The notes under the pieces are model-generated. The model searched no databases and was not told where the DNA came from. It saw nothing but the letters and a program-made list of their open reading frames with translations. A stretch of 64,000 bases of DNA from Actinopolyspora biskrensis (lineage in GTDB: Bacteria > Actinomycetota > Actinomycetes > Mycobacteriales > Pseudonocardiaceae): NCBI RefSeq assembly GCF_013408175.1, contig NZ_JACBYW010000002.1:124001-188000 (forward strand), written 5' to 3'. The translations under genes and the position numbers were made by a program. Each line of letters opens with the position of its first letter. Within the stretch, counting starts at the first letter, position 1. Below, in pieces: positions 1 to 64,000 of this stretch.

Positions 1-1
1 C

Positions 2-1060
2 CTCGGTCCGGACACCAGCAAGCGCTACATGCACCACTACAACTTCCCGCCCTACTCCACGGGTGAGACCGGGCGAGTGGGTACCCCGAAGCGGCGGGAG
101 ATCGGTCACGGCGCGCTCGCCGAGCGCGCGCTGGTCCCGGTGCTGCCGAGCAGGGACGACTTCCCCTACGCGCTGCGTCAGGTCTCCGAGGCGCTCGGCT
201 CCAACGGTTCCACCTCGATGGGATCGGTCTGCGCCTCCACGCTGTCGCTGCTCAACGCGGGCGTTCCGCTCAAGGCCCCGGTGGCGGGTATCGCGATGGG
301 ACTCGTCTCCGACGAGGTCGACAACCAGACGCGCTACGTCGCCCTGACCGACATCCTCGGGGCCGAGGACGCCTACGGCGACATGGACTTCAAGGTCGCG
401 GGCACCAAGGACTACATCACCGCGCTGCAGTTGGACACCAAGCTCGACGGCATCCCCTCCGAGGTCCTCGGCCAGGCGCTGAACCAGGCCAAGGACGCCC
501 GCTTCACCATCCTCGACGTGATGGCCCAGGCGATCGGTTCTCCGGACGAGATGAGCCCGCACGCGCCGCGCGTGACCTCGGTCTCCGTCCCGGTGGACAA
601 GATCGGCGAGGTCATCGGCCCGAAGGGCAAGATGATCAACACGATCACCGAGGAGACCGGTGCCGAGATCACGATCGAGGACGACGGCACCATCTACGTC
701 GGGGCTTCGGACGGTCCTTCGGCGGAGGCCGCGATCGAGCGGATCAACGCGATCGCCAACCCGCAGTTGCCCAAGGTCGGTGAGCGGTTCCTCGGGACCG
801 TGGTCAAGACGGCCGCCTTCGGCGCGTTCGTCTCGCTGATGCCCGGCAAGGACGGGCTGGTGCACATCTCGAAGCTGGGCAACGGCAAACGGATCGGCAA
901 GGTCGAGGACGTCGTCAACGTGGGGGACAAGCTCCGCGTGGAGATCGCCGACATCGACAGCCGAGGCAAGATCAGCCTGGTTCCGGTGGACGAGGAGTCC
1001 GAGTCGGAACAGACCGCCGAAGAGCAGCCGGAGACGCAGAGCGAGTCCGCGGAGGAGTGA
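2..1060 (+). CDS. pnp: polyribonucleotide nucleotidyltransferase (PNPase), 3' part
   Basis: PNPase degrades RNA 3' to 5' by phosphorolysis and in actinobacteria can also add 3' tails. The reading frame is open from base 2, so the start lies outside the window. The visible part opens in the second RNase PH-like core ([11 protein letters not shown] near base 210). It continues through a KH domain with the GxxG loop GPKG near base 617-628, then an S1 RNA-binding domain from about 780 to 990 ([20 protein letters not shown]). It ends in a short acidic tail rich in Glu and Gln. Domain order and the C-terminus match full-length bacterial PNPase; only the N-terminal half is missing. A perfect hairpin follows the stop. 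Confidence 0.97.
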
Positions 1061-1089
1061 GGCCCCGCCTGGTCCTCCGCTGAAACGCG

Positions 1090-1122
1090 ACGGCCCGTCC
1101 GGAGAGTCTTCGGACGGGCCGT
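1090..1122 (+). terminator. hairpin terminator after pnp
   Basis: A perfect 12-bp stem (ACGGCCCGTCCG and its complement) encloses a 9-nt loop 30 bases after the pnp stop. There is no T run, which is usual for high-GC actinobacteria. Confidence 0.75.
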
Positions 1123-1198
1123 GCGCAGTTCGTGCCGGGGACGAGTGCGGGGTGATCCGGTGGAACGGGCGGAACCGTGGTCTAGGGTCGTGTCCTAA

Positions 1199-1980
<782 letters not shown>

Positions 1981-1981
<1 letters not shown>

Positions 1982-2469
1982 TGTCCGAGGAGACCGGTCG
2001 GCGTTCGCGACTGTTCGGTCCGCGCTTCTACGCCCTGCTGATCGCGGTCGTCCTGCTCGTCTACCTGGTGATGATGGGCAGTCGTGCGGTGACGATGCTG
2101 CTCAGCGGCAGGCCACTCGTGATCGTGCTGGGCGTCGCGGTACTCGTGCTGCCGGTGCTCGGTGCGGTGCTGGTGGCGGACCAGATCCGCTTCGGAGTCC
2201 GTACGCAGCGACTCGCCGGAAGACTGGCCGACGAGGGCACGCTGCCGGATCATTCGCATCTGCCGCTGCGCCCGTCCGGCAGGGTGCGCCGTGAGGCGGC
2301 CGACGAGTGGTTCGAGCGGAAACGTGTCGAACTGGAGCGGGAACCGGGGGACTGGCGCGCCTGGTTCGCTTTGGCCCAGGCCTACGACCTGGCCGGCGAC
2401 CGCAACCGTGGGCGTCAGGCCATGCGCAAGGCGATCGATCTGGAGCAGCGGGAGCACGTGCGCGGCTGA
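1981..2469 (+). CDS. membrane protein with a C-terminal TPR-like segment
   Basis: This is a 162-residue protein of unknown function. Two hydrophobic helices fill roughly residues 18-65 (YALLIAVVLLVYLVMM, then LVIVLGVAVLVLPVLGAVLV). A cytoplasmic part ends in a single TPR-like pair (DWRAWFALAQAYDLAGDRNRGRQAMRKAI is the region). The ATG overlaps the dapB stop in TGATG, so the two are probably translationally coupled; a GTG lies immediately before it. The family sits next to dapB in mycobacteria as well (recalled as the Rv2772c position), so the linkage is conserved, but its role is not known. Confidence 0.8.
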
Positions 2470-2490
2470 CCGGGATTTCCGGCTCGGTTT

Positions 2491-2605
2491 GCGTGGGTGG
2501 TCGCTGGTCAGAACCTCCCGCCGGCTCGTGACGGGTGCCCGGCTCCGGGCAGCGCCCCGCACGACGTCGGGGCCCTCCCGCGAGAGCGTGACGCGGGAGA
2601 GCCCG
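2491..2605 (+). repeat. intergenic repeat copy 1
   Basis: This copy of a dispersed intergenic repeat shares GGTCGCTGGTCAGAACCTCC, GGCTCGTGACGGGTGCCC, CACGACGTCGGGGCC and CCGCGAGAG with the copies near 5.8, 11.1, 15.1, 45.4 and 47.6 kb. It fills most of the gap between the TPR protein and the convergent acetyltransferase gene. Confidence 0.6.
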
Positions 2606-2743
2606 CGGTCACCCGGCCTGGCAGGGTGGTCGTTTCGGTACTGTCGGAGTCGAGGGAAAACCCCGCGACCCGACCAACGACGCGACCGGAAGAGCTCCGC
2701 GAGACGCGCTGCCCGCCGAGACGGGAAGCGCGTCAGGTGCCGT

Positions 2744-3301
2744 TCACTCCAGACGCAGGTCCACTCCGCCGGTCAGCCGCAGTTCGCGCAGCGGGTGTCC
2801 CTGGGCGTCCAGGGTGCGGACCGTTCCGTCCGGTTCCCATCCGGCTCCGCGGTAGAAGGCCATGGAGGCCTCGTCGGACTCCGGCACCCAGGTGATCGCT
2901 CGGGTGACGCCGTTCCCACGCAGGTGCTCGGCGAGGTGCCAGAGCAGTCTGCCCCCGTGACCGCGGCGTCCCCACCTCGGTTCTACGAGCAGTGTGCTGA
3001 CGAGTCCGACCGTGCTCGCGTCGTCCGGCAGACCGCCGTCGGCGTTGGCGGTCTCGGAGGTGGGCGCGGTTCCCCCGGCGCAGAAACCGACGGTCCAGCC
3101 GCCCTCCTCGGCCAGAAGGACCTTCGCGGAATCGTCTTCGATCGCTTCCAGCCAGTGTCGTTCGGTCTCCTCCTGGTTCAGTTCGTCCAGCGCTGTTTCC
3201 GGGAGCAGCTCGCTGTAGGCACTACGCCAGGTGCTCAGCTGAATCCGGGCGATTTCGGCGGCGTCCGAGACAACGGCGGTCCGCACATCAGCATCGGCCA
3301 T
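2744..3301 (-). CDS. GNAT-family N-acetyltransferase
   Basis: A 185-residue acetyl-CoA-dependent acyltransferase with the GNAT fold. The fold is recognisable from the acetyl-CoA loop in VEPRWGRRGHGGRLL and the C-terminal AFYRGAGWE block. The substrate cannot be told. An in-frame start 35 codons further upstream exists, but the preceding stretch is Arg/Thr-rich and not domain-like. The chosen ATG (MADADVRTAV) begins directly before the first GNAT strand. No Shine-Dalgarno is visible; a TAGGTT hexamer ends 7 nt before the ATG, so the message may be leaderless. The gene is divergent from the YcaQ-like gene. Confidence 0.85.
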   Translation of the reverse strand: MADADVRTAVVSDAAEIARIQLSTWRSAYSELLPETALDELNQEETERHWLEAIEDDSAKVLLAEEGGWTVGFCAGGTAPTSETANADGGLPDDASTVGLVSTLLVEPRWGRRGHGGRLLWHLAEHLRGNGVTRAITWVPESDEASMAFYRGAGWEPDGTVRTLDAQGHPLRELRLTGGVDLRLE

Positions 3302-3308
3302 GTCGGAC

Positions 3309-3314
3309 AACCTA
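3309..3314 (-). promoter_or_regulatory. candidate -10 of a leaderless promoter (GNAT gene)
   Basis: TAGGTT on the minus strand ends 7 nt before the ATG at 3301, placing the expected transcription start on or next to the start codon. The -35 region is weak (CGTACA). Confidence 0.4.
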
Positions 3315-3417
3315 ACGTGCCGGGCCCGGTGTGTACGGTCAAGGCCGTTCGCGCTCGTGCCCCGCGGTGAGCCCAGCGCGCGTGGTGTGTCGGACACCGC
3401 TGGCATGATCGGCGCCC

Positions 3418-4635
3418 ATGCGGACCATGAATGCCGAAGCGGCCCGACGCACCGCGCTGGCGGCGCAGGGATTCGTCGACGCCCCTCCCGCGGGCCCTCC
3501 TGGGCGCGGGCAGCTGCGCCGGGTGCTGGAGCGCACGAACCTCTTCCAACTCGATTCGGTCAACGTGGCGGTTCGCGCCCACTACGTGCCGTTGTTCAGC
3601 AGGCTGGGCGCCTACGACGGCGAGCTGTTGGACACGGCCGCCTGGAACCCCTCGTCGCGGCGTCCCCGCCTGCTGGTGGAGTACTGGGCTCACGAAGCCT
3701 CGTTGATCCCCGTGGCGGACTGGCCGTTGCTGCGGTGGCGGATGCGCGAGTTCGGCGATCCCGAGCGGCGCGGTTACCGGGAGCTGCTCGAACGTGCTCC
3801 GCGGTTGCTGGACGAGGTGCTTACCGCGGTCAAGGAGTCGGGGCCGATCGGTGCCGGCTCGCTGGAGCGTGAGATCGGGGGAGAGCAGCACGGGGGCAAG
3901 GGTGCGTGGTGGAACCGCTCGGACACCAAACGCGCCTGCGAACTGCTGTTCGCGGCCGGGGAGCTGACCACGGGCACGCGACGGGGGTTCGAGCGGCACT
4001 ACGAGTTGCCGGAACGGGTTCTTCCCGCGGATGTGCTGGCCAGGGATCCCGCCGAGGACGAGGCGGTGCGGGAACTGGTGTCCCGCGCGGGGCGGGCGCT
4101 GGGAGTGGCCACGGAGCCCGATCTGCGGGATTACTACCGCTTGTCCGCAGCGCGTTCGCGTACGGCCGTGGCGGAACTGGTCGAACGGGGTGAGCTCGAG
4201 CCCGTTGTGGTGCGGGGTTGGTCGGAGCGGGCCTACCGGCACCACCGGGCGCGCACTCCGCGTTCGGTCACGGCTCGCGCGTTGTTGTCACCCTTCGACC
4301 CCCTGGTGTGGTGTCGCCCGCGAACCGAACGTCTTTTCGGGTTCCGGTATCGCATCGAGATCTACGTTCCGCGGGACCGGAGGGAGTACGGCTACTACGT
4401 CTTCCCGTTCCTGCTGGACGATCGGTTGGTGGCACGGGTGGATCTCAAGGCCGACCGGCGCTCGGGGGTGCTGCGGGTGCCCGGGGCTTTCGCGGAACCC
4501 GGAGTCGAAACGGGCCGGGTCGGCTCCGAGCTGGCCCGGTCGCTTCGGGAGATGGCCGACTGGCTCGGCTTGGAGGAGGTGGCCGTGGGCGAGCGCGGGG
4601 ATCTGGTGCGGGAACTGCGCGCGCCGTTCGGGTAG
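3418..4635 (+). CDS. winged-helix DNA glycosylase-like protein (YcaQ/AlkX family)
   Basis: The 405-residue product matches the HTH_42 (formerly DUF1006) family that includes the E. coli YcaQ and Streptomyces AlkZ glycosylases. These unhook DNA interstrand crosslinks or remove bulky alkyl adducts. Family features visible are FQLDSVNV (residues 43-50), HEASLIPV after VEYWA, and a long winged-helix body. The catalytic site reads Q44-L-D46, the QxD form of the YcaQ subgroup rather than the QxQ form of antibiotic self-resistance AlkZ. That points to a general repair role, by inference. A second in-frame ATG lies at 3427. The gene is divergent from the acetyltransferase gene and ends at a hairpin shared with the convergent DUF4097 gene. 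Confidence 0.85.
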   Translation: MRTMNAEAARRTALAAQGFVDAPPAGPPGRGQLRRVLERTNLFQLDSVNVAVRAHYVPLFSRLGAYDGELLDTAAWNPSSRRPRLLVEYWAHEASLIPVADWPLLRWRMREFGDPERRGYRELLERAPRLLDEVLTAVKESGPIGAGSLEREIGGEQHGGKGAWWNRSDTKRACELLFAAGELTTGTRRGFERHYELPERVLPADVLARDPAEDEAVRELVSRAGRALGVATEPDLRDYYRLSAARSRTAVAELVERGELEPVVVRGWSERAYRHHRARTPRSVTARALLSPFDPLVWCRPRTERLFGFRYRIEIYVPRDRREYGYYVFPFLLDDRLVARVDLKADRRSGVLRVPGAFAEPGVETGRVGSELARSLREMADWLGLEEVAVGERGDLVRELRAPFG

Positions 4636-4726
4636 CGCTCCCCGGCTCGCCCGCCCGAGTGAGGCGAGCGAGTGCGGCGGGTGCTTCGGGCCGCGGGCCT
4701 CGCGACGCCGACGGGGTCCTTACGAG

Positions 4727-4751
4727 CCGGGGCCCGGCTCCGGGGCCCCGG
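4727..4751. terminator. bidirectional hairpin between convergent genes
   Basis: A 9-bp GC stem (CCGGGGCCC and complement) with a 7-nt loop lies midway between the convergent stops at 4635 and 4764. Confidence 0.65.
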
Positions 4752-4763
4752 AACTTCCGCGTG

Positions 4764-5720
4764 TCAGATCGAGGAGGTCAGCAACGCACGGCCGCTGCCC
4801 GTGCGCCCGAACACCCGCAGCGGGGGAGCTTCGCTCGGAGGTTCTCCTGCGACCTCGAGCTCACTGGCCACGCTTCCCGTCGAGGAGACGAGATCGACCT
4901 CGGCGGCGACGTCGTCACCGACCGCGAACTGCAGGTCCCCGGAACCGCTGATCAGCTCCACTTGCCCGGCCGCGCCGTCGGCGACGGCGATGCTTCCGCT
5001 GCCCGAGCGGACGAGCAGGTCGGCCGAGACCCTGCCCAGCCACACGCTGCCGCTCCCGGTCACCACCGAGGAGGCCGCGTGCACGGCGGCGACCTCCACG
5101 GGTCCACTCCCACTGCGTGCCTGCACCTCGGCGTGCATCTCTCCGAGACTTATCCGCCCGGACCCCGTGCGTACCGTCGTCGTTCCCGCGGACTCCCCGG
5201 TTTCCACGGATCCGGAGCCGCTCTGGATGCTCATTCTGCCGCTGCTGCCGGTGACCAGGACTTCTCCCGGGCCGGTGTGCGCGCTGACCCGTGATCCGCT
5301 CGGCGCTCGCACCCGCACGACGAGCGGGACCGAACGCAGCGGAACCTCCGTGGGCGGGTGAACCGCCAGTCTGCTGCCGGTCATGTCGACGCGTGTCCGC
5401 CTGACGGCTTCGGCTCCCGCACCGGAAGCGTGCTCGTCCTCACGGTCTCCTCCCGTCCCCCGGCCGTTTCCCGACTTGAGCCCCGTCTCGTTGATCTGTT
5501 CGTTGACCCAGCTCAGCAACCCGCTGAGTCCTCCGCGCCAATCCGGGTATCCGTGTGCCGGTTCGTGTCGCACCTCCACGTGAACCGTGTCGGTTTCGAC
5601 GAGTTCGACGTGGAGGGGGCCGACCCCGTTGCTCAGCTCCAGCTCCACCGGTCCCGGCGCGTGGAACTCGCGGGTGCGTACGAGTTCCTCCGGCGGCGGA
5701 GGGGCCGACTGCTCGGTCAT
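4764..5720 (-). CDS. DUF4097 family beta-strand repeat protein
   Basis: The 318-residue product is built of short beta-strand turns punctuated by Gly-Ser-Gly (SGSG at least six times from about residue 165 on), the hallmark of DUF4097 beta-solenoid proteins. No signal peptide or membrane helix is seen, so it is probably cytoplasmic. The function of the family is unknown; some members are linked to envelope or stress regulators. The ATG follows GAGGAGAAG at a good distance. It lies downstream of, and on the same strand as, the ribbon-helix-helix gene, separated by a copy of the intergenic repeat. Confidence 0.8.
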   Translation of the reverse strand: MTEQSAPPPPEELVRTREFHAPGPVELELSNGVGPLHVELVETDTVHVEVRHEPAHGYPDWRGGLSGLLSWVNEQINETGLKSGNGRGTGGDREDEHASGAGAEAVRRTRVDMTGSRLAVHPPTEVPLRSVPLVVRVRAPSGSRVSAHTGPGEVLVTGSSGRMSIQSGSGSVETGESAGTTTVRTGSGRISLGEMHAEVQARSGSGPVEVAAVHAASSVVTGSGSVWLGRVSADLLVRSGSGSIAVADGAAGQVELISGSGDLQFAVGDDVAAEVDLVSSTGSVASELEVAGEPPSEAPPLRVFGRTGSGRALLTSSI

Positions 5721-5732
5721 GTGCTTCTCCTC

Positions 5733-5835
5733 ATCGAGGTTTTCCGCCCTCCCCGTCGTGGGTGGTTGCTCGGCGGGACCCTGGAGGGCTCGTGAGCGGG
5801 CGCCCCGGCATCGGGTAGCGGTCGGGCACCCGGTG
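5733..5835 (+). repeat. intergenic repeat copy 2
   Basis: This copy contains CATCGAGGTTTTCC, GTCGTGGGTGGTTGCTCGGC, GGGCTCGTGAGCGGGCGCC and CCGGCATCGGGTAGCGGT, all shared with the other copies. It separates the DUF4097 and ribbon-helix-helix genes, and its left edge runs up to the DUF4097 ribosome-binding site. Confidence 0.65.
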
Positions 5836-5855
5836 GGCGCTGTCCGCCGAACGCG

Positions 5856-6407
5856 TCAGCCCCGTACCCAACCGCGCAGCCGGGAGGCCTCCGAAGTCGT
5901 CTCCCCGTCGTCCTGCCCGTCGCCGGTGAACGGGTCCCCGGAGGGGGTGCGGTCCCAGGGGCCACGCGGTTTGCCGCCGTGCAGTGCCCCCTGCACGGCC
6001 CTGGCTACCCAGGTGTTCAGCGAGACCCCCTGGGTGGAAGCCGCCTGCTCGGCCTGGCTCTTGATCTCTTCCAGCAGGCGCAGCGTGATCCTGCTGATGT
6101 CCCCGCTCTCGGCGTTCGGGGGCGGTTGGGGAGGCTGCTCGTCCTGGTTGTCCGTTCGCGTGGTCGCGGGGCCGCTGATCACGGGGTGAACGTCCCTGCC
6201 ATCGAGGCGCAGGTCGACGACCCGCCCATCCAGCTGGGTGGTGACTTCGGCGGCGAGATCCGAAAGCGCGTTCATCAGCGTCAGCCGCATCGCGGGCTCC
6301 AGCGTGCCGGACAGCAGGGCCGCCGCGTTGCGCGTGTTCTCGTCACCGGCGGAAGCGGCCGAGGTGAGGTCCTCGCGAAGCTGGTTGATGTGCGGACTCA
6401 AATCCAT
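5856..6407 (-). CDS. ribbon-helix-helix (HicB/Arc-like) regulator
   Basis: A 183-residue protein with two parts. The N-terminal half is helical, starting [19 protein letters not shown] proline/glutamine linker near residue 90 leads to a C-terminal Arc/HicB-type ribbon-helix-helix: strand ISRITLRL, then the helices of [15 protein letters not shown] and [14 protein letters not shown]. Such domains bind DNA as dimers. Many are antitoxins, but no toxin gene is adjacent. The start codon lies inside an inverted repeat that overlaps a -10-like hexamer, as expected for autoregulation. The DUF4097 gene downstream is the likely co-regulated partner. Confidence 0.8.
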
Positions 6408-6441
6408 GACATCACTATGGTGTCATTTCGACGTCGTGACA
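6406..6441. promoter_or_regulatory. inverted-repeat operator on the RHH gene promoter
   Basis: Two overlapping dyads share the half-site TGTCA/TGACA. One is ATGACA-N9-TGTCAT (6406-6426), with CA and TG inner matches. The other is TGTCA-N11-TGACA (6421-6441). The first covers the ATG of the RHH gene and its candidate -10 (CATAGT, 6419-6414 on the minus strand, 6 nt before the ATG). Confidence 0.5.
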
Positions 6442-6638
6442 ACCCTTCGTGGTGTCGCGCATCGCTCGTGCTGCCCGCGCCGGCCGGGCGCTCCAACCGA
6501 GACGAGTCCTTCCGGAAGGACCCCTTAGGGTGTGGCACGGGAGCGGTGGCCGTTTCGCCCGGTGGGCGTAGGCCCCGTCATCAGGGGAGTCAATGCCGGA
6601 GATCCGGCTTCAGCATGCTGGAAAGGGGTTCGCCCGTC

Positions 6639-7391
6639 GTGACCGAGATCGTTCCGCCGAAGGTACGGCTGATCGGCAAGACCGAGTTCTTCCCGCCGGA
6701 AGACGTGGACTGGTCGACGGATGCCGACGGTGGCCAGGCGCTGGCGGAGTTCGCCGGTCGCGCCTGTTATCAGTCCTGGAGCAAGCCCAACCCCGCGACG
6801 GCGACCAACGCGGGGTACCTGGGACACATCATGGAGGTCGGGCATCTGTCCGTGCTCGAACACGGGACCGTGACCTTCTACGTCACGGGGATCTCCCGTT
6901 CGCTGACCCACGAGCTCATCCGGCACCGGCACTTCTCCTACTCGCAGCTGTCCCAGCGGTACGTCCCCGAACGGGACGCGAGCATGGTCGAGCCCGACAT
7001 CATCGCCGAGGACCCGGAACTGCACGAGAAGTTCCTCGAGGCGACCCAGGCCAGCCTGGAAGCCTACAACGATCTTCAGCAGGCTCTGCAGGAGAAGTTC
7101 GCCGACGAGCCGAAGGCGACCCTGCGGCGCAAACAGGCCAGGCAGGCCGCGCGTTCGGTGCTGCCGAACGCGACCGAGACCAAGATCGTGGTTACTGGCA
7201 ACTACCGCGCCTGGCGGCACTTCGTCGCCATGCGTGCGAGCGAACACGCGGACGTGGAGATCCGCGGGTTGGCGATCGAGTGTCTGCGGCAACTGCAGCG
7301 GGCGGTGCCGAACGTCTTCGGGGACTTCGAGATCACCGAACTGCGGGACGGAACAGAGGTGGCCTCCAGTCCCTACGTGACGGAGGGCTGA
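6639..7391 (+). CDS. thyX: flavin-dependent thymidylate synthase
   Basis: ThyX makes dTMP from dUMP with methylene-tetrahydrofolate, FAD and NADPH. The family motif [14 protein letters not shown] is at residues 95-108, with [14 protein letters not shown] near residue 33 and [19 protein letters not shown] in the C-terminal half. With the GTG start the product is 250 residues and aligns end to end with the mycobacterial enzyme. GGAAAGGGG (6620-6628) lies 10 nt upstream of this GTG, while the in-frame ATG at 6615 precedes it. A much longer in-frame extension upstream runs antisense through the RHH gene and is not coding. Confidence 0.96.
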
Positions 7392-7549
7392 CCGAGGTTG
7401 TTCGGCCCGGACGACGGGCGATCCGCGCTCCCGCGGCGGTTCGCCCGCCGCACACCCGGGCGGCTCGTGGTTCGGCGCCCCGCGGGACGCGCGGGTCCGG
7501 TCGTCGACCGTTTCGGTGCGCCGTCGGCGACCTGCTGCCGATGTGCGGC

Positions 7550-7555
7550 TAGAGT
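7550..7555 (+). promoter_or_regulatory. candidate -10 of a leaderless promoter (TIGR03085 gene)
   Basis: TAGAGT ends 6 nt before the ATG at 7562. GCGACC lies 17 nt upstream of it as a possible -35. There is no Shine-Dalgarno. Confidence 0.45.
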
Positions 7556-7561
7556 GCGGGC

Positions 7562-8188
7562 ATGGGTGTGGCCAACGATGAACGTCAGCAGTTGTGTGAC
7601 CTGTTCGACCGGTTGGGGCCGGACGCCCCGACGCTCTGCGATGGATGGTCCGCTCGTGAGCTGGCCATTCATCTGGTGATGCGGGAGCACCGGCCGGACG
7701 CGCTCGGTGGGCGCCTGCTCAAGGCACTGGCCGACCGCGGTGAACGCGTTCGCTCCGAACTGGCCCAGTTGCAGTGGGGCGAGTTGGTGGACCGGGTGCG
7801 CAACGGGCCTCCGAAGTGGAATCCGCTCGGGATCGGTGCGGTGGACGAGGCGGTCAACAGCGCCGAGTACTACGTGCATCACGAGGACGTGCGGCGGGCC
7901 CAGGCGGACTGGCAACCCCGTCCGGAGGACCCGGAGCGCGCGGAGGCGCTCTGGAAGGCGCTGTCGCGCACCGCCAAGTACTTCTACGGGCGCAGTCCCG
8001 TCGGCGTGGTACTTCGCAGCGAGGACGGACACGAGATCTCCGCGCGGAACGGGCCACGCACGGTGCGGATAATCGGTCCGGCCGGGGAACTCCTCCTGCA
8101 CGCCTTCGGGAGGAAACCCGCGCTGGTCCGTTTCGAGGGCAACGAGGCGGACGTGGTCGCGGTGGAGGACCTGCGCCGCGGTGTTTGA
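7562..8188 (+). CDS. TIGR03085 family protein (DinB/mycothiol-dependent maleylpyruvate isomerase-like)
   Basis: The 208-residue product fits the actinobacterial TIGR03085 family, whose N-terminal half is a DinB-like four-helix metal-binding bundle. CDGWSARELAIHLVMREHRPD (residues 21-41 region) and YYVHHEDVRRA near residue 104 supply the conserved histidines. Relatives include mycothiol-dependent isomerases and transferases, so a thiol-linked role is plausible but not shown. It lies between thyX and dapA with its own candidate leaderless promoter. Confidence 0.8.
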   Translation: MGVANDERQQLCDLFDRLGPDAPTLCDGWSARELAIHLVMREHRPDALGGRLLKALADRGERVRSELAQLQWGELVDRVRNGPPKWNPLGIGAVDEAVNSAEYYVHHEDVRRAQADWQPRPEDPERAEALWKALSRTAKYFYGRSPVGVVLRSEDGHEISARNGPRTVRIIGPAGELLLHAFGRKPALVRFEGNEADVVAVEDLRRGV

Positions 8189-8229
8189 TCCCGCCGGTGC
8201 GTCCTGCCGCGGCGCACCGAAACCCGGCA

Positions 8230-8245
8230 TGTGACCTGTATCACT
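8230..8245 (+). promoter_or_regulatory. CRP/FNR-family box upstream of dapA
   Basis: TGTGACCTGTATCACT matches the consensus TGTGA-N6-TCACA at every defined base but the last. It is about 165 bp upstream of the dapA start and 42 bp after the preceding stop. Confidence 0.45.
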
Positions 8246-8390
8246 GTGTTGATTCGTGGAAGAATCGGCGCGTGTCCCGTCCGAAGCCGGAACAACGCCC
8301 GGTGGCGGCCGCGAACGTGCCGATGTTTCCGGTCGGCGACGAGTCGTTCGGCCGCCTCCCGGCACGGGCCGCGCCGGAGAGTCCCTGTAG

Positions 8391-11077
<2,687 letters not shown>

Positions 11078-11084
11078 CCGGCGC

Positions 11085-11240
11085 CCTCCGTCCGGCCTTG
11101 GCGTGGTTGGTTGCTGAGCGGAACCTCTCGCGGTCCCGTGAGCGGGTGCCCCGACATCGGGTGACTGGCTTGCACGATGTCGGGGACGTCCGCGCGGGAG
11201 GCCCCGCGGCGGTGCGGACTGCTTGGGTGGTGTGTTTCGA
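11085..11240 (+). repeat. intergenic repeat copy 3
   Basis: This copy contains GGTTGCTGAGCGGAACCTC, CGTGAGCGGGTGCC and a perfect 11-bp stem, CCCCGACATCG (11149-11159) with CGATGTCGGGG (11175-11185). GGGAGGCCCCGCGGCGGTG follows. It starts just after the RNase J stop and could act as its terminator. Confidence 0.7.
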
Positions 11241-11701
11241 CGCTGCCCGCGCCGAGGGAGAACCCCCACCCCCGAGCAACAACTCGACCGGGGAACACAG
11301 GTGATCCGCCGCAGGGTGGTTCTCGTTCGGCGTTTCCCCGTACCGCGTCCGTGCTCGGAAGGTGCGGAACTGTCGGCGTCTTTCGGGCTCGTGCGAGCTC
11401 GGTTCGTGGTGGACTCGGTATCCGGTTCGACACGGGAACAGAACCGCCTTTCTTTTTCGTCGGTCTTCCCTCTTTCGAGGGAGTGGACATTATTTTCTTC
11501 TCGGCGTGTCGTACTTACGTATTGTTTGCAGAAACACGGTCGAGTGGTGTTGCTGGCTCGATAGTGTGAGTGAGCGCGCTCGTTCCACCTGACAGTGCCA
11601 CTGTGGAAACAGCCGGTCGGCGGATAGCTTTCCTGGAAGTTTTCGTATTTCCGCTCGTTGTGCCGGCTCGCACCACAGTCACAGTAGATTGGGGTCCGAT
11701 C
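11241..11701. other. non-coding, AT-richer region upstream of the chaplin-like gene
   Basis: No convincing gene lies between the repeat and the chaplin-like start. From about 11,440 the sequence is clearly poorer in G+C than its surroundings, with T runs and a small hairpin CCCTC-TTTC-GAGGG near 11,467. It is probably the regulatory region of the secreted protein gene; no sigma-factor site is clear. Confidence 0.5.
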
Positions 11702-11941
11702 GTGCGTAAAACGATTAGCTTCCTCGCGGCGTCGGCCGCTGCGGCCGGTTTGATGGCCATGGGAACACCGGCCATGGCCGACAGTCACGACAACGACGGC
11801 ATCAACCTGCTCAACGACAACAACGTGAGCGTGTTGCCGATTCAACTCTGCAACAACGACGTCGCGGTACTCGGCTTGGTCGCGCCGATCGGATCACCGG
11901 ATAAGACCAAGTGCGTCAACGCGCCCATCGTGGACCACTGA
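11702..11941 (+). CDS. chaplin-like small secreted hydrophobic protein
   Basis: The 79-residue precursor has a Sec signal peptide (VRKTISFLAASAAAAGLM, cleavage probably after AMA near residue 26). The mature part of about 53 residues reads from DSHDNDGINLLNDNN to CVNAPIVDH. Two cysteines flank a hydrophobic Val/Leu-rich strand (VSVLPIQLC then NNDVAVLGLV). This resembles chaplins, the surface-active amyloid proteins that coat aerial hyphae, though the Cys-Cys spacing is a little longer than usual. GGGG (11691-11694) lies 7 nt before the GTG. A longer upstream reading of the frame lacks a signal peptide. It could also be an uncharacterised secreted family. Confidence 0.6.
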   Translation: MRKTISFLAASAAAAGLMAMGTPAMADSHDNDGINLLNDNNVSVLPIQLCNNDVAVLGLVAPIGSPDKTKCVNAPIVDH

Positions 11942-11953
11942 GGTGACCGGAGT

Positions 11954-11990
11954 GGGTTCACCGGTGTGTCCGAGGAACACCGGTGAACCC
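11954..11990 (+). terminator. terminator of the chaplin-like gene
   Basis: A perfect 14-bp stem (GGGTTCACCGGTGT and complement) with a 9-nt loop begins 12 nt after the stop. Confidence 0.8.
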
Positions 11991-12412
11991 GCCGCGAAGC
12001 GTGATGTGGCCCGTATTCGCGGACGGCTGCCGTCAGCGGACGGTGCGCGAACGTGCTGTGGGACTCGTTTCGCGTACGGGGAGGGACGCTGACCGGACCG
12101 TGGCCGTGCTGCCGGGGTGGGCACGGCCGCGGGAACGGAACACGGGAGCCGTGACGATCGGAAGCCACATCAGGGGAGGGGGAGCGCTCGGCGCCGCACG
12201 GCCGTGCGGCGCCGAGCGCTGTTCTGGGACGGGGGATCGATGCTTTCCTGTTGTGCCGAGGAGTGGTGTGGTGCTTTCGGCGCTGGCGGCGTGTCGTGAC
12301 GTCGTACGGCTCCGGCACGGGCGACCGTGGGCACCGGTTCTCGCCAACGGGCGTGGTGACTCCCGTTCGGCTGGTGTTACACGAGCAGCGGAGCACCGAT
12401 ACCGTGTGGAGC
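11991..12412. other. non-coding spacer before ftsK with a 38-bp perfect palindrome
   Basis: No gene is seen in this stretch. Its main feature is an uninterrupted 38-bp palindrome at 12183-12220 (half-arm AGCGCTCGGCGCCGCACGG), far stronger than needed for a terminator and about 190 bp before the ftsK start. It may be a terminator for read-through from the left or a protein-binding/cruciform site. Confidence 0.5.
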
Positions 12413-15049
12413 ATGGCCAGCGGCGCGACGAACAAGGGGTCCACGGGAGCGCGCGGTAACGGTGCGCGGAGTCGTTCGTCCGGTTCCGGAACGAAGAAGT
12501 CCGGATCCGCCGGTTCCCGGGCTTCCGGTTCCGGGGCCGGCGGGAAGAAGCCCGCGAATTCCGGTGCGAAGGCGAGTTCCGGGAGGAATGGCTCCCGTTC
12601 GGGCAGGACTTCCCCGAAGGGTTCCGGGAAGGCGAGCACGGCGGGAAGGGGCTCCTCCCGAGGTGGCTCTTCGGGAGGCTCCGAACTCGGTCGTGGAATC
12701 GCCCGGGCGGCGGGCAGCGTGCTGCGCACCATCGGCAGAACCAGGGAACTGGACTCCGCGCACCGGCGTGACGGGCTGGCGTTGATCCTCATCGCCTTGG
12801 CGGTGGTGACCGCGGCCGGCGTCTGGTGGCACGCCGGCGGTCCCGTGGGGCAGTGGTTGGACTGGGTGCTCCGTTCGGTGATCGGTTCGGCCTCGTTGGT
12901 GCTTCCGCTGGTGTTGTTCGGAGTGGCCGTGCTGCTCATGCGCACCGAGAACAACCCGGAGGCACGGCCGAGGATGGTGGTCGGGACGGCCCTGCTGCTG
13001 TTCGCGGCGCTCGGCGTGCTGCACATCGGGACGGGGGCTCCGCGTGAGGCCTCCGACTGGCCGGAAGCCGCGGGGTTCCTCGGTTACGTCGCGGGAGGAC
13101 CGCTGGCCGACGGGATGACCGGTGGAGTGGCGGTCGCCGTTCTGGTGCTGGTCTCGTCGTTCGCCGTACTGCTGCTCACCGGAACCGCGGTTCGCGACGT
13201 GCCCGAACGTTTGCGCAAACTGGCCCATCCGGAGGAGGCGGACCAGTCACGCGAGACCGAGCGGGAGGTGGCTCCGTCCGATCCCGACGGTGCGAGACTG
13301 CGTCGTCCCGCGAGGCGTCGTCAGGCTTCCATGAGCGAGAAGACCGAACCGGACGCGGCGGCCCCGGAGGACGCGGCGGACACGGCTGCCTCCGGTTCCG
13401 GGAAACGGACTGCGGCCGCGGCCACCTCCCCGGGGAGCACCGCGGAGCGGGAGACACCGAAATCCGCTGCCGCGAAGTCCTCTTCGAGCTCGGCGCCGGC
13501 CGAGCGGTCCGCTCCCGAGGAGCCACAGCAGCTCACGATCACCCGTGCCGTCGAGGGGAACTACCGGCTTCCTCCTCCGAACGCTTTGGAGGAGGGCGAT
13601 CCGCCGAAGCGGCACAGCGAGGCGAACGACGCCGTAATCGAGGCGATCAACGGCGTGCTGCGGCAGTTCAAGATCGATGCCGAGGTGACCGGGTTCGTGC
13701 GGGGCCCGACCGTTACGCGTTACGAGGTCGAGCTGGGGCCCGGCGTGAAGGTCGAGAAGATCACCGCGCTGACCAAGAACATCGCTTACGCCGTTGCCAA
13801 CGACAATGTTCGGCTGCTGGCCCCGATACCCGGTAAGTCGGCCGTGGGGATCGAGGTGCCCAACAGCGATCGCGAGATGGTTCGGCTCGGGGACGTCCTG
13901 CGCTCGGGTAAGGCGGCCGAGGACACCCACCCCCTGGTCATGGGGTTGGGCAAGGACATCGAGGGGCAGATGGTGACGGCCAACCTCTCGAAGATGCCGC
14001 ACCTGTTGTGCGCGGGCTCGACGGGATCGGGCAAGTCCAGCTTCGTCAACTCCATGCTCGTCTCCCTGCTGGCCAGGGCGACTCCCGAGGAAGTCAGGAT
14101 GATCCTCATCGATCCGAAGATGGTCGAGCTGACGCCTTACGAGGGGATCCCCCACCTGATCACTCCCATCATCACCGAGCCCAAGAAGGCGGCCTCGGCG
14201 CTCGGCTGGCTGGTCGAGGAGATGGAGCAGCGGTACCAGGACATGCAGGCCAGCAGGGTGCGCCACATAGACGATTTCAACGCCAAGGTGCGTTCCGGTG
14301 AACTCACCGCTCCGCCGGGGAGTGAACGGGAGTACCGGACCTACCCCTACATTCTCGCCATCGTCGACGAGCTGGCCGATCTGATGATGACGGCTCCCCG
14401 CGACGTGGAGGACGCCGTGGTGCGGATAACGCAAAAAGCTCGTGCGGCGGGAATCCATCTGGTGCTGGCCACCCAGCGTCCCTCCGTGGACGTGGTCACG
14501 GGCCTGATCAAGACGAACGTTCCCTCCCGGTTGGCTTTCGCGACCTCCTCGCTCACCGACTCGCGGGTGATCCTCGATCAGGCGGGCGCGGAGAAACTGA
14601 TCGGCATGGGCGATGCGCTCTACCTGCCCATGGGAGGTGCGCGGCCGACCCGCGTTCAGGGCTCCTTCGTCAGTGACGACGAGATCCACCGGGTGGTCGG
14701 TTACACCAAGGAACAGGCCGAGCCCGACTACGCCGACGGGGTGACCTCCGCCAAGGCGGGTCAGCAGAAGGAGGTCGACTCGGACATCGGCGATGACCTG
14801 GATGTGCTGTTGCAGGCCGCTGAGCTCGTGATAACCAGCCAGTTCGGGTCCACTTCGATGTTGCAGCGCAAACTCCGGGTCGGTTTCGCGAAGGCGGGCA
14901 GGTTGATGGACCTCCTCGAGTCGAGGAGCGTTGTTGCCGCCTCGGAGGGATCGAAGGCACGGGAGGTGCTCGTCAAACCGGAGGAGTTGGAAGGGGCTCT
15001 GAACTCCATTCGGGGAGGTCCGCCACCGCAGGAGGAGGCGGAGGACTGA
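12413..15049 (+). CDS. ftsK: DNA translocase FtsK/SpoIIIE family
   Basis: FtsK pumps chromosome DNA through the closing septum. The 878-residue protein starts with a Ser/Gly/Lys-rich tail (MASGATNKG), as in mycobacterial FtsK. Four membrane helices follow between about residues 120 and 260, then a proline/alanine linker. The RecA-like motor has Walker A GSTGSGKS (K541) and Walker B AIVDELADLMM. A C-terminal winged-helix gamma domain is seen in TSQFGSTSMLQRKLRVGFAKA. A GTG three codons earlier (12404) has GGAG 10 nt upstream, so the start may be there. The DNA-reading gamma domain looks intact. Confidence 0.95.
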   Translation: MASGATNKGSTGARGNGARSRSSGSGTKKSGSAGSRASGSGAGGKKPANSGAKASSGRNGSRSGRTSPKGSGKASTAGRGSSRGGSSGGSELGRGIARAAGSVLRTIGRTRELDSAHRRDGLALILIALAVVTAAGVWWHAGGPVGQWLDWVLRSVIGSASLVLPLVLFGVAVLLMRTENNPEARPRMVVGTALLLFAALGVLHIGTGAPREASDWPEAAGFLGYVAGGPLADGMTGGVAVAVLVLVSSFAVLLLTGTAVRDVPERLRKLAHPEEADQSRETEREVAPSDPDGARLRRPARRRQASMSEKTEPDAAAPEDAADTAASGSGKRTAAAATSPGSTAERETPKSAAAKSSSSSAPAERSAPEEPQQLTITRAVEGNYRLPPPNALEEGDPPKRHSEANDAVIEAINGVLRQFKIDAEVTGFVRGPTVTRYEVELGPGVKVEKITALTKNIAYAVANDNVRLLAPIPGKSAVGIEVPNSDREMVRLGDVLRSGKAAEDTHPLVMGLGKDIEGQMVTANLSKMPHLLCAGSTGSGKSSFVNSMLVSLLARATPEEVRMILIDPKMVELTPYEGIPHLITPIITEPKKAASALGWLVEEMEQRYQDMQASRVRHIDDFNAKVRSGELTAPPGSEREYRTYPYILAIVDELADLMMTAPRDVEDAVVRITQKARAAGIHLVLATQRPSVDVVTGLIKTNVPSRLAFATSSLTDSRVILDQAGAEKLIGMGDALYLPMGGARPTRVQGSFVSDDEIHRVVGYTKEQAEPDYADGVTSAKAGQQKEVDSDIGDDLDVLLQAAELVITSQFGSTSMLQRKLRVGFAKAGRLMDLLESRSVVAASEGSKAREVLVKPEELEGALNSIRGGPPPQEEAED

Positions 15050-15056
15050 GCGGAGG

Positions 15057-15236
15057 TCGAAGTTCTCTGTTCGTCCTCGGCAGGCTGCTCGCTTGGCGGA
15101 TCCCCGGGCGGCGCCCGGCTGAGGGGGCCCCGACACCTGGTAGCGGTTCCACACGACGTCGGGGCCGTTCTCGCCGGGCAGCCACCCGAGAGCCAGTGGG
15201 AGGTTCCGCTCAGCGACCACCTGCGCCAACCGGCCG
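15057..15236 (-). repeat. intergenic repeat copy 4 (rearranged)
   Basis: Read on the plus strand it opens with GAAGTTCTCTGTTCGTCCTC, as in copy 6. It then has the hairpin CCCCGAC (15128) to GTCGGGG (15164) around GGTAGCGGTTCCACACGAC. It ends with GGGAGGTTCCGCTCAGCGACC, the inverse of the left arm of copy 3. The arms are therefore inverted relative to the core, making the element nearly self-complementary. It lies between convergent ftsK and the phospholipase gene. Confidence 0.65.
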
Positions 15237-15262
15237 GAAAAACTCCGTGGTCCGGGAAGGGG

Positions 15263-15778
15263 TCAGCTTGGTGCGTGCTCCTTCCCGCTCGCGGACAGCG
15301 CCCTGTCCACGGCTTCGGCCGTGTTGTCGCTGCTCGCGCCGAACTGCCTGACGGCGAAGTAGTACACGTCGGCAGCGCGTTCGCATGCGGTGTCGCCCGC
15401 GCAGGCCGAGTACATGTCCGCGCGGAAATTGTCGTCGATGCTCAGCCGATTGTCCTCGGTGAACCTCCCCTGGTTCTCGTAGTTGCGGTACCCGAAGTCG
15501 TGCCGGAGACAGCTCTCCGTGAATTCGTACCCGAGAGGCTCGTCGGGGGAATAGGAGCACGCGTCCGAGGACCAGTCCAACTCGTTCGGGTGAGGTCTTG
15601 CTTCTCTGATCTGGACGAATTCTTCCAGGGAGACCTCGAACAGGTACTGATCGGTGACCTGACGCGGGTCCCAGGAATCGGTGGCGGCCTGTGCGGTGGT
15701 GCCGCTCAGGAGGGCGGCGCAAAGGGCGATGAGCAGGGCCGGCGGAGCGCTTGAGCGCCGGTTTCTCCGGGAGGACAC
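15263..15778 (-). CDS. secreted phospholipase A2
   Basis: Prokaryotic phospholipase A2 cleaves the sn-2 ester of phospholipids. The 171-residue precursor has a Sec signal (MSSRRNRRSSAPPALLIAL to about residue 32). The catalytic His-Asp dyad is in CLRHDFGYRNY (H93, D94), with four cysteines positioned as in the Streptomyces violaceoruber enzyme type. The GTG start follows GAGGAG with an 8-nt gap after it. The gene is convergent with ftsK, with repeat copy 4 between them. The protein is probably extracellular; its substrate and biological role are unknown. Confidence 0.88.
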   Translation of the reverse strand: MSSRRNRRSSAPPALLIALCAALLSGTTAQAATDSWDPRQVTDQYLFEVSLEEFVQIREARPHPNELDWSSDACSYSPDEPLGYEFTESCLRHDFGYRNYENQGRFTEDNRLSIDDNFRADMYSACAGDTACERAADVYYFAVRQFGASSDNTAEAVDRALSASGKEHAPS

Positions 15779-15926
15779 GGGGACTTCTCCTCGCGGTGGA
15801 CGATTCGGTTCGGATCAGTCCTACCGTGCCTAGCAAGCGTTCGCTTGGTGCTTTCGGGTGTTGTTCAGGCGGTTTTCTTCCCGGATTCACGGAATTTTCG
15901 TTCGAAAGAGGGATGTGCGGAGGATG

Positions 15927-16460
15927 TCAGGGTTCCAGCTGCAACAGCATTCGCGTGTTGCCGAGCGTGTTCGGTTTGACGTAGGGGAGGTCGAGGAATT
16001 CGGCGACCCCGGTGTCGGCCGATCTGCGCATCTCCGCGTACACCTCGGGGGAGACCGGGGTTCCGCTGATCGGTTCGAATCCGTGCTTGGCGAAGAATTC
16101 GGTCTCGAAGGTCAGCACGAACAGTTTCGGAAGGCCCAGCTCGTTCGCCAGCTCGATCAGCTTCCGCACCATTCGGTGTCCGACGCCGTGTCCGCGGGCG
16201 GACGGGTCCACGGCGATGGTGCGTAGTTCGCCGAGGTCCTCCCAGAGCACGTGCAGCGCGCCGCAGCCGACGAGGTTCGTGGAGCCGTCGCCGTGGTTCT
16301 GTTCGGCCACCCAGAATTCCTGGATACTCTCGTAGAGCGTGACGAGGTCTTTTTCCAGCAGGACCTGTCCGGCGTAGGTGTCCACCAGCTGCTTGATGGT
16401 CCGGACGTCGGTTATCCGCGCACGACGTATTGTTATCCCGGCGGACGCATAGGAATGCAT
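15927..16460 (-). CDS. argA: N-acetylglutamate synthase (GNAT type)
   Basis: Acetylates glutamate to start arginine synthesis. The 177-residue protein is a single GNAT domain. The actinobacterial NAGS pattern is visible: ITIRRARITDV, a LWEDLGELRTIAVDP strand, the acetyl-CoA loop PSARGHGVGHRMV, and FFAKHGFEPISGTPVSPEVY. Position between ftsK and pgsA matches mycobacteria, where this gene (recalled as Rv2747) is the experimentally known NAGS. The ATG is preceded by TAAAAT at 6 nt and no Shine-Dalgarno, so the message is probably leaderless. The gene is divergent from pgsA. Confidence 0.9.
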   Translation of the reverse strand: MHSYASAGITIRRARITDVRTIKQLVDTYAGQVLLEKDLVTLYESIQEFWVAEQNHGDGSTNLVGCGALHVLWEDLGELRTIAVDPSARGHGVGHRMVRKLIELANELGLPKLFVLTFETEFFAKHGFEPISGTPVSPEVYAEMRRSADTGVAEFLDLPYVKPNTLGNTRMLLQLEP

Positions 16461-16466
16461 ACTTTG

Positions 16467-16472
16467 ATTTTA
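16467..16472 (-). promoter_or_regulatory. candidate -10 of leaderless argA promoter
   Basis: TAAAAT on the minus strand ends 6 nt before the ATG; GCGACT lies exactly 17 nt upstream. This is the best hexamer among the leaderless candidates in the window. Confidence 0.55.
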
Positions 16473-16738
16473 ACCGAACACGGTGGGCGAGTCGCGTGCC
16501 GGCGAGAGTTCCGGTCGTCCTCGGCGGTGGGAACGCCGTGTTCGCCGCTCCCGACGGGAGCGGGGCGGGGGCGGCCACGGTCGTGCGGTCCTCGTTCGCG
16601 TCCGGGAGAGGAAGGGGTGAAGCCGCTCGTGAGCCCCGTTCCGGGCCCCGAGGTGGACGGTGCGACCGTCGTCACTGATCCTGGACACGGCGCGACACAC
16701 GACGCCCGCAGTGAACAGGATCGGTTCGAGGAGTTGTC

Positions 16739-17380
16739 ATGACAGCGGACAGTGCGGCATCGAACCGGGCCGCTTCCGGCTCGGGCGGTGCCGACGGGGA
16801 CGAGCGGGGCACGCCTCTCGTCAACATCGCCAACGCGCTGACCACATCGCGGTTGATCCTCGTGCCCGTTTTCCTGGTCGTGCTGTTCTGGGCGGGCGGC
16901 CAGGAGCCGTTCTGGAGGTGGATCGCCACCGCGGTGTTCGTGCTCGCCTCGGTGACCGACCGGATCGACGGCGAACTGGCCCGGAGGCGCGGTCTCATAA
17001 CGGACTTCGGCAAGATCGCCGACCCGCTGGCGGACAAGGCGCTGACCGGGGCCGCGCTGGTCGGTTTGAGCGCCCTGGGGGAGCTCCCCTGGTGGGTGAG
17101 CGGTTTGATCATCTTTCGGGAGACGTTCGTCACGGTTCTGCGGTTCTGGGTCATTCGGCACGGCGTCATCCCCGCCTCTCCCGGGGGAAAGCTCAAGACC
17201 CTGCTGCAGGCCGTGGCCATCGGGCTGTACCTGCTGCCGCTCGGTGACTCGGCCGATCCGCTGAAGTGGATGGTCATGGGTGCGGCTGTCGTGGCCACGG
17301 TGGGAACGGGTGCGGACTACGTGGTGCGCGCGGTGCGGCTCAGGGCGTTGAGCCGTCGGACCAGGAAGGGGCACGGGTGA
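16739..17380 (+). CDS. pgsA: CDP-diacylglycerol-glycerol-3-phosphate 3-phosphatidyltransferase
   Basis: Makes phosphatidylglycerol phosphate from CDP-diacylglycerol and glycerol 3-phosphate at the membrane, the precursor of phosphatidylglycerol and cardiolipin. The 213-residue protein has the CDP-alcohol phosphotransferase signature from D74: DRIDGELARRRG followed by DFGKIADPLADK, with the four Asp metal ligands present. About six membrane helices are visible. GAGGAG precedes the ATG at 16739. The stop overlaps the GTG of cinA, giving a pgsA-cinA pair. Head-group specificity (glycerol phosphate or inositol phosphate) is assigned from family resemblance and neighbours. Confidence 0.92.
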   Translation: MTADSAASNRAASGSGGADGDERGTPLVNIANALTTSRLILVPVFLVVLFWAGGQEPFWRWIATAVFVLASVTDRIDGELARRRGLITDFGKIADPLADKALTGAALVGLSALGELPWWVSGLIIFRETFVTVLRFWVIRHGVIPASPGGKLKTLLQAVAIGLYLLPLGDSADPLKWMVMGAAVVATVGTGADYVVRAVRLRALSRRTRKGHG

Positions 17381-17874
17381 CGGAGCGGACGGGCCGAGGC
17401 GTCGAACGGCACCGCCGGGTCGCCCGCGTACTGGAACTGCTGCGTAGCTCCGGACGGACGGTCGCCACGGCCGAATCGCTGACCGCGGGGCTGGTCAGCG
17501 TGATGCTGACCGAGGTCGGCGGGGCCAGCTCGGCCGTGCGGGGCGGGCTGGTGGTGTACGCCACCGATTTGAAGAGCGGTCTGGCCGGGGTCGATCCGGA
17601 ACTGCTCGCCGCTCGCGGTGCGGTGGACCAGGAGGTCGCCGAGCAGCTCGCGGAGGGGGCTCGTTCGCGCTGCGGTGCTGACTGGGGGATCGGACTGACC
17701 GGGGTGGCCGGGCCGGACTCCCAGGACGGGAAATCCCCGGGCACGGTGTACCTCGGTTTCGCGGGGCCGGGGGGAAGCGTCGTGCACACGCTCCGGTTGG
17801 TGGGAGACCGGCAGGAGATACGGCACACCGCCGCTGTCACGGCCCTGGAACACTTCGAGGCCTTGTTGCGTTGA
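17377..17874 (+). CDS. cinA: CinA C-terminal domain protein (nicotinamide-nucleotide amidohydrolase)
   Basis: The 165-residue product is the stand-alone CinA C-terminal domain, which deamidates NMN to nicotinate mononucleotide in pyridine-nucleotide recycling. Motifs are TVATAESLTAGLVSVML near residue 28 and GIGLTGVAGPDSQDGK in the middle. The longer N-terminal domain of full CinA is absent, as in many actinobacteria. The GTG overlaps the pgsA stop (GTGA) and has AGGAAGGGG just upstream, so pgsA and cinA are probably one transcript. Confidence 0.92.
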   Translation: MTERTGRGVERHRRVARVLELLRSSGRTVATAESLTAGLVSVMLTEVGGASSAVRGGLVVYATDLKSGLAGVDPELLAARGAVDQEVAEQLAEGARSRCGADWGIGLTGVAGPDSQDGKSPGTVYLGFAGPGGSVVHTLRLVGDRQEIRHTAAVTALEHFEALLR

Positions 17875-17972
17875 ACTCGGGTGCGCTCGGCGTGATGTGC
17901 GGCGACGACGCGCTTTCTCTCGCTTCGTGGGATATTGGTGCTACAGGCTCCAACTTTTGGCTGAAACGCGTT

Positions 17973-17983
17973 CGCCCTCGGCG
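17973..17983. promoter_or_regulatory. candidate ClgR box upstream of clgR
   Basis: CGCCCTCGGCG, read on the other strand as CGCCGAGGGCG, fits the corynebacterial/mycobacterial ClgR pattern CGCYNANRGCG as I recall it. It is about 97 bp before the clgR start, suiting autoregulation. Confidence 0.45.
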
Positions 17984-18079
17984 GAGTCGTGGTGAACGGG
18001 GCGTACTTTGGCGTTGCGTTGAGTAGTGTGGGGCGTTGACGCGTCGCGCAGGATGTAGGCGACGGAATGGAGGCGCGCG

Positions 18080-18580
18080 ATGACCGTGTTGTTGCGGGAG
18101 GCAGTCGGGGAGCGACTGCGCCGCGCGCGGGCTGCCCAGTCCCGTACCCTGCGGGAGGTTTCGCGCGCGGCCCGGGTGAGTCTTGGCTACTTGTCCGAGG
18201 TGGAACGCGGTCGCAAGGAGGCGTCGAGCGAACTGCTCGGCTCCATCTGCGACGCGCTGGACCTTCCACTGCCCGAGCTGCTCGTGACCGTGGCCGGTGA
18301 CCTGGACTCCCCGGAGACGGTGGTGGCGCCTTCGGTGGTGGAACAGACAGCGCCCGCCGAGCTCGAAGGTGGCAGGCTGGTGCCCAGCCTGATCGATTCC
18401 GAACTCGCCGAGGCCGGAATGGCCGAAAGCGAGCCGGAAGGGGCCCAGGTGTATTCCGAATCAGATTCGGATTCCTTCGAGGGAGAAACCGACCAGCAGG
18501 ACCGCAGGTTGCAGCCCATGCTCAGTCAGCGGATAAATCCGCCGAACCGGACTTCCAACGGGGTGGTTGTGGCCGCTTGA
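18080..18580 (+). CDS. clgR: XRE-family stress regulator ClgR
   Basis: ClgR activates clp protease genes and the PspA envelope-stress system in actinobacteria. The 166-residue protein has a Cro/cI helix-turn-helix at residues 8-60 ([30 protein letters not shown] is the core), an acidic Ser/Glu-rich middle, and a C-terminus ending in VVVAA. A terminal Ala-Ala is the known ClpP recognition signal of Streptomyces ClgR, so turnover by the protease it induces is likely. GGAGG upstream supports the ATG. pspA and pspM follow on the same strand, the conserved clgR-pspA-pspM arrangement. Confidence 0.92.
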
Positions 18581-18825
18581 GACCGACCCGGAACTTCCCC
18601 CGCGGCTCCGTGGAGAAAACTCGCGGATCCGTGGGGTTCGGTGGAAGCTGTTCGACCGAGCTGACACGATGGGGGGAGACGCTGAGGTCGGTAGCCGTTT
18701 TCGGTGCGTGGCGTGAAGTGTCGCGACGCCGGAGGGAAACCGCGCCGGCACTGTCGGCACCGCGTCCCATCGGCGTGGATTCCCAGCGTGGGCGCAACCG
18801 GTAGGACAGAAAGCAGGCGGAGGAG

Positions 18826-19650
18826 ATGGCCAACCCGTTCGTGAAGTTCTGGAAGTACCTCATGGCGTCGTTCTCGTCCAAGGTCGACGAGAACGCCGAC
18901 CCCAAGGTGCAGATCCAGCAGGCCATCGAGGAAGCTCAGCGGCAGCACCAGGACCTGTCGCAGCAGGCCGCCTCGGTCATCGGGAACCAGCGGCAGCTGG
19001 AGATGAAGCTCAACAGGCAGTTGAACGAAGTCGAAAAGCTGCAGGCGTCGGCCCGCCAGGCGGTGAACATGGCCGACCAGGCTCGTTCTGAAGGCGACGA
19101 GGCGAAGGCTCAGCAGTACGAGGAGACCGCGCAGCAGTTGGCGGGTCAGCTCGTCACCGCCGAGCAGGGCGTCGAGGACCTCAAGAATCTGCACGATCAG
19201 TCCTTGCAGGCGGCTGATCAGGCCAAGCAGGCTGTCGAACGCAACTCGCAGGTTCTGCAACAGAAGATCGCCGAGCGGACCAAGCTTCTCAGTCAGCTGG
19301 AACAGGCGAAGATGCAGGAGCAGGTGGCCGGTTCGCTGCGGCAGATGAACGACATGGCCGCGCCGAGCAACACCCCTTCGCTCGACGAGGTGCGGGACAA
19401 GATCGAACAGCGTTACACCACGGCGCTCGGTCAGGCCGACCTGGCGCAGAACAGTGTGCAGGGGCGGATGGCGGAGGTTCAGCAGGCTGCCACGGACGCG
19501 GCGGGAGTCAACCGGCTGGCTCAGATCCGGGCTTCCATGGGGACCGACGACCAGCAGCAGGTCTCGGGTGGTGCTTCGCAGACCGACTCGACACCGGCTC
19601 CGCGACAGCAGAACCCGCCGCAGCAGAATTCTCAGTCCGACCAAGCGTGA
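18826..19650 (+). CDS. pspA: phage shock protein A homolog
   Basis: PspA is a peripheral inner-membrane coiled-coil protein of the ESCRT-III superfamily that stabilises damaged membranes. The 274-residue protein starts with the amphipathic helix [20 protein letters not shown]. It then forms a long helical coiled coil to about residue 225 (many [18 protein letters not shown]) and ends in a Gln/Pro/Ser-rich disordered tail. This matches the mycobacterial 35-kDa antigen/PspA. GGAGGAG directly precedes the ATG. It lies between clgR and the pspM-like gene and is probably induced by ClgR. Confidence 0.94.
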
Positions 19651-19656
19651 CTCATC

Positions 19657-20505
19657 GTGGGCAGGCGGGACTCCGGATCCGGTGACTGGGGTGACTACGC
19701 GCTCGAGCAGCTGCGTGGCCCTGTGCTCACCAACATCAAACAAAAGGTCGCCGCTTGGCGCGATCCCAGGGCGCGGCTGATCAGACGACGGAAACGGGCC
19801 AAACGGCTGGCCGTGGGCAGCGGAACCACCACGGGGGTGTTCGGAGGCGGGGCCTACCTGGCCTACGCACCGGAGACCCTCGGTTTGCCGGGCGAACCGG
19901 CCGGTGAGACGCTGTTCGATCTGGCTTCGCTCGGTCTGGGGGGAATCGCCCTCGCCGCCGGTGTGGGCACTGTTGGCGCTGTTCGTCGCTACAGACGACT
20001 GAAGCGGACGCCGCTTCCGGAGTCCCCTCCTGAACCCTCTCGCCTGCCTTCGCGGACCTCGGCTGCCTATGAACCGATGCGGCAGTTGGCCGACGCCGAA
20101 CGCAGCTTGTACGACTCGTTGAACCGGCTGGACGCCGGGTTCGGACAGGGCGGTGATCCGGTCTCGGGAGCGCGTTCCACCGGTGCGGATGTCGCCGCCG
20201 CGTTGCGTTCGGTCGCCGACCGCCTGGAGGCGGTGGAGGACACCGTCGAGCACGCGCCGGGGGAGCAGCGCCGGGAACTGGAGGAGGAGATCCGGCGGAT
20301 GCGCTCGGAACTGGACGACGGAGTCGAGCGTTACGGAGCCCTGGTGGCCGCCGCGGGACGTGCGATCGCCGCGGGCGGGAACAGTGATCGACGCGATCAC
20401 CGGATGCAGGACGCCACGGACCGTCTGGCCGGGTTGGCCGAGGGGTTGCGCGAGTTGTCCGGGGAACGGTCCCGCTCCGAGCGGGAGCGGGGAAGCTCGG
20501 AGTGA
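19657..20505 (+). CDS. PspM-like membrane protein
   Basis: A 282-residue protein only 6 bp after pspA. It has a basic N-terminus (RRRKRAKRLAVG) and two hydrophobic helices, about residues 53-72 (TTTGVFGGGAYLAYA) and 88-107 (LASLGLGGIALAAGVGTVGAV). A long charged coiled-coil tail follows (RSVADRLEAVEDTVEH, LEEEIRRMRSELDDGVERY). Position and topology match PspM, the mycobacterial membrane partner of PspA. The fourth gene of the mycobacterial operon (pspN) is not present; the next gene is a permease. GTG start, no strong Shine-Dalgarno. Confidence 0.75.
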   Translation: MGRRDSGSGDWGDYALEQLRGPVLTNIKQKVAAWRDPRARLIRRRKRAKRLAVGSGTTTGVFGGGAYLAYAPETLGLPGEPAGETLFDLASLGLGGIALAAGVGTVGAVRRYRRLKRTPLPESPPEPSRLPSRTSAAYEPMRQLADAERSLYDSLNRLDAGFGQGGDPVSGARSTGADVAAALRSVADRLEAVEDTVEHAPGEQRRELEEEIRRMRSELDDGVERYGALVAAAGRAIAAGGNSDRRDHRMQDATDRLAGLAEGLRELSGERSRSERERGSSE

Positions 20506-20723
20506 ACTTCTTCCGGTGAGCCCGGCTCCACGGGCAACCCTGCCGTGGTTCCGCGCGTCCCTTCCGGGGACGGTGGGTCCGAAGCGGTCACTCGGTACGT
20601 TCTCCGGGAGCACAGTGCGGAACTTCCCGATGGTTCCAACAAGTGTTGTGAAATAGTAATCTTCGCGGCTGTTGTGCGGAGCCGTCCGCTTTCGCTCGGA
20701 AGTGACGTACGGGGGAGGACGAT

Positions 20724-22001
20724 GTGGCTTTGTGGGCCGTGCGCGGCAACGGTCGACAACCGCCCGATGGCGAGGACGTGGCTACGGACGAGCGGCTCAG
20801 CTGGCCGCTGACGGTCGGGCTGGGATTCCAGCACCTGTTCGCCATGTTCGGGGCGACGGTTCTGGTTCCCCGGATGACCGGGTTGCCCGTCTCGACCACC
20901 CTGCTGACCTCCGGTGCGGGCACGCTCCTGTTCCTGCTGCTGACCAGGAACCGTGTGCCCGCCTATCTGGGAGCTTCGATCGCTTTCGTCGTGCCGCTGG
21001 GAGCGGCCGCGGAGAGGTCCGGGGCGGGACCGGGAGCCCTCATCGGCGGCATCGTGGTCGTCGGCCTGCTCGTGACCGCGCTGGGGGTGGCGGTCAAGGC
21101 TCTGGGGGTCCGGCTGCTGGAGACCGCCGTTCCTCCCGTGGTGACCGGAGGGGTCATCGTTCTGGTCGGTCTCGGGATGGCAACGTACTCGGCGACCTCC
21201 TTCGAGCGGACTCCGGTACCCGCCGCGGTGACCGTGGTGGTCACGTTGTTGCTCACGGTGCTGGGACGCGGGCTGCTCGCCCGTGGCTGCGTGCTGCTCG
21301 GCATGTTGGCCGGGTGGTTCTACGCCGCGGGAACCGGGACGTTGTCCGCGGCGCGCCTCGACGAACTGCGAAACGCCGCCTGGTTCGGCCTTCCCGAACT
21401 GATCGCACCGCAACTGCACCTGTCCGTCACGCCTTTCGTGATCCCGCTGGTGATCGTTGTGGCGGCACACCAGGTCGGGATGGTCAAGGCCGTGGCCTCC
21501 ACCACGGGGAGGAATCTGGACGGCAGCGTCGGCGACGCCCTGATCGGTGGAGGTCTGGCGACCACGTTCTCGGGCTCGGTCGGTGGACCGGGGTTGATCG
21601 GCTACGCCGAGAACATGGGGGTGCTGGCCGCGAGCAGGGTGTATTCCACGGCCGCCTGCGTGGTCGCGGCTCTGTCGGCGATGTGCCTCGCATTCTCCCC
21701 GAAGATCACCGCGCTGCTGGACACCGTTCCCACCGGGGTGGTCGGGGCCGCGGCGATGGTTTTGCTCGGCATGGTCGTGCTGATCGGGGTGCGTATCTGG
21801 CTGAACGCCGGTGTTGATTTCACCGATCCGGTCAACCTGGGGGTGCTGGGAACCACCCTGATCGCCGGTGCGGGTGATCTGACCCTGACCGTCGGAAACG
21901 TTCGGCTGAGCGGTCTCGTGTGGGGTTCGCTGGTGATCGTGCTGGTCCACCCCATGCTGCGTGCGCTGGCCGACGCCTCCCGAGGCGGTTCCCGGGGATG
22001 A
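20724..22001 (+). CDS. NCS2 uracil/xanthine permease
   Basis: A 425-residue membrane protein of the NCS2 (UraA/UapA) family, importing uracil or purine bases by proton symport. Family signs are QHLFAMFGATVLVPRMTG near residue 36, GASIAFVVPL in the third helix, and the UraA signature VGGPGLIGYAENMGVLAASRVYS about two-thirds along. Around 12 helices are visible. The GTG start has GGGGAGGA about 5 nt upstream. No riboswitch is recognisable; an A/T-rich stretch near 20,650 may hold its promoter. The exact base carried cannot be told. Confidence 0.88.
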   Translation: MALWAVRGNGRQPPDGEDVATDERLSWPLTVGLGFQHLFAMFGATVLVPRMTGLPVSTTLLTSGAGTLLFLLLTRNRVPAYLGASIAFVVPLGAAAERSGAGPGALIGGIVVVGLLVTALGVAVKALGVRLLETAVPPVVTGGVIVLVGLGMATYSATSFERTPVPAAVTVVVTLLLTVLGRGLLARGCVLLGMLAGWFYAAGTGTLSAARLDELRNAAWFGLPELIAPQLHLSVTPFVIPLVIVVAAHQVGMVKAVASTTGRNLDGSVGDALIGGGLATTFSGSVGGPGLIGYAENMGVLAASRVYSTAACVVAALSAMCLAFSPKITALLDTVPTGVVGAAAMVLLGMVVLIGVRIWLNAGVDFTDPVNLGVLGTTLIAGAGDLTLTVGNVRLSGLVWGSLVIVLVHPMLRALADASRGGSRG

Positions 22002-22094
22002 CGTGGAACCGGCGCCCGCCGCTCGTGGGCGGTGTTTCCGTGCCCGGACGACCCCTCCGGGACGTGGTCGGGGAGGAGGAAGCACGAGGAGGCG

Positions 22095-22946
22095 TCATGC
22101 TTCGTCCAGCTCGTCCTCCGCGTCCCGCTCGGGTTCGTCCTCGTCCCGTGCTCGGCGAGAGCGTCCGGCGCGTAGAGCTCTGGCCAGCAGCAGATTGAGC
22201 GCCAGGGCGACCTCCCGCGCGCCGGGGGTCCCCCATTGGTGTAAGGGCACGCAGGCTCCCTGGGCCTGTTGCACCGCCAGTCGGTCGGGTAAGGCCACCG
22301 GCATGACCAACGGCCCGAAGATGTCCCGCAACTCCTCGATGCGGAACTGGTGCTCGTGCGAGCGTGCGCGGACCCGGTTCACCACGACCCCGAGGGGCTG
22401 CAGGCGTGGATTGTTCGTCGTGCGCTCGGCCTGCACGGCTTCGAAGGCGCGTTGCACCCCGGATACGGCGAAGATCGTGGGTTCGGTGACCAGCAGCGCT
22501 CTGTCGGCGGCGATCAACGCCGAACGGGTCAACCGACCGAGCGATGGGGGGCAATCCAGCAGAACGAGCTGATAAGGGGCGTCCTCCTCGGGAGAGCGGG
22601 ACGTCAGTTCCGAAAGTGCCTCGGTGAGCCGGTTGAGCCTGCTCTCACCGGACTCCTGACCGTTGTGGACCTCGGCATCCTCCGAACCGACGAGCACGTC
22701 CACGTCATCGCCCCAGGAACTGGGAGCGACCGCCTGCGTGATCGTCTCGGCAGTGGGGTCCGCCAGTACGTCGCTCAGCCCCTTGGTGGTGGATCGGGGC
22801 TCCAACGAAGCCGTCGCGTTGCACTGGGGGTCCAGATCGACCACGAGAGTGCGGGCGCCCTTGCGCATGGCCGCCGAAGCCAGCCCGAGCACCACTGTCG
22901 TCTTTCCCACGCCACCTTTGAGGCTCAGTACCGCCACCGTATGCAC
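22095..22946 (-). CDS. orphan ParA-family ATPase
   Basis: A 283-residue deviant-Walker ATPase with KGGVGKTT (residues 10-17) and DLDPQCNAT. It lacks the long N-terminal extension of chromosomal ParA, and no parB or parS is adjacent. LVLLDCPPSLG and the C-terminal half fit the Soj/MinD-like group. The last 30 residues are strongly acidic and basic. Such orphans position proteins or plasmid-like cargo; the cargo here is unknown. GTG start with TAGGCT ending 6 nt before it and no Shine-Dalgarno. Divergent from the methyltransferase gene, 150 bp between. Confidence 0.85.
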   Translation of the reverse strand: MHTVAVLSLKGGVGKTTVVLGLASAAMRKGARTLVVDLDPQCNATASLEPRSTTKGLSDVLADPTAETITQAVAPSSWGDDVDVLVGSEDAEVHNGQESGESRLNRLTEALSELTSRSPEEDAPYQLVLLDCPPSLGRLTRSALIAADRALLVTEPTIFAVSGVQRAFEAVQAERTTNNPRLQPLGVVVNRVRARSHEHQFRIEELRDIFGPLVMPVALPDRLAVQQAQGACVPLHQWGTPGAREVALALNLLLARALRAGRSRRARDEDEPERDAEDELDEA

Positions 22947-22952
22947 GCCCGT

Positions 22953-22958
22953 AGCCTA
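22953..22958 (-). promoter_or_regulatory. candidate -10 of leaderless parA-like promoter
   Basis: TAGGCT on the minus strand is separated by 6 nt from the GTG at 22946; no -35 stands out. Confidence 0.4.
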
Positions 22959-23084
22959 CGGACTCCGCAAGCTCCCGTGGCGCGCTGCTCGACGAGCGGA
23001 TCGGGCACGCGGATCTCCGGGCGGAGAACGGCGGATGCGGGTCGACACCGCCCGCCGGATGTCGTCGCGCTCGGGACCGAAGAT

Positions 23085-23090
23085 TACGCT
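23085..23090 (+). promoter_or_regulatory. candidate -10 of leaderless methyltransferase promoter
   Basis: TACGCT ends 6 nt before the ATG at 23097. No Shine-Dalgarno is present. Confidence 0.4.
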
Positions 23091-23096
23091 GCCCCC

Positions 23097-23843
23097 ATGA
23101 AGTCCGACGCCGTGCACCGGGTGCTGGAAAACGAGTTGGCCGAAGCTCGCCGTCGTCGCGGCGGTGTGCCGGAGGTTCTCGATGTCGGAGGCGGCAGCGG
23201 AGTGTGGGCGGTGCCGTTGGCTTCCTCCGGTTGTTCGGTCACCGTCGTCGATCCCAGCCCCAACGCTCTGGCGACCCTGCGCCGCAGGGCCGCGGACGCG
23301 GGAGTGGGGGATCGCGTGCTCGCCGTGCAGGGGGACACCGACGCCCTGCAGTCGGCGGCACCTTCCGGCGGCGCCGATCTCGTTCTCGGCCACGGTCTGC
23401 TGGAGTACGTCGACGACGTGGCCGTCTCGCTGCGGGCACTCGGTACGGCCGCCGTGCCCGGAGGAGCCGTCTCGGTGCTGGTGGCCAACAGGTACGCGGC
23501 GGTTCTCGGTCGTGCGCTCACCGGAAGGGTCTCCGAGGCCCTTCGGTTGTTCAACGACCCGGACGGGCGTATGGACGGCCCGACCGGGGAGACGGTGCGT
23601 CGCCGGTTCGACACCGAGCTGTTGCGGCGGGTGCTCGACCAGTCCGGGTTGACCGTGGAAGCCGTTCAGGGGCAGGGGGTCGTCAGCGATCTGGTTCCGG
23701 GGTCGGTTCTGGAGTCGACTCCGGGCGCGTGGGACGCCCTGGAGGGGTTGGAGATGGCGGCCGCGGCGCATCCGCCCCTGCGGGACATAGCGACCAGGCT
23801 GCACGGCTTGGCCCGAGTCCCGCACAATCACACGGTGCAGTGA
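23097..23843 (+). CDS. class I SAM-dependent methyltransferase
   Basis: A 248-residue methyltransferase. Motif I is VLDVGGGSGVWAVPLA (residues 25-40), motif II TVVDPSPNAL, and the post-I region GADLVLGHGLLEYVDD. The substrate is unknown; the fold resembles SmtA/CmoA-like small-molecule or tRNA-modifying methyltransferases. The frame remains open for 750 bp upstream, but that part runs antisense through the ParA gene and is not coding. The ATG at 23097 directly precedes the methyltransferase fold. Confidence 0.88.
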   Translation: MKSDAVHRVLENELAEARRRRGGVPEVLDVGGGSGVWAVPLASSGCSVTVVDPSPNALATLRRRAADAGVGDRVLAVQGDTDALQSAAPSGGADLVLGHGLLEYVDDVAVSLRALGTAAVPGGAVSVLVANRYAAVLGRALTGRVSEALRLFNDPDGRMDGPTGETVRRRFDTELLRRVLDQSGLTVEAVQGQGVVSDLVPGSVLESTPGAWDALEGLEMAAAAHPPLRDIATRLHGLARVPHNHTVQ

Positions 23844-24025
23844 GAAAATCCCCCCACAGGATGATGTTGGGCAGTTATCATGGATACGGGAATGGGACCG
23901 GGTAGTCGTCTCGTCGTTGGGACCGTATCCTCGAATGTGACGCCCCCAGAAGCGTTCACCGGAACTCCGTGGAACGGAGTCCTCGGGTTTCGGTGACACG
24001 GACCTAGTGTGCCGGAGGAGGAGCC

Positions 24026-24424
24026 ATGCCACTCTCCGAGCACGAGCAGCGAATGCTCGACCAGATCGAGCGCGCGCTCTACGCCGAGGACCCCAATTTC
24101 GCCTCCAACGTGCGTGGAGGGCGGTTGCATCGACCCTCCAAGCGGCGTCGCCTGCAGGGCATCGCCGTATTCGTGTTGGGGTTGATCCTACTGGTGCTCG
24201 GCGTGGTGCTTCCGGTCACGGCGGCCGGGATACCCGTTGTGAGCGTGGTCGGCTTCCTCGTGATGTTCGGCGGAGCAGTGATCGTCCTGTTCGCGATGCG
24301 CGGTAGCGCGGAAGAACCCGAGTCGCAGTCCGGCGGTGGTGGTTCGTCCGGTGCGAAACGCAAGACGGGGAGTTCCCTTACGCAGCGTCTGGAAGACCGC
24401 TTCCGCAAGCGTTTCGAACAGTAG
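24026..24424 (+). CDS. DUF3040 membrane protein
   Basis: A 132-residue protein with the DUF3040 N-terminus (PLSEHEQRMLDQIERALYAEDPNFAS). Two adjacent membrane helices follow at about residues 45-95 (IAVFVLGLILLVLGVV, then VVGFLVMFGGAVIVLFAM), and then a Ser/Gly-rich basic tail. GGAGGAGGAG precedes the ATG. The family is confined to actinobacteria and often lies just upstream of the dcw cluster, as here; function unknown. It faces the transglutaminase gene, with a hairpin between. Confidence 0.88.
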   Translation: MPLSEHEQRMLDQIERALYAEDPNFASNVRGGRLHRPSKRRRLQGIAVFVLGLILLVLGVVLPVTAAGIPVVSVVGFLVMFGGAVIVLFAMRGSAEEPESQSGGGGSSGAKRKTGSSLTQRLEDRFRKRFEQ

Positions 24425-24433
24425 TGATCGTGG

Positions 24434-24472
24434 GCCGCTCCGGTGTGGGGCCGGAAGGTCGGCCGGAGCGGT
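24434..24472. terminator. hairpin between convergent DUF3040 and transglutaminase genes
   Basis: A 9-bp stem, CCGCTCCGG (24435-24443) with CCGGAGCGG (24463-24471), begins about 10 nt after the DUF3040 stop. Confidence 0.6.
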
Positions 24473-24662
24473 CCGGGTGCCCGGGTCGAGTGGACGATCC
24501 GGGCCCTTTCCGTGCTCCAGTGCGGTGACGACCGCGCCTCTTTCACGTTCGTGTCCGCCTCGTGGACGTGATTCCACCCTCCGCCCGGAGGATGTCGCTC
24601 TCCGGGATCGAGCCGGTGCGGAGCGCGCGACTCACGTTCCCGCTCCCGGGGGAGCGCTCGGT

Positions 24663-26879
24663 TCACCGTCCCCCGCGTCCGGATATCACCGACCGGGGGA
24701 AGATTCGTTCCTTCCTGGTGAGCGGCCTGGAGCGTCGTATGCCCTCCACCGCCGTGGTCAGTTCCGCCGTGGAGACGCCACCGCCGCCCTGCGGCGCGTA
24801 CAGTGCGCGCTCGATCTCCGCTGTCAACCGTCGCACCGCTCGCGCGCTGTCCTCGTCGAGGCCGTACTGCCGGATCAGGCGTTCCGAGGTTCCGCGAGGG
24901 CTCTCGCTGGGGATCGGCCCCGTCCCACGATCGGTGAACTCGTCGAGCAGTTCGCGCCAGGCGAGGCGGGTGGCTTCCGGAGCGCCCGCTGCCACGCGGG
25001 AGAGCCTGTTCCGCCTGCGGGTGTTCCTGATCAGGGCCGGTGCTGTGGCACCGGCGACCAGTAGCAGCACCGCCGTGGGCGGCAGCAGCCACGGCCCGAC
25101 TGGTGTCCGGTCGTCCCGTGAGACGGACGGGGGGTTGCCCGACTCGTCCGGCCGCGTGGTTTCCGCGCCCTCGGAGGGGCTCGTCTCCGGTTCGGCGCCC
25201 GAGGTGGCGGAGTCGTTCCCCCCTGTTTGCCGGTGGTCCTCGGACTCCAGGTAGGAGGGGGTGGACGCGCGGTCGTCACTCAGGGGAGTGGGGTCGAAGG
25301 TGATCCATCCCTGGCCCGGGAAGAAGGCCTCGACCCATGCGTGCGCGTCCTCGGTGGTGATGACCCGTTGGTTTCCCTCGCGTTCGCCGGGGGTGAATCC
25401 GACCGCGACTCTGGAGGGGATTCCGACGGAGCGCAGCAGTACCGCCATCGCGGAGGCGAACTGTTCGCAGTAGCCGCGTTTGCCGCGGAAGAGGAAATCG
25501 GTCAGCGCGTTCTCCGAGGAGGCGGGCGCGGTCCGCAGGTCGTAGGTGAAGCCGTTCGACGGGTCGGTGAAGTACCGGTTGAGGGCCACGGCCTTGTCGA
25601 ACCGATTGTGCTGTTCGGAGGTTATCCGCCGTGCCAGTTCGCGCACCCGGGGGCTTATTCCCGCCGTGCTCGAATAGGCGGGGGAGACGGAGTCCTCCCC
25701 GGAGGCCCGACGGAGCTCCTGCTCGCTCGGATCAGGGAAGGCCGCCAGTTCGGTATAACTGTCCGTGTCCGGGGTTTCCCGGGTGAACGCCGTTCCCGAG
25801 GCCGGATCGTACCGCCAACCCGCTCCGGTCCCCGAGACCTCCGCGGGGACGCCGAACATCGGTAACCACGCGTCCCGGTACCCCACCGGGTCGATCCGGA
25901 CACGGGCCGTACCGGCTCCTGAACGTTCCACTCCGGGGGGCATCGGAAGCTGTCCGTCCATCGCGACACCCCGGGACAGCCCGTCGAGTTTCCACCCCTG
26001 GTTCGGGTCGAAGCGCCGCAGGGTCATCGCGCGGAGGTACGCGTCCCGGGGCAGCCCCTCCACGCGGAACAGCTCCACCACGTCGTCCCGCGAGAGCTGT
26101 CCGCGCAGCGAGGTGAACGGCCGCAGTCCGATCTCGCCGGTGCCGGGCCCGGGGGACTCCTGGTCCGTTCCCGGGAGCCTCCCCTGGGTCCCCACCCCCG
26201 TGAACGCGGTTCCGGCGAGCAGGGCGATCACGGCGGCGGTGGAGACCACGGTCACGGGCAGTAGCGCGGGAGCCGCGGCAGAGGTGTACGCGGTCCGCCG
26301 GACGTGTCCGGGGCGACCGAGCAGCAGCAGCGCCGCGAAGCCCACCGCACTGCCGAGGAACGTCCACCACGGCAGCAGCAGGTCGGCCAGTGACGCCGGG
26401 ACGGCCAACATGCACAGCAGCACGAGACCGGCCACCGCCGGTGCGCGGTGCGCGACGACGATTCTGTCCACGAAGAAGGTGACCAGCCCCAGACCGAGAG
26501 CCACCAGGCACCGCATGGCCGAGTCGGCGGGAACGGGAGGCACCCCGGTCCGCACCACCCCGATCGCTGTTCCGAGCAGGCTCCACAGCCTGTCGATCGT
26601 CGCGGGGCCGGGCAGCGCTCCGAGGAGGGCGTTCTGCCCGAACAGGGCGGTCAGCATCACCACGAGCACGACGAGCTGGGCCGGAAGAGCCCACGAGCGT
26701 GCGCGCGTCATCCGTGCCGCGGCCCCGGTCCCGGCCACGGCGACCGCCGTCAACGTCGCGGAGGGGAACCACCGCCAGTCCGCGAGCACCGCCGAGAACG
26801 TCGTCGAGGTCAGCAGTACGGAGACCACCGCCACGGCCGTGGCGGTGGTCTCCGATGTGTGCGCGGCGCTTCGGTTCAT
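24663..26879 (-). CDS. transglutaminase-like membrane protein (TgpA type)
   Basis: A 738-residue protein. An N-terminal bundle of five to six membrane helices (to about residue 215) is followed by an extracytoplasmic transglutaminase core with the triad C471 (RGYCEQFAS), H513 (EDAHAWVEAF) and D529 (TFDPTP). One further helix near residue 620 leads to a cytoplasmic DUF4129-like tail. Such proteins cross-link or hydrolyse peptide bonds in the envelope; the substrate is unknown. The ATG overlaps the DUF58 stop (ATGA); an upstream in-frame extension would lie inside the DUF58 gene. Third gene of a MoxR-DUF58-transglutaminase operon. Confidence 0.92.
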   Translation of the reverse strand: MNRSAAHTSETTATAVAVVSVLLTSTTFSAVLADWRWFPSATLTAVAVAGTGAAARMTRARSWALPAQLVVLVVMLTALFGQNALLGALPGPATIDRLWSLLGTAIGVVRTGVPPVPADSAMRCLVALGLGLVTFFVDRIVVAHRAPAVAGLVLLCMLAVPASLADLLLPWWTFLGSAVGFAALLLLGRPGHVRRTAYTSAAAPALLPVTVVSTAAVIALLAGTAFTGVGTQGRLPGTDQESPGPGTGEIGLRPFTSLRGQLSRDDVVELFRVEGLPRDAYLRAMTLRRFDPNQGWKLDGLSRGVAMDGQLPMPPGVERSGAGTARVRIDPVGYRDAWLPMFGVPAEVSGTGAGWRYDPASGTAFTRETPDTDSYTELAAFPDPSEQELRRASGEDSVSPAYSSTAGISPRVRELARRITSEQHNRFDKAVALNRYFTDPSNGFTYDLRTAPASSENALTDFLFRGKRGYCEQFASAMAVLLRSVGIPSRVAVGFTPGEREGNQRVITTEDAHAWVEAFFPGQGWITFDPTPLSDDRASTPSYLESEDHRQTGGNDSATSGAEPETSPSEGAETTRPDESGNPPSVSRDDRTPVGPWLLPPTAVLLLVAGATAPALIRNTRRRNRLSRVAAGAPEATRLAWRELLDEFTDRGTGPIPSESPRGTSERLIRQYGLDEDSARAVRRLTAEIERALYAPQGGGGVSTAELTTAVEGIRRSRPLTRKERIFPRSVISGRGGR

Positions 26880-28150
26880 GGGCCGGTCCGGGGAGGATCG
26901 AGCGAGGGGCCCTGTTCGCAAAGGCTTTCCCAGACGAGGGAAACGGGTGAGGAGGGATCGGCGACCGTGGTCACGTTCCATCCCGAGGCGCGGAGACGGT
27001 GGGCCGTCCCGGCCGGAAGGCCGCGCTGCTGTGGTTCGTCGGTCCAGGCTTCCACGTCGAGCAGTATCGCCGCGCTGCGTGAACCGGTGGAACGTGCCGA
27101 AGCCAGCTCTCCCGCCCCCGCCGGAGTGGTACGTCCGAGTATCGCGATGAGATCACGGTCGGTCTCGGAAGCTCCTCCGGGCGGGAGTTCGCGACGTGCC
27201 GAGGGCTGCAGGGCCGCGAGGGCCTCCAGAACCGATTCGTCGTCCTGTTCGTTCTCCGCATCCGAGACGGGAGAGCCGCTTGCTGCCACGCGCCGGCCGG
27301 AGGTGCTGACGAGACGCACGCGTTGTCCGTGTCCGCGCAGGTGCAGGCAGATACTGGCAGCGGCCGACACGGCCCATTCCAGGCTCGAGTTCGCCCCCGT
27401 TCCCCGGTGCGCGGAGGCCCTGTGGTCGAGCAGCACGGTGACTCCGCCGCGCTGGGGGCCTTCTTCGACGCGGACCATCAGTTCGTCGCGGTGCGCCGTC
27501 GACTTCCAGTGCACGCGTCGTATGTCGTCGCCGTGACGGTATTCCCGGATGGTGCTGTCGTCACTGCCGGGACCGGCACGCATCCGCCCGGAGTCCTCCC
27601 CTCCGTGTCCGTTCCCCGCCACCGGGAGTCCGGTCAGCGGGAAGACCTCGGGGACCGCGACCAGTCGGTCCGCACCCGCGATCTCCTTCTCGAACACCGA
27701 CAACCCGAACGGATCACGTGTTCTGCAGCGCAGTGGTCCCAGCTGGTGTATGCCTCTCAGCTCGGGGCGGACGGTGTACTCCACGACTTTTCCGTTCCTG
27801 CCCACGGAACCGCCGAGTCCGTAACGCGCCGTACCACCGAGCAGGGGAGGGACTTCGTCGATCAGGACCAAACCGTTCGGCGGGACCCTGCCCGTGGAGC
27901 TGAGTCGCAACCGCACGGTCGCGCTCGCGTGGACCTCCGTTCTGCGTGGCTCCACTTCTCTGCCCGCCCTCAGACCGGTCCTGGCCAGCGCGCTGATCGA
28001 CAGCGTCAGCAGGGGGAGCGCGGCCGCGAAGACCGCCACCCGCAGCAGGTCCCGCTCGTCGAGGACCAGGGCGCAGACGACGGCGGCGCACGCGGCGGCC
28101 AGCAGGCAGCGCCCCCGCACGGTCAGTCCGGACAGCACCCCGAGCCTCAT
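26876..28150 (-). CDS. DUF58 protein (von Willebrand-like, MoxR-associated)
   Basis: A 424-residue protein with two N-terminal helices (about residues 12-52) and a DUF58 domain whose signature is REYRHGDDIRRVHWKSTAHRDELMVR near residue 215. DUF58 proteins are usual partners of MoxR AAA+ ATPases. Start ATG and stop both overlap the neighbouring genes in ATGA tetranucleotides, so the three-gene operon is tightly coupled. The frame continues open far upstream, antisense-like across moxR, but the ATG at 28150 directly precedes a hydrophobic helix. Biochemical role unknown. Confidence 0.9.
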   Translation of the reverse strand: MRLGVLSGLTVRGRCLLAAACAAVVCALVLDERDLLRVAVFAAALPLLTLSISALARTGLRAGREVEPRRTEVHASATVRLRLSSTGRVPPNGLVLIDEVPPLLGGTARYGLGGSVGRNGKVVEYTVRPELRGIHQLGPLRCRTRDPFGLSVFEKEIAGADRLVAVPEVFPLTGLPVAGNGHGGEDSGRMRAGPGSDDSTIREYRHGDDIRRVHWKSTAHRDELMVRVEEGPQRGGVTVLLDHRASAHRGTGANSSLEWAVSAAASICLHLRGHGQRVRLVSTSGRRVAASGSPVSDAENEQDDESVLEALAALQPSARRELPPGGASETDRDLIAILGRTTPAGAGELASARSTGSRSAAILLDVEAWTDEPQQRGLPAGTAHRLRASGWNVTTVADPSSPVSLVWESLCEQGPSLDPPRTGP

Positions 28151-29220
28151 AGTGCGGTGTCCGTACCGCGCGGAACCGGAATGCGCCCAAGCAGCTGCCG
28201 TACCAGGTCCGAGCCGCTCTGCCTGGACGCACGTGCCTCCCCGGTCAGCACGAGGCGGTGCGCGAGCACCGGCACGGCGACGTCCTGGACGTCGTCCGGC
28301 GTGACGAAGTCCCGCCCGTTCAGCGCGGCCTGGGCACGTGCCGCGCGGAGCAGTTGCAGCGTGGCCCTCGGCGAGGCCCCCAGGCGCAGCTCGGCCAGCT
28401 CGCGGGTGGCCGTCACCAGCTCGATCGCGTAGCGCCGGAGCTCGGTGGTCACGTGGATCCTTCGCACGGTCGCCAACAGCTCGGTCACTTCGGACGCGTC
28501 CGTCACCGGGGAGAGCCCGTCGAGCGGATCGGTGCTCGCGTGTTCGTCGACCATGGCCAGCTCGGCCTGCTTGTCGGGATAGCCGATGGACACCCGGCAG
28601 GTGAAGCGGTCCCGTTGCGCTTCGGGCAGCGCGTAGGTGCCCTCGAGCTCGATCGGATTCTGGGTGGCGATCACCATGAACGGGGAGCCGAGCGGGTAAC
28701 TGTGCCCGTCGACGGTGACCTGGTTCTCCTCCATGCACTCGAGCAGGGCCGACTGGGTCTTCGGCGACGCCCGGTTGATCTCGTCGCCCACCACTATGTT
28801 CGCGAAAACCGGTCCGCCCCGGAACTCGAAGGTTTCCGAGCGGCGGTTGTACACGGAGACCCCGGTGACGTCGCCGGGGAGCAGGTCCGGGGTGAACTGG
28901 ATTCGGTTCGTGGTGCAGTCCACGGAACGGGCGAGTGCCTTGGCCAGGGAGGTCTTGCCCACCCCGGGAACGTCCTCCACGAGCAGGTGCCCCTCGGCCA
29001 GCAGGGTCACCAGCGTCAGGCGCACCACTTCCCGCTTGCCCACGAGCACGTTCTCCACGTTCTCCGCTATTTTGCGCAGCGTGTCGTGGACGCGTTCGAT
29101 CGGGAGCCCCGTGTGGGCGTCTCCGGAAGCGGCGAGGTGGCCCGTTCGGGAAGCGTGCGTCGCCCCACTCCCGGACGCGGTGGACGTGGCGCTGCCGGAT
29201 GAGCTGGTCTCGGGCGTCAC
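28147..29220 (-). CDS. MoxR-family AAA+ ATPase
   Basis: A 357-residue AAA+ ATPase of the MoxR group, thought to act as a chaperone that remodels or activates partner proteins. It has Walker A PGVGKTS (K89), Walker B VVGDEINRAS, sensor 1 VIATQNPIE, and arginine residues in LPEAQRDRF. A Ser/Thr/Gly-rich stretch of about 35 residues precedes the domain. The GTG start is supported by TGGAGG just upstream. It leads the MoxR-DUF58-transglutaminase operon and is divergent from the dcw cluster. Confidence 0.92.
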   Translation of the reverse strand: MTPETSSSGSATSTASGSGATHASRTGHLAASGDAHTGLPIERVHDTLRKIAENVENVLVGKREVVRLTLVTLLAEGHLLVEDVPGVGKTSLAKALARSVDCTTNRIQFTPDLLPGDVTGVSVYNRRSETFEFRGGPVFANIVVGDEINRASPKTQSALLECMEENQVTVDGHSYPLGSPFMVIATQNPIELEGTYALPEAQRDRFTCRVSIGYPDKQAELAMVDEHASTDPLDGLSPVTDASEVTELLATVRRIHVTTELRRYAIELVTATRELAELRLGASPRATLQLLRAARAQAALNGRDFVTPDDVQDVAVPVLAHRLVLTGEARASRQSGSDLVRQLLGRIPVPRGTDTAL

Positions 29221-29821
29221 ACAACCTCCAGATGCCGTTCGCTGGCCACCGCACCCGCCCCGTGGGCCGGGCGGACCGCACCGGGAGCGGCCGAGCGGCT
29301 CCGGTGTCCCGAGGCGCTCGCACTGCGGTGTGTCCCGAAGTGTCTCAAATCGCCTCGTGCGTTCCAGCACCGTACGTGGTGGGAAGTAGTTCACCCGTGC
29401 GCTCCCGCGGGGCGGGGCCCGATGTTCCCGGTTTCGCACGATCGTGGGGATTCTCCGTTCGCGGCTCCGGTGTTTCCGGTTGACGAAGGGGCGGGGTGGG
29501 GTAATGTGACGTTGGTCGGGGAGATCTTTTTCGGTGTGGATCCGCGGGGAGTTCCGCGGGGTCCTGCCGCGCCGTGGGCGTCGTGGTCGGCGTGACTGTC
29601 GGTAGCGTAGGTGAGAGCAGGGGACGCACCGCTCGGAAAGCGGCTTCGGAGTTCGGCCGGCCCGTTGGCGGGGTTGGAGAGACACCGGGGAAACGCTGCT
29701 TTGCGCGTGCCGCGTGGTGGCGTGAACTCGGACGAACGAGCGCGTGGACTTCGGGGGGCCGTTCGAGAGGAATTCCCGTCCTGTCCGCCCCGGCCGGTTC
29801 GAAGAGGAGGGAAAAGCCACT
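29221..29821. other. non-coding region between moxR and rsmH; no mraZ
   Basis: This 600-bp divergent spacer has no recognisable gene on either strand. In particular there is no mraZ, which in most actinobacteria sits here. It carries the strong dcw promoter candidate at 29480-29507. The remaining roughly 300 nt would be a long 5' leader of rsmH with no recognised structure. Confidence 0.6.
29480..29507 (+). promoter_or_regulatory. promoter of the dcw cluster
   Basis: TTGACG (29480-29485) and TAATGT (29502-29507) are separated by 16 bp and are close to the vegetative sigma consensus. Predicted start near 29,514. A GTGGGG / GTGACG / TCGGGG series with a 10-bp period (29496-29521) overlaps the -10; it looks like a degraded MraZ box array. 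Confidence 0.6.
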
Positions 29822-30844
29822 GTGTCAGAAGTTCCGGGACGGGATTCCGAAGCGGAGGACGGGACGACGGGTTCCGCGGAGTCGGATTCGGACGTTGAGC
29901 GGCGGCACCTTCCGGTGTTGTTGGACCGGACGGTCCGGCTGTTCGAGCCGGTGCTGAGTGCTCGTCCCGGGGTGGTTCTCGACGCCACTCTCGGCATGGG
30001 CGGACACGCCGAAGCCCTGCTGCGTTCCTTCCCGGAAACGACCGTGGTGGGAGTCGACCGCGATCCGGAGGCGCTGGAACTGGCCCGCCGGCGTCTCGAG
30101 CCCTATTCGCGACGCGTGCGTCTGGTGCACGACGTCGCCGACCGTGTTCCGGAGATCCTGGCCGAGCAGGGCTTGTCCGGACTGGACGGAATTCTGTTCG
30201 ACCTCGGTGTCTCCTCGTTGCAACTGGACGAGGCGGAACGCGGGTTCTCCTACTCCAGGGACGCTCCGCTGGACATGCGCATGGACAGTACCGCGGGGAC
30301 CACTGCCGCCGACGTGCTCAACACGTACTCGAGGGGCGAGCTGACGAGGATATTGCGTGAGTACGGGGAGGAGAAGTTCGCCTCCAGGATCGCCGCGCGG
30401 ATAGTGCGGGAACGCGATCGGGAACCGTTCGTGACGAGTGCGCGGCTGGTCCGGTTGGTCTACGACAGCGTTCCCGCGGCGAGCAGGCGCAGTGGAGGAC
30501 ATCCCGCCAAGCGCGCCTTCCAGGCCCTGCGCATCGAGGTGAACGGCGAGTTGGAGGTGCTGCGGCGTGCCCTTCCCGCGGGGATCGACTCGTTGAACGG
30601 GGGAGGGCGGATCGTGGTGATGTCGTACCACTCCTTGGAAGACCGGATCGTCAAACGCACCTTCGCGGAACGGGCCAAATCACGGACACCGCTGGATCTC
30701 CCGGTCGAGTTGCCCGGGCACGGCCCAGAGTTGCGCGTACTCACACGTGGTGCTGAATTCGCGGACGAGCAGGAGGTCGCGGCCAATCCCAGGGCGAGCT
30801 CGGTACGTCTGCGAGCCGCCGAGCGAATTCAGGAGGGGGTATGA
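29822..30844 (+). CDS. rsmH: 16S rRNA (cytosine1402-N4)-methyltransferase
   Basis: RsmH methylates C1402 of 16S rRNA in the decoding centre. The 340-residue protein has [10 protein letters not shown], the SAM loop [33 protein letters not shown], and [14 protein letters not shown] with [12 protein letters not shown] at the C-terminal part. The GTG at 29822 is chosen because AGAGGAGGG lies about 11 nt upstream; another in-frame start at 29744 would add 26 poorly conserved residues. The stop overlaps ftsL (ATGA). First gene of the dcw cluster here. Confidence 0.95.
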
Positions 30845-31620
30845 CGGCACCGACGCGTGGCGGAAACGAAGGGGAACGGAAGAGCGGTAGGCAACGGCAA
30901 CGTACCGAGCAGCGCGGCAACAACCGGACCAATCGCAGAGGGCGTGTTCGTTCGGCCACCGCGGAGCGCGCCTACGAGCGCAAACGTGAGCGCGGCAAGC
31001 AACCCGAGCCTCGGCAGTCGGACGAGCGGGACTCCGAACGGCGCGGGAGGCGCCACGGGGAGAACCGGCGTGAGAAGGAGAGCTCGCGCCCCGGCCTCTC
31101 GGGAAGCGGAATCCTCCATTCGGGAGCCGGTGCCTTCTACCGGTTGTTGAGCAAAGTGGCTACCTCCCGTGCCGCCTTCGTGGGGACTGCCATGGTCGTG
31201 CTGGCCGCGGGCATCGTCACCACTCTGTGGTTGTCGATCGCCGCCGTGAGCAATTCGTACCGAATACAGGACTCGAAGGAACGGGTGCAGGCGCTGACCG
31301 AGCGAAAGGAGGACCTGATGCGTTCGGTCAGCAAGATGGGGTCCATCTCGGAGATCCAACAACGGGTCGAGGAAATGAACATGGTCCCCGCCCCGGATCC
31401 GGCTCATCTTGTGGTCGCTCCGGACGGATCGGTGCGCGTGGTCGGGGAGCCCAGCGCCGCCCCGATGCCGGACCCCCCGTCTTCGGGTCCCCCGTCCGAG
31501 GGTACCTCCTCGGAGGACCGGCGGCCGGATGACGTACGGAACGAACCCGGCCGGGAAGCGAACTCCGAGGACGCGGCGGATTCCGGCCGGTCCTCGTCGA
31601 ACGATCCGTCGATGGAATAG
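30841..31620 (+). CDS. ftsL: cell division protein FtsL
   Basis: FtsL is a bitopic divisome protein that works with FtsQ, FtsB/DivIC and the FtsWI synthase. The 259-residue protein has a very basic cytoplasmic tail of about 100 residues and one membrane helix near residues 111-135 ([21 protein letters not shown]). A short leucine-zipper-like coiled coil follows ([21 protein letters not shown]), then a Pro/Ser/Glu-rich tail. Sequence is poorly conserved in the family; assignment rests on topology and the position between rsmH and ftsI. Overlaps rsmH by ATGA. Confidence 0.88.
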
Positions 31621-31625
31621 CGAAT

Positions 31626-33572
31626 ATGGCTCGTCGCGACAGGCAACGTGGTACACCCCGACGCGGAGGCTCCAGGCGCGACACGTCCCGTCGTGCTCCG
31701 ATGCGCCCGGCGACGGGCAAAAGTCAGGGCCGGAGTTCGAGCGGCTCGGGCGGAACCCGTTCCGCCCGGACTCCGCGGACCAAGGTCGCCGCGAGCAAGA
31801 GGCGCTTGGGCATCGGCAGGCTGCTGCTCGTGCTCGCCCTGGTCGCGACCGGAACGAAACTGGTGATCGTCCAGGGGTTCGAGGCGCGGGCGTTGTCGGA
31901 GCAGGCCAACGACCAGCTGGTGACCAAGCAGGCCATTCCGGCGGAGCGTGGCTCGATCACCGACGTGAACGGCAGAGTGCTCGCCTTCAGCGGTGAGGCC
32001 CGCAAGCTTTACGCCAATCCCCGGCTTCTCGACGAGCAGCAGCGCAAGGAGCGCGAGAAGAAGCCCTGGGCGCAAACGGGCCCGGAGAAGAAGCGGGCCA
32101 TCGCCAAGGGCATCGCCGAGATCACCCACGGCAGGGTCCGGGAGCAGCAGGTCCTGGACGCGCTGTTCTCCGACCAGGAATTCCTCTACTTCGGGCCGTT
32201 GATCGACCCGGGGACGGCCCGGAGGATCCACGAGGAGTACCCGCAGATCGGCAGCGAGTACCGAGCCGTCCGGCGCTATCCGGCGGGGTCGGTCGCGGCG
32301 AACATCGTGGGAGCCGCCTCCTGGCGCAAGGGGGAGAGCAAGATCCGCGGAACAGTGGGCCTGGAGAACGCGCTGGACAAGAAGCTGACCGGCGAGGACG
32401 GAGTCAAGATCTCGGACACGGCCATGGGCAGCAGTCTGGTCATCCCGGGAACCAAGAAGATCAAGGCCGCCGAGCCCGGTTCGGACGTGCGGTTGACTCT
32501 CGATTCCGATCTGCAGTTCGTGCTGAACCGGAAACTGGCGTCCTACGTCGAGGCGAGAGGAGCGTCCGGAGGCAGCGCGGTCGTGCTCGACACGAAGACC
32601 GGCAAGGTGCGCGCGCTGGCCAACGCCGATTCCTCGGAGCCCGAGGACCAGTCCAGCAGGGCTTCGCGGAACCTGAGCAACCGGGCGGTGACCACGCCGT
32701 ACGAACCGGGCTCCGTGAACAAGTTGATCACGGCCGCGGGGGCGATCGAACACGACATCGTGGAACCGGACACGGTGCTGCACGTCCCGGACGAGATCAA
32801 GATGGGCGGTGCCACGATCCATGACGCCTGGGACCACGAGACTCTTCCGCTGACTTTCAGGGGGGTACTGGCCAAATCCTCCAACGTGGGGACTCTGAAG
32901 ACCGCGCGAAAGCTCGGCAAGGACCGCTTCGCGGACCTGATCCACAAGTTCGGCCTGGGGGAGAAGACCGGTATCGCGTTGCCGGGTGAGAGTCCGGGGA
33001 CGGTTCCCGCACGTAAACAGTGGTCGGACACGAGGTTCGCGAATCTGCCGATCGGTCAGGGACTCTCGATGACCGTGCTGCAGATGGCCGGTATGTATCA
33101 GGCGATCGCCAACGACGGGGTGCGGATCCCGCCGCGGATCGTCGAATCGACGGTGCGACCCGACGGTACGGAGGTCGCCCAGCCGCGTCCCGAAGGAGTT
33201 CGGGTGGTCGGAGAGCAGACCGCCGATACGGTCAGGAACATGCTGCGCTCCGTCGTCCAGGAGGGCACCGAGCAGGGGGGTACCGCTCCGGAGGCCGCTC
33301 TGCCCGGTTACCAGATCGCGGGCAAGACGGGGACGGCGCAAAAACCGGACCCCTCGTGTGGCTGCTACAGCAATTCCAAGCACTGGGTGACGTTCGCGGG
33401 CACGGTCCCCGCGGACGATCCGAGGTACGTGGTCGGCATCATGCTCGACGAACCGGAGAGCACCCGCTCGGTCGGGCCGCTGTTCCACGACGTGGCGGCC
33501 GATCTGACACGTCGCTACGACATTCCGCTTTCCTCGGAACCCGCTCCGAGGAAGACACTGCAGAAACGTTGA
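31626..33572 (+). CDS. ftsI: septal peptidoglycan transpeptidase (class B PBP, FtsI/PbpB)
   Basis: FtsI cross-links septal peptidoglycan together with FtsW. The 648-residue protein has a basic N-terminus, one membrane helix near residues 58-78 (RLLLVLALVATGTKLVIV), and the PBP dimerisation region starting ERGSITDVNGRVLA. The transpeptidase domain carries catalytic S363 in GSVNK, the SSN motif in AKSSNVGT and KTG at 567-569. Five bases separate it from ftsL. A hairpin with a short T run follows the stop, so part of transcription may end here. Confidence 0.95.
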   Translation: MARRDRQRGTPRRGGSRRDTSRRAPMRPATGKSQGRSSSGSGGTRSARTPRTKVAASKRRLGIGRLLLVLALVATGTKLVIVQGFEARALSEQANDQLVTKQAIPAERGSITDVNGRVLAFSGEARKLYANPRLLDEQQRKEREKKPWAQTGPEKKRAIAKGIAEITHGRVREQQVLDALFSDQEFLYFGPLIDPGTARRIHEEYPQIGSEYRAVRRYPAGSVAANIVGAASWRKGESKIRGTVGLENALDKKLTGEDGVKISDTAMGSSLVIPGTKKIKAAEPGSDVRLTLDSDLQFVLNRKLASYVEARGASGGSAVVLDTKTGKVRALANADSSEPEDQSSRASRNLSNRAVTTPYEPGSVNKLITAAGAIEHDIVEPDTVLHVPDEIKMGGATIHDAWDHETLPLTFRGVLAKSSNVGTLKTARKLGKDRFADLIHKFGLGEKTGIALPGESPGTVPARKQWSDTRFANLPIGQGLSMTVLQMAGMYQAIANDGVRIPPRIVESTVRPDGTEVAQPRPEGVRVVGEQTADTVRNMLRSVVQEGTEQGGTAPEAALPGYQIAGKTGTAQKPDPSCGCYSNSKHWVTFAGTVPADDPRYVVGIMLDEPESTRSVGPLFHDVAADLTRRYDIPLSSEPAPRKTLQKR

Positions 33573-33655
33573 GTCACGAAGGGCTCGGCATTCGAAGCAG
33601 CCACTCCGCCGGGGACTTCGAAGGAGGCTCGCACGGAGGAGGTCGGCGGGAATGC

Positions 33656-33678
33656 GGAGGAGAGGTTTCATCTCCTCC
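33656..33678 (+). terminator. hairpin with T run between ftsI and murE (possible attenuator)
   Basis: GGAGGAGA (33656-33663) pairs perfectly with TCTCCTCC (33671-33678) around a 7-nt loop, and TTT follows. The left arm resembles a ribosome-binding site but no gene follows it. Confidence 0.5.
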
Positions 33679-33748
33679 TTTCGGGGCAGAAGGTACGACT
33701 GCTCGGGGGACGCGCCCACCGTAAGGCTGCTCCTCCGAGCGGTACAGG

Positions 33749-33754
33749 TAACCT
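33749..33754 (+). promoter_or_regulatory. candidate -10 of a leaderless murE promoter
   Basis: TAACCT ends 7 nt before the murE GTG, with no Shine-Dalgarno between. The -35 region is weak. Confidence 0.35.
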
Positions 33755-33761
33755 TTTCGCC

Positions 33762-35408
33762 GTGCCTTCCGCGGTTGCGATTTCCCCGCCTCGTCCATCG
33801 CGTGTCGAGCCGGTGAGCATTCAGCAGTTAGCCGAATCGACCGGTGCCCGCGTGGTCCGCATCACCGAACCGGCGGACTCCGCCGTGAGCGCCCCGGTCG
33901 AAGTGAGCGGCGTCACTTTGCGTGCTCAACATGTCGTTGCCGGTGACCTGTTCGCCGCGCTGCCCGGCGCCCGCACTCACGGTGCGGAGCACGCCGCTGC
34001 TGCCCTCGACGCGGGGGCCCGCGCCGTGGTCACGGACGAGGAGGGAATGAGCACGGCGGCGTTGACCGAGCACTCCTCCGTGGCCGGGGGCGATGTTCCG
34101 TTGCTGGTGCATCCCGAACCGCGTCGTGTCCTCGGAGCGCTGGCTGCCGAGATCTACGGCAGGCCCTCCGAACGGCTCTCCGTGCTCGGCATAACGGGCA
34201 CCTCGGGAAAGACCACCACGAGTTACCTGGCCGAGGCCGCGCTGCGACGGGCGGGCTTCGTCACCGGGCTGATCGGCACGGTCGAGACCCGCGTGGCCGG
34301 CGTCCGTCTCGACAGCGCGTTCACCACCCCGGAAGCTCCCGACCTGCAGGCCCTGCTGGCCGTGATGGCCGAACGCGGTGTCACGCACGTGGTCATGGAG
34401 GTATCCAGTCACGCGTTGGCGCTGGGCAGGGTTTCCGGGGTCGATTTCGCCGCGGGCGGTTTCACCAATCTTTCCAGGGATCACCTGGATTTCCACAGTG
34501 ACCTGGAGGACTACTTCGCCGCCAAGGCCATGCTGTTCGACGGTCGCTGTGCGCGTGAGGTGGTGTGCCTCGACACCGACTGGGGGCGGCGGCTGGTCCG
34601 TTCCGGGGTGGTCACGGTCGCGACCGAGGGGCGAGATGCCGACTGGACCGCCAACGGAGTGGTGGCCCATCCGAGCGGGGAGCAGCATTTCACGGCGAGT
34701 GGTCCGGACAACGCTCGTGTGGAGATCCGGCTACGCTTGCCGGGAGCGTTCAACGTCGCCAACGCTCTGCTCGCCACTGCCATGTTGTGGGAACTCGGTG
34801 TGGACGGCAGCGCCGTCGCCGAAGGACTGGCCGAGGTGGACGTTCCGGGACGCATGGAGCGTGTCGCGCTGGGACAGGACTTCGCCGCGGTGGTGGACTA
34901 CTCGCACAAGCCCGATGCCGTCGAGGCCGTGCTGGAAGCGGCGCGGGCTCAAGCGGCGGGGAGGGTGCTCGTCGTGCTCGGCTGTGGCGGTGACAGGGAC
35001 ACGGCCAAGCGCCCCGTCATGGGTGCCACAGCGGCACGGTCGGCGGACCTGCTGATAGTGACGGACGACAATCCCCGCGGTGAGGATCCGGCGGGGATCA
35101 GAGCGAGCGTGCTCGGCGGAGCGGCGGAAGTGGCCGAGGAAGAACGCGCCGTGCTGTGTGAGATCGCCGATCGGCGGACGGCGATCAACGAGGTGGTGCT
35201 TCGTGCGCGCGGAGGCGACGTCGTCGTGGTCGCGGGGAAGGGGCACGAAACCGGCCAGGAGGTGGCCGGGGTGACCCACCCCTTCTCGGACCGGGACGAG
35301 TTGGTGGCCGCGTTGCGCGAACGACTTGAAGGTCCGGAAGGGACGGAAACCACCGCCGTGCGGTGGTCCCCGGAGAAGAACCGGGGAAGTGACGAGGAGG
35401 CAAGGTGA
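33762..35408 (+). CDS. murE: UDP-MurNAc-tripeptide synthetase (meso-DAP adding)
   Basis: Adds meso-diaminopimelate to UDP-MurNAc-L-Ala-D-Glu. The 548-residue Mur ligase has the ATP loop GITGTSGKT (residues 143-151) and SSHALALGRV. DNPR at 436-439 is the signature for meso-DAP rather than lysine, consistent with dapA and dapB in this window. A 36-residue extension after the C-terminal domain is Glu/Arg-rich. GTG start; a second GTG 17 codons on (VSIQQLAEST) is possible. Overlaps murF by GTGA. The 189-bp gap before it, holding a hairpin, suggests separate control. Confidence 0.95.
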   Translation: MPSAVAISPPRPSRVEPVSIQQLAESTGARVVRITEPADSAVSAPVEVSGVTLRAQHVVAGDLFAALPGARTHGAEHAAAALDAGARAVVTDEEGMSTAALTEHSSVAGGDVPLLVHPEPRRVLGALAAEIYGRPSERLSVLGITGTSGKTTTSYLAEAALRRAGFVTGLIGTVETRVAGVRLDSAFTTPEAPDLQALLAVMAERGVTHVVMEVSSHALALGRVSGVDFAAGGFTNLSRDHLDFHSDLEDYFAAKAMLFDGRCAREVVCLDTDWGRRLVRSGVVTVATEGRDADWTANGVVAHPSGEQHFTASGPDNARVEIRLRLPGAFNVANALLATAMLWELGVDGSAVAEGLAEVDVPGRMERVALGQDFAAVVDYSHKPDAVEAVLEAARAQAAGRVLVVLGCGGDRDTAKRPVMGATAARSADLLIVTDDNPRGEDPAGIRASVLGGAAEVAEEERAVLCEIADRRTAINEVVLRARGGDVVVVAGKGHETGQEVAGVTHPFSDRDELVAALRERLEGPEGTETTAVRWSPEKNRGSDEEAR

Positions 35409-36913
35409 TCCGGCTCAGCCTCGACGAGATCGCTGAGGTAGTCGGTGGCAGACTGCACCGCGCCGACGGTAGCGAGGTCGTCACCGCGGCCGTCGAGTTC
35501 GATTCAAGGAAGATACGTCCCGGTGGGCTGTTCGTGGCGGTGCCGGGGGAACACGTCGACGGGCACCGGTTCGCGGAGAGTGCCGTCGCGGACGGAGCGG
35601 TCGCCGTGCTCGCGGCGAGGGAAGTGGATGCCCCCGCTGTGATCGTTCCGCCCGTCGACGCGGCCGAACGGGCGCGTGCGATGGCTCTGGCCGGCGACAC
35701 GGACGGCTCGGGGGCCGCCGTGCTGGTCGCCATGGCGCGACTCGCCCGCCTGGTGGTCGATCGGTTGGAGCGGCTCACGGTCGTGGGGGTCACCGGTTCC
35801 TCCGGCAAGACCTCGACCAAGGACCTGGTCGCGCAGTTGCTCGAACCCTCGGGACCGACCGTGGCTCCGCCCGGATCGTTCAACAACGAGATCGGGCACC
35901 CCTGGACGGTGCTGCGTGCGGACGAGGACACCCGCCACCTGGTTCTGGAGCTGTCCGCTCGTGGGACGGGGCACATCGCGGAGCTGTGCGAATCGGCCCC
36001 GCCCCGTGTGGGCGTGGTGCTCAACGTCGGCAGTGCCCATCTCGGCGAGTTCGGTTCGCGGGAGGCCGTGGCCAGGGCAAAGGGCGAGCTGGTCGAGGCA
36101 CTGCCCGCCGCGGACGACGGTGGGGTCGCGGTGTTGAACGCCGACGACCCGGCTGTGGCGGCCATGGCCCAGCGCACCGACGCGCGGGTGTTGCGGTTCG
36201 GGCAACGCCCGGACGCCCAGGTCAGGGCCGAGGACGTCGAGCTCGACGAACAGGCGCGTCCCGGATTCACGCTGGTCACTCCGGAGGGGCGGGCGACGGT
36301 GCGACTGCCGTTGCACGGTGAGCACCACGTCGGTAACGCGTTGGCCGCGGCCGCGGTGGCCAGGGAGGCCGGAGTCACCGTCGAGCAGACCGCCGATCGT
36401 CTGGGGCGGATACGCCAGCTGTCCGGCAAGCGGATGGAGGTCACCGAGACTCCGGCGGGGACTACGGTGATCAACGACGCTTACAACGCCAACCCGGAAT
36501 CGGTGCGGGCCGCTTTGAAGGCTCTCGCCTCGATGACGCACGGTGGTCCGGGTAGGAGTTGGGCCGTTCTCGGCGTGCTGGGCGAGTTGGGTGACGAGAC
36601 GGCCGCCGCGCACGACGAGATCGGGCGGCTGGCCGTGCGGCTGAACATCGATCGTCTGGTCGTGGTCGGTGATCAGGCCCGTGCCATGCACCAGGGTGCC
36701 GCGTTGGAAGGTTCTTGGGGAGAGGAGTCGATTCTGGTACCGGACGTCGAGGCCGCCGTCGGGTTGTTGCGGGACGAGTTGCGGCCCGATGATGCCGTGT
36801 TGATCAAGGCGTCCAACGCGGCGGCGCTGTGGCGCGTCGCCGAGGAACTGACGGGATCCACCGCGCGGGCATCCGTCGAGGACGACCCCGCGCGAGGCGG
36901 TGGTACGACGTGA
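35405..36913 (+). CDS. murF: UDP-MurNAc-tripeptide-D-Ala-D-Ala ligase
   Basis: Adds D-Ala-D-Ala to complete the UDP-MurNAc pentapeptide in the cytoplasm. The 502-residue protein has [13 protein letters not shown] for [13 protein letters not shown] typical of MurF, and [18 protein letters not shown] in the C-terminal ligase domain. GTG start inside the murE stop (GTGA); its own stop overlaps the mraY GTG the same way. GGAGGCAAG lies just before the GTG. The gene is the standard dcw third ligase; nothing unusual is seen except a charged, Gly-rich C-terminus. Confidence 0.96.
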
Positions 36914-37989
36914 AGAGCATTCTCGTCGCCGCGGCCGTCGGTCTGGTCGTCTCCATCCTCTTCACCCCGTATCTCATCAAGGTCTTCTCGAAACAGGGCT
37001 TCGGCCAGGAGATCCGCGAGGAGGTGCAGAAGTCCCACTCGTCCAAGCGAGGGACCCCCACGATGGGGGGAATGGCGATTCTCGTCGCCATGTGGGTCGG
37101 ATACCTGGCGACTCATGTGACGGTGTCCGACGCGCTTCCCAGCATCACCGCGCTGCTGGTCCTCGGGCTGACCACGATGCTCGGCGTCGTCGGATTCCTG
37201 GACGACTTCATCAAGATTCGCAAGCGCCGTAACCTGGGACTGAACAAGACGGCGAAGCTGGTCGGCCAGATGCTGTCCTCGGTCCTGTTCGCCGTCCTGG
37301 CCCTGCAGTTCGCCGACAGGAACGGTTTCACACCCGCTTCGGACAACCTGTCGTTCATCCGTGACATCAACGTGGTCTCCTTCGGCCTCATCGGTTTCGT
37401 GGTGTTCGCCTACGTCGCCATCAGCGGCTGGTCCAACGCGGTGAACTTCACCGACGGCATGGACGGTCTGGCCGGAGGAACGGCCGCGATGGTGCTGGCC
37501 AGTTACGTACTGATCTCCTTCTGGCAGTTCCGCAACTCCTGCCAGCTGGCTTCCGAACTCGGGCCGGCCTGCTACCAGGTGCGTGATCCGCTGGACGTCG
37601 CCGTGGTGTCCGCGGCGGCCATGGGGTCCTGCGTCGGATTCCTCTGGTGGAACGCGGCACCGGCCAAGATCTTCATGGGCGATACCGGTTCGCTGGCCAT
37701 CGGTGGGCTGGTCGCCGGGCTTTCGATGACGACCCGGACGGAACTGCTGATGATCGTCATCGGCGGTCTGTTCGTCGTCGAGGCCCTGTCGGTGGTGTTG
37801 CAGATCGTGGTTTTCCGTACGTCGCGCAGGCGGCTGTTCCGGATGGCTCCGTTCCACCACCACTTCGAGCTCGCGGGGTGGGCCGAGACCTCGGTGATCA
37901 TCCGGTTCTGGATACTGGGTGCGATCAGTTGCCTGTTCGGAGTGGGACTGTTCTACGCCGACTGGCTGTCCTTGGCCGGCGGGACCTGA
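36910..37989 (+). CDS. mraY: phospho-N-acetylmuramoyl-pentapeptide transferase
   Basis: MraY transfers phospho-MurNAc-pentapeptide to undecaprenyl phosphate, making lipid I in the membrane. The 359-residue protein has around ten helices and the diagnostic blocks KRGTPTMGG (near residue 46), [31 protein letters not shown] and [12 protein letters not shown]. The GTG overlaps the murF stop in GTGA and the translation [14 protein letters not shown] starts directly with the first helix. A longer in-frame version would start inside murF and is rejected. Length and motifs are normal. Confidence 0.96.
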
Positions 37990-38097
37990 TGAGACCCGGT
38001 TCCCGGGGCGATCGAGCCGTGACGAGCGGGCCGGGGGAGTTCAGGACGCGGGCCTGCGCCGAACGGCACATCTTTCACGCGGATCGTTGGTGAGGTC

Positions 38098-39519
38098 ATG
38101 AGCAAGGTGGGTGCACGAGTTCTGGTCGCCGGCGCCGGGGTGTCCGGCAGATCGGCGGCCGAGGCGTTACTCGCCGAGGGGGCCGCCGTCACGATCACGG
38201 ACGCGTCCGAGGAACGACTGGCTGACCTCTCCGAGTTGCGGCGACGCGGCGCGGAACTGCGCACCGCCCTGACCGAGCCCCCGGCGGGAACCGATCTCGT
38301 GGTCACCAGTCCGGGCTGGCGCCCGGACGCTCCGCTGCTCGAGGCCGCTGCCTCCGCCGGGATCGAGGTGATCGGCGAGATCGAACTCGCCTGGCGGATC
38401 GACCGCGCGAGTTCCGAACCGGCCGTGTGGCTCGCCGTCACGGGCACGAACGGTAAAACCACCACGGTGGGCATGCTCGAGTCGGTCCTGCGTTCCGCGG
38501 GCCTCGACGCGGTCGCCTGCGGCAACGTCGGCCTGCCCGCCGTCGACGCCGTGCGCGCGGGGCACGGAGTGCTGGCCGTGGAGTTGTCGAGTTTCCAGTT
38601 GCACTGGTCGAACACACTGTCCCCGCACGCGGGGGTGGTGCTCAACCTGGCCGACGACCACCTGGACTGGCACGGTTCGCTGCACGCCTACGGTCTCGCC
38701 AAGTCGGCCGTCTACCGGGGGAACGTCCTCTCCGTGTACAACGCCGACGACGAGGCCTCGACGAGGTTGACCGAGAAGTACGCCACGGCGACCGCCGTCG
38801 GTATCACCACGGGTGAGCCGAGGCGCGGACAGCTCGGTGTCGTGGGGGAGGAACTACGCGACCGGGCCTTTCCGGGCGGTGGAGCGGACGGGGCCGTTTC
38901 CACGCACCTCGCCGGGGTGGGCGACATCCGTCAGGTGGGGGCGCACAACCTCTCCAACGCGCTCGCCGCCTGTGCGCTCGCCCGCGCCCACGGTGTTTCC
39001 CCCGCGGCCTGCTCCGCGGGGCTGCGCGACTTCGCCCCCGGCGAGCACCGTTCGGTCGTCGTGGGCGAAGCCGACGAGGTGGTCTACGTCGACGACTCCA
39101 AGGCGACCAACCCGCACGCCGCCTCGGCAGCCCTGCGCGCGCATTCCAGCGTGGTGTGGATCGCGGGTGGCCTGTTGAAGGGCGCCGACGTCGACGAACT
39201 GGTGCGTACCCACGCGCGGCGCTTCCTGGCGGTCGTGCTCATCGGCACCGACAGCTGGCTCATCGCCGACTCGCTGCGGCGGAACGCGCCGGACGTCCCC
39301 GTGGTGAGCGTCCCTCCGGAGCGCGAGTCGGCCATGTCGGAAGCCGTACGTCTGGCCGCCGACCACGCCGAACCGGGAACGGCCGTGGTGCTGGCCCCCG
39401 CCGCCGCGTCGATGGACATGTACACCGACTACGCCCACAGGGGGCGGGAGTTCACCGAGTCCGTGCGTGCGGTGCTGGCCGAGTCCGCCGTGGACCGGGC
39501 CGAACGGCACAGGGGGTGA
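38098..39519 (+). CDS. murD: UDP-MurNAc-L-Ala-D-Glu ligase
   Basis: Adds D-glutamate to UDP-MurNAc-L-Ala. The 473-residue protein starts with a Rossmann-like domain (VLVAGAGVSGRSAAEALL), has ATP loop VTGTNGKTTTVG, ELSSFQLHW and YVDDSKATNPHAA. ATG with GAGG close upstream. It follows mraY after about 108 bp that contain no gene and no clear terminator, so read-through is likely. Motifs and size are typical. Confidence 0.95.
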   Translation: MSKVGARVLVAGAGVSGRSAAEALLAEGAAVTITDASEERLADLSELRRRGAELRTALTEPPAGTDLVVTSPGWRPDAPLLEAAASAGIEVIGEIELAWRIDRASSEPAVWLAVTGTNGKTTTVGMLESVLRSAGLDAVACGNVGLPAVDAVRAGHGVLAVELSSFQLHWSNTLSPHAGVVLNLADDHLDWHGSLHAYGLAKSAVYRGNVLSVYNADDEASTRLTEKYATATAVGITTGEPRRGQLGVVGEELRDRAFPGGGADGAVSTHLAGVGDIRQVGAHNLSNALAACALARAHGVSPAACSAGLRDFAPGEHRSVVVGEADEVVYVDDSKATNPHAASAALRAHSSVVWIAGGLLKGADVDELVRTHARRFLAVVLIGTDSWLIADSLRRNAPDVPVVSVPPERESAMSEAVRLAADHAEPGTAVVLAPAAASMDMYTDYAHRGREFTESVRAVLAESAVDRAERHRG

Positions 39520-39525
39520 TCAGTC

Positions 39526-40971
39526 GTGGCGGCCGAGAACATCAGCGGTTCTCGTGGGCATGGCGGCGGTTCTCGTGAACGCGGCAGGCAGGGGCTCGGT
39601 GACGGTCTGCGCGGAGTGAGTTCGGCACTGACCGCCTGGTTGACCAGGCCGCTCGCCTCGTTTCACCTGTTGCTCGCGGTGTTCGGTCTGTTGACGGCGT
39701 TCGGCCTGGTGATGGTGCTTTCCGCGTCCAGCGTGGAGTCGTTCAACGAGGAGGGGTCCTCCTACAGCATCTTCCTGAGCCACCTGGTGCACTGTCTGGT
39801 CGGTGCGGTGGGATGCTACGTCGCCATGCGCATGCCCGTGTGGGCGCTGCGTCGTTTCAGCCATGTGCTGCTGTTGATCTGTCTCCTGCTGCTCGTGCTC
39901 GTCCTCACCGGTTTGGGGGCGTCCGACAACGGGGCGCAGAGTTGGTTCGTGCTCGGGCCGATCTCGTTCCAGCCGGTGGAACCCGCCAAGATCGCCCTCG
40001 CGCTGTGGGGGGCGCACGTGCTGGTGACCAAACGCGCTCTGCTCGGGCAGTACCGGCACCTGCTCGTTCCGGTGGTCCCCGCGGCCCTGCTGATATTCGC
40101 CCTCGTGATGATGCAGCCGGACCTCGGTTCCACGGTGCTGCTGGGGGTGGTGCTGCTCGCGCTCCTGTGGTTCGCGGGGGCTCCGCTGCGGCTGTTCAGC
40201 GCGGTCCTGCTGGGAGGCGTCACCGCCGCCACGGTGCTGATCACCGTTGGGGGGTACCAGATGGGCCGGGTCACTTCGTTCCTGAACCCGGGGGCCGACC
40301 CCCAGGGAGCCGGTTTCCAGTCGAACCAGGCGTTGCTGGCTCTCGCGGACGGCGGACTGTTCGGCGAGGGGCTCGGACGTGGTTGGTCCAAGTGGCAGTA
40401 CCTGCCGGAGGCCGACAACGACTTCATTTTCGCGGTGCTCGGGGAGGAACTCGGGTTCGTCGGTTGTGCCGTGGTGCTGGTCCTGTTCGGCACCGTCGCC
40501 TACGTGGGGATGCGGATCGCCAGCCGCAACACCGATCCGTGGATCAGGCTGGTCGCGGCGACCCTGACCACGTGGTTGGTGGCCCAGGCGGCCATCAACA
40601 TCGGCTACGTGGTCGGGCTGCTCCCCGTCACGGGGCTTCCGCTGCCGTTGATCTCCTCGGGAGGCAGCTCCGTGGTCACGACGATGATCGTTTTCGGGCT
40701 GCTGGCCAACTGCGCCAGACACGAGCCCGAGGCCATCGCCGCGTTGCGGTCCCTGGGGCCGGGCAGGGTCGGAAAACTGCTGCGCCTTCCAACCCCGACT
40801 CCGTATCGGCCCCCGGCGCCGCGACGTTCGACCAACAACACGGCCGCCAAACAACGCGGCCCCCAGCCCGCCAAGCCTTCCGGGAAGTCGGGGGCCGGTG
40901 GTGGTTCGCGAGCGGGGAAGCAACGACAGAGCGCAGCACGGGGTCCGAGAAGGGCCCGCTCGGCACGATGA
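39526..40971 (+). CDS. ftsW: septal peptidoglycan glycosyltransferase FtsW (SEDS)
   Basis: FtsW is the SEDS polymerase that makes septal glycan strands from lipid II with FtsI. The 481-residue protein has a Gly/Arg-rich cytoplasmic tail, ten helices between about residues 45 and 400, and SEDS signatures GAQSWFVLGPISFQPVEPAKIAL and PVTGLPLPLISSGGSS. A basic Lys/Arg/Pro-rich tail of about 70 residues follows, as in mycobacterial FtsW where it binds FtsZ and FtsI. GTG start 6 bp after murD. An Asp-rich loop before helix 8 (YLPEADNDFIF) fits the active site. Confidence 0.95.
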   Translation: MAAENISGSRGHGGGSRERGRQGLGDGLRGVSSALTAWLTRPLASFHLLLAVFGLLTAFGLVMVLSASSVESFNEEGSSYSIFLSHLVHCLVGAVGCYVAMRMPVWALRRFSHVLLLICLLLLVLVLTGLGASDNGAQSWFVLGPISFQPVEPAKIALALWGAHVLVTKRALLGQYRHLLVPVVPAALLIFALVMMQPDLGSTVLLGVVLLALLWFAGAPLRLFSAVLLGGVTAATVLITVGGYQMGRVTSFLNPGADPQGAGFQSNQALLALADGGLFGEGLGRGWSKWQYLPEADNDFIFAVLGEELGFVGCAVVLVLFGTVAYVGMRIASRNTDPWIRLVAATLTTWLVAQAAINIGYVVGLLPVTGLPLPLISSGGSSVVTTMIVFGLLANCARHEPEAIAALRSLGPGRVGKLLRLPTPTPYRPPAPRRSTNNTAAKQRGPQPAKPSGKSGAGGGSRAGKQRQSAARGPRRARSAR

Positions 40972-41077
40972 GCGGAACGGCTGTGCACGGTTCCGTTCGC
41001 CCTGCCGGGGACATACGTGAGAGCGGCGGCGGAAGCACACGACGCCGCACGAACCCCGAGTTACGAGGAGGACTTCG

Positions 41078-42220
41078 TTGAGCACACAGCAACCGGGCTC
41101 CCCGGCCGGTCGAGAGGACTCGTCCGCTCCGGAGCGGAAGGGGCCGACCGTGGTAGTCGCGGGCGGGGGTACGGCCGGACACATAGAACCGGCGATGGCC
41201 CTGGCCGACGCGGTGCGCAGGCTTCGGCCGGACGCTCGTGTGGTGGCGCTCGGCACGGAGCGCGGGCTGGAGACCGACATCGTGCCGAGGAGGGGGTACC
41301 CGCTCGAACTCGTCCCCCCGGTGCCGATGCCCCGGAAGGCCAGCCCGGAACTGCTGCGGATGCCGCTGAAGGTCCGTGATTCGGTCCGCCGGACCCGTGA
41401 GGTCCTGGACCGGGTGGGGGCAGATGTGGTCGTCGGTTTCGGTGGCTACGTCTCCCTGTCCGCGTACCTCGGCGCCAGGGGGAGGGTCCCGATCGTCGTG
41501 CACGAGGCCAACGCGCGGGCCGGGCTGTCCAACAAGGTCGGAGCACGTCTGGCGGAGCGCGTGCTGGCCGCCGTGCCGGACAGCGGCTTACCCGGGGCGA
41601 GCACCATAGGGATCCCGCTGCGGGAGTCGATCACCACGCTGGACCGTGCCGCGCTGCGGGAACAGGCGCGGGCCCACTACGGTCTGGACCCCCGTGCCCC
41701 CACGGTGCTCGTTTTCGGCGGTTCGCAGGGTGCGCAGACGTTGAACACCGCTTTCTCCGGGGCGGCCGACGCGCTCGGACGGGCCGGGGTAGGGGTGCTG
41801 CACGCGCACGGCCCGAAGAACACCGTCGCGGTGCAGGAAGTGGCGGGGGCACCTCCCTACGTGCCCGTGCCCTACCTCGAGCGGATGGACCTGGCCTACG
41901 CCGCGGCCGATCTAGTTGTCTGCCGTTCCGGTGCCATGACGGTGGCCGAGGTCTCCGCTGTGGGGCTGCCCGCGGTGTTCGTGCCGTTGCCCCACGGGAA
42001 CGGGGAACAGGCGTTGAACGCCCAGCCCGTCGTCAGCGCGGGCGGAGCGCGGATGATCACCGACGAGGAACTGACGCCGCAGCGCGTCATCGACGAGGTG
42101 CTACCTTTGGCCTGCGACCCCGACATGCTGGCGCGGATGAACCGCGCGACGCTGGAGACCGGCCACCGAGAAGCCGATCGGGTGCTGGCCAAAACCGTAC
42201 TGGAGGTGGCCGCGCAGTGA
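41078..42220 (+). CDS. murG: UDP-GlcNAc:lipid I GlcNAc-transferase MurG
   Basis: MurG converts lipid I to lipid II on the inner membrane face. The 380-residue GT28 protein has the N-terminal glycine loop [14 protein letters not shown] (near residue 29), [33 protein letters not shown] and [23 protein letters not shown]. The TTG start ([10 protein letters not shown] follows) is supported by GAGGAGG just upstream. The stop overlaps the murC GTG. A 106-bp spacer separates it from ftsW. Confidence 0.96.
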
Positions 42221-43731
42221 ACGGTGACGCAGCCGGCGGACGGGCCGGACGGAGTTCCGCGGAGGAGGCGCTCGCGCCGACGACGGACGAGTTGCTGTCC
42301 CACCTGCACCTGGTCGGAATCGGGGGGGCGGGGATGAGCGGAATCGCTCGCATCCTGCTGGCCCGGGGAGAACGGGTTTCCGGCTCGGACGCCCGCGACT
42401 CCCGCACCGTGCTCGCGCTGCGGACCCAGGGGGCCAGGGTCGGGGTCGGCCATCACGAGGACAACCTGGACCAGTACGCCACCCCACCGAGCGCCGTGGT
42501 CGTCTCCACCGCGATCGATGCGGAGAATCCGGAGTTGGTGGGGGCACGCGAGCGTGGCATCCCCGTGCTGGGGCGCGCCGAGGCGCTGGCCGCGCTGATG
42601 CGTGATCACCGGGTCGCCTGCGTGACCGGCACCCACGGCAAGACCTCCACGACCTCGATGCTCACGGTCGCCCTGCAGCACTGCAGGCTCGATCCGTCCT
42701 TCGCGATCGGTGGTGATCTCAACGACTCGGGGGCGAACGCCCACCACGGCGACGGAGGCGTGTTCGTGGCCGAAGCCGACGAGAGCGACGGGTCCTTTCT
42801 CGCGTTCTCGCCCGAGGTCGCCGTGGTTACCAATGTGGAGCCCGACCACCTCGACCACCACGGCACCATCGAGGCCTACACCGAGGTGTTCGAGAGGTTC
42901 GTCGAGCGCGTCGAGCCGGGTGGGGTGCTGATCGCAGGGGTGGACGATCCCGGAGCGGCGGCTCTCGCCGACCGGGCCGAAAGCGCCGGTTTCCGCGTCC
43001 GTCGTTACGGCTCAGCGGTCGTGGGCGACGACGACGCACGACTCGTCGGATATCACCCCCGCCACGGCAGGAGCCTGGTCGAGTTGCGGCTCGGTGAAGG
43101 TGGGGTCACCCGGTCCGTGGAGTTGTTCGTCTCCGTGCCGGGGGAGCACATGGCCGGCAACGCGGTGGCGGCGTTGCTCGCGGGGCTCGAGTTGGGGGCG
43201 CCGCTGGACGGGCTGCTGGAGGGGCTGGCCGCGTTCGGCGGGGTGCGTCGTCGTTTCGAGTTCAAGGGCAGGGCCGACGGGGTGCGTGTCTACGACGACT
43301 ACGCCCACCACCCCACGGAGGTGCGCGTGCAGCTGCGCGCCGCCCGTACCGAGGTGGACTCCGGCAGGCTCGTCGTGGTTTTCCAGCCGCACCTGTTCTC
43401 CAGGACCGCTGCTTTCGCGGAGGAGTTCGCCGAGGCGCTGGCCCTGGCCGACGAGGTGGTGGTGCTCGATGTCTACGGGGCGAGGGAACAACCGCAGCCC
43501 GGCGTTTCCGGGGAGTTGATCTCCGAGGCCGTGCCCCTGCCCCGGGAGCGGGTGCACTACGAGCCGTCGATCGCCGAGGTGCCCCTCCGGATCGCCGAGT
43601 TGGTTCGCCCCGGCGACGTCGTGCTGACCATGGGCGCGGGCGACGTCACCATGCTCGGCCCGGAGATCCTGACCGAAGTGGGCAACCGGAGCACGACGCG
43701 ATCGGAACCGAGTGACACGGAGCCGTCATGA
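42217..43731 (+). CDS. murC: UDP-MurNAc-L-alanine ligase
   Basis: Attaches L-Ala to UDP-MurNAc, the first peptide step. The 504-residue ligase has an N-terminal Rossmann domain ([19 protein letters not shown], near residue 27), ATP loop [21 protein letters not shown], and [15 protein letters not shown] in the C-terminal domain. GTG overlaps the murG stop (GTGA), and its own stop overlaps ftsQ (ATGA). The N-terminus has 25 extra Gly/Ala/Arg-rich residues. A C-terminal Thr/Ser/Glu tail extends slightly past the usual end. Confidence 0.96.
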
Positions 43732-44474
43732 GGGAGCCGGGGCGGGGACGTTCCCCCGGGGGACGTACGAGCTCGCGGACACGGGGACGCCGTGACGGGA
43801 ACGAGGCCTCGGGCGGGTTCCGGGTCGGCCGTTGGGTCGTTCTCGTCGCGCTCGCTCTGATCACCACGGGTACCGTGCTCGTCTTCTTCACCCCGGTTCT
43901 CGGAGTGCGTTCGGTGCGGGTGAGCGGTACCGAGGTGCTCGATTCGGCCCGGGTGCGCCAGGTGGCCTCCATCGACGAGGGCACTCCGATAGTGCGAGTG
44001 GACCGCGCGGCCGTCCGCGAGCGGGTGACGGGGATCTCCCGAGTGGAATCCGCCAGTGTGCGGTTGGTTTGGCCCTCGACCGTGCGGGTCCGTGTCGCGG
44101 AGCGTGAACCGGTCCTGTTCGAACGGCTATCCGAGGGAGTCCGACTGGTCGACGACAACGGGGTCGGTTTCGCGGAGGCGCCCGAACGGCCCCGGGAGAT
44201 GCCCGAACTCCGCCTTCCGGAGGACAGTGGCGAGCAACGGACCGAAGACGCGGTCACGGCGTTCACCTCGCTGGACGAGGAGGTCCGGCAGCAGGTCCGG
44301 GTGGTGGAGCTGGACGGCTCCGGCCGGGTGCGGTTGTTGTTGACGAGGGGGCGCACCGTCGAGTGGGGCAGCGCGCGCGAGTCGGAGCTCAAGGCCGCCG
44401 TGCTTCCCGCGCTGCTCACCCGGGAGGGCAGGATTTACGACGTCACGGCTCCGGAGCTGCCCACCGTGTCCTGA
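43728..44474 (+). CDS. ftsQ: cell division protein FtsQ
   Basis: FtsQ is a single-pass divisome scaffold that binds FtsB/FtsL. The 248-residue protein has a basic cytoplasmic tail, one membrane helix near residues 36-56 ([18 protein letters not shown]), a POTRA domain starting [21 protein letters not shown], then the FtsQ beta domain with VDDNGVGF and [17 protein letters not shown] overlaps the murC stop. It is the last gene of the first dcw block: a hairpin and a convergent gene follow instead of ftsZ. Confidence 0.93.
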
Positions 44475-44505
44475 GTGGCTCACCTCGGAGAGCGCACGGG
44501 TGTTC

Positions 44506-44536
44506 CCGGGGGGGAGTCGGCAGCGCCTCCCCCCGG
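44506..44536. terminator. hairpin between ftsQ and the spermidine-synthase-like gene
   Basis: CCGGGGGG (44506-44513) pairs with CCCCCCGG (44529-44536) between two convergent genes. Confidence 0.6.
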
Positions 44537-44546
44537 TGGGAAGCCG

Positions 44547-45236
44547 TCAGTTCGCGCCGGTGTAGAGGTGGTACTCGGTTTCCAGCGAGCCCAGCGTCAC
44601 CGGAACAGCACGTTGTTCCACGGCGCCGAAAACCTCGCGGACGGACTCGGCCAGCTCGGGAGCCGGGGCGGACGACCAGACGGCCAGCAGCCCTCCGGGG
44701 CCCAGCTTGTCACGGCACTGCCGCAAGAAGCTCGTTCCGTACACGGAGGCGTTCTCGGAACGCACCAGGTACCCGGGGCCGTTGTCCACATCGAGCAGGA
44801 CTATGTCCAGGGTGGAGTCCCGCTGTTCGGACACCGATTCGGTGATCTCCGCGGTGTGCAAAGTCACACGTTCGTCGAAGCGATCGGCGGCGACCTCGGG
44901 CACCAGGCCCTGCCGGAACCACTCCACGACCGCCGGTTCGACCTCGGACACGACAACCCCGTCGACATCGGAGTAGCCGAGCACCTCGTGCAGCGTGAAA
45001 CCGAGGCCGAGGCCGCCGATGAGTACCCTTGTGCCACCTTGCGGGGGCTTCCTGGAACCGAGGAACGCGTCGAGGGCGTCGCGGGCCAGCGCGCGTTCGC
45101 TGGCCGTGTGCGCGGTGTCCATGACGAACACACCGTTGACCCGCAGTTCGAGCGTTCCGTCCTCCCGGCGCGACAGCACCGTCTCGCCACGGGGGGAGTG
45201 CGCTGTCGCCACTCGTTCACCTGCCACGCTCGGCAC
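44547..45236 (-). CDS. spermidine synthase-like methyltransferase-fold protein
   Basis: A protein of about 229 residues with the spermidine synthase Rossmann fold: RVLIGGLGLGFTLHEVL as SAM/dcSAM loop, VSEVEPAVVEWFRQGLVPE, and DIVLLDVDNGPGYLV. The aminopropyltransferase gatekeeper sequences are not obvious, so true polyamine synthesis is uncertain. Start is uncertain: GTGs at 45239, 45236 and 45227 all follow AGGAAGG (45246-45240). The frame stays open further upstream through repeat-like sequence that is probably non-coding. It is convergent with ftsQ and splits ftsQ from ftsZ. Confidence 0.72.
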   Translation of the reverse strand: MPSVAGERVATAHSPRGETVLSRREDGTLELRVNGVFVMDTAHTASERALARDALDAFLGSRKPPQGGTRVLIGGLGLGFTLHEVLGYSDVDGVVVSEVEPAVVEWFRQGLVPEVAADRFDERVTLHTAEITESVSEQRDSTLDIVLLDVDNGPGYLVRSENASVYGTSFLRQCRDKLGPGGLLAVWSSAPAPELAESVREVFGAVEQRAVPVTLGSLETEYHLYTGAN

Positions 45237-45881
45237 CACCCTTCCTGTCGCGGCCCGGTGCGATTGTCCTCCGTGGCGGCCGGTGTCCCCGCGGGGTCCC
45301 CGGTGGACGGAGGGCAGCGGTTCCGAGCTCCCCGTTGAAGTTCTCCGCTCGTCCTCCTCGTGGGCGGTTGCTCGGCGGCGCCGCTGCTCGGACGGAAGCT
45401 CCGGCGCTGCCGGCCCCGAGAGCACCACGCCAGTCCGCGACACGACGGGAACGCGTCAACCAGCTGAGCGGAGCGTGTCCGGAAAGCGGAGAACGTCCCG
45501 CCGTGCCTCGTTCGTGGACCGACCACGATGGACGTAGCCCGTTCCGAACCCCTTCGCGGTACGGTGTGAACCGTGGTCGTGATACGGCGGAATGAATGCG
45601 TTCGAGGTGTCGTGGTGTGGGGCGCGGGCACTTCCTAGACGTTGGGACGGCGTTCGTGGCTGGATGGTGTCGGCGACACGCGGCAGCGGCCATCGGCGTG
45701 GCTGCTGGACTAGTCCCGGCCGCGATGCCTAACGTCCGATCATGTACGGGGTTGACAGTGAGCCAACCGCGTAGCCGTTGATCGGCGGCACGACCATGGG
45801 GCGCCAACCGGCGTCCGCGAACAGGACCGGCCAGGTCCACCACAGCGAGCGCTTCAGCCACGACCAGGAAGGCGGATGACG
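45237..45881. other. non-coding region upstream of ftsZ
   Basis: This 645-bp divergent region contains repeat copy 6 (45325-45420) and no convincing gene. A perfect TTGACA at 45752-45757 has no good -10 at normal distance (CCGTTG), so ftsZ promoters cannot be assigned with confidence. The stretch 45,540-45,620 is A/T-richer. Confidence 0.5.
45325..45420 (+). repeat. intergenic repeat copy 6 (partial)
   Basis: This copy shares GAAGTTCTCCGCTCGTCCTC with copy 4 and CGTGGGCGGTTGCTCGGCGG with copy 2, then diverges; the GTCGGGG hairpin is not recognisable. Confidence 0.45.
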
Positions 45882-47453
45882 ATGACGCCCCCGCACAACT
45901 ATCTCGCGGTGATTAAAGTCGTCGGCATCGGTGGCGGCGGTGTAAACGCCGTGAATCGGATGATCGAGGTCGGGCTCAAAGGCGTCGAGTTCATCGCGGT
46001 GAACACCGACGCACAGGCCCTCCTGATGTCGGATGCCGACGTCAAGCTCGATATCGGCCGTGAGCTGACGCGCGGACTGGGTGCCGGTGCGGCACCTGAT
46101 GTCGGCTATCAGGCGGCCGACGACCACAAGGACGAGATCGAGGAGGTCCTCAAGGGCGCCGACATGGTCTTCGTCACCGCCGGTGAGGGTGGTGGGACCG
46201 GGACCGGCGGCGCTCCGGTGATCGCCTCCGTCGCGCGCAAACTGGGTGCGCTGACCATCGGTGTGGTCACCCGTCCGTTCTCCTTCGAGGGCAAGCGCAG
46301 GGCGTCCCAGGCCGAACAGGGGATAAAGGACCTGCGTGACGAGTGCGACACGCTGATCGTCATCCCGAACGACCGGCTGCTGCAGCTCGGCGACATCGGC
46401 GTGAGCCTGATGGACGCCTTCCGGTCCGCCGACGAGGTGCTGCTTTCCGGTGTTCAGGGCATTACGGACCTGATCACCACCCCCGGTCTGATCAACCTGG
46501 ACTTCGCCGACGTGAAAAGCGTCATGTCGGACGCTGGCAGTGCCCTGATGGGGATCGGTTCGGCCAGAGGGGAAGGCAGAGCGGTGGAGGCCGCTCAGAA
46601 GGCGATCAACTCCCCGCTGCTCGAGGCTTCGATGGAGGGTGCCCACGGTGTTCTGCTGGCCATCGCGGGTGGTTCCGATCTCGGACTGTTCGAGATCAAC
46701 GAGTCCGCCTCGTTGGTGCAGGAGTCCGCGCACCCGGAGGCGAACATCATCTTCGGTACGGTCATCGACGACTCCCTCGGGGACGAGGTCAGAGTGACCG
46801 TGATCGCGGCGGGCTTCGACGCCGGAGCGCCCACCCACAAGAAGCTGGATCCGGACAAGGTCGGGTCCCGCGACGAGTCCGAGGACTCGGTCGTGGGGAA
46901 GGGGCAGGTGGTCGACGGCCAGGCGGAGCCGGTTCAGCAGCAGGAGGACGCTCCGCAGCAGGTCTCCGGTCAGCAGGTCTCCGGGCAGCCCCCCGGCGTC
47001 GGTGAGCAGGCGGGTCGCACCGAACCCGTCGGGGACGAGCGGCCCCGTCGTCCTTCGACGCAGGAGGAGTCCGCGCAGTACCCCGGGGAGTCCGAACGGA
47101 CGAGCGTGCTCGGCAACGCACGTGGTCCGACGCCCTCCGGAGGGGACAGCGGAGCCGCCGTTCCCGACGCCGAGCGTTCGGAGCAGCACTTCGGGACGAG
47201 TGAACAGCGTGCCGGGCAGCACGGGGCCGGCCCCATCGGCAACGACGGATCCACGATCTCCGGGGAACAGCCGGGCGGGGGTGCGCAGGGGCGGTCCACG
47301 GGCGGCTATCCGGCGAACCCCACCGCGAACCCCGCCGCGAACCCCGCTGCGAACTCCACCGGCTTCGGTGGTTCGCTGCTCGGGCGTTCGCGTAACCAGA
47401 ACGACGACGACAACGACGACGAGGTGGACATCCCCCCGTTCATGCGGCGGTGA
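45882..47453 (+). CDS. ftsZ: cell division GTPase FtsZ with extended linker
   Basis: FtsZ polymerises into the Z-ring. With the ATG at 45882 the 523-residue protein begins MTPPHNYLAVIKVVGIGGGG, exactly the usual actinobacterial start, and AGGAAGG lies 9 nt upstream. An ATG two codons earlier is too close to that site. The tubulin loop GGGTGTGG is at 103-110, and the T7 region and core end near residue 315. A linker of about 195 residues follows, rich in Gln, Gly, Ser, Pro and Glu, with short repeats (QQVSGQ, NPAANPAAN). The C-terminal peptide DIPPFMRR is intact. The mycobacterial and Streptomyces proteins are about 380-400 residues. Confidence 0.96.
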   Translation: MTPPHNYLAVIKVVGIGGGGVNAVNRMIEVGLKGVEFIAVNTDAQALLMSDADVKLDIGRELTRGLGAGAAPDVGYQAADDHKDEIEEVLKGADMVFVTAGEGGGTGTGGAPVIASVARKLGALTIGVVTRPFSFEGKRRASQAEQGIKDLRDECDTLIVIPNDRLLQLGDIGVSLMDAFRSADEVLLSGVQGITDLITTPGLINLDFADVKSVMSDAGSALMGIGSARGEGRAVEAAQKAINSPLLEASMEGAHGVLLAIAGGSDLGLFEINESASLVQESAHPEANIIFGTVIDDSLGDEVRVTVIAAGFDAGAPTHKKLDPDKVGSRDESEDSVVGKGQVVDGQAEPVQQQEDAPQQVSGQQVSGQPPGVGEQAGRTEPVGDERPRRPSTQEESAQYPGESERTSVLGNARGPTPSGGDSGAAVPDAERSEQHFGTSEQRAGQHGAGPIGNDGSTISGEQPGGGAQGRSTGGYPANPTANPAANPAANSTGFGGSLLGRSRNQNDDDNDDEVDIPPFMRR

Positions 47454-47509
47454 TCCGCTGACCGGTGCTTTCCTGCCGAGTCGTCGGTTGGCTCGGGGCT
47501 TTCCACCCC

Positions 47510-47671
47510 GAGCGGTCGGCACCGCCGCGGGGTCTTCCGTGGTCTCTCGCGAGGACGGTCCCGACGTTGTGTGGAACAGCTCCCCGATGTCGGGGCAACC
47601 GCTCGCGAGGCCGCGGGAGGTTTCGCCGAGTGAGCCTCCACGACAAGGGTGAGTGGAAAACCTCGATGAGG
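47510..47671 (-). repeat. intergenic repeat copy 5
   Basis: Read on the minus strand it has CATCGAGGTTTTCC, CTCGGCGAAACCTCCCGCGG, TTGCCCCGACATCGGGG, GTTCCACACAACGTCGGG and CCGTCCTCGCGAGAGACC. It is the fullest match to the family. It fills the 318-bp gap between ftsZ and pgeF, which otherwise holds no gene. Confidence 0.7.
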
Positions 47672-47771
47672 TGCCCTTCCGTCGAGTGGGTGCGGGACAA
47701 TGTCGGTGAGAGCGCCGTGGTCGTCGAACGGCGCCTCGCGTGGAGTTCCGAGCGCTCGGGGAGGGCTTTTC

Positions 47772-48491
47772 TTGCTGATACGTCGTGTCGTCACGACTCG
47801 TGAGGGCGGGTATTCTCGTCCGCCGTTCGATTCGTTCAACCTCGGGGGACGTGTCGGCGACGATCCCGACGCGCTGGCGGCGAACCAAGCCAAATTGGCC
47901 CGGGGAATCGGGATCGACGAGCATCGCTTCGTGTGGATGGAACAGGTCCACGGCAGAACCGCCACGGTGGTGGACGGCCCTCGTGACGAGCCTGTGGAGG
48001 TCACGGACGCACTGGTGACCGCGGTTCCCCGGCTTCCGCTGGTGGTGTTGACCGCGGACTGCGTCCCGGTGCTGCTCGGTGATCCGGTCAGTGGGGTGGT
48101 CGGGGCCGTGCACGCGGGACGCGTGGGGGCGCGTGTCGGAGTGCTCGTCTCCGCGCTGCGCGAGATGGTCGCCGCGGGCGCGCGGATCGATCGTGTCGAG
48201 GCGCTGCTCGGACCGGCGGCCTGCGGCGAGTGCTACGAGGTTCCCGCCGAGATGCGTGACGATGTCGAGCGGGTGCTGCCGGGCAGCTCGACCAAGACCC
48301 GCAGCGGCACCCCGGGGCTCGATCTGCGTGCGGGGTTGTGGGAGCAGCTGGCCGATGCCGGAGTGGGCAGGATCGGTCAGGATCCGCGCTGCACCATCGA
48401 ATCCTCCGAACTGTTCAGTCATCGGCGGGACGGAGAGCGCACGGGCAGGCTCGCGGCGGTCGTGTGGTCCGAATCGGAGGGACAGCAGTGA
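47772..48491 (+). CDS. pgeF: purine nucleoside phosphorylase/peptidoglycan editing factor (YfiH/PgeF, laccase domain)
   Basis: PgeF-family proteins remove misincorporated serine-containing muropeptides or act as multi-purpose purine nucleoside enzymes. The 239-residue protein shows VVTTREGGYS, FNLGGRVGDDP, MEQVHGRTA, LTADCVPVLL and CGECYEVP. The usual HAGWRG block reads HAGRVG. The TTG start is chosen because GGGGAGGG lies 6 nt upstream and the product then starts LLIRRVVTTR, like its orthologs; an earlier GTG at 47700 adds unrelated residues. Overlaps the next gene by GTGA. Position after ftsZ is conserved. Confidence 0.92.
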   Translation: MLIRRVVTTREGGYSRPPFDSFNLGGRVGDDPDALAANQAKLARGIGIDEHRFVWMEQVHGRTATVVDGPRDEPVEVTDALVTAVPRLPLVVLTADCVPVLLGDPVSGVVGAVHAGRVGARVGVLVSALREMVAAGARIDRVEALLGPAACGECYEVPAEMRDDVERVLPGSSTKTRSGTPGLDLRAGLWEQLADAGVGRIGQDPRCTIESSELFSHRRDGERTGRLAAVVWSESEGQQ

Positions 48492-49231
48492 GTGACGCGG
48501 TTGCCGAGCGGCGTCGTGCCGAACTCGCCGAGGCCTTGGAGGAGACGAGGGCACGGATCGCCCGGGCGTGCGCGTCCGCGGGGCGGTCCACCGACGAGGT
48601 GGAGCTGCTCGCGGTGACCAAGACTTTCCCCGCGAGCGATGCGGCGTTGCTCGCCGATCTCGGGGTGCTCGATCTCGCGGAGAACAAGGAGCAGGAGGCG
48701 CGGCCCAAGACCGAGGAGTTCGCCCGGTTGCGTCCCGACTCCGGGACTCGTTGGCACATGGTGGGTCAGCTGCAGCGGAACAAGGCCCGTTCGGTGGCCC
48801 GCTGGGCGGACGTCGTGGAGTCGGTGGACAGCAGGCGTCTTGCCGAGGCTCTGCAGCGTGCCGTCGGCAACGCCCTGGAGTCCGGGGAGCGTTCGCGCCC
48901 GCTGGACGTGTTGCTGCAGGTGAATCTGGAGCAGCGTGCCGATCGTGGTGGCTGCTCTCCCGAAGAACTACCCGAACTGGCGGAGATCGTCACTCGGATG
49001 TGTGAGATTCGACTCCGTGGTGTTATGGGCGTTGCTCCGTTGGGCGAAGATCCCAATGTGGCGTTCGCCACCCTTTCGGAGATTTCCGGGCGGCTCCGAC
49101 GGGACTTCCCCGAAGCTCGGGACTTGTCGGCGGGAATGAGCGGGGACCTGGAGAGTGCGATAGCCCACGGTTCGACCCGTGTGCGTGTCGGAACGGCACT
49201 GCTCGGCGGTCGCCGGTTAGTCTCGCCGTGA
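48488..49231 (+). CDS. YggS-family PLP-binding protein (PLPBP)
   Basis: A 247-residue alanine-racemase-fold protein that holds pyridoxal phosphate and keeps PLP homeostasis; no enzyme activity is known. The PLP lysine is K45 in AVTKTFP. Other family blocks are WHMVGQLQRNKAR and a MSGDLESAIAHGSTRVRVGTALLGGR C-terminus. The GTG overlaps the pgeF stop. The pgeF-yggS-sepF-yggT-wag31 order is the normal actinobacterial arrangement after ftsZ. Confidence 0.94.
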   Translation: MSDAVAERRRAELAEALEETRARIARACASAGRSTDEVELLAVTKTFPASDAALLADLGVLDLAENKEQEARPKTEEFARLRPDSGTRWHMVGQLQRNKARSVARWADVVESVDSRRLAEALQRAVGNALESGERSRPLDVLLQVNLEQRADRGGCSPEELPELAEIVTRMCEIRLRGVMGVAPLGEDPNVAFATLSEISGRLRRDFPEARDLSAGMSGDLESAIAHGSTRVRVGTALLGGRRLVSP

Positions 49232-49292
49232 GCCACCAAGCGGGTCGAAGGTCTGCCGTCGCTGTACCTTTCGCGGAGGAAGGGGCTTGCCG

Positions 49293-49910
49293 ATGAGTAA
49301 GCTACACAAGCTGAAGGCGTACTTCGGTATGGTCCCGGCCGAAGAAGTCGACGAGTATGACGAAGCGCGGGATGGTTACGCGTCGGACTACGACGAGTAC
49401 GACGCGCCCGAGGACCGTATCGGCGGTAGCCGCCGGTTCCCCGGGGCGCGCGGCGCTTCTCAGGACGAGGAACAAGAGAATGAGCATGACGAGCAGCCAC
49501 GTCCCCGGCCCCCCCGCGGGCGTAGGCAGTGGTCGAGCGACGCCCCGGTACGTGGCTCCTTGGCCGTTGATCCGAACCTGGAGCAGACTCCACGGTTGCG
49601 CGCGGTGACCGACACGGGCAGTCACTACAGTCTGAGTAAGATCACCACCCTGCATCCGCGGAGTTACAGCGAGGCGCGGACCATTGGTGAGCAATATCGC
49701 GACGGCACTCCGGTGATCATGAACCTGACCGAGATGGACGAGGCGGATGCCAAACGGCTGGTGGACTTCGCCGCCGGATTGGCGTTCGCGATGCGCGGGT
49801 CCATCGAAAAGGTGACCAATCGGGTGTTTTTGCTCTCACCCCCCAACGTCGACGTGGCGGCGGAAGACAAACGGCGCCTCGCCGAGGGGGCCTTTTTCAA
49901 TTATGGGTAA
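49293..49910 (+). CDS. sepF: cell division protein SepF
   Basis: SepF anchors FtsZ to the membrane in bacteria lacking FtsA. The 205-residue protein begins with the membrane-binding amphipathic helix MSKLHKLKAYFGMV. An acidic and then Arg/Pro-rich linker follows (EDEEQENEHDEQ area), and then the SepF core (PRSYSEARTIGEQYRDGTPVIMNL, SIEKVTNRVFLLSP). GGAGGAAGGGG lies 7 nt before the ATG at 49293; a TTG two codons earlier is too close. No ftsA is present, so SepF is the expected tether. Confidence 0.95.
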   Translation: MSKLHKLKAYFGMVPAEEVDEYDEARDGYASDYDEYDAPEDRIGGSRRFPGARGASQDEEQENEHDEQPRPRPPRGRRQWSSDAPVRGSLAVDPNLEQTPRLRAVTDTGSHYSLSKITTLHPRSYSEARTIGEQYRDGTPVIMNLTEMDEADAKRLVDFAAGLAFAMRGSIEKVTNRVFLLSPPNVDVAAEDKRRLAEGAFFNYG

Positions 49911-49929
49911 GTGGTGGCAGAGTTGAGCT

Positions 49930-50214
49930 GTGGAACCGGCCCTGATCGTTCTTTACTATCTACTGTTCTTCTTCTGGTTGCTGCTCATCGCCCGTATCGT
50001 GGTGGAGCTCGTGCGCGCGTTCGCTCGCGACTGGCGCCCCGGGGGTGGGGTTGCAATCGTGCTGGAGACCATCTACACAGTGACCGACCCACCCGTACGC
50101 TTGTTGCGTCGGGTGATCCCGACGGTCCGGATCGGCAACGTCGGGCTGGACTTGTCCATTATGGTGCTGCTGCTGGTCGTGTATATCTTGATGCGACTGG
50201 CTCAACCCGGGTAA
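49930..50214 (+). CDS. YggT-family membrane protein
   Basis: A 94-residue protein with two membrane helices (LIVLYYLLFFFWLLLIARIVV; LSIMVLLLVVYILMRLA) separated by the YggT loop containing TDPPVRLLRRVIP. The family is conserved between sepF and divIVA and has been linked to osmotic tolerance and division, with no settled mechanism. GTG start 19 bp after sepF. Confidence 0.92.
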   Translation: MEPALIVLYYLLFFFWLLLIARIVVELVRAFARDWRPGGGVAIVLETIYTVTDPPVRLLRRVIPTVRIGNVGLDLSIMVLLLVVYILMRLAQPG

Positions 50215-50260
50215 CGGGGAACCCGGTGACTCGCAGCCGAGGAGTGCGTGAGGTGATCTT

Positions 50261-51121
50261 GTGGGCCTGACCCCGGCCGACGTCCATAACGTGGCGTTCA
50301 GCAAACCTCCGATCGGCAAGCGGGGCTACAACGAGGACGAGGTGGACGCGTTCCTCGATCTCGTTGAAGCCGAGCTTGCGCGGCTCGTGGAGGAAAACGG
50401 CGACTTGCGGAATCAGGTCGAGCAGCTGGAGTCGCAGCTGCAGTCCGCTCATTCCGATCTCGACGAGGCGCGCAGCCAGCCCGCTTCGAGCGGGGCGGCG
50501 GAGGAGAGCGCCCCGGCCGCGAGCGCGAGCTCCGAGGAACCCCGTAGATTGCAGCCCGTGCCGCCACCGGCGGCTTCCGAGCAGACCTCGCCCGGTGGTG
50601 ATCAACACGTCCAGGCCGCCAAGGTGCTGGGGCTGGCTCAGGAGATGGCCGACCGGTTGACGGGCGAGGCCAAGACCGAATCCGACAGCATGCTCTCCGA
50701 AGCGCGGACCAAGTCCGAGCAGTTGCTCTCGGATGCGCGTACCAAGGCCGACAGCATGGTCAACGACGCGCGGAGCCGGGCCGAGACGATGCTCAACGAC
50801 GCGCGGAGCCGGGCCGAGACCCTGGAACGTCAGGCCAGGGAGAAGGCCGCGGGTCTGGAACGGGACGCGCAGCACAAGCACGCCGAGGTGATGGGCAACA
50901 TCACGCAGGAGAAGAACGCGCTCGAGAAGAAGATCGAGACGCTGCGCACTTTCGAACGCGAGTATCGTTCACGTCTGCAGAGCTATCTCGAATCGCAGCT
51001 GCGTGAACTCCAGGACCGCGGTTCCGCCGCTCCAACCGAGAGTTCCGGTGGGGCCAGATCCGCGGGGCAACAGCAAAGTGGCGGTTACAACTTCGGTGCG
51101 CGGGCGGCGGAAGCCGGCTGA
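50261..51121 (+). CDS. wag31: polar growth protein Wag31/DivIVA
   Basis: Wag31 marks the cell poles and directs peptidoglycan and envelope synthesis there. The 286-residue protein has the DivIVA lipid-binding N-terminus ([34 protein letters not shown]), a first coiled coil, and a Ser/Ala/Pro linker (about residues 75-115). A long second coiled coil follows, made of 11-residue repeats ([44 protein letters not shown]), and then a Gly/Ala tail. GTG start with a GAGGTGATC-type site. Wag31 is a Ser/Thr-kinase target in mycobacteria; the matching site was not identified here. Confidence 0.95.
50761..50820 (+). repeat. 33-bp tandem repeat inside wag31
   Basis: Two identical 27-bp segments (50761-50787 and 50794-50820), 33 bp apart, encode ARSRAET turns of the 11-residue coiled-coil repeat. 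Confidence 0.8.
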
Positions 51122-51228
51122 TATCGACGGTGACGGGTAGCGCGTGAGCAGCGCGCTGCCCGTTCTGCCGAAGCGTCGCGGTCCCTTCGCGGACCCGTGC
51201 TCGGTGTGCCGGGAAAGCGTGGACTTGC

Positions 51229-51804
51229 GTGTTGGTGATCGTGCTGCTGCTCCTGCTCGTGGCGGCGGGAGTCCTGGTGTTCGCCGTTTCGGCCGGACTC
51301 GCGCAGTGGGCGTGGCTTTCGGTTCTGCTGTGCGTGATCGGCGGGATCGTGCTGTTGCTGGCGCGGAGACGGGACCGTGCCCGCGCGGCTGCTTCGGCGA
51401 GTCCGCGGCACTCGGGAGGTAATCCGGGACGGACGGGCACCTCCGAGGGGGCGGAAGGGGATTCCGGAGGGGAATCCACCGAAGAACCCGGTGCGGAGTC
51501 CGAGCTCTCCGGGCCGGACCGATCGTTGGGTTCGCAGGACGCGCTCGCTGCCGAGCTGGATTCCGACACCGAACCACCGGAGCAGGAGACCGACGCGGCG
51601 GACGCCCTGCTGGTGGCCGACTCCACGATCGATGTCCTCGTGATCGACGAGAGACCGCGGTACCACCGTGGCGACTGCACGTGGGCCGGTGAGCGAGCGA
51701 CCGTGCCGCTTCCCGTCCGTGAGGCGAGGGAGCTCGGTTTCACACCTTGTGCCGTCTGTCGCCCCGATCGCTCGATAGCGGAAGAAGAGCACGCGAAAGA
51801 GTGA
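51229..51804 (+). CDS. two-helix membrane protein with zinc-ribbon-like tail
   Basis: A 191-residue protein of unknown function. Two close membrane helices occupy residues 2-45 (LVIVLLLLLVAAGVLVFAV; LSVLLCVIGGIVLLLA). A disordered acidic Gly/Ser/Glu stretch spans about 50-125. A compact C-terminal motif has H146, C150, C174 and C177 in YHRGDC...TPCAVC. That pattern resembles the Ada-like metal-binding tail of some nucleases (YHxxxC, GYxPCxxC). GTG start; weak Shine-Dalgarno. A small membrane protein in this position after wag31 is conserved, but the zinc-like tail is the only functional hint. Confidence 0.75.
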   Translation: MLVIVLLLLLVAAGVLVFAVSAGLAQWAWLSVLLCVIGGIVLLLARRRDRARAAASASPRHSGGNPGRTGTSEGAEGDSGGESTEEPGAESELSGPDRSLGSQDALAAELDSDTEPPEQETDAADALLVADSTIDVLVIDERPRYHRGDCTWAGERATVPLPVREARELGFTPCAVCRPDRSIAEEEHAKE

Positions 51805-51910
51805 GTCTTTCGTTTTCGTCGCTCGATCGTTCCGGCAGCGGGGCGCTGCTCCGGTTCTCGGGGCGGGGCTCGGCGACTCCCCGGTTCGGAAACGAGTGGC
51901 GCGCTCCCGC

Positions 51911-51916
51911 TATGCT
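51911..51916 (+). promoter_or_regulatory. -10 element of the ileS leader
   Basis: TATGCT, expected start near 51,923, directly upstream of the T-box leader. No good -35 is seen. Confidence 0.45.
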
Positions 51917-51922
51917 GGTTGC

Positions 51923-52180
51923 AACGGCGTCGATCCGGCCATCACCGGGGAGCCTCCGGAAGAACGGGTGGGAGTCCACCTCAGTAGAACCGGACGGGTA
52001 GGCCCGTAACAGCCGAGAACGAGTGGCCGCGTTCGTGGAGGAACGTGCGTGGCAAGCGGGGTGGTACCGCGGTACGCGAGTGGCTTTCGCTGAGCACGTC
52101 TCGTCGTGTCGTCCCCGTGCGAGCACCGTCCGCCGGTGCTCGGCGCGGAGTAACCACGACACATTCGCGAGGAGCGCATC
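51923..52180 (+). promoter_or_regulatory. T-box riboswitch of ileS
   Basis: The core T-box GGGTGGTACCGCG (52059-52071) matches the consensus. Its TGGT can pair with the ACCA end of tRNA-Ile. Upstream GGCCATCACCGGGGAGCC (51938 onward) carries ATC, the likely isoleucine specifier, followed by CTCCGGAAGAAC as in actinobacterial ileS leaders. No T-run terminator precedes the gene; the GAGGAG Shine-Dalgarno at 52169-52174 lies at the 3' end, so control of translation initiation by sequestration is expected. This is the actinobacterial type. Uncharged tRNA-Ile should raise IleRS synthesis. Confidence 0.88.
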
Positions 52181-52184
52181 CGCG

Positions 52185-55100
52185 ATGGCTTACCCGAAGG
52201 TCCCGTTCAACGGCGCGAGTTCCGACGGCACCGAAGCGGCAGAGCGGACCGGGACGGTGTCCGCACAGCCGTCCTTTCCCGCGATCGAACGCGCGGTGCT
52301 GGACTTTTGGGCGCGCGACGATACTTTCCGTGCGAGTGTCCAATCCAGGGATCCCGGAACCGACGGTTCCAACGAGTTCGTCTTCTACGACGGACCCCCT
52401 TTCGCCAACGGACTGCCCCACTACGGACACCTGCTGACCGGTTACGTCAAGGACGTGGTCCCGCGGTACAAGACCATGCGCGGCCAACGGGTCGAGCGCA
52501 GGTTCGGCTGGGACTGCCACGGTCTCCCCGCCGAGGTGGAGGCGGAGAAGCAACTCGGCATCAACACCAAGTCCGAAATCGAGTCCATGGGGATCGCCGA
52601 GTTCAACGAGGCCTGTCGTTCCTCCGTGCTCAACTACACCGACGAGTGGCAGGACTACGTCACCAGGCAGGCACGGTGGGTGGACTTCGCCAACGACTAC
52701 AAGACGCTGGACCTGGACTACATGGAAAGCGTCATGTGGGCGTTCCGGAACCTCTGGGACAAGGGACTCGTCTACAACGGGTTCCGGGTGCTCTGGTACT
52801 GCTGGCGGTGCGAGACACCGCTGTCCAACACCGAGACCAGGATGGACGATGTTTACCGCCAGCGCCAGGACCCGGCGGTGACGGTGGGGCTGAGGCTGCA
52901 CGCGGAGGGTGCGCCGTTCGACGGCGCCTACGCGCTGGTCTGGACGACCACACCGTGGACACTGCCGTCCAACCTCGCCGCGGCTGTGCACCCCGACATC
53001 GAGTACGTGCTGGTGCAGCCCGCCGAGAGCGACCGCCGCTACGTCGTGGCCGCGGACCGGTTGCAGGCCTACTCCCGTGAACTCGGCGAGGACGTGGCCG
53101 AGCACGTGCTCGCGCGCTTTTCCGGCAGTGAGCTGCTCGGGGTGGGCTACGACCCTCCGTTCGACTTCTTCCGCGGAAGGCCGAACGCGCACCGCATCCT
53201 GGAAGCCGATTACGTGACCACCGAGGACGGTACCGGCCTCGTGCACATCGCTCCGGCCTTCGGCGAGGAGGACAAGACCGTAACCGACGCTGCCGGGATC
53301 GATCCGGTGGTCCCCGTGGACGCGCACGGGCGGTTCACCTCCGAGGCCGCCCCCTACGAGGGGCAGCAGGTCTTCGAGGCGAACAAACAGATCATCCGGG
53401 ATCTCAAGGACTCCGGCCTGCTGCTGCGGCACGAGACCTACGACCACCCGTACCCCCACTGCTGGCGCTGCGACAACGCGCTCATCCAGCGGGCCGTTTC
53501 GTCCTGGTTCGTCGCCGTGAGCCGGTTCAAGGACCGGATGGTGGAACTCAACCAGCGGATCGACTGGGTACCGGAACACATCCGGGACGGCCAGTTCGGC
53601 AAGTGGTTGGAGAACGCCAGGGACTGGAACATCTCGCGCAACCGCTACTGGGGTTCGCCCATCCCGGTGTGGATGTCCGACGACCCGAACCACCCGCGCA
53701 CCGACGTCTACGGTTCGCTGGACGAGCTGGAAGCGGACTTCGGGGTTCGGCCCACGAATCTGCACCGCCCGGACATCGACGAGCTGACCCGGCCCAACCC
53801 GGACGACCCCACGGGCAGGTCCACCATGCGTCGGGTTCCCGACGTGCTGGACTGCTGGTTCGAGTCCGGGGCCATGCCGTTCGCCCAGGTGCACTACCCG
53901 TTCGAGAACGCCGAGTGGTTCGAGCACCACTACCCGGGCGACTTCATCGTGGAGTACAGCGGGCAGACCCGCGGCTGGTTCTACACGCTGCACGTGCTGG
54001 CCACCGCGCTGTTCGACCGTCCGGCCTTCTCCCACGTGGTCGCTCACGGCATCGTGCTCGGACACGACGGGCTGAAGATGTCCAAGTCGAAGCGCAACTA
54101 CCCGGACGTGCGCGAGGTCTTCGAACGCGACGGTTCGGACGCGATGCGTTGGTTCCTGATGTCCAGCCCGGTCCTGCGCGGGGGCGACCTCGTGGTCACG
54201 GAGAAGGGCATCCGGGACGCGGTGCGGCAGGCGGTGCTCCCGCTGTGGAACTCCTGGTACTTCCTGGCGTTGTACGCCAATGCCGAGGGACTCGAGGGGA
54301 ACTGGCGTACCGACGGCCAGCACGTGCTCGACCGGTACGTCTTGGCGAAGACGCGCGAGCTGGTCGAGGACGTGCAGGCGTCCATGGACGCGTTCGACCT
54401 GGCCGGATCCTGTGCCTCGGTCCGGGACTTCCTCGAGGTGCTGACCAACTGGTACGTCCGGCGGTCCCGGGACCGCTTCTGGGCGGGCGACCGCGAAGCG
54501 ATCGACACCCTGCACACGGTGCTGGAGATCACCTGCCGGGTGCTCGCTCCGCTGCTTCCGCTCACGGCCGAGGCGGTTTGGCGCGGGTTGACCGGTGAAC
54601 GTTCCGTCCACCTGGCGGACTGGCCCTCGGCGGACCAGCTCCCCTCCGACCCGGATCTGGTGCACGCCATGGACAGTGTTCGGAGGGTGTGCTCCACCGC
54701 TCTCGGGTTGCGCAAGTCGAACAAGCTCAGGGTGCGGCTCCCGCTGCGGAGGTTGACCGTGGCGCTGCCGCAGGCGGAGGCGTTGCGGCCGTTCGTGGAG
54801 CTGATCCGCGACGAGGTCAACGTCAAGAACGTCGAACCGACCACCGATGTGGCCGCGCACGGGCACTTCGAGATCTCGGTCAACGCGCGCGCGGCCGGTC
54901 CGCGGCTCGGGGGGGACGTGCAGAAGGTGATCAAGGCCGTCAAGTCCGGGGAGTGGGCGCGTACCTCGAGCGGGAACGTGTCCGCCGCGGGGATCGAGCT
55001 GCGTCCGGAGGAGTTCTCCGAGCACCTCGTCTCCACCGATTCCGGAGCGGCCGCCGCGCTGCCGAGCGGTGAGGGACTGGTCGTGCTGGACACGGAGGTC

Positions 55101-55382
55101 ACCACGGAGCTGGCGGCCGAGGGCACGGCCCGCGACGTGATCAGGGTGGCCCAGCAGGCCAGGCGGGACGCCGGGCTGGTGGTCTCGGACCGCATCATCG
55201 CCACGGTCGCGGCCCCGGCGGCCGTGCGGGACGCGATCGACGAGCACCGCTCGTTCGTCGCGGGGGAGATCCTGGCCGATTCCGTGGAGTTGACGGAGGA
55301 GTCCCCGCAGGGGGCGTTGGTCGGCACGGTGGGGGACAAGGACACCGAGATCGCCGTGTCGGTGGTCAAGTCCGGGTCCTGA
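52185..55382 (+). CDS. ileS: isoleucyl-tRNA synthetase (eukaryote-like type)
   Basis: Charges tRNA-Ile. The 1065-residue class I synthetase has the HIGH motif as HYGH (residues 79-82), KMSKS at 631-635 ([11 protein letters not shown]), an editing domain with the usual TTPWTLPSN block, and a long C-terminal region ending in [10 protein letters not shown]. Sequence around [18 protein letters not shown] is of the eukaryote-like subtype, which in mycobacteria gives low mupirocin sensitivity. The ATG at 52185 follows GAGGAG. The frame is open further upstream, but that part is the T-box leader. A hairpin terminator follows. Confidence 0.96.
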
Positions 55383-55400
55383 GCCCACGGTGGGTGAGGA

Positions 55401-55441
55401 CGAGGCCCGCCTCCCGCCGTCCGGCGACGGTGCGGGCCTCG
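55401..55441 (+). terminator. terminator after ileS
   Basis: A 10-bp stem (CGAGGCCCGC and complement) with an internal smaller hairpin begins 18 nt after the stop. Confidence 0.7.
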
Positions 55442-55462
55442 CCGTCTCCCGCCCCCGTGGAA

Positions 55463-55478
55463 CGTTTCGCGCGAAACG
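55463..55478. other. 16-bp perfect palindrome resembling a parS core
   Basis: CGTTTCGCGCGAAACG lies between convergent ileS and gnd. Its GTTTC...GAAAC arms equal the ParB-site core GTTTCACGTGAAAC except for the central AC/GT pair changed to GC/GC. Confidence 0.4.
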
Positions 55479-55616
55479 CTCGGAAGTCGTCCTCGGGGGC
55501 GGAGGATTCGCTCCGGAGGGAGCTAGCCGGACGGAGCGCTCAGCGCCCGTTGCTCGCTCGGCGGCCCGGGTTCCTCGGCCGAACTCGGGCGTGGCTCCGT
55601 GCCGGGCGTTGTCCGC

Positions 55617-57050
55617 TCAGGCCCCGTGCTCGGAGCGATCGCCGGCCCACTCCGTGTGGAAGACCCCGTCGACGTCGGTGCGGCGGTAGGTGTGCGCGCC
55701 GAAGTAGTCCCGCTGCCCCTGGATCAGTGAAGCGGGCAGCCGCTCGGCGCGGACGGTGTCGTAGTAGGCCAGCGCGGCCGACATCCCGGGGACGGGGATC
55801 CCGAGGGAGGTCGCGGTGGCCACCACACGTCGCCACGAGTCCTGGGCCTGCTCGAGGGCCTGCCGGAAGTTCTCGTCGCCCAGCAGGCTGGGGAGTTCCG
55901 GATTCTGGTCGTAGGCAGCGCGGATGCGGTCGAGGAATTTCGCCCTGATGATGCAGCCACCGCGCCAGATCGTGGCCACCGCTCCGTAGTCGATGTTCCA
56001 GTCGTAGGTCTCGCTTCCTGCCCGGATCTGGTTGAAGCCCTGCGCGTAGGCGATGATCTTCGAGGCGTAGAGCGCCTGCTCCACGTCGGCGACGAATCGC
56101 TCGGGGTCGGGTTGTTCGGCGGGGGTGGACGGGCCGGGGAGGTTCCTGCCCGCCTGGCGCAGCCGCACCTGCCCGGAGATCGAGCGGGCGAAGACGGCTT
56201 CGGCTATGCCGCTGACCGGACTGGCGAGTTCGAGAGCGTTCTGCACGGTCCAGCGACCGGTGCCCTTCTGCTCGGCCTGGTCGAGCACGACGTCCACGAA
56301 GGGGCGACCGGTCCGGGGGTCGGTGTGGTCGAGCACCTCGGCGGTGATCCCGATCAGGTAGGACTCCAGACGTCCGCGGTCGAACTCGCGGAAGGTCTCC
56401 GCGATCTCGCCCGGTCCGCGGCCGAGGACGCCGCGCAGCAGGTCGTAGGTCTCGGCGATGAGCTGCATGTCGGCGTACTCGATGCCGTTGTGCACCATCT
56501 TGACGAAGTGCCCCGCGCCGTTTTCGCCCACGTGAGTGACGCACGGGGTGCCGTCGACGTCGGCCGCGATCGAACGCAGGATCGGTTCCAGCTCGCGATA
56601 GGCGCTCGCAGACCCCCCGGGCATGATGCTGGGACCGTGCAGCGCGCCCTCCTCGCCGCCGGAGACCCCGGTCCCGACGAAACGCACGCCCCGTTCGGCC
56701 AGGGAGGACTCGCGGCGCAGGGTGTCCTCGAAGTTGGCGTTGCCCGCGTCGACGACGATGTCGTCGTTGTCCAGCATCGGGACCAGTTCCTCGATCACCG
56801 CGTCGGTGGGACCTCCCGCCTTGACCATCACCACGATGCGGCGAGGGCGCTCCAGGGAGTCGACCAGTTCGCGCAGCGAGTGGCTCGGCACGAACTCGCC
56901 CTCCGAGCCGAACTGCTCGATCAGTTCGTCGGTGCGCTCGCGGTGCCTGTTGTGCACCGCGACGCGGTGGCCGTTGCGAGCGAGGTTGCGCGCCAGGTTG
57001 CGGCCCATGACCGCCAGTCCGGTGACGCCGATCTGTGCCTTGTCGCTCAT
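55617..57050 (-). CDS. gnd: 6-phosphogluconate dehydrogenase (decarboxylating)
   Basis: Converts 6-phosphogluconate to ribulose 5-phosphate with NADP+ in the pentose phosphate pathway. The 477-residue protein has the N-terminal glycine loop GVTGLAVMGRNLARN, NRHRERTDEL typical for NADP binding, GTGVSGGEEGALHGPSIMPGG, and GAGHFVKMVHNGIEYADMQL with the catalytic lysine. ATG at 57050; 20 additional upstream in-frame codons are unlike the family. The protein is full length and similar to the long (about 470-residue) group. Convergent with ileS. Confidence 0.95.
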   Translation of the reverse strand: MSDKAQIGVTGLAVMGRNLARNLARNGHRVAVHNRHRERTDELIEQFGSEGEFVPSHSLRELVDSLERPRRIVVMVKAGGPTDAVIEELVPMLDNDDIVVDAGNANFEDTLRRESSLAERGVRFVGTGVSGGEEGALHGPSIMPGGSASAYRELEPILRSIAADVDGTPCVTHVGENGAGHFVKMVHNGIEYADMQLIAETYDLLRGVLGRGPGEIAETFREFDRGRLESYLIGITAEVLDHTDPRTGRPFVDVVLDQAEQKGTGRWTVQNALELASPVSGIAEAVFARSISGQVRLRQAGRNLPGPSTPAEQPDPERFVADVEQALYASKIIAYAQGFNQIRAGSETYDWNIDYGAVATIWRGGCIIRAKFLDRIRAAYDQNPELPSLLGDENFRQALEQAQDSWRRVVATATSLGIPVPGMSAALAYYDTVRAERLPASLIQGQRDYFGAHTYRRTDVDGVFHTEWAGDRSEHGA

Positions 57051-57221
57051 GTGTGCTCCGTTCGTTCCCGTTCCGGATCCGGCAGTTCGGAGATCCCGCC
57101 GGGGCAACATCGTCGATCCGGTGGAATGTTCCCCGGACTGACTAGCTCATCCCGGTGCTGTGCGCAGTGCGACAGGGCGCACGCGGTGGATCCGGCCGAA
57201 GACGCCGGAACCGACGGTTCG

Positions 57222-57527
57222 TCAGCGCGCCGTCTCGTCCGCGGGGTCCGCGGCGGGGGCGTCCCGGAGCGAGTGGGGTGAGGGGGCGCCGCGCCATACG
57301 GCCGCCAGCTCCTGCGTCGGTAGCCCTAGCGCGTCCCCCAAACCGATGACGGTGCCGAAGGCCGGGGTGGGCAACCGCCCGGATTCGATCTTGCGCAGGG
57401 TTTCCGGGGATATGCCGGCGATTCGTGCCACCTCGTGGGGATCGCGCTCGCCTCGGGCGTCCCGGAGTAGGGTGCCGAGCCGTTTCCCCGCCTCGATCTG
57501 CTCGGGCGTGAGCGGAAGACGCACCAT
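57222..57527 (-). CDS. XRE-family transcriptional regulator
   Basis: A 101-residue one-domain protein with a Cro/cI helix-turn-helix (EVARIAGISPETLRKIESGRLPTPAFGTVIGLGDALG, residues about 32-70). It is divergent from the aminopeptidase gene. Its own ATG has TACCAT ending 6 nt before it, suggesting a leaderless mRNA. Two identical-pattern inverted repeats lie in the 87-bp intergenic DNA. The likely job is repression or activation of itself and map; the signal is unknown. The start is set at MVRLPLTPEQ because the longer frame upstream crosses the promoter region. Confidence 0.88.
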   Translation of the reverse strand: MVRLPLTPEQIEAGKRLGTLLRDARGERDPHEVARIAGISPETLRKIESGRLPTPAFGTVIGLGDALGLPTQELAAVWRGAPSPHSLRDAPAADPADETAR

Positions 57528-57533
57528 ATTCGC

Positions 57534-57539
57534 ATGGTA
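57534..57539 (-). promoter_or_regulatory. candidate -10 of the XRE regulator promoter
   Basis: TACCAT on the minus strand ends 6 nt before the ATG at 57527. The first operator lies immediately upstream of it. Confidence 0.45.
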
Positions 57540-57544
57540 TGTCC

Positions 57545-57558
57545 GGTATTGAAATACC
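57545..57558. promoter_or_regulatory. operator 1 of the XRE/map region
   Basis: GGTATTGAAATACC: 6-bp perfect arms around GA. It lies just upstream of the XRE gene's -10. Confidence 0.6.
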
Positions 57559-57573
57559 AAAAGAAGAGCTTCT

Positions 57574-57587
57574 GGTATTTTAATACC
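57574..57587. promoter_or_regulatory. operator 2 of the XRE/map region
   Basis: GGTATTTTAATACC has the same arms as operator 1, placed 29 bp further on and overlapping a TATTTT that could be the map -10. Confidence 0.6.
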
Positions 57588-57614
57588 TGAAGTTCGAACG
57601 CGAAGGACAGCTCC

Positions 57615-58382
57615 TTGAACGAGTTGAAGTCCGCTGCCGAGATCGAGCACATGCGTTCCACGGGGCGGTTCGTGAGCGAAGTGCTGACCGAGCTGGGTGA
57701 GAACGCCACAGCGGGGACGAACCTTCTCGAGCTCGAGGAACGCGCTCGTGCGGCTCTTCGTCGTCGTCGTGGAGCGAAGTCCTGCTACTGGGACTACGAG
57801 CCCTCGTTCGGTAACGGCCCGTTCCGCGACGTCGTCTGTCTCTCCGTGAACGACGCGGTGCTGCACGGCCTCCCCCGTGACTACGTTCTCGGTGACGGGG
57901 ACGTGCTGAGCATGGACCTCGCGGTCGAGATCGACGGATGGGTGGCCGATTCGGCTCGTAGCGTCATCGTGGGAACGTCGGCCGAGGAGGACGTTCGTCT
58001 CGTGCGGGCCACCGAGGAAGCCCTGGAGGCCGGGATCGCGGCCGCCCGGCCGGACAGCCGGCTGGGGGACGTCTCGGCGGCGATCGGGGCCGTCGCACGC
58101 GAGTACGGCTACTCGGTCAACACGGAGTTCGGCGGGCACGGACTGGGGCGGACCACGCACGAGGAACCGCACGTCTCCAACGGGGGAACCAGGGGACGTG
58201 GACTGCGCCTGCGTCCCGGGCTGACCATCGCCCTCGATCCCTGGTTCGCCCGCCTGACCGACCGGATCGTCCTCGACGAGGACGGGTGGACGATCCGCTC
58301 GGCGGACGGTTCACGCACGGCTCACTCCGAGCGCACCGTGGCGGTCACCGAAGAGGGACCACTGGGGCTGCCCCGGCCCTGA
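57615..58382 (+). CDS. map: type I methionine aminopeptidase, variant
   Basis: Removes N-terminal Met from new proteins. The 255-residue M24 protein keeps most metal ligands: the two Asp of SMDLAVEIDGWVADSAR, the His of GGHGLGRTTHEEPHV, and a Glu in HSERTVAVT. The usual Glu of the TIEP motif is Asp here (TIALDPWF). A short C-terminus ends soon after. The TTG start has GAAGGA about 8 nt upstream. Actinobacteria normally carry another map near secY, so this is probably a second copy. It is paired with a divergent XRE regulator. Confidence 0.9.
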   Translation: MNELKSAAEIEHMRSTGRFVSEVLTELGENATAGTNLLELEERARAALRRRRGAKSCYWDYEPSFGNGPFRDVVCLSVNDAVLHGLPRDYVLGDGDVLSMDLAVEIDGWVADSARSVIVGTSAEEDVRLVRATEEALEAGIAAARPDSRLGDVSAAIGAVAREYGYSVNTEFGGHGLGRTTHEEPHVSNGGTRGRGLRLRPGLTIALDPWFARLTDRIVLDEDGWTIRSADGSRTAHSERTVAVTEEGPLGLPRP

Positions 58383-58548
58383 CCTCTCGGGAGCGAGACG
58401 GAGGCCCCCGGTCCGCGCCGACCGAGCACTCCTCTCGGAACGGGGCCTTCCGCGAGGACTTCGGCGGCGAAGCGGTGCCGCTGCCCCGGACGGGCACGTG
58501 GCGACGGCCTGCTGAGTGCGCCGCCACCCGGTCGGGGAGAATGGTCGT

Positions 58549-59268
58549 GTGAGCGATGAGCGCCGCCGATCCGACTCGACGTCTTCCGGGGAGCACACGG
58601 CACGGGCGGGTTCCGCCGGGGCGCGGGAGTCACCCCGCTGGCGGCTGTTGGGGCTGCTGTTCGGGATCTCCCTGGTGCTGCTCGGGCTGGACGTGCTCAC
58701 CAAGTCGCTGGCGATAGCGCGGCTCGAGGGGCAACCGCCGGTCGAGCTGTTCGGTGGGGCGCTCTACCTGGTGCTCTTCCGCAACCCGGGGGCGGCCTTC
58801 AGCATCGCCACCGGACTCACCTGGGTGCTCGCGCTGCTGGCGATAGTGGTGATCGGGGTCATCATCTGGTTCGCGCCGAAGCTGCGTTCGAAGGGATGGG
58901 CCGTCGGCATCGGTCTCGTCCTCGGGGGGTCCACCGGCAACCTGGTGGACCGGATCTTCCGGGAACCGGGTCCCCTGCGCGGCCACGTGATCGACTTTCT
59001 GTCGGTTCTGGCCCCGGACGGCAGCGTCTGGCCGGTTTTCAACCTGGCCGACTCGGGGATCGTCTGCGGCGGGGTGATCATCGTGCTGTTCGCGCTGCTC
59101 GGGTACGACTACGACGGGACCGTGCAGCGGAAGAAGTCCCGGAGCGCGGTGAACCAGGACACGGACGAGCGCGGCCCCGGGGTGGTCGAACGCGAAGACA
59201 GCGGTGCGGACTCGGAGCGTTCCGGCGCCACCGATCCGGAGCGCGGTGACGGTGAGGAAAAATCTTGA
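58549..59268 (+). CDS. lspA: lipoprotein signal peptidase
   Basis: Cleaves signal peptides of lipoproteins after lipid attachment. The 239-residue protein has four helices. Catalytic Asp blocks are [12 protein letters not shown] and [12 protein letters not shown], and the conserved FRNPGAAF is also present. Compared with the family it has an extra charged N-terminus of about 35 residues and an acidic C-terminal tail. GTG start with GGGGAGA 8 nt upstream. The stop overlaps the TTG of the rluD-like gene, so the pair is coupled. Confidence 0.94.
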
Positions 59269-60197
59269 GTGACCTGCGAACACTGCCTGTTCCGGACGGC
59301 CTGGACGGTATGCGGGTCGATTCGGGGCTGGCCAAACTGCTGGGGATGTCCCGCAGCGCGGTCGCCGCGCTGACCGAGTCCGACGACGTGGAGCTGGACG
59401 GTTCCCCGGTCGGCAAGTCGGACCGTCTGCTGGCCGGTTCCTGGCTGGAGGTGCGGCTCCCCGAGAGCGAGGAACCGGCCGAGGTGGTCCCCGTTCCGGT
59501 CGAGGGACTGACGGTGGTGCACGAGGACGACGACATCGTGGTGGTCAACAAACCCATCGGGGTGGCGGTGCATCCCAGTCCCGGTTGGGAGGGGCCGACC
59601 GTGCTGGGTGGACTGGCCGCCGCGGGGATCACGCTCGCGAGCTCCGGGCCGCCGGAGCGGCAGGGAGTGGTTCACCGCCTGGACGCGGGAACCACCGGAG
59701 TCATGGTGCTCGCGAAGTCGGACCACGCCTACTCGGTGCTCAAGCGTGCGTTCAAGGAACGCACCGTGGACAAGCACTACCACGCGCTGGTGCAGGGGCA
59801 TCCCGATCCGAGCAAGGGGACGATCGATGCGCCGATCGACCGCCACCCTCGGCACGACTACAAGTTCGCGGTGGTCGCGGAGGGCAAGCCCAGCGTCACG
59901 CACTACGAGATCGTGGAGGCGTTCCGGGCGGCCTCGCTGGTGGACGTGAAGTTGGAGACCGGGCGGACCCATCAGATCCGGGTGCACTTCTCGGCGGTGC
60001 GGCATCCCTGCGTCGGGGACCTGACCTACGGGGCCGACCCCGTCCTCGCGCAGCACCTCGGCCTCACGCGCCAGTGGCTGCACGCCTATTCACTGGTCTT
60101 CGAACATCCGGCCCACGGCAGGCGGGTCACGTTCGACAGCGCCTACCCCGCCGATCTGCAACACGCTCTGGACGAGCTGCGCGCCCAGGATCACTGA
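59265..60197 (+). CDS. RluA/RluD-family 23S rRNA pseudouridine synthase
   Basis: Converts specific uridines in large-subunit rRNA to pseudouridine. The 310-residue protein has an N-terminal S4 RNA-binding domain ([21 protein letters not shown]), a catalytic Asp D140 in HRLDAGTTG, and the [12 protein letters not shown] block. The exact target cannot be read from sequence; lspA neighbours are commonly RluD. TTG start inside the lspA stop (TTGA). Its last 7 bp overlap the convergent DedA gene. Confidence 0.92.
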
Positions 60198-60880
60198 TAC
60201 GTCCCGGTGCTCCCCCGTGCGGGAACCGGAGTTGTCCGCCCGGCCGTTTCGCCTTCGCCGACGGGGGAGTCGTCGCCCGCTTCCACCCGGCGCTGCCGCA
60301 TGCTCCTGATTCCTTCGACGGTGCCTGCGACCAGAACCGCGAGGGCGATTCCCAGCACGACGCCGAGCAGCGGGTGCTCCCGGAAGGTGATCCCGCCCAG
60401 ATAGCCGACCACGGTGAAATAGCTCGCCCAGCACAGGCCGCCCACACTGCTGAACCCTGCGAAGGACGGGAGCGGGAAGCGCACGCTGCCCGTGGTCAGT
60501 GTCGCCGCGGTGCGGCAGCCGGGGACGAACCTGCAGACGATCAGGACCGAACCGCCGCGCTGGCGCAGCGTCCGCGCGGCCCAGTCGAACGGTTTGCGTT
60601 TCCGCGTTCCGGGGCGCATTCGGTCCAGGAGCCGGCTTCCCGCCAACCGTCCGATGCCGTAGGAGACGTGGTCCCCCGTGAGTCCGCCGGCGGCGGCCGC
60701 GAGCACGACGAGGGGGAGTTCGGGCTGTCCGGAAGCGGCGAAGACTCCCGAGGTGACGACCAGAGCTTCCCCCGGGATGGTCGGGAAGAACCCGTCGATG
60801 GCCACGAACACGTAGATCGCGAGGTAAAGCCATGGTGACCCCATGACGTTCTGCGCGATTTCGACGGCGTCCACGATCAC
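60191..60880 (-). CDS. DedA-family membrane protein
   Basis: DedA (SNARE-associated/VTT) proteins act on lipid carriers such as undecaprenyl phosphate or affect membrane potential. The 229-residue protein has around five hydrophobic segments, [15 protein letters not shown] as the re-entrant loop motif, [13 protein letters not shown] and [19 protein letters not shown] start with AGGA upstream; a GTG two codons later is possible. The tail is Gly/Thr/Pro-rich. Convergent with and overlapping the pseudouridine synthase gene by 7 bp. Confidence 0.88.
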
Positions 60881-61047
60881 ATTCCTGTGGTCCTTTCGGG
60901 GATGAGACCGTTCCGACGGTAGCGGTGGACCGTTCCGGCGTCATCGGGGATGTCCCCGACCCCACCCGGACAGCGGTTCGGCACCCGCCGGAGCGGTTCC
61001 CCCACCCACGTGGAGGCCCGGCCGTGCCCGAAAGCGCTCCCCGGAGT

Positions 61048-62157
61048 TCAGAGGTCCGAGATGTCCCAGGTCAGCGAGCTGGGGCCCGGCTCGGGCCGTG
61101 GCGACCACTCGACCGTGCTCAACTCGGTGTCCTCGGGGAGCACGAAGACGGTGTGCCCACCGCCCGTCTCGCCGGGGGACACGCCGGAGCTGTGCGGTGG
61201 CCGGGAGGACAGCGAGACCGATGCCTTGGAGACGGGTGAGCCCTCCGTGGTGACCAGAACCAGGTTCGCGTCGGGCGACGCGTCGTAAACCGTGGAACCC
61301 CGGTTCGTCAGCTCGGTGTGCACGACGACGGCGCGCTCGCCCTCGGCGAGGGTGTGCCCTGCCGCGCTGAACAGGAAGTCGGCGGGATCCACCACTTCGA
61401 CCAGCAGGATGGAGACCGGCTCCCCGCCGGGGCCGACCCCCTCGAGCTTGGTCCCCACTTTGCCCGACCGGGGGACGGGGGGCTGCTGGGGTGCCGCGTT
61501 CCCCGCGGCGTTCGGCTGGTCCGTCCTGGTCCAGGAGGCGGAACCGGGTGGTCCCCACCCTGCGGGGGTACCCGGTGGTCCGCCGGGCGCCCAGCCCGGC
61601 GGGGGGCCTTGACCGGGCTGGGCGCCCGGCGGCCACTGCGGCGGTTGTCCCGGGGGCTGGTTCTGCGGAGCCGGGGGCTGCGGCGGTGTCTGCTGGGGCG
61701 GAGGTGCTGCGCCCTGCGGTGGTTGCGGCGGTGGGGCGGGTGCCGGGTAGGGGCCGCTCTGCGGTGGATGTGGGCCGCTCGGGCCGCCGTAGACCGGGTG
61801 ATTACCGCTGTGTTGCCCGGACTGGTGGGGTGGTTGCGGTGGAGGACCCCCCATGACCGGGGTGCCTCCGGTCATGGGCGGGACCGGATGGCTCCCGCTC
61901 GGTTGGCCCGGTGCCTGTGGGGTTCCGGGGTACTGCATCGGCTGTGCACCCGCTGTGGCCAGCGCGCTGCGAATTCCGTTCGGGTCGCATTCCACGCCCA
62001 CCACGAGCGGCAGCCCGGTCGTGGACAGTGCGGCCAGCCGCGCGGCCACGTCCCGCACGTCCATTCCGAGATGAGCGGCGAGTTCGTGCACCGCCGCACG
62101 ACCTGTTTCGGCGACGGCGTTCAGCAGGTGTACGTCCACGGGATCCGGTCCAGCCAC
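61048..62157 (-). CDS. proline-rich protein with AsnC-like N-terminus
   Basis: A 369-residue protein of unknown function. The N-terminal 60 residues look like an AsnC/Lrp-type winged helix (DPVDVHLLNAVAETGRAAVHELAAHLGMDVRDVAARLAAL). A low-complexity stretch of about 150 residues (Pro, Gln, Gly) follows. The C-terminal 130 residues form a predicted beta domain (EPVSILLVEVVDPADF, GERAVVVHTELTNRGS). No signal peptide. GTG start with TAGCGT ending 8 nt before it. The low-complexity middle is likely a flexible linker. Divergent from dnaE. Confidence 0.75.
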   Translation of the reverse strand: MAGPDPVDVHLLNAVAETGRAAVHELAAHLGMDVRDVAARLAALSTTGLPLVVGVECDPNGIRSALATAGAQPMQYPGTPQAPGQPSGSHPVPPMTGGTPVMGGPPPQPPHQSGQHSGNHPVYGGPSGPHPPQSGPYPAPAPPPQPPQGAAPPPQQTPPQPPAPQNQPPGQPPQWPPGAQPGQGPPPGWAPGGPPGTPAGWGPPGSASWTRTDQPNAAGNAAPQQPPVPRSGKVGTKLEGVGPGGEPVSILLVEVVDPADFLFSAAGHTLAEGERAVVVHTELTNRGSTVYDASPDANLVLVTTEGSPVSKASVSLSSRPPHSSGVSPGETGGGHTVFVLPEDTELSTVEWSPRPEPGPSSLTWDISDL

Positions 62158-62458
62158 ATCCGGCCACGCTACCCGTCTGATCGAGAGCGGTCTCCCCGTG
62201 GTGTCGATCCGCTCCTCCGGAACGACCGGGTGATCCGTGGAGGTCGGCCGGTGCGGCCCCTACCGGAAGGGACGACGCGCCAGGGGGACTGCTCCGTTCG
62301 CGCGGGCCGCTGGACTAGGCTTGGGACAAGGCGTCCAACCACCTCCCGTCGCAGGAGCGAGGTTGCCGATCGCGCCGGTTTTCCAGCCGGCCGGGTAATC
62401 GTTTTTCCCGGTCACAGCATTGATTTGCGTCGTGTTGCTCGCGAAGGGGAGATTCGCC
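62158..62458. other. divergent spacer before dnaE
   Basis: No gene is seen here. It contains TAGCGT (62171-62166, minus) near the proline-rich gene's start and TAGGCT (62316-62321, plus), a possible dnaE -10 about 140 nt before the GTG. A T run sits near 62,402. Confidence 0.4.
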
Positions 62459-64000
62459 GTGTCCGCCGATTCGTTCGTTCACCTGCACGTGCACACCGAG
62501 TACTCGATGTTGGACGGCGCGGCGAAGATGGGGGCCCTGTTCTCCGAGGCCCAACGTCTGGGGATGCCCGCGGTGGCGATGACCGACCACGGCAACATGT
62601 TCGGGGCCGACGAGTTCTACCAGCAGGCCAAGAAGGCCGGGATCAAGCCGATCATCGGTATCGAGTCCTACGTCGCTCCGCAGAGCAGGTACCACAAGAA
62701 GCCGGTGTTCTGGGGTGAGGCCAAGCAGCGCAGCATCGACGAGTTCGGTGAGGGCGGTGACGTCTCCGGCGCCGGTGCCTACACGCACATGACCATGTGG
62801 GCGCGCAACTCGGTCGGGCTGCGCAACCTGTTCACCCTGTCCAGCCGGGCCTCTTTCGAGGGGCAGTACCGCAAACCCAGGATGGACCGCGAGCTGATCT
62901 CCGAGTACGCCGAGGGGATCATCGCCACCACCGGATGTCCCTCGGGAGAGGTGCAGACCCGGCTGCGTCTGGGGCAGTACAAGGAGGCCCTGCAGGCGGC
63001 CTCCGACTACAAGGACATCTTCGGCGCGGAGAACTTCTTCCTCGAACTGATGGACCACGGGCTGGTCATCGAGCGTTCCGTTCGCGAGAACCTGCTCAAG
63101 ATCGGCAAGGAGCTGGATCTCAAACCGGTGGCCACCAACGACAGTCACTACGTGACGGTCGACCAGGCCGAGTCGCACGGCGCGCTGCTGTGCGTGCAGT
63201 CCGGCAAGACCCTCCACGACGAGAACCGGTTCCAGTTCAACGGCGACGGCTACTACCTCAAGTCCTCCGCGGAGATGCGGGAGTACTGGGACGAGGAGGT
63301 CCCCGGGGCGGCGGACAACACGCTGCTGGTGAGCGAGCTGGTCGAGTCCTACGAGGAGGTCTGGACCTACGAGGACCGGATGCCGCGCGTGACGGTCGAG
63401 GCGGGCACCACCGAACGGGACGCGCTGGCGGCCGAGGTCGAGCACTACCTGCCGAGCCGTTTCCCCGAAGGTGTCAGCGACGACTACAGGCACCGGCTCC
63501 AGCTCGAGATCGACGTGCTGGACACCAAGGGGTACTGCGCCTACTTCCTCGTGGTCGGCGACGTGACCCGTTGGGCGAAGTCGGAGAACATCCACGTCGG
63601 CCCCGGACGTGGTTCGGCAGCGGGGTCGCTGCTGGCCTACGTGCTGCACATAACCGATCTGGATCCGATCGCGCACGGGCTGATCTTCGAGCGGTTCCTG
63701 AACCCGGAACGTGACTCACCGCCCGACATCGACCTCGACTTCGACGACCGCAGGCGCGACGAGGTGCTGCAGTACGCGAACGACAAGTACGGGCGGGACA
63801 AGGTCGCGCAGGTCATCACCTTCGGCAAGATCAAGACCAAGGCGGCGTTGAAGGACGCCGCGCGCGTGCACCACGGCCAGCCGGGCTTCGCCATCGCGGA
63901 GAAGATCTCCAAGGCGCTGCCCGCACCGGTCGCGGCCAAGGACATCCCGCTCGAGGGAATCGTCGATCCCGAGCACGAGCGCTACGCGGAGGCGGCCGAG
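62459..64000 (+). CDS. dnaE: DNA polymerase III alpha subunit, 5' part
   Basis: The replicative polymerase subunit. The visible 514 codons run off the right edge. They contain the N-terminal PHP domain ([23 protein letters not shown]) and the beginning of the polymerase core ([37 protein letters not shown]), including the first two catalytic Asp residues. PHP metal-binding His residues look intact, consistent with proofreading by this domain in actinobacteria. The GTG start has AAGGGGAGA about 7 nt upstream. Confidence 0.96.

Follow-up and report, generated by a model that had tools for sequence, protein, structure and literature searches.

An XRE-type regulator gene and a gene for a type I methionine aminopeptidase (MetAP; map) are divergently arranged in the analysed stretch of DNA (64 kb, hereafter the window), and the short gap that separates them carries two copies of a 14-bp dyad. 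On comparative evidence, the XRE-map pair is a genuine and dedicated regulatory cassette that is widely conserved. Its kind, a divergent XRE autorepressor, is ordinary, and its target is unusual. It is likely that the dedicated XRE autorepressor silences a spare MetAP via operators located over both promoters. Alignment and motif searches establish the pair, the motif, their conservation, the placement of the motif mostly at map, the promoter geometry and a remodelled loop in the enzyme.

In the proposed mechanism, we infer that the small XRE protein would bind the 14-bp dyads GGTATWNNWATACC, of which dyad 1 would lie against the leaderless promoter of XRE itself and dyad 2 would cover or abut the promoter of map. 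With the repressor on the dyads both genes would be off, and relief of repression by a signal would allow synthesis of the target, a spare and structurally distinct type I MetAP present beside the housekeeping copy. The first-pass annotation had proposed a double-operator promoter shared by an XRE regulator and a regulated second aminopeptidase with a changed metal ligand. The sequence data support the shared double-operator promoter, the dedicated pair and the extra gene copy; they do not support the changed ligand as a property of the regulated enzyme.

Intergenic region and promoter geometry

The gap between the two genes comprises 87 bp (57528-57614), bounded by the ATG of XRE (57527) and the TTG of map (57615). 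Its noted richness in A/T was confirmed: the GC content is 42.5% versus 68.2% for the whole window, and in a scan of 63914 windows of 87 bp the 42 with a GC content equal to or below that of the gap all overlapped it (starts 57507-57549). Nowhere else in the 64 kb is an 87-bp position as rich in A/T. Both dyads (Table 1) are perfect copies of the 14-bp motif GGTATT-NN-AATACC (degenerate form GGTATWNNWATACC), and their starts are spaced by 29 bp, exactly as read in the first-pass annotation. At up to two mismatches the window contains these two dyads and no further site, while shuffled windows contained 0.08 sites on average and none of 100 shuffles contained two. The two dyads are also the only exact copies in the strain's own genome (4.95 Mb), in which 24 more sites with one or two mismatches (26 in total) compare with nine for a reversed control pattern. 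A chance origin of the dyads is ruled out by the window shuffles, by these genome counts and by the shuffle control on 80 loci given below.

Table 1 Features of the XRE-map region, in window coordinates
Feature	Position	Strand	Description
XRE-type repressor gene	57222-57527	minus	101 aa, ATG at 57527, N-terminus MVRLPLT
Putative XRE -10 box TACCAT	57534-57539	minus	TAnnnT, first base 12 nt upstream of ATG
Dyad 1 GGTATTGAAATACC	57545-57558	n.a.	XRE-proximal putative operator, perfect
Possible extended -10 of map TGGTATTTT	57573-57581	plus	TGnTAnnnT, overlaps dyad 2
Dyad 2 GGTATTTTAATACC	57574-57587	n.a.	map-proximal putative operator, perfect
Probable map ribosome-binding site AAGGAC	57603-57608	plus	assigned from its position ahead of TTG
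map, type I MetAP gene	57615-58382	plus	255 aa, TTG start
Subfamily loop S-C-Y-W-D-Y-x-P-S-F-G-x-G-P-F	57780-57830	plus	codons 56-72, from alignment
Codon 208, GAT (Asp)	58236-58238	plus	Glu in sibling and other relatives

A generic sigma-70 promoter scan of positions 57000-58700 returned no promoter, and hence the putative -10 boxes are based on spacing and conservation. On the XRE side, the TACCAT box lies 5 bp from dyad 1, in agreement with the earlier placement of this dyad beside the XRE -10. A TAnnnT box is located 12-13 nt ahead of the XRE start codon in 77 of 80 loci (12 nt in the window), a position that suggests a leaderless XRE mRNA. On the map side, a dyad over a possible -10 had likewise been proposed, and TGGTATTTT does overlap dyad 2. 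Among the relatives, TAnnnT begins 6-11 nt before the map-proximal dyad in 51 of the 65 loci with two dyads. The window is without this -10 between the dyads that is typical of most relatives, its candidate being TGGTATTTT over dyad 2, and this counts against the autorepressor. The overlap of dyads and putative promoters suggests repression, and activation is a possible if much less probable outcome that is weighed below.

Fifteen of the 80 loci have a single dyad. In 12 of them it is closer to map, and none of the 15 dyads is more than 32 nt away from the map start. At four of the 80 loci, the map-proximal dyad is more distant from the start of map, at 52-69 nt. All these distances are approximate, since they derive from the tblastn match. 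The four distant dyads count against the autorepressor, as do the three single dyads closer to XRE (L106, L114 and L138). At the last of these loci, from Antrihabitans, the start codons are separated by a gap of 17 nt that is nearly filled by one dyad.

Conservation of the gene pair and specificity of the motif

Thirty MetAP loci were read, the window included, of which 21 encode proteins with at least 64% identity to the window protein. A dyad with up to two mismatches is located upstream of map in all 21 loci at this level of identity and in one of the nine more distant loci. A separate scan for XRE yielded at least 594 matching stretches. The 80 loci analysed come from named actinobacteria, affiliated to Saccharopolyspora, Nocardia, Mycobacterium-type genera, Streptomyces, Actinomadura, Micromonospora, Cryobacterium and others. 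They are the best 80 of these matches to one peptide pattern that covers XRE residues 40-48, so that the choice of loci itself ensures conservation in this segment and favours close relatives. At each of the 80 loci there is a MetAP gene upstream of XRE on the opposite strand, at a distance of up to 200 nt in 79, and in all 80 the motif occurs in the XRE-map gap with up to two mismatches, in at least two copies in 65. After one mononucleotide shuffle per region, the motif was found in one of the 80 gaps and two copies in none. The first-pass annotation had made its reading depend on the presence of the dyads in orthologous XRE-map loci, and in this respect it stands.

Clustering of the neighbouring genes, based on rough ORF calls and unannotated clusters, revealed no widely shared neighbour and thus no common operon context across the 80 loci. 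The largest common family occurred in 16 loci, the 12 listed all being Nocardia, and beyond Nocardia there were small common groups of up to nine loci, a few of them cross-genus. The rough ORF caller grouped map in 78 of the 80 loci and XRE, a short gene, in no more than 43.

Nine of the 21 close orthologues (L013, L016, L017, L019, L021, L022, L023, L025 and L027) have kept the dyads without an adjoining XRE. These loci count against the autorepressor, since control in trans must be assumed for them. Each of the nine genomes encodes a family XRE elsewhere, in G014 about 2.7 kb away, which suggests that the operators may be controlled in trans where the dyads persist without an adjoining XRE. 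The XRE-linked MetAPs at 54-59% identity count against it as well, having related half-sites in another arrangement, e.g. GTGATACTAATACC abutting GGTATAAGTATTGG.

Further arrangements were observed among the loci read. A second group of XRE-map pairs (L054, L057, L064 and L070) has two 14-bp dyad-like units that abut each other instead of lying about 30 bp apart. At L062, L065 and L067, an XRE without a MetAP on the same contig stretch has one degenerate dyad (e.g. CCGATACTAATACC) at its own promoter. In G019 (L069), XRE and map are arranged tail to tail, and the 220 nt upstream of XRE contain no dyad.

In a set of 61 genomes, including that of the window strain, the exact form of the degenerate motif was present in 24 genomes, 21 of which have it at map. 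Three genomes contained the reversed control pattern. The remaining three motif genomes (L151, L155 and L157) all carry GGTATTCGAATACC, a perfect palindrome of the same type, with neither MetAP nor XRE in the 3-kb locus. The motif occurs at map in 21 of the 39 genomes with a family XRE and in none of the 22 without one, a comparison uncorrected for shared ancestry. In a class-wide sample of 296 genomes, the motif was found in 29 and the reversed control in 14. The motif loci, read as 3-kb stretches and generally one per genome, were at a MetAP gene in 16 of the 29 genomes, at an XRE alone in one (L176, a family XRE in a locus read without MetAP) and at neither gene in 12, ten of which have a genome size of at most 2.4 Mb. 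Judged by the counts for the motif and the reversed control, its occurrence outside map loci is about at chance frequency. The 12 of 29 motif genomes without either gene, next to 14 of 296 for the reversed control, are a further point against the autorepressor.

The aminopeptidase encoded by map

By its profile and structure-database matches, the map product is a type I MetAP: it scored 219.5 bits against TIGR00500 (cut-off 171.35) and matched MetAPs in the PDB down to 4.5e-46. Its AF2 model has a mean pLDDT of 63.7, with residues 57-85 below 50. The first-pass annotation had pointed to a possible second map near secY, and such a gene is present in the own genome; this housekeeping copy stands in the order secY-adk-map, the names of its neighbours being those we presume from their sequences. 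A third MetAP-like gene of this genome (G000:C2:47613) is 31% identical.

For the comparison of residues, clades A and B were set by identity to the window protein. The alignment of 140 MetAP rows contains repeats (L005, L011 and L041 all stand for the window, L012 and L042 for a single genome), and the key counts were redone on distinct proteins. Clade A comprises 95 distinct proteins with identities of 61-89%, one of them without a letter at the sites compared. According to this alignment, the common hallmark of the MetAP subfamily is a remodelled, longer loop (Table 1). Its fixed positions are kept in 91-94 of 94 distinct clade-A proteins (109-114 of 114 rows with repeats), and the secY-linked copy has the shorter P-S-F-K-G-Y-H-G-F-P at this place. 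In MetAP of Escherichia coli, the corresponding stretch lines the methionine pocket.

Type I MetAPs have five metal ligands (D, D, H, E and E). The window protein has kept D101, D112, H175 and E239; the fifth ligand position is Asp208, unlike the residue in the four solved MetAPs aligned. The changed ligand reported in the first-pass annotation is hence real in the window strain, but it does not extend to the relatives. The sibling genome G005 encodes a MetAP with 95% identity that has Glu208 and His240, and among the distinct clade-A proteins with a letter at these sites Glu is found at 208 in 94 of 94 and His at 240 in 93 of 94, while codon 240 of the window strain (58332-58334) encodes Arg. 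At site 208, the 21 rows with 47-60% identity comprise 18 Glu, one Ala in a partial row and two gaps. Asp208 and Arg240 are, as far as the aligned proteins tell, private to the window strain. Since the sibling and all 94 relatives compared have Glu at this site, an altered metal ligand was rejected as the feature that defines the regulated enzyme.

The putative repressor and a possible signal for its release

The XRE protein was recognized by the Pfam profiles HTH_31 (38.8 bits, cut-off 27) and HTH_3 (28.5 bits, cut-off 23). Its AF2 model consists of one helical HTH domain with residues 1-7 as coil and a poorly predicted tail, and it contains no sensor domain; residues 1-75 include no invariant Cys or His across the 80 loci. 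XRE thus appears to be a single-domain repressor-like protein, and from the conserved adjoining dyads we infer that it binds DNA specifically. An antitoxin of a toxin-antitoxin system (Y4mF-type) was rejected, the score against TIGR03070 being 23.8 bits with a cut-off of 71.65.

At the N-terminus of XRE, Val2 and Arg3 are present in 80 of 80 loci, with the start of L131 taken as the in-frame ATG 12 nt further upstream, and the use of four different Val codons places the constraint on Val2 at the protein level. The same residues occur in all 30 family XREs of L041-L070, including that of the window and unlinked ones. In a profile search of the 61 genomes, 44 family XREs were obtained whose alignments all begin at profile position 1-2; weaker-scoring XREs align from positions 10-17 only, the sole exception being a split pair in a fragmentary genome. 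By this profile, the N-terminal arm is a mark of the XRE family. With the profile, a family XRE was found in 41 of the 61 genomes and a partial hit, split in two, in G020; the E-value search behind the comparison with the motif at map gave 39 of 61. Of the 44 proteins, 33 are encoded divergently to a MetAP within 200 nt, and these MetAPs are 40-100% identical to that of the window.

Among solved structures, the Rhodococcus protein 2ofy is nearest to XRE (Z 14.8, rmsd 1.9, 80 residues aligned); it belongs to the same family by sequence (1.8e-37) and starts with MVRVPLT. The entry is a crystal structure whose title states no function, and the open-licence PMC paper that names it is, by the part of its text available, a simulation study. 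The single-domain XRE fold is also shared by C.BclI, C.AhdI and C.Esp1396I. Restriction-modification controller proteins of this kind use tandem dyads over their own promoter and that of their partner. In contrast to them, the XRE described here has a MetAP as partner and affiliates with a family marked by its N-terminal arm. The linkage to restriction-modification genes expected of such a controller was not seen: at each of the 80 loci the partner gene encodes a MetAP, the neighbours in the window resemble 6-phosphogluconate dehydrogenase and lspA genes, and the unannotated clusters of the rough neighbour comparison included no widely shared gene.

The closest precedent, with another class of regulator, is the second MetAP of Bacillus subtilis, YflG, with its weak repressor YvoA (PMC1266368). 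According to the portion of that report available, the likeness consists in a dispensable second MetAP that is kept low, a repressor and an essential housekeeping map alongside. YvoA differs in being a GntR-type protein encoded elsewhere, in a GlcNAc context, with a twofold effect (PMC1266368), whereas in the window a dedicated XRE adjoins map and the double motif is conserved. In Saccharopolyspora erythraea, genes annotated as xre-reg and meth-ap are located near sace_3599 in the same 10.5-kb region; they appear as annotation only, and the sections of the paper available contain nothing on their regulation (PMC7435583). Among the matches listed from the open-licence literature in PubMed Central, there was no paper on the XRE-map pair as a regulatory system.

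Several readings compete over what, if anything, releases the spare MetAP. It is conceivable, though we hold it only tentatively, that negative autoregulation is free of any signal and that XRE merely holds the spare MetAP low and steady. A single HTH domain without sensor domain would be in line with this, as would the presence of a dyad at each of the two promoters in 65 of the 80 loci. It is at odds, however, with the single dyads, which in 12 of 15 loci are nearer to map: autorepression of XRE would often be dispensable while the map dyad is kept, and the retained map dyad hints that map is meant for release at times. A response of XRE to a ligand, a metal or a partner protein tied to stress or to MetAP inhibitors is rather unlikely. 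A conserved dedicated regulator of an enzyme changed in the loop of the methionine pocket (as known from E. coli) would agree with it, but neither a sensor domain, nor an invariant Cys or His in residues 1-75, nor a widely shared neighbour gene was found in the loci compared. Activation of map by XRE, after the manner of the restriction-modification controllers, is very improbable; C.BclI and C.AhdI do rank among the nearest folds after 2ofy, but dyads that overlap or flank putative -10 regions form the geometry of a repressor.

A special case of the autorepressor would be a sensor of MetAP activity, in which the N-terminus of XRE (Met-Val-Arg-x-Pro-Leu-Thr) is itself a substrate of MetAP. With enough MetAP, Met would be removed and the DNA-contacting arm would work; with MetAP short or inhibited, Met would stay, operator binding would be weaker and spare MetAP would be made until processing recovers. 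We regard this reading as quite improbable. It would account for the invariant Val2 and Arg3 with their four Val codons (80 of 80 loci and 30 of 30 in L041-L070), for an arm that marks the family in all 44 members and for a model that shows a single HTH domain and lacks a sensor domain. DNA contact may, however, be the sole role of the arm, as it is for the N-terminal arm of lambda repressor (rank 40 in the XRE fold list). A strict Val, never replaced by Ala, Ser, Thr or Gly, suits a side-chain contact equally well, unlinked XREs also keep the arm, and the choice of the processed form as the active one is a guess. The size of Val2 is in favour of the sensor: MetAP requires a second residue 'not larger than Val', as given in the available part of the source (PMC4745127), which makes Val2 a borderline substrate for Met removal. 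The more pointed claim, that removal or retention of Met on the invariant Met-Val-Arg arm reports MetAP capacity and directly sets the spare MetAP, is decidedly improbable in our estimate, and so is the product-substrate feedback loop without separate sensor domain that it implies. If it were true, a MetAP inhibitor would automatically induce the spare enzyme. XRE would then use its own N-terminus to gauge methionine excision, with a bearing on the way in which soil actinobacteria cope with MetAP inhibitors.

Under the preferred reading of a dedicated autorepressor, a cassette with a fixed motif in many actinobacterial genera may offer a ready reporter of N-terminal processing stress. In the window, map is followed by lspA-like and pseudouridine-synthase-like genes (58516-60197), and XRE is followed on the same strand by a 6-phosphogluconate dehydrogenase-like gene (55617-57110), all three being named as we presume from their sequences.
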